Shown here: positions 1 to 64,000 of the stretch, piece after piece
Layout: every line of letters begins with the position of its first letter
Numbering within the stretch: the stretch's first letter is position 1
NCBI GenBank assembly: GCA_903813345.2
Contig: CAIIXF020000001.1
Coordinates: 6,451,098 to 6,515,097 of the forward strand
DNA: 64,000 nucleotides
Source: Owenia fusiformis
Taxonomy: Eukaryota; Annelida; Polychaeta; Sabellida; Oweniidae
Direction: 5' to 3'
The notes under the pieces: model-generated
Databases searched by the model: none
What the model saw: the letters and a program-made list of their open reading frames with translations, nothing else
What the model was told of the DNA's origin: nothing
Made by a program: the position numbers and the translations under genes

Positions 1-3000
1 TCCCTTAGGGTTCATGTTATACTTTTATTCATTAGTGTTATTATATGAAGATAACAAAATTCCCTAACGAATAACATCTGTAGCTTTTGTAAACGAACAT
101 CAGGTTGTCATGACCCTTCAGTAATTATTCATCAGGAATATATATACAATATCATCATTATTTATGCAGTGCAGTTATAATTACAACAACAACATTATGT
201 GAATTTTTTGTCTCTTCTCAAAAATGTTGGCCTTGAGATTTTTTGATTTTCTAAATGTAAATAAATTTATCGCATTAAAAATGTATTCATTCTTCTAACT
301 TAAATTTATGATGGAGAATCAAAGACTTTTTGTTAAGCTCATTTTTGTTATGATATTCTGAAAATTATTCTTAAAATAACAAACAGTATCAACAACATTA
401 TATATCAGCTTACCTTGAAGCATTGAAGTACAAATCTACCTCCAGGTTTAAAAATATACAAATCCAGCTCTAATTTAGCATTAACATTTGATCATTTGAT
501 CAAGCTCAAGGTAATCAGATCTGATATCTTAGCTCAAGGTAGCAATCTCCAGAAATACAATCTCACATACACATAACAACTATACAATGAAATTCATGTT
601 GGCTTTTAGTCAAGGCCTTCCTTATACAGTTAATCCAATACTCTAATCCAAACAAATGGCACAAAAGATCTTGGTCAATGTTTAGAAATCTGAAACCTAC
701 TTGCTAAGTTCTGATATTAAGAACACAATACAAAGTTGTATCTTTGTCCACACAATAAAGAAGTTTTCTTATGATTGTGATTTTTCGATCAGCGTTTCAT
801 TTTCTGAATTTTTTAAGAAATTGAGTAAAAGCTTCACGAGGTTAACCTTATTCTCTTTTGTTCTTTATTTTTTGGATATACACAATTGTACGTTATACAA
901 ACAGGTCGAAGTAAAACTGGTGTAAACATTATGGTTCGAAACATTATACCTTTAGGCATGGAGACTTTTTGTAATGGATACCAAGCTTTTATTCATCAAT
1001 GTCCACTTTACCAAACAAAAAATCATAACGCTTTAACACAACTGCATGCAAAATAGTTTTTTTCAAGTGAATTAAATTCCACAAAATCAAACGGCTTTCA
1101 AAATGCAGTCAATAAAAACTGTTTTATCAAAACTACTTGTCAACTCCTGTTTTTGTGTTAATAGGCTATAAAAAAAGTTTGATAGTGATAAGTTAGAGTT
1201 TACCTTAGCAACAACACTACAAACATATTAAAACTGATTTTGATTATTGATACTATAAACTGCAACTGCAAATAATAAATTTCAAATCTATATCATCCAA
1301 CAAATAGGCATTGTCTTGCTTAGCAATAAGCATAAGTAGTTAAAATGCACTTGGAATGGATCTCTGTTAAATCTATAAGAATCTAAACATAGAATTCCAG
1401 ACCATTGAAATCTCCAGCTATTGGTCTATCTTATTAATGGTAAAGAATATGAGATTTATAGGCCAAGATCCTGTCTGTACAATGTCTCAATCTGATAATT
1501 CACAATGATTGAGTGGAAGTGGCAAATTGAATAAAAACGTTATTCCATCTGATTGGGATAAGATAGATTTGAAGAAAAACAGAAATTAAACTTTTTCGAA
1601 AATATTACTGATTAGGGGGTAATATAAAAAAATTTAAGAACAGAATAAATATATCTTAAAATCCAAACAATTGAGGTGAAACACAATAAAGAATATATTT
1701 CAACAATGTAAAACAAAACAACATTGAGCAGCCTCATAAAAATTTATGTTGTACTTACTGTAAATAAAGATAAGTCCAAATATTAACTTTATGTTTAACT
1801 CCTGTTTTATTTCTTATGCATGTATAGCAATACTGTGCTCAGTGAACTTTTCTATACCATACACATACAACACCAACCACTTCAATCATGCAATGCTAAA
1901 AATATACCCAACTTGCCTAATTCTTGCCAAGCGCTCGGTGGTTGTGTGCCAATTTTAACCTACTGTATTCTGGGTTTTGTTGTTTTCTTGATCAAAGGTA
2001 CATATGCTCATTTATCATTTATAGTGTCCAGTTAACCTACTCCAAAGGAAAGTAATAAAAAACAGGGACCAAGTTAAACTTTAGTTCTGCCTTTTCAAAC
2101 ATTTATGTTATGAATATATTAAAGTACCCTTTGAAGCCTATTATGAGATAAAAAATGAGCCAGGTGTCCAAACAGCCTTTTGGACAAAAAAAACTGAATC
2201 TAAAAATAAAACTGCAGGAGATGCTCTAAATAATTCAATGGTTTAAACTGACTTGTTTAGTTCGTAAGTAAGTTGGATTTCCAGTAAAAGTAAAATTAAC
2301 GCAATAATCTGGTCAATTTTAAATCAAAAAATAAAGTTGTTTCATAATGCAACACCATTTTAAAATGATTTATAAATTATATGGTAATTTATAAAATATA
2401 CATACCCCATTATACAGACCTTCACTTTTCAAGTACATCACTTACTGCTGTACAGGTGAATTTTATATGAGATAAAGATAACCTAAATAGTTGAGATAAA
2501 TTAAGATAATACCTGGTAATAAACAGACCTTACTTCCCACAAAACAGCACATATACAATCAAGGTCAGATTAGATTACAAAACATCACTCAGTAGTGAAG
2601 ATAAACTTTATGTTAACCTTGCCTTTAAAAGATAAACTTACTTATCACACGGATAAGCTTAAATACCAAAATATTTCTCTGATTTGCTTACAGTTCAATA
2701 AACCTATGAGTTTTGATTTACAATAATGAAGTCAATCAAAGTTGAGATAAGTGTTTCTTATTTTGAAATTATGTTGCATTTAAGGTTTTTACATGCCATT
2801 GATATAATAAAAAAAAAAAAAAGGTATGTCATATTTCATTGAATCAAGCATTTAGTTTACAAGAGCACTGCTTCTAGCCTGATTTTTTTTTATCAAGTAC
2901 CAGGCCGGGATATACCCCTGTGTGGTCCAATAATTAATTTTTAGTATTTTTTTTAATCAATTGGTCCATTTACACTTGACAGATTGAGAACATGGTCATA

Positions 3001-4477
3001 GTGATTGAGTGTTGTTATTGACAATATAGTTCCTACACCTAAAGGCTGCATAAAAATGAACTCTCTGGAAATGAAATGACTGTTTTTGGGAGTGATTACA
3101 TCTGTATGACCTCATAAAAGTTTTCATGGTACATATTTTGTTGGAATTTAATATCATCGTGGAAAGCGACATGAAAGTCAAGTGATAAACCAATCATGCA
3201 TGTTTCCAAACATTCTCCTTTAGTCAGTAATTTCAAGTAAAACTTTGTAAAAGGGGTAGATCATATATGATAGCAATTATTGTATTTAAGCTTGTTGTTC
3301 ATCTTCTTCATACATCTAAACCTAAAATTATCAACCATAAAATTGTCAGTTCTTCTCGGAAAGTGGACTTGCAAACCCTAAAAAAAACACTACAGTAAGA
3401 ATACGAAAATTGAAATTAGTTTCCTCATATTATGTTTCTATTCATACATCCAAGTGCTATGCAAAATTTAATGACATTGTTTCATTGAAAGCTTGCATAA
3501 AGTTACTATACAGACTACATTCAAATAAAAAACTAACATTCTAAAGTGCCCTTCACAATTCTAAATGAATCCATTTAAAGTTTCTATTTAAAGCAGTTGT
3601 AAATTCAATTGCCTTTAAAAAATTTTATAGTGCTGTTCTTTGTAATATTTGCCCAACACCTGAAACAGGAAAGAATATGTGTAGGTTCAATAAAACTTGA
3701 AGTATATACATAATATAAAGTGTGTGTTCCTTTTAACAACAAGTCAATTTACATGTCAATATAATGTATACCTATAATGGTTTCATTCGAGACAAGTGTT
3801 TGTCGTCAAACAGAAACTTACCAAGGACATGTGGTTGGTATGCTGAAGTAGCAGCTGAATGGTACACAGGTGATCTACCCCCATCCCACAACACACTGAC
3901 TTATATCATTACATCTACATTACATTCAAGCTTGACCTAATGACCTTTTGTAAAGGTATGTAGAAGTCATTTGACCCTTTGATCCTTTTCTACAAATGAA
4001 ATAAAAAACATATTCTTTAACTTGGATAAAGAACCACTATTTTGTCTATTTAGTGGCTTTCTATAATATTTCTCTTCACATTTCATAACTGATTTTTTCA
4101 GAAAAAGTTTCAAATACATTGTTTCAAGATATGTTTCAAAATAGTTCATATATGATATCCCATTCATGCTTAGTGATCAGGAAAATGGGACAGGGGATGC
4201 AGCAATTTCTGCTCGAAAATCCAAAAATCTGAAAGATTTATTTTTTCAAGAGAATGTTTACTATTGAATTGCTGAATGAATAGGCGCATGGTATGGTAGA
4301 ATATCACTGGTCAGTATCAAGCGAATGTAACAGCTGTAACCTTTGCATCAAAGATGGCGGATGTTTACTGTCGATTTCTATATTTCTAGTTTTTTGATAT
4401 TTTTAGTTTAAACTACGTTATAGTTGACGTAATGCTTTGCTATTTTAACTATATATGACATGGAAACTCTGCAGTGT
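1..4477. other. Non-coding region, no gene recognised
   Basis: Only short ORFs (about 75 codons or fewer) occur here, without splice-consistent neighbours or recognisable family motifs. The sequence is very AT-rich, with poly-A and poly-T runs. Part of it could be 3' UTR of the minus-strand ABCD3 gene, but no poly-A site can be assigned with confidence. Confidence 0.6.
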
Positions 4478-4756
4478 GATCATTTGTTCATAATACCATG
4501 CGTAGGCACCACGGTTCAACGATATCTTCCACTGCTTAAGGGAAGGTAACAGGGAATTTGGTTTTACAGGTGATAAGATAACTGATATGCGGTGATGCAG
4601 TAACGTTATGAGAGTTTATAATGGACAGCTAAGATGTCCAGTTACCGCGTCTTGAAAACTAACACCATATTATCATACATTTCCAGTTACCTTCCCTTAG
4701 CGGGGGAAGATATTGTTGAAGTGTGGCGCCTACACATGATATATGAACAAATTATC
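4478..4756. mobile_element. MITE-like inverted-repeat element
   Basis: The two ends are imperfect inverted repeats of roughly 70 bp. Each carries a GGCRCCAC box, a TTCAAC-ATATCTTCC box and an AAGGGAAGGTAAC box in mirror order around a unique core of about 130 bp. If the true ends are the GGCRCC boxes, the element is flanked by TA. The similarity continues outward into the flanks, so the exact ends are uncertain. No coding sequence is seen, so this is probably a non-autonomous DNA transposon. Confidence 0.6.
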
Positions 4757-4873
4757 ATATTCTACTGATTTTGTTCAAATACCAAAACATAGGCCTTCAT
4801 ATGAATACCTGATTTACCCGGTAAGTGCAATCTTGCCAACTAAGCAAAACAAGGTGTTAACATGCAAAATAAT

Positions 4874-5096
4874 TTTGGGCCAAAAAAGCCTTAAGGCCCC
4901 AAAAAGTGGGCCTTTTTGGTCATTACTAGGCCTTCTTAGACCTTATTCTTGAATTTCAGGCCAAATTTTGAAGAAAATGGGCCTCAAAATTTGGGCCCAC
5001 TTTTCGGTTTTAGGGGCCCAAAACTTTTTGAGTTTTTATCTCTGACCGGAAATTTGAGCCCCCCCCCCCCTTGTTGGTTCCTGGATCCACCCCTGC
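4874..5096. repeat. Repeat-derived region with GGGCC-rich hairpins and a poly-C run
   Basis: This stretch contains several self-complementary GGCC(T)/AAAA blocks and a run of about eleven C residues next to a CTGGATCCACCCCTGC end. This composition is typical of degenerate hAT-like MITEs in marine invertebrates. The short ORFs over it are low-complexity and not believed. Confidence 0.4.
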
Positions 5097-6046
5097 TATG
5101 TATATCTACTCTGCTAATTCATTGTAAACACAAACAAGTACCATTTTGATACTCAACACTCTTTCTGTCATAGCTGAAAGCCCATGATCATACTAGTGTG
5201 AAGCTAATAGAAGGCCATGATTTCTCATGATGAACAAGTACTAATTGCAATCCATTTGTCCTTAACAAACCTTACTTATGTGCCAAAGTTAGCGAAATCT
5301 ACCCAGTTGACATGAACAATATTATATTGACCAAGCAATAATCCCGGGAATTGAAAAAGTATTGATGAAGGTTTATAAAGAAATACCAAAGGTTACTGAT
5401 TAGTTTATATATTCTTATCTAGACAGTATTTCTAGTATAAAATATGTTATTCATGACCCTTGAACATCACACAATTACTTTTATGAACTAAAATAGATAT
5501 AAAAACCTGTTCAGTACGCTAATTTAAAGAAATTAGGAGAAATTACCTGCAATTTCAATATTCAATTAACACTTTCAGAACGAGGCTCGGCGCCAATGCA
5601 AATTCGTACCGAACGAAAATGATACATCTTAAATAGTAGTGACATCTTTATAATACTATGAAACTCAATTTCTTACTTTGACATTGTAATGGACTTCTAA
5701 ATCAATATTAGTACATGTTCTGAAGAATGAGTATTTTCAATATTTTAACAAAATTCTAAATTATCACGGAAAATTTATTTTTGCAGTACTTTCAGATGCC
5801 CGAGATACCCGTGGATTCGAGTCCCACTGTCTTTAAATGTTCAGTGATGGTTCATTGGTTGATACATTTACTAGTTTTATATGCTCGTTCTTCAACTGTT
5901 GCCCATATATTTGTTCAATAAGAACAAGTAACATGATGCAAAAACATAAAAAAACTTTTAATCTCATCATCTTTTTTTATTTTTCTATTCAATTTATTGT
6001 CTGTACAATTTCCTAAATACCTTTATTTTTACAAATAAATACTCTA

Positions 6047-6897
6047 TTTCCCACAGGTTGGTATCGAAAGATTTGTCTGCTGTGACGGAGCATGCTATTT
6101 TTCATAAAAACACTAAGAATGCTTCACGATTTATTTTTTAACTCATATGTTTCGTTATATCAAAGAAAATTACTTACTCCATGCAATGGATATATCATTT
6201 GCGTGTAACCTTCACTTCTGTTTGAAGTCCAATAACGCTAGGAGTAAAATCTATTGAAAACGGCGCCAGAGTATCAAACTCTAAAATGTACCATTTCTTT
6301 TTTAACTTTTTAATAGCATGATATAGTGACACGATAATATTAACATATGTTTTCAGCATAACTCTGAATGTATTAATGAGATATTAATGCATTGGGTCTT
6401 TTTAATTTTTTTATAAAAAATAATATTAATATTTTTTGTCCGCTGTGACGGAGCATTTTCACAGTTCACATTTGCAACTGCTCCGTCACAGCGGACAAAA
6501 AAATTAAACATTATTTTTTTATAGAAGAATTAAAAAGACCAAATACATCAACATCTCATTTATCATGTTTATACCTTCATAGTTATGCTGAAACCATGTG
6601 TAAATATTATCGTGTCACTATATCGTGCCATTAGAAAGTTAAACAAGAAATGGTACATTTTGAAGTATGATACTCCGGCGCCATTTTCAATAGCTTTTCT
6701 TCCCAGCGTAATTGGACTTCAAACAGAAGTGAAAGTTACCCGCAAATGATATATCCATTGCATGGAGTAAGTAATTTTGTATGGTGTAACAAAACATATG
6801 AGTTAAAAAATAAATCGTTAAGTATTCTTAGTGTTTTTATGAAAAATAGTATGCTCCGTCACAGCGGACAAATATTTCAATACCAGCCTGTGTTTCC
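6047..6897. mobile_element. 841-bp fold-back transposon-like element with 5-bp TSD
   Basis: Positions 6052-6892 form a near-complete palindrome with two arms of about 400 bp. Both ends read CACAGGYTGGTAT inward. A second motif, TTTGTCYGCTGTGACGGAGC, occurs four times: near each outer end and in both orientations at the centre near 6440-6500. TTTCC directly flanks the element on each side (6047-6051 and 6893-6897), which fits a 5-bp target-site duplication. No ORF is present, so it is non-autonomous. The CAC-initial ends plus a 5-bp duplication recall Transib-type elements, but that assignment is inference. Confidence 0.8.
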
Positions 6898-8478
6898 ATG
6901 ATATACAAATTATCACAAAATCAATCAGAATTAACGACTAAAATAAGATTATTACTTCATATATATTAAAACCTGTCTATTAAGATGCACCATTTTATTG
7001 GAGATCTACCAGATTATCTTGGGCATTAAAATGGACAGCAATCACAGGATGCCATGACAAATTCAGTACATGTATCCAAAATAATTCTACATACATTATT
7101 TACAGGTACCATTGTATTTAATCTGTGGAAACTCATTTTAGATTAGTTTTAAACGTTATTGTAGAACACAAATCACACACAAACATATTTAAATGGCCAT
7201 AAGGGCATGCATGATGTGCTACTGTCATGGACATAGCCAGTTATGACTTATGAGGCATACAAGGCAAATTGCCTCACTATAAATATCAGAAAATTTCAAT
7301 TGAAACCATGAAAATGAAGTCTAACACAATGTTTAGATCCTGGCTACATCCATGCACTGCATTATTCACTGTCATTTTCTTTTTTCATTCCTTTCAACTA
7401 ATGATCTTGCTTCAAATTATATTGAAGTATATATGGTTCAATTTCTGAGATGCTTACATAAAGATTATTATATTACTGAGATATTATTGAAGGACAATTT
7501 TGCATCGCCTATTGGAGTGAAAGTGAAGTATAATAAGACATTGGGAGAAAACTTCCCATTAAGTTTTCTATGTCCATGATAGCACAGTACAGTGTAGTGG
7601 AAACAACAATCACTCCAATCTTGGCCATGATTGGTTCATCAAGTTTTCAGATTCTTACATAAACTACCAAACTACCCAATGCCAGCCCATGGCCTTCTCT
7701 TATTGGGAAATACAATTGCCAAGAGACCATCTCTGGAACATATCTTGATTTCATGATTTGTGGAAAATTGAATCCAGAAATCACATAACTCATAACTAAC
7801 AGTAAGTTCCAGAAATGGGCTCTCGATTAAAAGCATAAACATATTCAGCCTCTATTAAAATCTAGTAAAGGGCTTTTACTCTAAATTTACAACTTCAATC
7901 TCAATCAAAAATACATAATAATATAATATACAATACTCATTGTCTGGAAACCCATTCAAAGGTCATTCCATAAACATATAAACATTTACAGAAGATACTT
8001 CTGCACCTATATTAAGTACATTAATTGAACATCTTATGTATTCACATACAAAAGGCCCTTGATTAAATTCCTAAGAACTGTACATGTTCAATTATATACA
8101 ATGTCTGGAAGTAATATATATCTTACATATGTTTATAAAAAATGAGCGAATTATGTACATCTTTCTATATTTTACAGTGTACTGCACAGGATTTGATTAT
8201 AGATAACAATATAATTACATTTTGATGCTGTTCTTCACAATCATATTCTTGATTAATTTTGCCTAGCCTATAATGAACAGACCCGCAACAGAATATTATG
8301 TCACATATATTTACAAAGTGTCCATTTGAAATGGTTATCTTGAAATGTGAAATGTCTTGCTGATGTGAAATACTAGATCAAGGTGTTTGGGCAATAAATT
8401 TCAAAGAAAATTACAAATTAAAAAGCATTTACAGTTAAGGATTCTTTTCTTATAAAACACACTGGTGATGCAGAAATG
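6898..8478. other. Non-coding region, no gene recognised
   Basis: AT-rich sequence without supported exons. It lies downstream of the minus-strand ABCD3 stop codon and may contain part of that gene's 3' UTR. Short ORFs here lack family motifs. Confidence 0.5.
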
Positions 8479-8619
8479 TTTCAAAACTTAAATAAGGCAT
8501 GGACATGTGAAATGTCACCACCTGCCATTTGCTACAGACACTGAATGCCGACCGTTGTACATCATCCACAAAAACCTGAAGACTTTTAACAGTATGTCAC
8601 CACTTGAGGTGGTGACATA
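8479..8619 (-). mobile_element. Copy of the GTCACCAC dispersed repeat family
   Basis: Read on the minus strand, this short element begins TATGTCACCACC, has an immediate internal inverted GTGGTGACA, and ends GGTGGTGACATTT followed by a tail with an ATGCCTTRTTTAA-like motif. The same left end, right end and tail recur at 9967, 31351, 31904 and 42223, with a tail-only relic near 45172. It lies in or just downstream of the ABCD3 3' UTR. Confidence 0.65.
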
Positions 8620-8804
8620 AAAATTGAATTCAGGATGAAGGACATAGTCATCATTGTTTGTTTGGTCCTGTTTGCTCAGTGGCTTTGTACATGCAGGATT
8701 TCATCCATGTGAACAGACAATGCATTTTAGCATTGACCAACCACAGTCAATAAAACTGACATTCTCCATAGAGCACTTTTATATGTTATTGATAATAATT
8801 TACT

Positions 8805-11800
8805 TTATGATCCAAATTCCAGGGTATCTTCTGTTATAGGTTTGAAATCAAAAGAGCCTCTACCATCCATGTGTAGATAGTACTGAAAATAAAGAACAAC
8901 GTTTTTCAAAATGATAAAACAAATACAACACACATAGTGTATATCATAGTACTTGTTGAATATTTGAAAGACATTATGATAGTACTTCAAACAGTATCAG
9001 GTTACAAAACGTGAGTGAAATCTGACTTGACTTGAATCAAAAATGAGTTTAAGAAACACATGGTATATAACAAAGACTTATGGAATTACAGGGACATAGA
9101 AATGAGAATACAGTTCCAAAGACGAACTTACAGAGACATATGTCTACCGTGTAACATAGACTATATATAAAACTGACCTCATGGTGTTTCCAAAGGGACT
9201 TTCTATGTGATACAGTGAACAATGTGATGCCCACTTCCCTACAGTATTGGTACATACAAGCCTCCACATCTACACTCACAGCACTAGTGCACTCATCTAG
9301 GATTGCGAATTGGGGTTTGTGATAGAACACACGAGCCATCTAGAACAAGAATGATTTATAATTTCATCTAACAATATCACATTGTGTCATCCAAGATAGT
9401 ATAACTTAATATTTATATGAATACCAATTTCAAAAAGTACCTGAACAACTACTATAGGTTACAAAATTAAAGCATATACAGTGCAAGACTTTTGGGACAA
9501 CTTCATTTAAATTGTGTATTTCTCATTAAGCTGTTACTGCATCTAAGTTATTTGCATTTATGAAGATTGTCAATATCTTCAATATCACTACATCTTGCAA
9601 ATATAATATGAATGCACAATTGCTAGCTTATATCAATACATACAGCAATTCTTTGTTTCTCTCCTCCACTGAGTCTGTCCATCCAATCATGCATAACATC
9701 CCATCCTCCCTCTCTCTCCAGAATGTATGTAAGCTGCACCTAAAACACACAAATACTAAATATGCATCAAGAATTAAATTCATTTGGAACTCATATACTC
9801 ATATCATATATATCTATTTTATTTTTGCAAGTATATAATGCGTACACTTATTACAAACGTTAACACCATTAGTTGGCCATGAATGAATATCAACCATTGA
9901 ATGGATAAATATAATAGACCTATGAAATCATAAGATATGACTTTGGATTTGTGTTTGCTGCTTAGGCACCACAAGTTGGAGACTATAACAATATGTCACC
10001 ACTTCTGGTAGTGACATAATAATACTATTATAAGGACCAACCTTGTCTAGATATTCTTCTAGATCTTTATCAGTCATTTTCTTTTTCTTCAGGTCTTCCA
10101 AACTATCAGGGTATATGACTTGGTCCCGTAGGCTCCCAAGGGTCATGTATGGCCTCTATAAACATATGCAAATTGATATAAAATATTGTAATATGCAGGA
10201 GTATAAAACTAGATTCTTTTGTCCTCTTATACAACATCCTAATTACCACCATATTTACAATGCATATATTTTCACAGGGAAAAATGTTGTTCTGGGAATG
10301 AACCATACATCAGTGTTTTGTAATCGAACACTAGAAATGCAATAACATTTTTACATTGATATAAAAAATGATCATAAGAGAATTAAATTATTTTCTTGTA
10401 TTTGTTTCATTATTGATTTGACAAATCATTAGTAATATTAGTCACTTACTTGTGGAATATAAAACAGTTTTCCTCTCTCAGGTTTTGTCATGGTACCTCC
10501 AAATAGTGGCCATAGCTGAAATAAGAGTAACTTGATTTCTAAATCACATGAAAATCATAATTTGTTCCTTGGTATTATATTAAACTGTGATTTTCAAAAA
10601 GTTGTAAAAATTTTATAATTTGATTACTCAAAACTTGAGGCAGTGCATTTCATGTTTTTCCACATTAAATGTTCATTTCTCCCCTCACCAATATAACAAC
10701 TATTTTTTCTGCAACTGCCAACATTTGGGCACTTTTTCACAAAACCCTTTTTCTTACCTCTCCCACCATTCTGAAAAGTGAGCTCTTCCCACAGCCATTG
10801 GGGCCACAGACTAGAACATTCATTCCTGACTTCACTTCAAAGTTCAGTTCTTCTACTAGAATATCACCATTTGGAGTAACCAGTGGAACTTTCTCAAATC
10901 TGAAATTATCATTATTTTTTCAATAAATGTAGATAGGAATTAACTTTGAATCATTCGTACAGATTTATATATCTAGTAATATAGGAAATGATATATCTTT
11001 AAATGATATACAATACATGTCATGGTTTAACGTTATATCATATGGTATTCATCCTTAAACTTGGGTATTGGTTTCTTTGGCACACCCTATATATCATAAA
11101 TATTCATGCAGGCTGCTTTAAAGGTGTTTGATAAATCACAAAAACAGAAAAAGAAAATCTTCTTTACTCACTTAATTATTTTGTCTTTAATCACCACAGT
11201 TCCCGAGCCAGGTTTAAGATCAGCCTTTTCTTTGATAGCTGAAATATGATTAACAGCATGGGTAAAAGAAATCTTAATCAAGATGTATTTGATTAAATAA
11301 ATCAAGAAATATGATAATTGACAATATGAGGGTTTGTTTCTAGTTTACCCTATATGCATGTAACTGATATATTATGTATATTGTGAAATTCATCTGATTA
11401 CCATGATTGATATTTTACTTGAATCCTTGATCTGCCTACGATCAGAAATTATTATTTTGTGTAGTTTTGACTTTTTGCGAGCCATTCTATAAACAGTACA
11501 TATGAAACTTACAGTTGGGTTTGTCATTCTCAGATACCATTGTCCTGGTATATTTTCCACTGTTTAAGTCATCCAATACTTGGATAAGTTCAGTTATCCT
11601 AGCTGTAAAACTGCAAAATTAAAACAGAATTCATTGACTTTATTTCCTGTCATACTAAACATACATATTACAGAATTCTTTTATCTTTGGGATACTTGGA
11701 AAATAAACAATTGATAATTACACCCTGAAATATTAATAAATTGTAAAATGAATCCACAGAATGCATCCAATTTCTTCATATCTCCTCCCACCTAATGTTA

Positions 11801-14800
11801 ATGTTAAGTATATGAATAGTCTTCTAAAAGTCATGTTTCATTGCTCTCCAATACCATAAACCTAACTCCTTACCCAGCAAGTCTAGTGAGCTCTCTTCCT
11901 GCTAAGACTACACGTCCAATAGCTTCTGCCATACGCACCAACATTCTACCACTGCGGTAGTAGTCCTGAAAAAATGTGGAATTGTAAATATAAAGGAATT
12001 TGAGAAGATAAATACTGAATACTTTCCCTATACTGTACTAACACTTCATATGATCAAATATTGGAATATATTTAGTCCTTAATCTAATCTAACCTTATAA
12101 TGATAAATCAAGGTGTATTGATTATTACAATTAAAACTGTTATATTTTCACCATAGCTTTTACTAAGAAATAGTTATAGATCTATCAAAACCCTAGCCTA
12201 AGATAATACTGCTGCGTATCTAGCAGATTTGGTGTGTGCAAAATTAGAAGTGTTCATATTTACAGCAGAGTGCTTAACATTTGGGAAATAATTTAGATGA
12301 GTGACACACAAATATGGTATCCATACCCCCAAACAAGTTTTATAATGGAGCATTAATCAAATAAAATGTAGCACTCAAAATCAAGTTTAGAATTTTTTAT
12401 CGTGAAATTCTCAAAAGCTACAGCTAAGCTATAAGTAGAAAGCAATTCCAAAATGGACTCTATATATCTATAAATACAGGGTGGGCCAAAAGATTTTGCA
12501 AATAACATTATGGTATTGACATGAAATTTTTTTTTGGCCCACCCTGTATTTGTAGGAATACAAGAACATTGTTCTAATCAACAATACTTATCTACCTCTA
12601 GTCTGTCTGCATGTGCAGTGTTTTCATATTTGTTGGAAAATAAAAATGGCTGACAGACTACCATGTAGCCTACTGTAGTTGCTACATCTGGAAGAACAGA
12701 TAGAAGCAATGCAGGGTATAGAGCCTTAATTATAATTGGATATATTGTAGTCTCTAGTTCTGGATATATAATTAAAAGATTGTAAGGGGAGGGAAGGAAA
12801 TGGAATATGGATTTTCTTCAAATTGATATTGACAGAGGAAAATATACATCATAGTGGCTGAAAAGTTAAATTGAGGTCAAATTGTTCCAAGGAATGAAAT
12901 CAAAGTTCCATCCTGCCCATTGAAACATAGTTACACCATGAAAATTTAACTCATTGCTGGCCAAAGCTATTTTTGGAGGTTTTCTGCTGGTGACTGGCAA
13001 TTTTGATGGAAAATTGAGAAAAATTGCACAATTTCACATTAGCATAAAATGGACTGTATCAACACCCCATGCACTACGTTTTATGTTATTTGTGAAGCCA
13101 ATGGCAATATATTGCACCCAACCACGTTCCCCTAGTAACCCCTACAATATTTGGTAAGGTAATTGGTATAGATTATGTGACAATTATTGGACAGATATGA
13201 TTATGACGCCATAGACGAAATATCTCGAGGTTGGTCAGCAATGACTTAATTATGATGGAATCTTCTTGAATTTTACTGTGTAGATAAAGTAAAGAAGCAG
13301 TTAAATGGAGGAAGCAGTGGTATACCAAAAATATTAAGAAGATTCCATAATAGAGATAATTATTCAAAAATTAGAGGGTTACATCTTTTGTGTAACCCTG
13401 TGCAGTTCAGAATTTTGAAATGTCAGTTTTACTCTGACTGTATTTCCAAAGGAATAGTGTTATTCATGCAATAAGTATGTTTCAAATGTGACCATTATGA
13501 CTGGTGCATCATTGCAAGTTAAGGACCTTACAAAGTATTCCTTGATCCAATTCATTTAATCAAAGGGTGTAAGAGAAAGTACAGTATAAGATTTGAAAGA
13601 ATGTGAAAGCCAAGAATTTTATGCTATCAACAGTCATCAACTGTAAATCCATCATATTTTGCCATGAAACAAACCCATCAGCAAAATATTGAAGTTATTG
13701 TAAGAGTGAATGTCGAAGATCAAATATCTATGACAGTTAGCCCTTAGACCACATAGTATATGACTTATATCTAGCTATCTACAACTAAGTAGCATATATA
13801 GGGGGTTAAACAGTCGAACCTGGACTCTGTCTGAATGTGTAGAGTTGTCATATGTTGGATCAGAAAGATCAAGGAATGGTCGACTGACAACCATAAATCC
13901 AACCATTGTGGCAATGTCTGCAAAATTTCACAAGGTTAACATTGAAAACAAAGAGAAAATCGTAGAAGGTTCAAGAACAACATTGTTGAATACATTAAGT
14001 CCAATTCAATTTCAAATGAGACAAATCCGCCTTCCAAACTGCTCTTCCTGGAAATCTGAGGACAATCTCTTTAGAGAAAGTTGGCCTTCATCACAAATGA
14101 ACTTCATTATTTTTTCCCCAAAATTTATCTTTGTGGGCATCATCTCGAGATTCAATCTGCATTATTCTAAGTGATCAGGATAGGCAACTTGTATCATCAG
14201 CAGAAGCAAGCTGATATTAATCTACAACTTATAGAACTTACTATTAGTAATTCAGGGACATATAAACTATGATTCTTAAATTTTATTGTATTGGACAAAA
14301 TTGCCATATTTACAGAATGAAAGACAAATAAAATTCAAGAATCAAATGTTCTAAATTTTTCAGAAAGGAGATTAAATTAGGCCTGAGACAGAGAAACATA
14401 GAAATGCTTTCAACGATGAAGTTCTGAAGTAAACACAAATCTTTCACTTCAAATTAAAACCTGATTTTTTATGACAGTTATATGAGGATTTCTATCCAAT
14501 TATCTGTCTCATCCTAAGATGTGTGTAAGAGAGGACGTTGGCCAGTAAAGGGCAGGTATGGAATATATTCTTGGTCCACTATAGTGTTCAGCTGTACCTG
14601 AAGCCTGGAACCTTGGGTTGAGTTGATGTAGCGAGGGTCAGACATATCAAAGAATGGCCGACTAACGATAAACCAACCAACAACCAGAGCAAAATCTAAA
14701 AACAATCGCAGAGATTAAAGTCAATTCTTCTGAAATACAAAATTATTGTATGTGACATGATGAATAAGCATTAACTTTTAAATATGTTTTGGCTGAAATG

Positions 14801-17800
14801 TACGTAAAACAGATTTTATTTTCATGATTTAATTTCTCCATTCAATATCTATGAATAAATGTCAATGAATAAAACTGGCAGTGGATATGGTAAGAGAGGG
14901 TCTTATAAATAAAATAGTACATCTAATCATCCAGAATGGAAATGTTGAATTGGGTCGAGTATTACTCCTTTAGGAGAGACATAACAGATGTTGCAAATGC
15001 TCATTTAAAAAGCTGGTCCATTGGTAATTTTAAGATATCACATTTCACAGACTGATATTTTCCTTTTTTAGCTTAGGAAAATTACAATGCATTGTCATTG
15101 TTAATGTCATTTTGACCACCTGGCAGTGGTTTCAGTAACTTTGTGTACAAGAGGCAGATGAAAAATACAAGAGGCGGCATTCAAAATAACCAACTTTACG
15201 CTCCCGACAATGCAAATTCTTGTTATTTTAGAGTCCATGAATTGAAAGAAAGATGTCCACGGTTTGTCAAAGTCATTTCCACGTGTGATGTGGCAAGACA
15301 TGGGCTCCACAAAATAACACCTGGAACTGTGGAATGACTATGGCAACTTATATAGAATGTCATTTACCTTTTATAAGATAACTTACCCTTACACAGGTTG
15401 CATTTCAAAAATCCAAATACACCTGTTGAATTGAACACTTTTGATATAAATCAAAATCTAGAATTGTCATTATTAAAATGAGAGTGATGTATTAATAGAT
15501 GATTCCCTTGTGATTATGTGTATATCAGATTCATTTTAGTTTTTTTACAACCTCCATAGGGTACAGGGTGTTCCAAAAGTAACAGGACTGGTGCTGGTAT
15601 TTTGTTAAATATACACCAATTGTCTTCAAAATTTTACATAATGTACCTTCAAGTTTTGTAACTAAAATTGCCGAATTACATAATTTTTGTCGAAACTGAT
15701 TTAGAAATCCGCCGATGCCTACTCATTGGCCGGCGCCCGGCCCATATGTGGCCTAGGCATTAGAGAGAGACCGAGGTGGGAGATATCCCCCTCCCCTCTA
15801 CACCAAACTTGTTCTCACTAAGTTTTCGAAAATTGCCTGAAAGGCCTCCTCACACATTATTAAGGAAAACATATCAGCAACACATTTTGCGCATTTAACC
15901 ATTTGATAACATATTGTGGATCTTATCTTAATTTGTTAATGTGAATTCGCACCTTCATTTGCATGGAAGACTTTGATAAAATCCTTTTTTTTGATGATCT
16001 TTGTTAGAAAGCTGGTGTTTGGCTAAGCTTCGAAATTTCAAATTGAACAGTCTACTAAGGATACCATGTTGTAAATATTGTTTTCTTTATTTATAATATG
16101 TCGAGCTAGGACTGTTCAAACAAATTCGCTTTTTGTAGCTACAAGTATTTAATTTCAATAGATGATAAACTTCTCAATATAAGAAATTACCCTCATAAGA
16201 CATTGTTGCAAGGTGTGTTGCAATCCCGCATTCCCAGGCCCGCATTATGTATTCTCGAAGAAAGCCATCATGATAAACCATGACATCTCATTTCTTCTCG
16301 GCCAGTAATAATACTTGGCCGGTTGAGTATATATAAGGGTTATGTACTGGGAGGTTTTGGATATGGGGTTTATCCAGAGGGAGATATGCATATCTACCTG
16401 AGGGACCGTAGGGACCGAAGGTAGATGTGCATATATCACGAGGGATGAACCCAATATCCAAACCGACCGTACATAACTGCTTTATCCTATACCAAGTAAA
16501 GTTTTCTAATTTTCTTTCAATTTTTTTTATTTTTTTTATTTTTCCAATTTTCTCACATTTTTCTAATTTTTTTAAAAAAAATTCTATTTTTTTTCTTTTT
16601 CAATTTTTTTTCACATTCCAAGCGGGAAGATATGCCCTGGAGCGGGAGATATGGAGGTTCAGGATATGGAAACCTCAAAATCAGGATACGGGATATATCT
16701 TACCAACTTATCTCCCTTAAACTCTACTTGGCATAGGATAAAAAGGTTTATCCCATACTTGGACGTGTTACGGGTACATAAAGCCGGTTTGAAAAAACTT
16801 ATATTTTCATCAGCTGGCAGATATAGCTTTACGTCCCGCTCCGAGCGGGCAGATATACTATATCTGCCCGCTACGTCATAATCGCCGCTCGCATATTTGT
16901 TCATATTCGTAACGTTCGCGTAATGACTGTAAACTACAATGGAGAAAACACAGACAATCGGGATCTGTTTGATGGTTTAAAAAAGGGAAAGAGCATCCAC
17001 TTAATCAATCAAAAATTCGAGAAAATAAATGTGGGAATATTTGAGAGAACAGGAAAATTCGCCCACGGCCAAGAAAACAAAGCTGGACATGAATATTCTA
17101 AAATATTTCCACGATTGAACAATGTAAACCAGATGACCAAGATTGGTATGGGATAAACATATTATCCTATAGTCGGTTCAGGATATTGGGATTATCCCTT
17201 GGCCAATATAATATATTTTCCCTCGGGACCTGCGGCCCTCGGGCAAATATATTATATTTGCCTCGGGATAATCCCAATATCCTGAACCTCATATAGGATA
17301 ATCTCTATATACATGTCCCAGCTTTTGGTAAGTGGGGGGTCAAACCTCCCCCCATCCACACATACACTTATTTTATCATGCAAGTAACTTCGCATTGTAA
17401 TTACAAGCATGTTATAAACGAGACACCAGGATGATAAGGTATGGGTACAATATAGGGCCCAAATCTTGAGAAAGAGTCGAAGGCATGCAAGGCGAATCCT
17501 GGAAACTCGGGTTCGGGAAAGCGGGATTCACTGTTTGGTTCCGTTGACACCTGTGCGAAACTACATTCATAATTTATCCGACAGTCGCTTTGATAATTTT
17601 CTTTATCTCGTCTGTGACTCGATAAAGAAGAATTATCAAAGCTCATCAAGAATGGACGATCTTGCACAGGTACCCATATAAGAACCTCTATATCTTTTTA
17701 ACACCAATATAAAGATTGAACAACGGACACACTATGTTAAAAATGTTATATCTAATGTGCCAATTCAATGATTTAGCATATCGAAAATATTTTCAACCTA

Positions 17801-20800
17801 AGTGACCATATCGTGACATCACTTAGGTGGCAACATTTTTCAATGTCAATCTTTTCTAAATATGCTAAACTTAAACCTGCACATCGCTCCAAAACGCAAT
17901 ATGTTGACATATATTGTTTTTACATTTTCAAGCTGTAATATAAAGTTTACGTAAATAAAAAAAAAATTCTGCGTAATGTCAAAGAACAATCATTTAGTTG
18001 AAAAAAAAATTTAAAAAAAAGGGGTGAATGCGGGATTCGAACCCGGGCCTCCCGCGTGCAAAGCGAGCATTCTACCGCTAGACCACAGTGATATTATGAA
18101 TAATGGAAGTAATTAAACGCTACTTATTTTGAATGCTATGATTCGGAAGTGACGTCACGTTCTTCATTTAGAAACCTTTCCAAAATCATATCGCTGGCTC
18201 CGATCGAAGCAATTCAATGGAAAATCTTTGAAATGACACATTTATCGTAAGTATTTCTACACAAGATTTGCCCCATTTGTTCATCATTCTATAATCTTTC
18301 ATTAAGCTCAAAATGATAAAGTTCATCCCCGAAACAACCCAAGATTGTGTTTCGGGGCAAAGTCCAGCTTTAAAAAATAAACCAATTTTGACTGTCTAAC
18401 AAGGTTAAAAGGAATTATGTTTTTAATATTATTTTACCTAATTGGTTTCTATGAGAATTAAAATTTTGAAATGCATCTTTCCCTGAACCACTTTCATGCA
18501 TGGATGAGTTCATTGCTCGCTCATCTATCAACCAATTTTCTTGATTTTGTCGGCAAAAAACAAGTGAGGATGATTGGTATGCATCGGTGTGAATATTCGC
18601 TTTAAAGGATAAGTGTGACCTCTTAAAATAAATTCACGATATTTTGAACAAAAAGTCCTTCAAAAACATTTTTGAAATTAATAAATAGTTTCACATTTCA
18701 CACTTTGATAACATTGGATAAGACAACAATATAAGCCAAAGTGGTTTAAATTTTTATATGGGGCCTTTAACTGATTAACACAATTTTACACCCATTGGAA
18801 AGACTGTACCGTGACTGGTTGGACAGAGTTGTATCAATCATGCATGTCCAGTGGAAAATAACCAACTCTGATTATACCAAAGGTTGGAATTTGAATTATC
18901 ATGCACATGATAGTGGTCAGATAGTGATCTAAAATGCATAGCCCAAACGGGTAAAAAATTGGACGGTGTTTACTACTATAATGAGATCAAGTGATCTTTA
19001 CGATTATAGTGAGTTCCATTGCAGTTCGAAACTGAGGTACAAATCATAGACAAGGAAGTGCAAAACAAGATCGCTGAATAAAATAAAGAATAGTCTATAG
19101 AAGACTTTTAATTTTCCCCCAAAACTGAGACAATATTTGACTTCTAGCAAATGGTGGATTATCGAAAACAAACGGCGATTTCGGACACTCGCCCCCTGCA
19201 ATTGAAAGCCCAGCCTGGTCTCAAATCATATCCACAAACCCATTTCCTCGCCTCATGGAAAATCTACTTACATTTTGCAATAATATTATCTACAAGTCCC
19301 ATGCTGAAGCGGAAGAAGATGAAAGTCCTGAGATGTTCTACCAGTTTCCAGAACTGGGCAGTTATTGTTTTCCTCTCTCGCTTATTTCCTTGGTAGAATG
19401 CTACCTCTTCACTGAAACAGAGAATGTTTAAAAAATAATGAGTCTTGAAAATTTTGACTACATTGACCTATAATTTGTATAACAGAAGAGTGTCTCCTTT
19501 AGGCTAGCTCAATACCACTTCTTACATAATTGTACTATTAAATACATCATATGAAAGATACTAAACCCATTGGCCTACCTGTTAGTAATAAGTCTTGAAT
19601 TAACATATCTGAACTCTCCCTCCAGTCTTTGTTCTACAACTGTCATCTTGCCTATAGGTCTACGTAACCTGGTCAATATAAGACCCGAAACAGCCAGGTA
19701 CAGCAACATATAGCCTGGGCCCTGAAATAACATCATGACCATTCTCTTATTTTTAGGCCTTTACAAATATTAGCTAGACTTACAAAAGACATTGCTACAT
19801 AGTGACCTTGCAGTGTAACTGTTGATCTTTAACACTACAAAGACAATCATAATGAACTGGAAAATAGATGCATATCATGTGAAGATATGACAAGAATTGT
19901 TATACTATTGGTCACAATTAGCAAGATTGCATTGGAATATTGGGCTGCACTATATGCAATAACCACTCATTGAGACTTGAAAGTCCCTTTGACAGATGAA
20001 TGCATGGTTTATCATCAACAAAGCAATTATGACTTTGTTATCATATACTGACATGCTCCTTTAAGGCTAGTGAGTCTGACTCAATGCAAGTGAATATGCT
20101 TTACCTGTATTCCTATAGCACCAGTTAGTTTGACAGAGTATAGTATGATGTCTATGACAGGCTTGCTGAGGTTGGAGTAGAGATCAGCCACACTGTTACA
20201 GAACCTCTCTACATCTGTGGTCAGCAATTGATCAGCATTAGCTATCCTATTGTCCAGATTTGTCATCTTGTAGTATGTGAAGCCTCTGAAAGATAAGACA
20301 GAAAAATTAGGAAATTGATTTTCAGATTGGGGTTAATTACATATTTAGCAAGATATGGTTAATGAGCCTTATTATGGTCATTAAATTCTAAAGATGTTCA
20401 AGAAGTTAAATGTAAGGCACTTTCATTAAAGATTCACAATTTATGATTCTTAAACATTAACATCAGAAATTAATCACTTCTATTTCTAACAAAATGACAG
20501 CTCTATATTTTGGCAGTTAAGGATTACGAGTAAATAAATATAGCAAACCACTAGTGACAAAATAATTTTATTTCAAATAAACATCAGCGTCTTACTTGAG
20601 ATATCTGTCATAGAGGTACATGGTCAATCTTGTCCTAAACCTGAGTTTCAGTTCATTCAGACCATACTAAAATAACAAAACAAATATAGTGTTTTGTGTT
20701 ACATTACAAAAATTGTATAGGTGGCTGGGCAATCAGCAATGATCCATTTGATGTGAGACCTAATTTCCCATTGGTGTGAAAGTGATAATAAAAATGGGAG

Positions 20801-23630
20801 TCTTATCAAGTATTTCTTCTACAATAAATGGATGAATGAAGTGTCTAACTCTCTTATTTCTAAAACACAGTGTAGACAAGAACATTGAATACATGACTGT
20901 TTATTTTAGTTTTGGATAACTTCTCTCCGATATTCTTTTTGTACAACAACAAGTGTTCAAAATGCTATATTAATAAATTAAGAGTTCTTACCTTAAGCAT
21001 GTTGTTGATCACAGAGATCTACAAAATAAGACAAACTTATATGAGATGTTACTAGTTTACCACACATATTTATGATGATTATAAAAGCAATAGTAGAATG
21101 AATTTTAAGAGATTAAATGCTCTGTTCATATTTGGAAATTTAAATGATTTCTTCTGGAACTGGCATTTATTCCCCATCCTTATCCACTCTCTCTTAAGTC
21201 TAAAATTAGATTTTGATATTACAGTTTTGTGCCTTTGATAAAGGTGATAATCCTACTTACGGCAGGCATGGCCCACATGAATTTGAACAAATGTTTCTTG
21301 AAGAGACTCATATCTCGACTGATGATGGCACTGGAATCAAAAAAACAAGAAAAATATGTTGCGTTCAAGTGGCACTTTAGCACACATGTAGGGTACTTTA
21401 TTAAATAATATAAAAATTTCTAGTCAAAGTAAAAATTGTCATTATCCATTCTTTCTTCAGAATTACTTACTCAAGAACTACATTTACTATACTCTAGCAA
21501 TTTCATAAAATTAATTAAAGAGATTTGCTCTACTGTATTATAAGTTGTGAATACCTTTCTATTGCTGTTCCATTCTGTATCATCCAAACATCACAGAATG
21601 TTCGAAGAAGTAAACTAGCAGCTACCATTATCATGTAGGCAACCTGAAAACAACACGATTTACAGTATGTACGCATGTGACCAACAGAATAAGCAATGCT
21701 GCATGCTACTTGGCATAGATAAGACCCTAAAATCGTTTCTAAAGTCAAAGAAATTTGACTACATACAGTTGTTTTTTCCTATTACATATTTCTAATACTT
21801 AAACAATTTAGTTATTCAAAACAATCAATAAAAATCATAAAAATGACATCAACATATTTACTTTTACACATACAAATATAGAATTATCAAATAGAGAATG
21901 CAGCTTTACCTCTGTTGTGAAGAATCCTGGCACTAGAATACGCAGGATTGTCTTGAACCTCCTGAAGAATAAACCATCAACAGCAGCCCTCTCTTTCTTC
22001 TGTTTCTGTAACCATGACAATGACAACATATAGAGAATGGTTCCTAGAGAACAACTACAGAGAAGAAGGAAATGTATGTTTTTCTTTGAGAGAATGGCAG
22101 GATCAAAAGGTATGCGTTAAAGATGGCCTGGCCAACACATAGACCCTTAGACTTCATGTTAAGAAGTCGATTATTGTTAAAAATGCACCTTACCCTGATT
22201 TTTGCAAAGAAATATATTTTTCCATTTAGAACATGAATTTATTTTTTACATATTACAGCCTTTAAAATTCTTCAAATCAAATCAATGTGTCTTTTTTCTC
22301 CCACAGAAAAGTAGAAAACTTGTCTGTGTAACTGTTTGTCCAAATGGTCTTTTAACTTACCCCATTGTCAAGTTTCACTTCAACTTTTGTATCTAATGCA
22401 TGTTTCCTGTAAAATATACAACAATGAATAATTAACATGTAGATGACATACTATATATATTGCTATGACCATGGTAGTGTTATCGTGAAAGCCTGGTATA
22501 ACTGTGACAATGCTATTATACTGTATATTGCAATTTGCAAGGCCTGTCATGACTGTGGTAATGTTAAAGCCTGATATGACCGTGACAATGCTATATTATA
22601 TTGCAAGGCCTATCATGACCGTGGTAATGTTAAAGCCTGATATAACCATGACAATGGTTGTAAGGTCTGTCATAATTGTGGTTATGTTAAAGCCTGATAT
22701 GACTGTGACAATGGTTGCAAGGCCTGTCTTGACATTGACTGGGTAATGTTAAAGCCTGATATGACCGTGACAATGCTATATTATATTGCAAGGCCTGCCA
22801 TGACTGTGGTATTGTTTAAGCCTGATATAACGGCAACAATGGTTGCAAGGCCTGTCATGACCGGGTAATGTTATAGCCTGATATGACTGTGACAATGGTT
22901 GTAAGGCCTGTCATGACAGTGGTAATGTTAGATGGGTTTTGGTTACATGTACAAGCGTACATGTATATAGTCTAGATTTCAATATTTAAGGTATTTAATT
23001 TCATTACGGTGTTAATAGAAATCAAGATAAGTAAAAGAGACCGACTTGGGCAAGGCTCCTTGCGCAACTTATCAACACTTATAATAACATGGTGACAGTT
23101 GTGCCAGGCATAAGTCTTGCAGCAGATAGGGTCTCTTCTGCTGCCCCCCCCCCCCCCCCAGTCCTACCCCTGTGGCAATACTATTTCCTAGGACAAGAGA
23201 GGGGTGTACTAGACTATTACTTTTTTCAATACACAGAATGACATGACAGATATAATTAATCTAAAAATAGGTCTATAGTCAGAGTCTATTCAATATATAT
23301 GTTCAGTATAGTTGTGTATCATCTGGGCTTATTCTAGTCTAGTCATACATGTATGCATAGTTGATTCAAGTTGATGGCCATGCTAGTCACACATGCACTT
23401 TGACTTTCCAGGTCAAATTTTGGGACTAAAAATTAGATTTGTTTGAAAAAAAATTCACAACTTTTCAATAGTCAAGTTAACATCCAATATCATACTTTTT
23501 AGAGGTATACTCACTTTGCACTTGCTCTTCTAGATAAGAGCTGACTATACCAGAATACTCCTGCGAACGCTGATGCAACAATAGCTGTTTTCTTCGGAGT
23601 TATTTCTCCGAGTTTACTAAGTACAGACAT
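8805..23630 (-). CDS. ABCD3: ABCD3/PMP70-like peroxisomal half-ABC transporter, complete gene
   Basis: The product imports fatty acyl-CoAs into peroxisomes as a dimer of half transporters. Exons in transcript order: 23515-23630, 22361-22406, 21910-22005, 21555-21643, 21261-21330, 20992-21018, 20596-20666, 20105-20285, 19579-19721, 19272-19411, then one of three alternative exons, then 11874-11965, 11513-11610, 11172-11238, 10758-10899, 10450-10515, 10042-10155, 9644-9739, 9178-9339, 8805-8882. All phases join. With the 98-nt alternative exon the total is 663 aa, close to the family's roughly 659. The transmembrane half runs to about residue 390. The nucleotide-binding half has Walker A GPNGCGKS (477-484), signature LSGGEKQR (575), Walker B AILDE (D599/E600) and the H-loop histidine (629). 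The start is supported by an in-frame TGA 12 nt upstream. Confidence 0.96.
9178..10899 (-). CDS. ABCD3: ABCD3 nucleotide-binding domain exons (Walker A to H-loop)
   Basis: Five exons encode most of the ATPase domain. 10758-10899 carries Walker A; 10450-10515 carries the [12 protein letters not shown] segment; 10042-10155 carries [17 protein letters not shown] with a lysine-rich insert; 9644-9739 carries the LSGGEKQR signature; 9178-9339 carries Walker B LDE and the TVSHR switch. All catalytic residues expected of an active ABC ATPase are present. The donor of exon 10042-10155 is weak (GTTGGT), and a repeat-family copy starts about 24 nt into that intron. Confidence 0.95.
9967..10018 (-). repeat. 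GTCACCAC repeat-family fragment in an ABCD3 intron
   Basis: On the minus strand this reads TATGTCACTACCAGAAGTGG and continues into GTGACATATTGTTATAGTCTCC, the left end of the family also seen at 31904 and 42223. Only the left part is present. It lies just inside the intron after the exon that ends at 10042. Confidence 0.6.
12477..12546. mobile_element. 70-bp mariner-like MITE
   Basis: The ends are perfect inverted repeats (CAGGGTGGGCCAAAA and its complement). TA dinucleotides flank the element at 12475-12476 and 12547-12548, the Tc1/mariner duplication. It sits about 50 nt downstream of the 5' splice site of the third alternative ABCD3 exon and could form a stable hairpin in the pre-mRNA. 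There is no coding capacity. Confidence 0.85.
12596..12687 (-). CDS. ABCD3: ABCD3 alternative exon C (third tandem copy)
   Basis: 92 nt, read as [20 protein letters not shown] then [11 protein letters not shown], 31 residues after the shared T from the upstream exon. It is flanked by CTTCCAG and GTAGAT. It has the same phases as copies A and B (enters in phase 1, leaves in phase 0) but is two codons shorter. It replaces the SRPF core with CQPF and lacks the DLS/DMS acidic step. The reading frame is open and splice sites are intact, so a functional exon is more likely than a relic. It occupies residues 327-357 when used. Confidence 0.88.
13820..13917 (-). CDS. ABCD3: ABCD3 alternative exon B (second tandem copy)
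   Basis: 98 nt, encoding [20 protein letters not shown] then [13 protein letters not shown]. This copy looks closest to the vertebrate ABCD3 segment ([10 protein letters not shown]). The acceptor is TTTGCAG. The donor GTTCGA is weak because +3 is T and +5 is not G, which could make its use conditional. The phase is identical to copies A and C. A 109-codon plus-strand ORF over this exon is an antisense shadow. Confidence 0.9.
14598..14695 (-). CDS. ABCD3: ABCD3 alternative exon A (first tandem copy)
   Basis: 98 nt, encoding [20 protein letters not shown] then [13 protein letters not shown]. It has acceptor TTTAG and donor GTACAG. It is the first of three tandem versions of the exon that lies between 19272-19411 and 11874-11965. 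The segment corresponds to a late transmembrane helix plus the following loop of the family. Skipping all three copies joins T to GA and gives an immediate TGA. Splicing two copies together shifts the frame into a TAG in exon 11874-11965. Confidence 0.92.
15563..15600 (+). repeat. Single mariner-like terminus
   Basis: A lone TACAGGGTGTTCCAAAAGTA end resembles a Tc1/mariner inverted terminal repeat. I did not find its partner nearby, so this is probably a degenerate relic inside the large ABCD3 intron. Confidence 0.4.
16329..17300. repeat. Cluster of three palindromic elements in the ABCD3 intron upstream of the exon cassette
   Basis: Three separate inverted repeats occur: 16329-16491 (arms of about 75 nt around GAGGGACCGTAGGGACC), 16842-16874 (perfect arms GCGGGCAGATAT) and 17163-17300 (arms of about 60 nt sharing GGATAATCCCAATATCCTGA). 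The first and third share a GGATA/GGTT/ATATTGGG vocabulary and look like one family. A T-rich low-complexity stretch lies at 16501-16610. ORFs over these arms are palindrome artefacts. Confidence 0.75.
18021..18092 (-). pseudogene. tRNA-like sequence (tRNA pseudogene or SINE head), anticodon TGC
   Basis: The minus strand carries a consensus A box (TGGTCTAGCGG) and a consensus B box (GGTTCGAATCC). The anticodon stem is CTCGC/GCGGG with loop TTTGCAC, giving TGC (Ala). A pol III-type T run follows directly. The acceptor arms (ATCACTG and ATTCACC by alignment) do not pair, and the last T-stem pair is C-C, so a working tRNA is unlikely. The body resembles tRNA-Gly(GCC) more than tRNA-Ala. It lies in an ABCD3 intron in the same orientation as the gene. 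Confidence 0.6.
22468..22932. repeat. Minisatellite, 56-66 bp unit, ABCD3 intron 1
   Basis: Seven or so imperfect units share the phrases GTTAAAGCCTGATATGACCG and GCAAGGCCTGTCATGACYGT. Successive GTTAAAGC starts are 56-66 bp apart. The short ORF over the repeat is an artefact of the tandem structure. Confidence 0.85.
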
Positions 23631-23780
23631 CTTTGAAGATCAGAGTCCAAATGCCACCCACCAGATAGCGCCACGGATCATGCTAAACTTTTGACGCATG
23701 CGCAATAGAAGACCTCGATTTTGATGCCGGAAAATTTCATACATAAACTGCTCTCTTGAGGAGTTATTGTGGTATGTATA
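23631..23780. promoter_or_regulatory. Putative bidirectional ABCD3/SMARCA4 promoter
   Basis: This interval lies immediately upstream of the ABCD3 ATG and on the SMARCA4-proximal side. It contains CCACCAGATAGCGC (23658-23671), a 13 of 14 match to the CTCF core CCASYAGRKGGCRS. It also contains ACGCATGCGC (23694-23703), close to the NRF1 palindrome. A possible 5' splice site GTATGT near 23771, on the plus strand, could end a non-coding first SMARCA4 exon. No mapped transcript starts support this; it is inferred from motifs and gene geometry. Confidence 0.4.
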
Positions 23781-24240
23781 CACTGTTTTATGATTCCTGT
23801 TCAATTCTCATTATCTTTGGATCACACAGGTACACAATACGATTGGGTCTCTTGAAGGATATTTATAAAATCTTCATGTTTCTAGAATTTTTTTTGTCTT
23901 CATCAAACCGGAAATAGAATTTTCTGGTTGGAAAAATAGAATAATAAAGGATTTCACATCTTTCCTTCTTGTAGGCCTATATTATTTTAAAAACTCATCC
24001 GACATATCATATCTAAATTATAATGTTCTCTTTTGATTTCATTTTCTGATCTGTACTTTGATCTTTGCTACGATGAGTCTCGTTTGTTGTCATAAGATTA
24101 GCAATGGGCTTTCAAGAGAAGGGTATGCAACTCTGTGCACTAAGGGCAATCTACGTCTGATCCGTTTCTTTGATTCGGTTCTCTGCACATATTTTCTGAC
24201 CTTTCTGCGCCTCTAAAATTTGATCAGTTAATTTTTATTG

Positions 24241-24791
24241 CACATACCATGGGCTTTCAACTAGAAGGGTATGCAACTCTATGTAATAACATGAGACCTT
24301 CAAAATGAGCAATGACATGCTTCCCTTTTATGGCAATATTTCAAAAAGTATTAGATAAATGTATATGTTTTAGTATTAGTTTGAATAAAAATCAATTTTT
24401 AATATGATTTAAGCATAAAATATATTCAATATCATATAAAAGTAAACAAAAGAGACCAATAAGAATAAGAGTTATCAAGATGTTCTCTTTGAGTATTGCA
24501 TTGTGGGTAATTATTCAAGAACACATTCCAATAAAAAGATAATTTGTGGGAGAATGTTCACTTTCTGTATTGTCATAATTAGGATGAATTCCAATTTTTA
24601 TTAAATTATCAAGATGTATGTAGAAGATCATGTTTTTATTTTTGAGTTATTTCTTTTAATCATCAATAAAAAGTACAAAATAAGATTTTCTTGGAATGTG
24701 TACATTCTCCAATTTTGAAAACCCATGGCAATGTTTATGTATGAAATATGGGAAGTTGCCTACCCTTCTAGTTGAAAGCCCATGCACATAC
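24241..24791. mobile_element. MITE-like inverted repeat pair
   Basis: The phrase GGGCTTTCAACTAGAAGGGT occurs on the plus strand near 24251 and in reverse complement near 24761-24780. This gives arms of about 40 bp separated by about 470 bp. A third, direct copy of the phrase lies near 24109. There is no coding capacity. It lies in the SMARCA4/ABCD3 intergenic interval or a 5' intron. Confidence 0.55.
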
Positions 24792-24955
24792 GCAATGGTC
24801 ATAGTAAAAAACAGGATAGAATTTACCCAGGAGACATTACGTTCTCAGTTTGGGCCCTTTTGCCAAATTATTGATATAAAGCAACATTATTTCATTTATA
24901 TGTTTCGCCCATACATTTATTTTCCGTATTTGCCCCCACAGTCCATCATTATACT

Positions 24956-25826
24956 TTAAGGCCAGGGTGCATGTTGGGAAATTTTCTGGATTCCTCAATT
25001 GACCTTTTGCGATCAGATTTCAGGAATTTTGTTTATGGATACTGTTGTCACGTATTTCGTCTTATTGGTGTGACGTCATAAAGAAATGATGTTAGACATG
25101 ATGGAATCACGAAATGGCGGACACGTGGCAGTTTTGAGCTAAAAAATATTGTCGTTTCTTTTATGAAAACCACGGGTCAGATATTTACCAGGTATGCCGA
25201 TTTGACTAGATCATGAGTATATCTATATATGTGCGAAGTTTGGATGAAATTCATACTAAACATCGATGCCTATAAGCGCCCCCCGTTTTTGTCAAAATCG
25301 GGGGGCGCTTAACCGCTATCTAAATCATGTCAGTAAGATCTTAGACTTGGTATGTGCTTATCATGAATGTTGATCTAGTCAAATCGAATGCTTTCGTGAA
25401 AAATAAATCAATAAAGCACGAAATATAGAAGATAATCTCTCAAAATCAAGCATCTAAAGCTGGGTGGCCTAATTGTGACGTCACTACAAGATAGAATCCA
25501 TTCGGTGATCGCAAATCATCAATTAAGTCATATGTTATTTTTCAAACAAGAATAACTTCTTCCCCACATTGTCTATATCTTCCAGGTTTTCACAAAGAGC
25601 GCACTTATGTGCCTAGAAAAGACTTGTGAGAAGATTTGTTTTGTAAAATTTATATACTTTATCAAAACATTCTTCTCACAAGTCTTTTCTAGGCACATAA
25701 GTGCACTCTTTGTGCAAAACTGGAAGATATAGACAATGTGGGGAAGGAGTGATTCTTGTTTGAAAAATAACACGTGGCTCAATTTGAGGAATGCAGAAAA
25801 TTTCCCATCATGCACTCTGACCATAA
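24956..25826. mobile_element. piggyBac-like MITE (TTAA), interrupted by another element
   Basis: The ends GGCCAGGGTGCATG and, inverted, GGTCAGAGTGCATG flank an internal palindrome around 25600-25740. A TTAA flanks the left end; the right flank has decayed to ATAA. The same element, uninterrupted, occurs at 26475-26888. A separate insertion at 25003-25518 splits the left arm. Confidence 0.75.
25003..25518. mobile_element. hAT-like MITE nested in the piggyBac-like MITE
   Basis: The left end CCTTTTGCGATCAG and the inverted right end TGATTTGCGATCACC share TTTGCGATCA. The insertion is bounded by TCAATTGA (24995-25002) and TCAATTAA (25519-25526), a 7 of 8 match that fits an 8-bp target duplication. 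The uninterrupted sequence is visible in the sister copy near 26511. A GC-rich hairpin (AAGCGCCCCCCG with its complement) lies at its centre. Confidence 0.7.
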
Positions 25827-25884
25827 CATTCAACATACAACATGACCAGTACTGATTTTAGTAGTCTTGCTCAAAGACTGTATC

Positions 25885-25980
25885 CCTAGAGAGAAGGATA
25901 AAGGGGGGGGTACAGGGTCTTTTAAGCAAAACCTAGAGAGAAGGATAAAGGGGGGGAGTACAGGGTCTTTTAAGCAAGAC
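25885..25980. repeat. 48-bp tandem duplication
   Basis: Two direct copies start at 25885 and 25933, each containing CTAGAGAGAAGGATAAAGGG, a G run and CAGGGTCTTTTAAGCAA. This looks like a recent local duplication. Confidence 0.85.
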
Positions 25981-26470
25981 TATGATTTTAGATGCACAAT
26001 CTTTTACAAAAGTGTATGATGGATTATTTTAGGTTTAAATAACTACCTGGGATCATGGTCTTAAATTACTAAATAGTTTTGTTCACAGCATTGATGGTGG
26101 TGATTGAAATAGATAATATAGAAATAGATCAATAGATCCAAAATTTACGGTGCATGAATACATAGCACAGATTTTAAACCCGACCCAGCACCAATTGAAA
26201 TTCAGATTAATAGATTAAGCTGTATTGAAACTTGTTGAACCACTTGATAAGTTTAAGGCCTTTATAGGCATCACTAAATTAGGGGCAGGCGGTTTCAAAA
26301 TTTTGGGTTTGGTTTATAAATCAGTTTGTTTGGTTTTCAATCTGGTTCTTATCACACTATTGTATTCTGACATGAATATCATGATCATAAGAATGTATCA
26401 AAATTAGCCTATAAGGTTACTATGTATTTAATCTCATGTTAGAGGCTATATCTTGAAATTTCACAAATGT

Positions 26471-26892
26471 TTAAGGACAGGTTGCATGTTGGGAAATTTT
26501 CTTCAATCCTCAATTGAGTCACATGTTATTTTTCAAACATGAATAACTCCTTCCCCACATTGTCTTCATCTTCCAAGTTTGCACAAAGAGTGCACTTATG
26601 TGCCTAGAAAAGCCTTGTGAGAAGGTTTGTTTTGTAAAATGTATAAAAAATGAGAAAATTCAGTGAAAAAAAATTCTGAAAATTTTCTAATTTTTTTCAC
26701 TGAATTTTCTTGTTTTTTATACACTTTATCAAAACATTCTTCTCACATGTCTTTTCTAGGCACATAAGTGCACTCTTTGTGCAAAACTGGAAGATATAGA
26801 CAATGTGGGGAAGGAGTGATTCTTGTTTGAAAAATAACATGTGACTCAATTGAGGAATGCAGAAAATTTCCCATCATGCACCCTGACCTTAA
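26471..26892. mobile_element. Intact 414-bp piggyBac-like MITE
   Basis: Positions 26475-26888 are flanked on both sides by TTAA, the piggyBac target duplication. The terminal inverted repeats are about 28 bp and start GGWCAGGKTGCATG. A long internal palindrome centres near 26685. It lies about 270 bp upstream of the first SMARCA4 coding exon and belongs to the same family as 24956-25826. Confidence 0.85.
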
Positions 26893-27160
26893 ATAATATA
26901 TGTGTCAGCTGAATCTGATCAAATTAACTTGCTATTAAAAAACGAGATCAATGGTCGGGAGCTCCGCAATTTCAGTTATCCATCTAATAACTCCCTTAAA
27001 TTGATGTGTACAGACATGGGGTAACAATTGCATGTAATCTTGCTGGGGTTTGATGAACCTTTTCTAGATTTCTCCACCAGTTGCTGTAAATTATTTCAGT
27101 ATTAATTTTATGAACTCAACTCAAAAATGATTAAATTCATTTACTGAAATTCGTTTGCAG

Positions 27161-43696
<16,536 letters not shown>

Positions 43697-45810
43697 ACTC
43701 GAAAGGACGCTTAACTAAGAATGGTCAACATATTTTTGATTGAACCTATTAACACATGTTTAAGAGTATTTGACTTGAGTTAGACTCTGTTCGTGTGTTT
43801 TGGACTGAGAGCCAATTGCAATATTTATGGCTAATGTTAGAAAGCAGGATGTATAGAGCAAAGACTCATTTGTACAAATAAAGTTATTTTTTCATTACAA
43901 TGGACATAAAGGAGAGTTTGATAATAGATAATATTTTATCTACTAGAGTACCACTACCAGTAAGTTTTAAATGAGAGGACATTCAGATATCATAAATCAT
44001 TAATTTCTATATTGTTTAGGGGATACTATTTTTTATCTAAATGTAGTTGATTTAACTATAGATGGAATCCTATTAAATTGTGAAATGAAGTTCTGAGTAA
44101 AAAGGACATTTCTTTCCATGATTGTTTCCAATAGATTAAATCTTGGCCTGGAGAAAAAGTTTGAATTAGGCCGATGGACTTAATTCTTTGTTTCCAGTCA
44201 GTGATCAATTTGCCTGATTTTCAAAAAAGCAAACACAAAAATGTTCCTGGGAATCCAGCATATCATTCAAATTACTGCCAAAAATGGGTCAATTTACTCA
44301 AAATGAAAAAACTGATCTGTTTAAGGTGTGGATGGTTTCATAGATATAATAATTTGCAATGTGATACGAATATGACACAGTAAATATTAATTCAAATTGC
44401 ATGTTCTCATATTTTGCTTTGGAAAGAAAATGAGATCACAAAACTGCGTCAAAGGTTTGTGTTTTTCCTGTGTTTTTCCTTGGCTTGTAATAGTGCAACC
44501 TGACGGGAAACAGAATTTTAATCCATTGGACTTATTGGAAAATATTGCTCTATCTAAAATGTAGTTTATCAACTTTATGACTATAATACTCTCTCATGTA
44601 GAAACTTTTTCATGTAAATAATGTATTGGATGCTGTTTTATTGGTTTAAATTGTGTAATAACAATATATTCAAGTACTGTATCTATATATTGATTATGGC
44701 TATGACTTAATAGTCACTTCAGCCTTAATACTGATTTTACATCTAAAGGGCTATTCTTTCATGCTATTCTCCATTCATCAGTTTATTTCAATCCACAAGT
44801 ATTTGCATCCAATACATGATTGTAGTAGTATCTAATCATGAAACAAAATATAGAATGTTATATATTGTGTTTAGAAAATAAATGTATTGATGTAAACTAA
44901 GTGTATATTAAGTCTTGTTAAAATGAAATACTGTAAACAGCGCTCCATGGTAACATTGTCTGGATATCTGCATTATAGTCACGACTTTATATAAAACCAA
45001 TAACAAGCTATAATTTATCATCTGTAAATACAGTGATGGACAGACTTTAATGGCTCACAGCCTATCATTTGATATGGTTTCTTTTGCAGTCATTCATCTG
45101 CTGATGTCATCGGGAGACTTATTGTTTTAATAGCCACCATTTTTTTGTAACCGTTCTGGGACAATTGTTTAATTTCAACCAGATAGGGACGTTTTGATAT
45201 GTTAATGGCTTGTTTGGAATATTGGCTAAATATGCCTATTTATATAATACATTCCGTATATCACGAGAGTAACATCATCATGTCTTTAAAAGTGTCCTTT
45301 AGGAAGTGCCTGAAATTGCTACATGTTTTATATAGCATACGCCATGGTGAATACCAAACTTGTATTTACATAGTTGAAAAATACATATCTGTTATACATG
45401 TTATATAAATAATGTCTATACACTATGTAAATACATATTAATCAAACTATATGCATGAGCGACCTAGCACTCTGTTTATGATAATTGTCGTTAATAATTG
45501 ATGACCTTGTCTTTATATGTAATAGTGTGTTGTAATGGCCTCATATTCTGGTATGGTTAATAAGGTCTCCACTGTTTATGAGATCTTTAACCTAGCCGCT
45601 TGTTTGCGGCTTTTTCTTAGTGCGCATATCAAACTGGGGAATAATCTCGGTGTAATTATTGGTGATTATTGCCTTATTTCTTATTGTCCATGTTTTTATA
45701 AATTCCAATGTGGCCAAGTTCGGCTTATTCACAATTATTACCAGTTTATGTATAATATTGGTATTCCTTGGGAGATATTTGTTTATTATATTGGTAAGAC
45801 GTGATAGTGG
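43697..45810. other. SMARCA4 3' UTR and convergent intergenic region
   Basis: No supported exons. Probable polyadenylation hexamers AATAAA follow the stop codon at 43878 and again near 44877. The right part is shared with the 3' UTR of the converging minus-strand GPCR. A tail-only relic of the GTCACCAC family lies near 45172-45220. Confidence 0.6.
43878..43883 (+). promoter_or_regulatory. Candidate SMARCA4 poly-A signal
   Basis: The first canonical AATAAA, 182 nt after the TAA stop, followed by a T-rich stretch (GTTATTTTTTC). A short 3' UTR ending here is plausible. A second hexamer near 44877 could give a longer isoform. Confidence 0.5.
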
Positions 45811-48800
45811 TCACTCAGTTGCCTGGCCTGGTATGATCTCATCCTGTTCAGGAGTCACGGGAAACACGTTCTTACGTGGACTGGTCGGTCTCTTATTCAA
45901 ACCAGTTGTATGTGTGCTAGTCCCTCTTGATCGTGTCTTGGTCCTTGTTTGATGATCAGCCTCGACACCAGAATCAATACTTCTATCACCTATAGTAGCC
46001 ACGACAGGTTTGTTAGAGTTAATTGTCCCTATTCGGTCACGATATGAAAATATACACAACCCGCCACAGCAGCATTTCTTAGTCATGCGCCTCATGGCGT
46101 AGCGGAAGTCACGATTGAGGAGAGTGAAGACGTAGGGGTTGACGGCGCTATTGCTAAATGCTAGTAACGTCGTGAGGAGATCTGCGATGTACGGAACTTT
46201 GGCATCATCGTAGTTGACAAACCAGAAGTTGAGAACAACATACGGTCCCCAACAGATGAAGAAAGCACCTGGAAATAAAAGGGCAGACAGATGAGATAGA
46301 TAGACATGGACAAAATGTTAGTGAACTACAGAGCTAATAGATGATCAGTGTTATAAAAGAGATACGGTTCCTGGATGATTATTGCCGCCCTTTAACGCGA
46401 TCATGATTTAGTGTAAACTTACTTGGAAGAGTTGCCACTGCATAAATGAAATGAAATAGTATCAACTAATTTCTAAAATATTTGTCATTTCACAAATCAA
46501 GTTGCATTTACACGTGATATGGCTACCAGAAAGAGAACATCGACGAGTCTTGGTCGCACTGGCTGAAAAAGCGCCATGCTTTTTATCATTATTTGTTCAT
46601 TATTTAATAATTATGTCTCCAAAACTAGAGTCAAGACTACAGATGCCCCCGAATATACTTATGTCACGGTACATTGTTTTATGAAAGTGCTTCTATTACT
46701 AAATCATCAGATTTCCTAGGGATAACTTAAGACAAAATTATCATAGGATTTGATGTTGAAATGTATCGTCCAATTGAAACCATTAGGGTTTCACTTGTGA
46801 TACACCTAGTATTCACCCAATATTGGAAACCAGGTTTCAAGGGGCTCCTTGCAATGGATACTTTTTCCGATAACCATAACGTCACTGAGTCACTAGGGAA
46901 ACTTCTTAAAGAGCATTCACATCATTTTTCGTTCAACCTCGGTTAAAGACATTTCTTATGTAAAAACAAATAGGCTTTCGTTTGTCGTTTGATATGGCCG
47001 ATGATATGATGGTCCAAGTTCATTCGAAGTCATTTGAACCGATATCGGGCAGCCCCGCTTGGCTGTTAGTGTTAAATGATAAATGAAACCAAGAATATAT
47101 AATTATCTCCGGCCACAATCCATTTATCTTGTCAAAAATTGAAACCAATGACAGTTTTTGTCAGCTCGTTTTGCATCGTAATTCGTTATAACGAATCGTG
47201 AGACTTCAAGATAGGCAGAGTGGGATTGCCCATGGATTTTGCCCTTCTATGTTCTCTCTTTGATTTGTTTAGTACTTTAATTATCTGTAAATGTTAATAA
47301 CATTACGTTACCAAGAAATCTATTTTAATGATTCATTATTTACAGATCATTTACAACAGGAAAATAATCCAATAAATAGAAATAATATTAAATCTACTTT
47401 CACGAGGAGATAAACTGTAATCCCCTCTATAATCCCACATTACCATCAGATCATATTGCCCTCTTAATACTTATAGGCCTACACCCATAATCTCTGCCTA
47501 TAATGGGTCATAATCTAAGAATAAAATCTAATTGTAAAACTTATATAACAATACCGCATCTATTTATAATTTATTGTTATTTATATTAAAAAATAACCGA
47601 TGTGATTTCGTTGTAGTTGAGACGACGTAGTGAGATAATATACGTTTTAAAGAGATGATATATATTCCAAATGAGCTTTTAGCTTCCATAAAATTCTCTC
47701 GTTGATAGATAAATCATTGAGCGGTAAAACCATCTATTGTCTTTTAGTTACTGCTGAATAATGCTACTATGCTAGAGGTAAGTCTTATAATGTTTTATGT
47801 GAAAAAGAATTGAATCCACTAGACTTGCCACTAGTCCCTTTTGATCGTCTCGAAAAACTATTCTTGGCATTTTCATATTACATTATTCCATTACAAAGGA
47901 AAGCCTTGCAGAAGGTCGATAAATCCATCATCTTTTAGGGCATTGTCATCGTATTATTGCCTAGTATTGAAATGCAGCTATTAATGTCATTTATAGGATA
48001 CATATCTGTACATAATGAATAACACGATGGCATTACGTCACAATAAGTGGTTTGTGAAATGTTACGCCTCAGTCATATTTGTTAGGGCGGCCTTGCACGT
48101 TAAAATTCTACGGCCAATAGCAATTACAAGGCCGCTGTAGCATTTCCGATCCACGGTCACTCACTTTAGCAGTCACATATGCTATTGTAACCTTAGTAAT
48201 GGTACATGGGGGGGGGGGGGTTCTGGTCGTTTTCATTCTATATGACTTTTACTGATGTTGATAAACAAAAAGGATTGTATTAGGAGTTACTGAGCTAGGA
48301 TTGCGTCAATTATTAACGAATAAGAAGACTGAAAAGGAAGCATTATTTTATTTGAAAGGATGCACATTCCCTGAACACTAAATGCTATCGTGTCCCCTTT
48401 CCTAATTCACTTATCTCCCTATATATGTCACATTGGATTTTCAAAAATAAAATGCGGTGGTGAAAAGGGCTATTAAGAAATAAGTAAAACGCGTCCTCGT
48501 CTGAATTATCACTACTTTAGCTTAGATCTACACTTGAATTTAGTGCCAGAATGATAAATGTTATATTTCCTTAGTTCTGGTTTAAAACCAAAACAACTTT
48601 ATAAGAGCAATCGATAGAATCGAGTTCAAGAATTGTTGAATGCATGCTCGCAAAATACACCGGGCAGTTAGTACATCTTCTGCGAAAATAATATTGAAAT
48701 ACATGCATTATAAAAGAATTATAGAAAATTCACACATAGCTAGGCAAGGTCTGTCCGAATCCAGCCAATCAGAGCAGAGTATTCACATAATGAACAGTGT

Positions 48801-51403
48801 GTGAAATATCAATAACACATGAAAGGTCACTAGTTAAACAGTTGTCATGGTAATTAAAGGACTTTTCACCGTTTGACCCATGCAAAAAAATCCATTGAAA
48901 ATGTTTTCTTTTAGTGATTTCGTTCCTTTTGGATAATTTTGTAGAAAATATTGCAATGTGTGAAAATAACGTGAAGCCCAATTTAAGCCCAAGACCCAAT
49001 GCATTGTAGCTACTTCATTCCACTTAGGCGTTGTTTCCTAAACTTTGCATTCCCGCTGCGCGATCATGCAAAAGTTTGGAAACAACACCTTTATGGTATG
49101 ATTCAGCCCCGGGGATTCAGCAAACAATGCACTGAGTCCATTAAATCCTTAAATAAAAGTGTTGACGTTTCTTTGTGCACACTGTAGATCAGAATCTATT
49201 AAATTTGATATGAACACAAATTAGTAGTTTAAGCATCTTCATTTTATCCATACCGGTGTAAAAGGGAAGGAGGTCCTATCCAATTATGGTCCTACTCGCT
49301 ATTGATTTATATGGTGACCTTATTACAATTATTTTCCTTATTATTTATACACAGTCAGGGCCAGTAAGGGTCGTAAGGAAAGGGGACCATAATCCCTGGG
49401 GGACCATCATTTCTTTCACACCGGCACTTTCATTAACCACAGCTAATTAGTAGGTTAAACATTAAACAAGGAAGAAAAACAAGGGCACCAGGTTACGTCA
49501 GTCAATGAACCTTTCATCAGTAGTAGATAGTAGAATATCATCAAAACATTGTTTAATCAGGTTTTATAAAATCAAGCTTAAAGTACATCAAAACATCCGT
49601 TTAGTAATTTGACCTAGTAATTCAAAATCATATAAAATGAAAACATGATAATTTTTTGCAATATTGTCGATTGGATAATTTACGATATATTGTCAATTGG
49701 ATAATTGACGACATAGTGATTTCAGTTAGCTATGCATTCAGAAATCACATACAATTTAGAAATCACATGCAATTTAGAAATCACATAATTAAGAACAATG
49801 ACATCAATTTGCACTGATCGCGATACATGTAATTGAATCACTGACTCGGATCAATAAATCGTGACAAGAAATTATTTGTACTTCTATTCTATTCATCTTG
49901 TTTTTAATTGATATTGAAAGCTTTACCGGTTTTAAACAAGTGCCAAATCAAACAATTATATCGATTTTGTTGTTTTTTCCATTATTGTGAACCATGTGCG
50001 GTCAATTATGACTTTCAACATATCGTTCACTTAACCGGTAATTGATGTAAACGTCATTATGATTTTACTGTCTAATGAATAGCCCGCGCACCAATGACAA
50101 TGACGTTCGGCTTCTTTGTTGTATCGATATGTTGTGTTCGCGGATGTAATGAATGGCACAGAAGCCGTTATTATAAAACATTAAAATAATGTTTACAATA
50201 TTCCCTTTCCTTAATTGTTTTCAGGAATTTCAGTTTTTACAAAAAATATCATACCAAACAAAGTCTATACATCATTTGGATTATATGGGAGGGAGGGGTT
50301 TGCTTTTGACGGACACATTAATATTATGCATTCCCATAATACTTATGGTCAATTCATATCTGTAGTTCTAATTATTTGGTTTGGAAAAAGTTTCCGATGT
50401 CATTGTTCCGCACAATCAAAATGAAACGTTTAGCATCTCTGAGACAATCTACGAGTTGACTTTGAATTAACATGGAGGGGGTTGGCGGGTTGTATTGAAA
50501 ATAAACCAACTAAGAAAAATACCTACCAACTACAATAAATACAGTCTTCAACGTTTTCAAGTTCTTGGTTACTGCATTCATCTTTTTAGCAGTAACGTTT
50601 GTCTCTTTTTTCCTCCCGTTCTTTGATTTAAAAAATTGAAATCTCCTGGTTTTATTTGTATTAGTCTCAGTTTCCATATCATTTTGCCCTGCACTAGTGG
50701 ATTCACCTGTATCACAGTCTTGGGTTATTTGAGCTTGGATGGCAGCAATCCGACGGGCCTGCCGCCGGGCCACCTGAATAATTCGAAAATAGGAGAACAA
50801 CATCGCACCGAGGGGGATGAGTATTGCCCATATGATGAGGAAAGCGGAATAACTAATGCTGTGCCTCCAATTTGGGTTACATATGGGTATGGTCTGTGGA
50901 CGGAAGGAATATTTACCCCAACCATAGAGAGGCGTACTAGCGAGGATGATACTTTGGATCCATATATAGAGAACGCAGTATATAACACGATGATGTGTCA
51001 TCTCCATGGGGTACCGCAAGGGATGACAAATACTAAGGTATCTGTCCAGTGAGATTCCAGCTAGTGTTGCTATAGAAACCAGTAATAACATCTCAGTAAC
51101 AAAAACTGCAATCTGACAGAGCCAGTGGGGGTACTCCCAGTTGCAGACGTAGGCGGACATCACTGTGGAATAAATCCATAGAGGAAGGACAAATGTTCCG
51201 ACGGAAAAGTCCGTCACTGCAAGATTGATTGTGAAAATGTTCGTAACTGTCCGGAGTTTCGGCGTTCTGTATACCGCCGCGCACATCAGTGCGTTCCCTA
51301 CAATCGCTAATAGCATGATGGTGCTGATCGCGAATAGCTCTAGCCATAATGTCTCCACGTTCGTATATAGAACACACGGAGGTTCCTGGGAAGTATTCAA
51401 CAT
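45811..51403 (-). CDS. Class A (rhodopsin-like) G-protein-coupled receptor, orphan
   Basis: Two coding exons, 50527-51403 and 45811-46268, joined in phase 1 inside TM6, give 444 aa. Seven hydrophobic segments are seen. Class A landmarks: N37 in TM1, LAVTD with D65 in TM2, disulfide cysteines C96/C175, D120-R121-Y122 after TM3, W148 in TM4, P197 in TM5, C298-W299-G300-P301 in TM6, and N336-P337-Y-V-F340 in TM7. F340 replaces the usual Tyr of NPxxY. The residue at the aminergic Asp position of TM3 counts as Thr103, so a biogenic-amine receptor is unlikely. Asn3 lies in an N-glycosylation sequon and CCC after TM7 is a likely palmitoylation site. The third loop is long and basic. The ligand is unknown. 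Confidence 0.93.
46269..50526 (-). other. Large GPCR intron
   Basis: A 4.26-kb intron within the TM6 codons, with donor GTAGGT and acceptor TTTCCAG. It holds a 65-nt hairpin at 49026-49090 (arms around GTTGTTTCC and GGAAACAAC), a G run near 48208 and small AAATCACAT repeats near 49735-49790. No additional exon is supported. Confidence 0.7.
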
Positions 51404-53640
51404 GGCAATCTACTTTCACCATTACTTTGCGTGACTATCTTCATTATAACCTAGGCTGCTTCAAACACATTCATCCTTACACCTTATAAGTTTTTACTGA
51501 TCCGGGCGACGATCCCTTTATTACTGTAATCTCCCGTTTCCTCTTTCGGTCTCGACAGGCTTCCACAATTTACGATTAATGAGAACTATCGTGAAAGCAT
51601 ATCCGCTGAATCCGTGATGAAAGCTAATCCATTGCTAGGACATTAAACGGAGTAAATTCATATAATTAAGGCAGAATTCGTAACGTTTATCCTTTTCTCT
51701 GTTGTATTGGCCTGTTATGTCCGCGGATGGATATAACAAATAACATCAGTTGCGTTGTATGCGGATGATGGATGGACTTAATTGAAGATCCACAATTCTA
51801 AATAATGACTTCGTGCGTCCGTTAGCTGGTTTTGTATGACTATAAAATACTGGTGCTACAACTTGCGTTGGACTTCCGATCAAATTCATTGATTATCTTT
51901 TCCTTCATTTCCTAGTTTTTATATCTACAATTTCGATGGTAGAAAAACGATACTTTGGGTCGCAGATTTAAGTCCAGTACAAATACGTTCCACTTGCTAA
52001 CTGTTAAGTGTATAGAACAAATAAAGAAGCAATTTATAATGTTAACGATTTTTGATAGCTATATATTAAAGTTAGCATTCTACGCCTGCTAAATCAATGC
52101 GTTCCCTTAAAGAAACGATTGCTATTTGATGCCGTTGGGAGATTGATGCAATCTACCTTTAAAGCCTTTAATAGACGCATTAAAGCAATAAAAAACCTTT
52201 TCAGATTACAATGTTATGTTCCGCAGCAGAAAAATACGAGAAAGCAAATTGCATACACTTTCCATTGACATTCTCCTTTCTCAACTGACTTTTTTTACTA
52301 ATGCTTATTTATGTGTCAGAAGGTTGGGTGCCAATTGCCATCCCGGGGGTTATTGCGGAAATTGACGCAAATATTGCGCCAATCGGCACGTTTTAGTATT
52401 TCTAATGATAAGGAATCCATGCTTTTTGGTGTAACGATACCATATAAGAAATTGCTAAAGGTGGCTCTGTTAAATAAAGAGTCGTATCGACCCTGAAGAC
52501 TATAACCTGAGTCTTTATATGCCTAATGTGATTTCTTCATTTATTTCATTGTGTATATAATGGCACAGAGTAAAGATGAAAGAATTCAATAAAACATCGA
52601 TTTATCTAATCCCCGATGGTTTGGTTTGATAAATAAAAATGGCGACCACTACAGGCAGACGAAGGCAAAATATACTTAGCCTCAAAAAGCAATCATTAAT
52701 GATAGAATTAAACAATTAATTATTTTCAGTCTACTATAAAAGAAAATCCATCTGTCTCCTGACGACCTTCTATTGTGTTCCAATAACTGATTATTTAGCG
52801 TAAACGGAACATCGATGTCTTGGAAAGTAACAATACGTCTATTGTGCAAGTGTTTTCTACATGACCGCACGTTTATTGCTTCTCATGACATTTCCAATTG
52901 CTTTGCTTCAAGTGACAATATTGTCTGTAAAATTTAGACATTTTAAAGCATTCACTTAACTTAAAGTGACAATGTGATAATGATACGTAAAAGAAACAGT
53001 TTTAATATCTACAACTTTCATTTTCGAATCGGACTTTGATTTTGAGAGCTTCCCATCTATAGATTTATTTCAGATTTTGGAGAATTTGGAATACACATTT
53101 CTAGTACATGTGTAAAATCAATAGTACCACTTTTATAGGATATGTGTAATATGTATCCTTTACATTCGTTCGACTTTGCTTCTCAAAAGAGAGCTTCGTC
53201 TTAGTTTATAACTAAGCTCTGCGCGCAGGGTATGTAATATACGTATGTGACTCGTGTTGTAACCGTTCGAGATTGATTTGAAAAATGATCGCGAATGCTT
53301 AGAGAAGAATGCGAGAATGATATTGCGATTATTGTTTTCACACATCGATTTTTTATTCTGATCACATCATTAATCTCTAAAAGTGACATATTTGATATGG
53401 TATTAAGCGTTAAATCTCATCCTACCCTACATATCTTAATGGAAATTCATACATAGGATAAACACTTGTCTATTAACACAGCTCGTACAATATCTGAGAC
53501 GTTAGTCTCAGGTTTTATTGATGAAGTTTTTCTACTTTTCGCAAAATGTCCGCGAAAATTGACAGAACGAGCCAACTACACAGATTTAGATCCAAGAATC
53601 TATCATGGTCATATATGTAGACTAATACACACAAACGTGG
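51404..53640. other. GPCR upstream non-coding region
   Basis: AT-rich sequence between the GPCR start and the MITE at 53648. It should contain the GPCR promoter and any 5' non-coding exon, but I could not identify a specific element. The small ORFs lack family features. Confidence 0.5.
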
Positions 53641-53867
53641 GATTAAGCAGGCCCGTAGCCAGGATTTGCCAAGGGGGGGTTCAGTTTTCAAAAATTTCCA
53701 GGGGGAGTTCACATTTGACAATTTTGGCCCAAATATGGCCAAAATCACTTGAAAAGTGCTCAAAATGGTGAAAAACTGCATGATTTTGAAAGAATTTTTG
53801 GCCAGGGGGGGGGGGGGTCGCCCGAACCCTGCGAACCCCCCCCCCCTGGCTACGGGCCTGGATTAAG
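53641..53867. mobile_element. 213-bp hAT-like MITE with CAGGCCCGTAGCC ends
   Basis: Positions 53648-53860 have inverted ends CAGGCCCGTAGCCAGG and CCTGGCTACGGGCCTG, with inner G and C runs. GATTAAG repeats directly on both sides (53641-53647 and 53861-53867); GGATTAAG is possible if the right end is shifted by one. This agrees with a hAT-type 8-bp duplication. It overlaps short meaningless ORFs on both strands. Confidence 0.85.
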
Positions 53868-55115
53868 ATACATACTATACCAACTAATGAACTTTTTTCG
53901 GATAAAGAAATTCAATGAACTATGATGCGCATCTAGAAACATAATCCCATTTCCACAAAACTATGCCGTTTGTGAGACTCAGTCTTCAGTCAGTTTTCTA
54001 GTTTGAAAAAAAAATAAAAATGATGTGTCGAGAGCAAGTACTCGCTTGATCGAAAATTGCTTGAGACGTCTTGAACAATTGTAGCTATAATCCCAGATTT
54101 TTATAGAGTTACATCTGCTTGACCAATGATGGTGAATCAGGTACATCGCTGAACTTTTTAAATTATTGATGAGGGTGTGTCAGGCGAGATGGACAGTGAC
54201 CATTTTGTCTACTTGACGCGCCATCATCAAAATCAATCATGGTTGAACTTAACATGATAAATTATTGGGAAGAGCTAGTTTAATGTTTTGATGTTACACG
54301 AGCCCAACAAATACGCATAGTCTTAGCTTGTGTACAATATCAATTAATGAGACTACACTAAATAAACATCGATCAAGAAAAAATCCTTACAAAACAAAGA
54401 TAATGACGGGGAATGTATTGTGTGTGTATTTAGCAACGTTTATAAAGCATAAATTATTCCATTACTTGAAGGTCCATTGTATCAGGGGAGTTAGAAAAAA
54501 ACGTTTTTACTTGTTTCATTACTTATTATCCAAGCGATATATCATCCAACATCATCATTTTTCACCAATAAATTGATTAATCATCGATGGAATCGATACA
54601 CTCCGATTGTTTCATCCTACTTTCTTAGAATATAAAGCCATTCGTTCAATGATGTTTCATAATTTACAACCTATGTGACTTGCACCACCTCCATTTATTC
54701 ATTTTACTCATTTTTACTCACATGGTGTGGTAAGTGCATCCACCGCCTTTTAAAAAGTATAAGAGGTGTACGCGTTTTAAAAAAAATTAAATTCAGCATT
54801 TACAGAAGTATCGATGGCAATCGGTGCAAATGAAAATATATATCATTGATTTGTGGCATGTGGGGTGAGAGTTTACCGTTTATGACATTACTGTACTAAA
54901 GTAGAGGAGTCCAGTCAAGTTCTTGAAAATGATACCTGTATCAAGATAACATTTCACTATCTGTTAGTTTGCTAATTTCCGGTCATGATATCTCTCACCT
55001 CGAACACCTTCTATCTGGCATCATACTTTTAGAAATGTGATTGAGTAGCCTATATGTAACACTGATCATGAGTGTTTGCTATTTATCATAGACACGAATT
55101 TCACAGGTAAACACC
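53868..55115. other. Non-coding region upstream of the DNase gene
   Basis: No exons supported. It presumably contains the promoter of the plus-strand DNase I-like gene. A donor-like CAG/GTAAAC immediately precedes the ATG and is probably chance. Confidence 0.5.
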
Positions 55116-58100
55116 ATGGCTTTACATGTTTCAATGCAATTTATTGCCACTTGTTGGATTGCAGTAGGTACCGCCGTACCATTGGCAGGAAGTGCCATTT
55201 CTTCGACTGTTGCTAATGAAGAGGTTCTCCCACTTGCCGATGATGGGCTGATGATAGGTGCGTTTAACATCCAGGTGTTTGGGAAAACTAAACTAGCTAA
55301 ACCTGGCATTGTGGACATTCTTGTGAAGGTTTGTGGTTCATATTTCCTTTCTTTTATTTTGCCAGTTTCCAATGATACTCTGTACGTAGTGTGGGTACAA
55401 AAGGGGGTTTTACCTTGCATATAAAATCGAAACGCCAACCTATACGTATGACCAATCGCCCATACAAATAGTTGCGAAAAACATTGCAAGCTTAAACTCC
55501 CTATTACTACCGTTTATCAATTTGTTTAAGCAGACAGGCACATGATATCAGAATGATTCTTCAGTATAGTAATTTAATACATTTTTAGATCAAAGCACTA
55601 AATCAATCCGCACAATAACATTTTATTCCGATTTAGATCATCGAGCGTTATAGGGCATGTTCAAGTAATTCCAATTTTCTGAATTGCAACGCTTTTCTTA
55701 ACCAAGGGCAAGTTATGACCACAAAAGAGGGACGAGTATTGCGGGACTATGGCATCTGCTGCACAACTTCTTGATTTTCCTATGTCTTGACACTTTTATC
55801 AGGTTTTTGTAGATCGTCCAACGATATGACATCTTATTGATCCAAGAAATAAGAGATTCAAAAAATGAGGCCATCTACGAGCTCTTGGAGAAAGTAAACA
55901 AGTAAGATCTATAATGCATATTGAGCATATCATAATATCAGTGTCATTTTATTATATTCATTTAATTTTCAAATATTACAATTATTTTGAATAATACTCC
56001 TTGTAGCTCCCCTTATTTGTAACACAAAAAGCTACCACAAATAAAATGGAATAGTAATAAGATGAATGATATGTCCATCATTCTGTTACACACCATGTCG
56101 CTTTTCTGGCAACAAAAAAGAAGTCTTCGGTCCTTTATGCCTTCGTGTCTGTGATTAAGTTTGTTTTTGTTTTTGTTTTTGACAATCAGTGCAACAGTGA
56201 GAGAGAAGGGGGGCAATGCTGCTAATGTTGAGGCAGAAGATGATGTTAAAGGTGTTTATGATGTGATTGTCAGTCAAAGACTTGGGCGAACTAGTTCGAA
56301 GGAACAGTATGCATATATGTTCAGGTAATATAACCAATAAGTCTATGAGATTTGAGGTGACACCAGTGACACTTTGAATAAATCTTTCTGACTGTCTATC
56401 TGACCTGTCTATAATTTCACTGATTCAGGAAAGACAAGGTTAACGTCTCCGATGTTTACCAATTTGACTTCCCCTGCATTAATGCTACAATGCTTAATAC
56501 AAAACTGTCTCCTAAAGTGGCGAAAGAAGAACAAACAGAATGTACAGATTTATTCGAAAGACCACCATTTGCCGTCAAATTTAGCGCACCAGGAGCAGGT
56601 AATATATTCCTTGGAAAACTATTTCAAATTCCATTTTTCACTGCAGAGTTCAATACCATGGTATTCCTTCAGTCATATGCAATACCTTGATATATCAAGG
56701 TGTGCGGATTCGAGATATTATAAATTACTTTTCATGGAAAACTCACTCTATTTGGTTTCGAGGCAAAAACAATACAATACAATTTTATAATACAGTACAA
56801 TGTGATACCTGGGTGTGATACTTTTTATCTCTTTAGGTATACCTGTATTTGGTATGATTGGCATCCATACATCCCCTTACAAAGCAAAAGGGGAGGTGGA
56901 TGCACTAGTTCAGACATATGATGAAATCAGCGCAGCTTGGGACTTGAAGGTAACCCACATTATTTTAGAATTATTGGTCTTAAATAGTTCGATTGTTTCC
57001 TGTCGTGCTTATCAACTATTTGCTTTAAAATATCTTGTATGTATGTGTAGACTTCAGTTAGTGATTTTCGAGTATATTCATTCTCAAGTAGAAGTTTTAC
57101 GACTTTGGTATCTATTGGGTAATTCGTCAACGTGCAATCCTTCATGTAAATTGTTTTGTTAACTTAAGGTAGTTTTGTATGTTCATAAACGTTAATGGCT
57201 TCCTATTTTCATGGACACATAACCACGGGCTACTAGAGTTTCCACGTATATGGAGTATGACCGGTTCTTAGGCTACGAATATGACCTGTTTTAGAAAGTC
57301 ATGAGAGGCACAGCTGCTTAAAAATTAAAAATAAAGGTTAACTTCTATATTATCCTTTTTGAAATTGTGTTTGTTGAATATAGTTTATGCTGTATTTAAT
57401 AGTAATGTAACAAAAAAATGTTAAACATGAGCTATTTCAGCAATGTAACTGTTCATAATGGAATATCAATCAGAAAGTACAGATTTCTCGCCTTAGAGCC
57501 AAATCATTAATACCACAGTAGAAAAAAAACAAATCCCAAACCTTTTTATGGCTTACCTGAACAAGATCTCCAAGTCTCAGTTTATATGATCCCCGTAGAG
57601 TGAGCAAGAGAAGGATTTATCTTTTCCCGGAGGATACGCTTGTGAAATGTCATGGAAACGAGTTAAACACGGCCCACTGATTGTTTCACAATCGTATTCT
57701 CCAATAATGGGGCACCAGTAACATTCGTATTCTCAAAAATTCAAAGATGTATCATATTTGGACAGAGCAGGCTAAATTATTTAAAATATTCATGACTAAT
57801 TCGTAGATCTAGCTATATATTATACATAAGATGTGTCATCCTCTTCGGAGTTGCGTTGTGTTACACAAAAACTGATCAAAGATGCTGGAAACTAGGATTT
57901 TACGGCTTCAATCTAATATTAATACGTTTTCTTTTGATTAAGGCCCCTTGTGATATGCCTGGCATTATAAGTATAACAAGTATCATTCATTGACCAAGTA
58001 GGATAAAAAGAAAACTTTCGAAAGTGTTCATAAAAAGCAAGTACTCACCTCGTCTGTTTATAGGAACAGAAATACGGTCACACTCGTAAGCTTAGAACCG

Positions 58101-60937
58101 GTCATACTCAATATACGCGGATACTCTAGTAACCCGTGCATAACTCATTCCATATGTGGTCTACAACCAATTTCTAGCCGGGGACAAAGCGTGCGTAAAG
58201 AAACCTAGATTATTTGTTTCACATACCAATATAAAAGGAGAAAATTCAATGATTTACATTTTTCCTTTTAAAAAGTAGGTCAGTGAATTTTCTGAATTTT
58301 CATACAATACATTAACCCTCAACTAATAATCTAGGCACACGTATATACTCTTCTAATTGAAAGATCTAGACCATGTATGCAATTATTTATCGATTCCTGA
58401 AATTAACACGGGACTCCACAGGAAAACATTAAAGTTATTCTGGACTTAAAAAAACATAAAATAGTCAGAATAGCACATTCGAACTTTAACTCTGTTTTAA
58501 ACAATTTGATAAAACAAAGCCTTTTATAATGCTTACAGTATTATATGATTGTGGTAAGAGGACCTTTAATTATCGACTGCACTGTCTCGTTGATGTATAA
58601 TTTGGTCCATCTAGGATATAATAGTAGCAGGAGACTTCAATATGGGATGTAGATATGTGAGGTCATACCAAGATGGAAACATCTCCCTCTACACAGATGA
58701 CAGGTTTACATGGCTAATTGACAGGTGTGCAATCACAACAGCATTTGGGGCGGATTGCCCGTATGATAGGTAGGTAAAAACAAAATCATAATCCTCTTGG
58801 CCCGACTTTTTATGGTTGTACCATTTGTCTCTCCATACGATTGTTGGTGAAATTTCACGAATGACATATATACATGTAAGATTAGATAGTATATACAACC
58901 TAGAAAAGATAAACCTCTTCAAAAACGTGACATTCTGCATTGCACGTTATCCGAGTACATGTGATTTTGTTCTTAGGTTTGTTGTTGCTGGTGACAAGTT
59001 GAAGCAGCGTGTAAATGAGAAGAGGATAGGTGTCTACAGATATGATAAAGAAATGGGTCTGGATCCTGTAATGGTAACTAATGAACCTATCTTAACAGCA
59101 GATATAATACCAGGTTTACTAGCCATTTGGTGGATTGAACCTGGACATATCCTTCAGAATGTTGTCACTTGATTTTGTATGAAAAGATTCATATATGAGC
59201 CTGGCCATTGGAAAATTGGTCTTATCACAAAAATTAAAAATTGTGCTACAGAGCCAAAAATGTGCCCACGATTAAGAGGAAAGTGTGCTAAATTCAAATC
59301 CGACTTTTTGGTCTATATATGCAAGAAAAAGTGTTAAGACAAAAGCAATGGCTCATTTGAAAGGTCTCTTTGTGGTTTTCAAGATAAACAAAAAATCGGA
59401 ATATTGAAAAAATCTGTGATAAGACTCCTTTTCCCGTGGCCTGGCTCATATCTTAAAGTCAGAATATAAAGAGTGATAAACCTGCAAGCAACATGTTGCA
59501 TTGTATTCCTTATGACCTCAAATATAATATCTCCCAATAGATCCGGGATATGCTATACATTGGTGAAGTTATTTAAAATTCAAAGTGCAAACATGGAGGG
59601 GGTTCAAAATAAAGTATGCACTTTGGAGATAGAAAATAGATATGACATAGAATGATACGATATGAGCCAGAAATGTCCTGAAATTCAAACGATTTTTTAT
59701 TGTTGAGGTTGCTCGCAGATCTGATACAACCTTTAAGTCCCTAGACCAGTAGACACTGGTTTGGTGCATTGAATCTCAGGCAAAATGGAAATCATCTCAT
59801 TTTTTATATTTATGATCAACATGTGCAAACAAATATTTATTTAACGTATAGACGGATGTAAAACAAGATAAACAATATTATAACTGATTGCTCAAACGAG
59901 AATAAACATAAAATCATAAAATTAACCATAACATAAACCATAAAATTGACTTATGCTGAGATGCAGAGTGGTAAATTAATATGGTTCAATAAATGTCTTT
60001 CTCAACTTTGCCCTCCACAAGGCTACATAACAAAATGAACTTTATTTATTCACATCTAGGCTAAAGAACTCAGAAATCATAAGTAAAATACCTCGATTTG
60101 CACATGAGAAATCGTCCAAGAATTCCCGCCAATTCAAAATTTCTTTTATGTATGATCTGGGATACTAAATTCCAAGGTATGATAAAGATATAGATGTCCT
60201 AAACGTAACGAGAATTCGCATTTTCTCATGAAAATGTTAAGACTCATTCATCTGTTCATAATACTTTATTTTCATTTCAGACTCGAAAAGTCAGTGATCA
60301 TTTTCCAGTTGAAATGGCAATTGAAGGAAGACGTAAGTCATCTGTTTTTATCTTCCCATAGAAACTCTTGAATATCATAGGCCATACGAGTGTACACTGT
60401 GCAGATATTACGAAAACGACTGACTTCTCTGGCTGTTTATTAATATTCGTGGTGGTTTCTCCATTGGTTCCTTATGCCACATCACATGTCTATATTTCTC
60501 CAAATTAATTTTCAGGCAATTACAAGAATTCGAGAGTGACTTCATCATTTGCATACAGCCTTGAGTTCACCCCTATTGATGTAAGCAATCTGGACAAGGT
60601 GAAATACATGGCATCTGCAGTACGTCGGAGTAGGGCATATTATGACATCAGTATCCTTGGGGATGGAGAAAACGATGTGATGTTCACAGCAACAAAGCAA
60701 AAATATAGAGGCTCTGTCTACAGGACAGTGAAACTGTTCTCATCTAAATTTCCCGGCATTTTGAGCAATGAAGTTCTGGCAACACTGAAGTCCGTTTTGG
60801 ACAGTAATGTGTTAAATGAAGAGCGCTATATATATGGTTCATCTGAGAAACCAGCAAAAGATCATAACATTGATATTTCTTGCCAATTCATCTCACCATT
60901 TAAATGTACAATTCAAGTGGCAAAGCGTTTAGTCTAG
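55116..60937 (+). CDS. Secreted DNase I-family endonuclease with a C-terminal extension
   Basis: Nine exons: 55116-55328, 55813-55901, 56190-56324, 56429-56598, 56837-56949, 58615-58769, 58977-59073, 60281-60332, 60516-60937. Phases join to 481 aa. The hydrophobic N-terminus (about 1-25) fits a signal peptide. The catalytic core has NIQVFG, LIQEIRD (E83), LGRTSSKEQYAYMF, GIHTSP (H213), GDFNMGC (D247, N249), CPYDRFVVAG and SDHFPVE (D330, H331). These match the acid/base and metal-binding residues of DNase I, so an active Mg/Ca-dependent endonuclease is expected. DNase I proteins are usually about 280-305 aa. Residues 342-481, one long last exon, are an extra domain I do not recognise. DNase1 versus DNase1-like orthology cannot be decided. 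Confidence 0.93.
57218..58144. mobile_element. 915-bp inverted-repeat element with 6-bp TSD, in a DNase intron
   Basis: Positions 57224-58138 start CACGGGCTACTAGAGTTTCC and end with the inverted counterpart. The arms are about 80 bp and include GAGTATGACCGGTTCT. CATAAC directly flanks both ends (57218-57223 and 58139-58144). No ORF, so non-autonomous. Confidence 0.75.
59196..59448. mobile_element. 253-bp MITE with TGAGCC ends, in a DNase intron
   Basis: The inverted ends TGAGCCTGGCCATTGG and TGAGCCAGGCCACGGG extend for about 33 bp into TCTTATCAC. TA flanks each side, so a mariner-type duplication is possible. No coding capacity. Confidence 0.75.
60516..60937 (+). CDS. C-terminal extension exon of the DNase I-like gene
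   Basis: The last exon, beginning two codon positions into an Arg split by the intron, encodes 140 residues downstream of the DNase core. It starts NYKNSRVTSSFAYSLEFTPI and ends VAKRLV. It has alternating hydrophobic and charged stretches suggesting a mixed alpha/beta fold, two cysteines near the end, no transmembrane segment and no motif I recognise. It cannot be intron read-through, because it starts at a clean TTTTCAG acceptor and stays open to its stop. Confidence 0.88.
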
Positions 60938-63249
60938 CTGGTTAAACAAATTCATAGAACACATATTATACCTCCTAACCACAACCATGTGCGATTTTAT
61001 CAAACCATCTAGAAGATGGACGAACATGAATAGACAATGAATACTGCAGGACGACATCTATTTCACACAATGGAAATTAATGCAAAAAGTTTTTTGTTGA
61101 TCTAGACTTGGATGCAAAGATTTATTTCTTCACAATTTCAAGTTAGTTACAAATTGTACAATGTACAAATGAATGGCACAACTAAGTATCTATTATTACT
61201 TTCTGTCATATCCACATGATCATTTTATTTTAATTCTTATGTAGTTTACACAATATCTTTTGATAATGCATGGATTCTTCCCTAAACGTACACTTATTTC
61301 CATCAAATACACATGAACATGATACTTTTTAAAAATAACAATTTTCGTTTGTCAGATTTTTCTTAAACAATACCCTGTCTCTACACTCCGATCTTATATA
61401 AGATGACACAGATATCAGAAGAGAAAAATCCACTTTTTTCAGAAAAGGTCCAAGTCCATGTTCCTGTTTTCAATTTGTTTCGTAACTAGTATTGATTTTT
61501 AGTATTTCTAGAAACATGTTGACAACCAGGAACATGACTCGGCCCTTTTCACATTTTTGGCTGATATTTTTTGAGTATTTACAATTTATACAAACTCTTA
61601 TTTACACTTATTTATTTTCAGTGTCTGTACAGTCTAATACATCGCACAAATTAATCCAATGTAAATGAATTGAAATCATTTCAATTTGGGACATTTTTGA
61701 AGCTGCACATTAGACTGTGTGAATGCATTAATAAATGCGATCTATTAGACAGACACTGAATTACACTGTTTTTAAATAAACTAAGCATTTATGTTAATAA
61801 CATTTACAATATGGCTTCTGTACAGTACAAACATAACATAAGCAGTCTATGAAATGTTAATTACGTATACAACTGCAGTTCATTGCATAAGAAAGTATTT
61901 GATGCATTTCTCCAAATTTGAAAATTGTCAGCTAGTACATGTCCATGATACTTCAAAGCCTATTTGAATACAATGAGAGTATAAGAATACTGTAATGGAC
62001 ATAACATTTTCAGCGATCCATTTGGGAGAAGGATGCACATTTTGTAATGACAATTGAATTTCGAATGCTCCTTTGCACCTACTCCTTGCTAATCCAGTGT
62101 ACACTCAAAATTGTGCATAACTTTCTTAATCAAATTATGTATTCCAAAATGAACCCTTCATCAGTCATATCCAGTTTGGCACTTCATACAAACGACCTTC
62201 TTACTAAAAAATATTTCTAGAACCAAAAATAAATCTCTTATAATATGAACAAAAATGTGTTTAACACAAATCTCTTTTTCATTTGAATTATTTAAACCTT
62301 GCTCAAGTGACGAATCATCAAAAAGATTTCACAGGGAATTCATATGCTGCTTACTTGCCATTCTTGATCTATGGCTTTCAATTATCTACTGCATTTAATC
62401 AACAATTCATACATGCCAAGTGTGTCTCAGCCAATCAGCTTAAAGCATTCCAGTGTGTTAATTTATTGATATATGCATGAAAATGATTTTTCTGTGCATT
62501 TAATCTTTGATAAATGCACGGACTGAACAGTACTATTCTTTAATAAAAAGGGGTGACACTATGGCCCTTAATTAGGTGTCTATCGAAAGAAGCTATTGAA
62601 CTGATCTGTTTGCCTTAATTACATAATCGTGCCTTTGCTGTAAGCGCACCATGCTCATAAGCATTTTGCTTTGTTTACTTAAGCAATGAAATTATACACT
62701 AGATATATCGAGGTGAAGTTGGAGTAACTTAAACCTTGACAATCAAGATGTATAATACTAACAAGTTCAATTTATAATGAATCTTATTTATATGAAGCCA
62801 GTAGACATGTATGTTCACAATGGTCAATACAACTCTGAGGCATAAACATTACAAGGGGCAAACCCTTATATGAGTAAAAGCATTCTTTCAAATATTGATA
62901 CACATGCTCCATAAAGTACAAAACTCTGTTTAATGAAATAAACATTTGGGTGTTTTACAGACATAATACACAGATGTTACATTGTCCAACATGCATGAGG
63001 ACTGTAATGCTCCCTTGGATGATTAATGTGTGCATCTGTTGGCTATAAGAACTTTAAATACACTGATACATCCATATGTACAGTATATGTTCTTTCTGAA
63101 GCATATGTTTTTTTAAACGTGTCTCCGTACTTGCACGGCTCTTTTGGATAAGACACTGCACTTCATATTGCTTCAGTGATGATGCACCTCATACATACAT
63201 ACATATATATATATATATTTTTTCCATGACTAGATATGCTGTGAAAGAT
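60938..63249. other. Non-coding region between the DNase and ING genes
   Basis: Convergent interval holding both 3' UTRs. A 143-nt hairpin lies at 61618-61760 with arms TTCAGTGTCTGT and CTAATA-ATCGCA in mirror order. An AT microsatellite lies near 63205-63220. No gene is seen. Confidence 0.6.
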
Positions 63250-63841
63250 CTATTTCTTCTTACGGTCATTCTGACACTTTGGGCAGAACCATTTGCCTTT
63301 AGGTTTAGCCTGCAGTCCAACACAAGCAAAGTGGAACCATTCTATTGGACACTGGAAATGAGAATATTATAAATAAAATCAAACTATTGGAACTAAAGAA
63401 ATTGACATTAGAAAAGAGTATGTTCAATTTTAGTACCACTGATTTGATAGTGTAGCTTATGTGGGACAATATGGTCATGGAAATCATTGCTTTTCAACTA
63501 CAGGTGGAGCTTCATCAAGTTTTAGCTGAATTTGGTATTCAAGTAGGGCAGAGATTTCAGGACCCACTATCACAAAAATAGATATATATCGATGTACTTT
63601 TTTAAAGTCGTTCTCACTTGGAGACGTCTTTGTCCATGATATGAGCATACTAGTATAACAAATATTGAGAAAAATTGTACTTACATCAGGGTTATCACAT
63701 CCAATCATCTCTCCATATGAGACCTGGTGACAGAGGCAATATGTTGGCTCATTGGGGTCCACAGGCATGTCAAGTACATCTGAAGGGTGGGTGATAGACA
63801 ATGGTAGTGCTGGTAATGTGTTCGTCACTGGGATATCAGGC
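63250..63841 (-). CDS. ING5: ING4/ING5-type PHD-finger protein, last two exons (5' part outside window)
   Basis: Exons 63685-63841 and 63250-63351 encode the C-terminal PHD finger: [68 protein letters not shown]. The Cys4-His-Cys3 zinc ligands are complete. The aromatic cage ([17 protein letters not shown] with WFH) is that of H3K4me3 readers. The wording [15 protein letters not shown] matches ING4/ING5, not ING1/2/3. These proteins target HBO1/MOZ-type acetyltransferase complexes. A basic tail (RKKK) ends the protein. The N-terminal ING domain and earlier exons lie beyond 64000. Confidence 0.93.
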
Positions 63842-64000
63842 CTAAAATGCAAACTTCAGCATTATTTTGTACTTGGACACTTCTATTGGTCGTTGACATA
63901 TAAGGGCATACTGACTGATGTAAAGAGTTGGGTCTTAAAAATATACAACGGTCGGTTCCAATCAAATGCGAAATTACAATACTAAATGCAAGAATCAAGT

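Follow-up and report, generated by a model that had tools for sequence, protein, structure and literature searches.

Three tandem copies of a transmembrane exon in ABCD3 of the annelid Owenia fusiformis bear marks of mutually exclusive splicing

The ABCD3 locus and its three tandem exons

The window, that is, the whole 64-kb stretch of Owenia fusiformis DNA that was analysed, harbors on its reverse strand a complete ABC transporter gene of this annelid (Table 1). The top match of the gene product among PDB structures was human ABCD3 (1015 bits, E value printed as 0), far above human-type ABCD1 (488 bits) and ABCD4 (227 bits). Judged by its nearest solved relative, the gene is ABCD3 (PMP70), the assignment that an earlier note on this DNA had made from the letters. 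In the gene model, the mRNA comprises 20 exon positions, one of which is filled by one of three copies, named E1, E2, and E3. With E3, the predicted protein is identical to a deposited O. fusiformis protein (P0121) in 661 of 661 residues, indicating that the gene model is right. From orthology, the protein would be located in peroxisomes and would transport branched acyl-CoAs.

Table 1. Features of the ABCD3 gene in the window (positions are those of the window; residues in human numbering)
Feature	Position	Strand	Remarks
ABCD3 (PMP70) coding region	8805..23630	-	ATG at 23630, stop at 8805; spliced model with GT-AG introns
Upstream constant exon	19272..19411	-	Ends in phase 1 (T of a Tyr codon, human Tyr323); donor GTAAGT
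E1 alternative exon, 98 nt	14598..14695	-	Trp at 330, Leu at 326; weak acceptor and donor
Intron E1/E2, 680 nt	13918..14597	-	Gene model coordinates
E2 alternative exon, 98 nt	13820..13917	-	Phe at 330; weak acceptor and donor
Intron E2/E3, 1132 nt	12688..13819	-	Gene model coordinates
E3 alternative exon, 92 nt	12596..12687	-	Tyr at 330; two residues shorter; CQ replaces SR
Downstream constant exon	11874..11965	-	Enters in phase 0; DYYRSGRM..., start of TM6

The coordinates, lengths, GT-AG splice sites, open frames, and shared phases that the note had described for the three tandem exons were all confirmed. Each exon enters in phase 1, finishing the Tyr codon begun in the constant exon, and leaves in phase 0. 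Skipping all three creates a TGA at the junction, as had been claimed. The accompanying claim that any two exons lead to a TAG in the next exon held for E1 plus E2 (at nt 56) but not for E1 plus E3 or E2 plus E3, both of which already stop within E3, at a TAG at nt 4; all three exons together stop at a TGA at nt 62 of E3. Since every other combination stops early, one exon per mRNA is the sole workable arrangement. The shared phases and the frame logic are what mutually exclusive exons would be expected to show, in agreement with the note.

The encoded peptides share 19 of 33 residues between E1 and E2, 16 of 31 between E2 and E3, and 11 of 31 between E1 and E3; the placement of the two-residue gap in E3 is uncertain, with several positions tied. 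When compared by tblastn, E1 and E2 matched each other at an E value of 4e-10, and E2 and E3 at 1.4e-6 and 4.8e-6. The homology of E1 to E3 depends on each matching E2, since the direct E values were only 0.009 and 0.016. A fourth copy was sought with the three peptides across the 64-kb window, and none appeared at an E value below 0.2.

These properties can be set beside the features listed for mutually exclusive exons in the relevant part of PMC3228551, namely similar length, compatible splice sites and frame, homology, internal neighbours, and exactly one exon per transcript. The lengths of 98, 98, and 92 nt lie inside the 20-residue difference permitted in that scan; all sites are GT-AG with phase 1 in and phase 0 out; the peptides are homologous, although the E1-E3 pair is weak by itself; and the constant exons in Table 1 flank the cluster. 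The use of one cluster exon per transcript is suggested by the frame argument together with the one deposited protein, which carries E3. In the same source, 90 of 16,180 non-exclusive fly exons also have these features.

Elsewhere in the window, tblastn revealed no second copy of the ABCD3 gene, nor a second copy of another ABCD3 exon (21330-21261 or others) at a convincing E value. The 57 matches in the genome outside the locus correspond to more distant ABC genes, the best of them, on contig C5, with 33% identity over 285 residues; shorter ABC-domain pieces reach up to 65%. Among these 57, which come from a search that scores its best candidates, no intron-less copy recording a spliced exon choice was found. 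An ABCD1/2-like paralogue (G000:C5, L028:954-2360) contains 15.9 tandem copies of an 89-bp unit, which match at 96%. The unit combines an acceptor-like site with the initial portion of the Walker B exon, and by tblastn only the 3'-most copy continues into the remainder of that exon; the array is a candidate case of 3' splice sites multiplied by recent amplification. Finally, the intron preceding E1 holds a tRNA-like match (18087-18029, minus strand) that scores 30.9 bits against an Rfam threshold of 29 and was not called by ARAGORN, and it is probably a tRNA-derived short repeat.

Age, constraint, and splice sites of the exons

Comparison with other animals set E2 apart from its neighbours. 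E2 was the best-scoring exon for 88 of the 90 animal segments that were readable by motif among the best 120 of 329 passing proteins, and the remaining two tied between E1 and E2. By sequence comparison, E2 is the copy that resembles the ABCD3 of other animals, and E1 and E3 are divergent. With the NG86 method, E1 and E2 gave a dN of 0.371 and a dS of 2.949 (dN/dS 0.13), and E2 and E3 a dN of 0.355 and a dS of 2.150 (dN/dS 0.17); for E1 and E3, the NG86 dS was not computable. The LWL85 method gave 0.383 and 1.592 for E2 and E3 (dN/dS 0.24). Since synonymous sites are near saturation, the exon duplications are old.

Neutral decay was evaluated by simulating one neutral branch, at six branch lengths with 6000 runs each. 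A joint match required an open frame, a residue identity no lower than observed, and a codon identity no higher than observed; its highest P was 0.0013 for E1 and 0.014 for E3, so that neutral drift of either exon since duplication appears to fit poorly. When all differences were taken as neutral, 22 of 20000 runs attained the residue identity of E3. Neutrality was not rejected by a cruder simulation that worked on raw difference counts and treated half of the differences as neutral (4141 of 10000 and 4955 of 10000); as it takes no account of saturation, we regarded it as too weak a test, and it is superseded by the joint simulation.

Deposited proteins were also searched for relatives of the divergent copies. 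A search with residues 305-385 of the E1 isoform (329 of 362 candidates passed) contained no E1-like or E3-like relative among the best 120 of the 329; this absence is weak evidence because Owenia P0121 itself, with identical constant residues, was not among the matches listed. A search with residues 322-364 of E1 returned zero candidates, and one with residues 322-366 of E3 passed 8 of 10 candidates, these being Owenia itself, cnidarian ABCD3, and one further protein. No deposited protein with E1 or E2 emerged from these searches with E1 and E3. Among the cnidarians, corals and anemones have strongly differing TM5 segments (P0097 and P0105 versus P0123, P0122, and P0124), e.g., GFSVVSRPFLSKSSTRHINSTHSERME; this may reflect divergence or the presence of additional alternative exons. 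In Capitella teleta, the annotated TM5 segment (P0079) is likewise unusual (FFVVSRPFLNITNDRMSNMSQSVRMK).

Splice-site strength was ranked on a scale built on the 18 constitutive introns of ABCD3 itself. The donors of E1 and E2 each beat one of the 18, and that of E3 beat 12; among acceptors, E1 beat 2, E2 beat 3, and E3 beat 12. Complementarity to U1 was equal for the three donors, at 6 of 9 positions each. E3 is also the exon present in the deposited P0121. As for the O. fusiformis annotation, the relevant part of PMC9977687 reports RNA-seq support for 31,678 of 31,903 transcripts, does not name the ABCD3 transcript, and describes gene models made with Trinity, StringTie, Portcullis, Mikado, Augustus, and PASA. 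With introns of 680 and 1132 nt between the copies and GT-AG sites throughout, a lack of room between exons or the use of two spliceosome types would not explain the exclusion. Docking-selector pairing between introns was tried as well and set aside: among six intron pairs, the best stems never scored above the highest of 12 crude dinucleotide-block shuffles and one tied with it, in a test on one genome that has little power.

The variable segment and the coenzyme A site

By alignment to human ABCD3, the variable segment corresponds to residues 323-355, and alignment and structure model agree with the note in placing it at a late transmembrane helix and the adjoining loop, here the end of TM5 and the TM5-TM6 loop. 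The model of the E3 isoform (mean pLDDT 70.9, pTM 0.61) shows two helices, 290-343 and 353-404, joined by a loop; because most of residues 336-363 fall below a pLDDT of 50, it supports the helix-loop-helix layout only. According to the structural account in the consulted part of PMC11369193, phytanoyl-CoA touches Ala321, Lys322, Thr326, and Tyr330 in TM5, Gly372 in TM6, and Glu111 in TM2 of the other subunit, with Tyr330 stacked on the CoA adenine and Val215, Ile374, and Val375 contacting the acyl tail. Substrate-stimulated ATPase activity is reported there to be reduced by Y330A, K322A, and E111A and abolished by Y323A.

In Owenia, the constant exons encode Ala321, Lys322, and the positions of the reported acyl-tail contacts, and the variable exon carries the residues near the CoA head, Tyr323, Thr326, and Tyr330 (human numbering). 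Tyr323 is retained with all three exons. Position 330 is Trp in E1, Phe in E2, and Tyr in E3; position 326 is Leu in E1 and Thr in both E2 and E3; and positions 334-335 read SR in E1 and E2 and CQ in E3. Among 60 distinct animal segments (59 from the fetched proteins other than Owenia, plus human), residue 330 is Tyr in 54, Phe in 6, and Trp in none, residue 326 is Thr in 59, residue 334 is Ser in all 60, and residue 335 is Arg in 59. Since positions 330, 326, and 334-335 vary, exon choice would change where the CoA head is seated as well as the loop on the matrix side. E3 lacks the SR pair found in almost every other segment and might be a poor transporter.

The note had proposed that the worm adjusts, through the exon it uses, which acyl-CoA or bile-acid-like substrates enter peroxisomes. 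As worded, this is unsupported, the reported acyl-tail contacts being encoded by constant exons. For that reason, and because CoA is common to all substrates, a tuning of CoA handling, in affinity or turnover, seems likelier than a choice of fatty acid; an effect on how firmly CoA is gripped, on turnover, or on the gate at the matrix side would be the better fit.

In vertebrate records, the swap concerns a different ABCD3 exon. Thirteen pairs of proteins among the matches listed were compared, and in 8 of them, database isoforms from eight species, the members differ in one 23-residue block corresponding to human 113-135 (P0017/P0018, P0013/P0015, P0014/P0036, P0051/P0053, P0062/P0064, P0083/P0084, P0095/P0099, and P0028/P0029). 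The species are seven cyprinid, loach, and shad fishes and one frog, Hyla sarda. The block is the sole difference in seven of the eight pairs, the eighth (Chanodichthys) also having an N-terminal extension; the remaining five of the 13 are the same in the block or represent different gene models, and two Solea proteins, which belong to two species, were not counted as a pair. The second version of the block was seen in 22 of the 98 proteins, of 125, in which it was readable. The block lies at the start of TM2 and begins two residues past Glu111, a contact of the same CoA adenine as Tyr330; its counterpart in Owenia is exon 21330-21261, single-copy in the window. It has the look of another, independent set of two mutually exclusive exons, so that exon swaps next to one adenine seem to occur in two lineages, with a different exon in each. 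A broader reading, in which the grip on CoA is set by splicing and one ligand site has been tuned by exon swaps at least twice, by convergent routes through the Owenia TM5 exon and the vertebrate TM2 exon, is a speculative one that we would not expect to hold.

A model of exon choice in Owenia ABCD3 and comparison with known systems

Overall, these results indicate that the triplicated exon of Owenia ABCD3 is real and old and bears the marks of mutually exclusive splicing. We consider it likely, taking the whole together, that E1 to E3 are tandem duplicates used one per mRNA and that their swap alters CoA handling. The part concerning splicing, that the three descend by tandem duplication from one ancestral ABCD3 exon and are used singly, can be held with good confidence; the part concerning function, that the swap changes the hold on the CoA moiety of acyl-CoA, is put forward tentatively and falls somewhat short of even chances. 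From one gene, the worm can probably make the pump in three versions, with E1 and E2 presumably spliced in as well as E3. E3, which has the best splice sites and is the annotated exon, would be the default; E1 or E2, whose splice sites are weak, would be picked under regulation, when helped; and transcripts with none or several of the exons would be removed as nonsense. The swap would then alter the hold on CoA and the movement of the TM5-TM6 loop on the matrix side, given the changes in the adenine-stacking ring (330), in residue 326, in the SR pair at 334-335 in E3, and in the loop.

Other explanations were weighed against the same observations. E3 alone might be used, with E1 and E2 as undecayed relics of old duplications; E3 is the sole copy in a deposited protein, both E1 and E2 have weak splice sites, the search with residues 322-364 of E1 found no E1-like protein, and the half-neutral simulation on raw counts is compatible with such a history. 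We nevertheless regard it as distinctly improbable, since E2 retains the sequence common to other animals (best for 88 of 90, the other 2 tied with E1), dS is near saturation at a dN of 0.36-0.37 with joint P values of 0.0013 (E1) and 0.014 (E3), and none of the three exons has lost its open frame, phases, or GT-AG sites. The early stop in every combination except single inclusion would also suit a brake on expression, with unproductive splicing of two exons or none setting the ABCD3 level and the protein sequence mattering little. A pure brake, however, needs no conservation of amino acids, and exons that stay open, ABCD3-like, and low in dN/dS make this the least credible of the accounts, with very little probability.

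A further alternative accepts that the exons are alternative and holds that the swap mainly affects membrane targeting, folding, or dimer stability instead of CoA handling. PMC11369193 cites a title according to which hydrophobic stretches close to TM1 and TM5 matter for the targeting of PMP70, and the changes in E3 lie in the loop, of which residues 339-346 are unresolved in the ATP-bound human model described in that source. Against this, E1 alters both Thr326 and Tyr330, two named CoA contacts, and residue 330 differs in all three exons; we consider this alternative unlikely, though the most serious of those weighed here.

Import of acyl-CoA into peroxisomes is usually seen as governed by which ABCD gene is expressed. 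If the preferred reading, one duplicate exon per mRNA with a change in CoA handling, is true, splicing would also adjust this import, through three versions in Owenia and a separate swap in vertebrates. The three natural variants at residue 330, a position whose importance is indicated by mutation (Y330A in PMC11369193), offer a direct test of the role of this contact.

This type of splicing is already known, and for ABCD3 no description of mutually exclusive exons was found in open-access main texts; 'ABCD3' is absent from the main text of PMC5740500, and 'ABCD' from that of PMC9741552. The earlier statement that none is known in ABCD transporters agrees with these searches for the TM5 exon but has to be qualified for the family by the vertebrate records, which swap another ABCD3 exon.

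The nearest parallels differ from Owenia ABCD3 in several respects. According to PMC7434440, mrp-1/ABCC (Yue et al. 2017, cited there) is likewise an ABC transporter whose homologous exons lie in tandem and are included singly, an arrangement stated to have evolved independently in several lineages, annelids among them. It belongs to subfamily C and its exons are described as exactly equal in length, whereas Owenia ABCD3 is of the peroxisomal subfamily D with 98, 98, and 92 nt; the title of the mrp-1 paper points to competing RNA structures, in contrast to Owenia ABCD3, where no such pairing was found. The same source describes coq-2, whose two exons of 134 nt (6a and 6e) are also mutually exclusive, in annelids too; coq-2 is an enzyme with a demonstrated substrate switch and RNA-seq support, whereas in Owenia ABCD3 a functional switch and the use of all three exons are predicted from the sequence. 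Structures of the orthologue ABCD3/PMP70 (PDB 9ngj, 9w62, 8z9x, 8z0f, and others) locate the segment, of which the human protein has a single form. In the vertebrate isoform pairs (113-135), the same transporter likewise undergoes a homologous swap the size of one exon beside the same CoA adenine, although there it involves the start of TM2 in two versions and in Owenia the end of TM5 in three.
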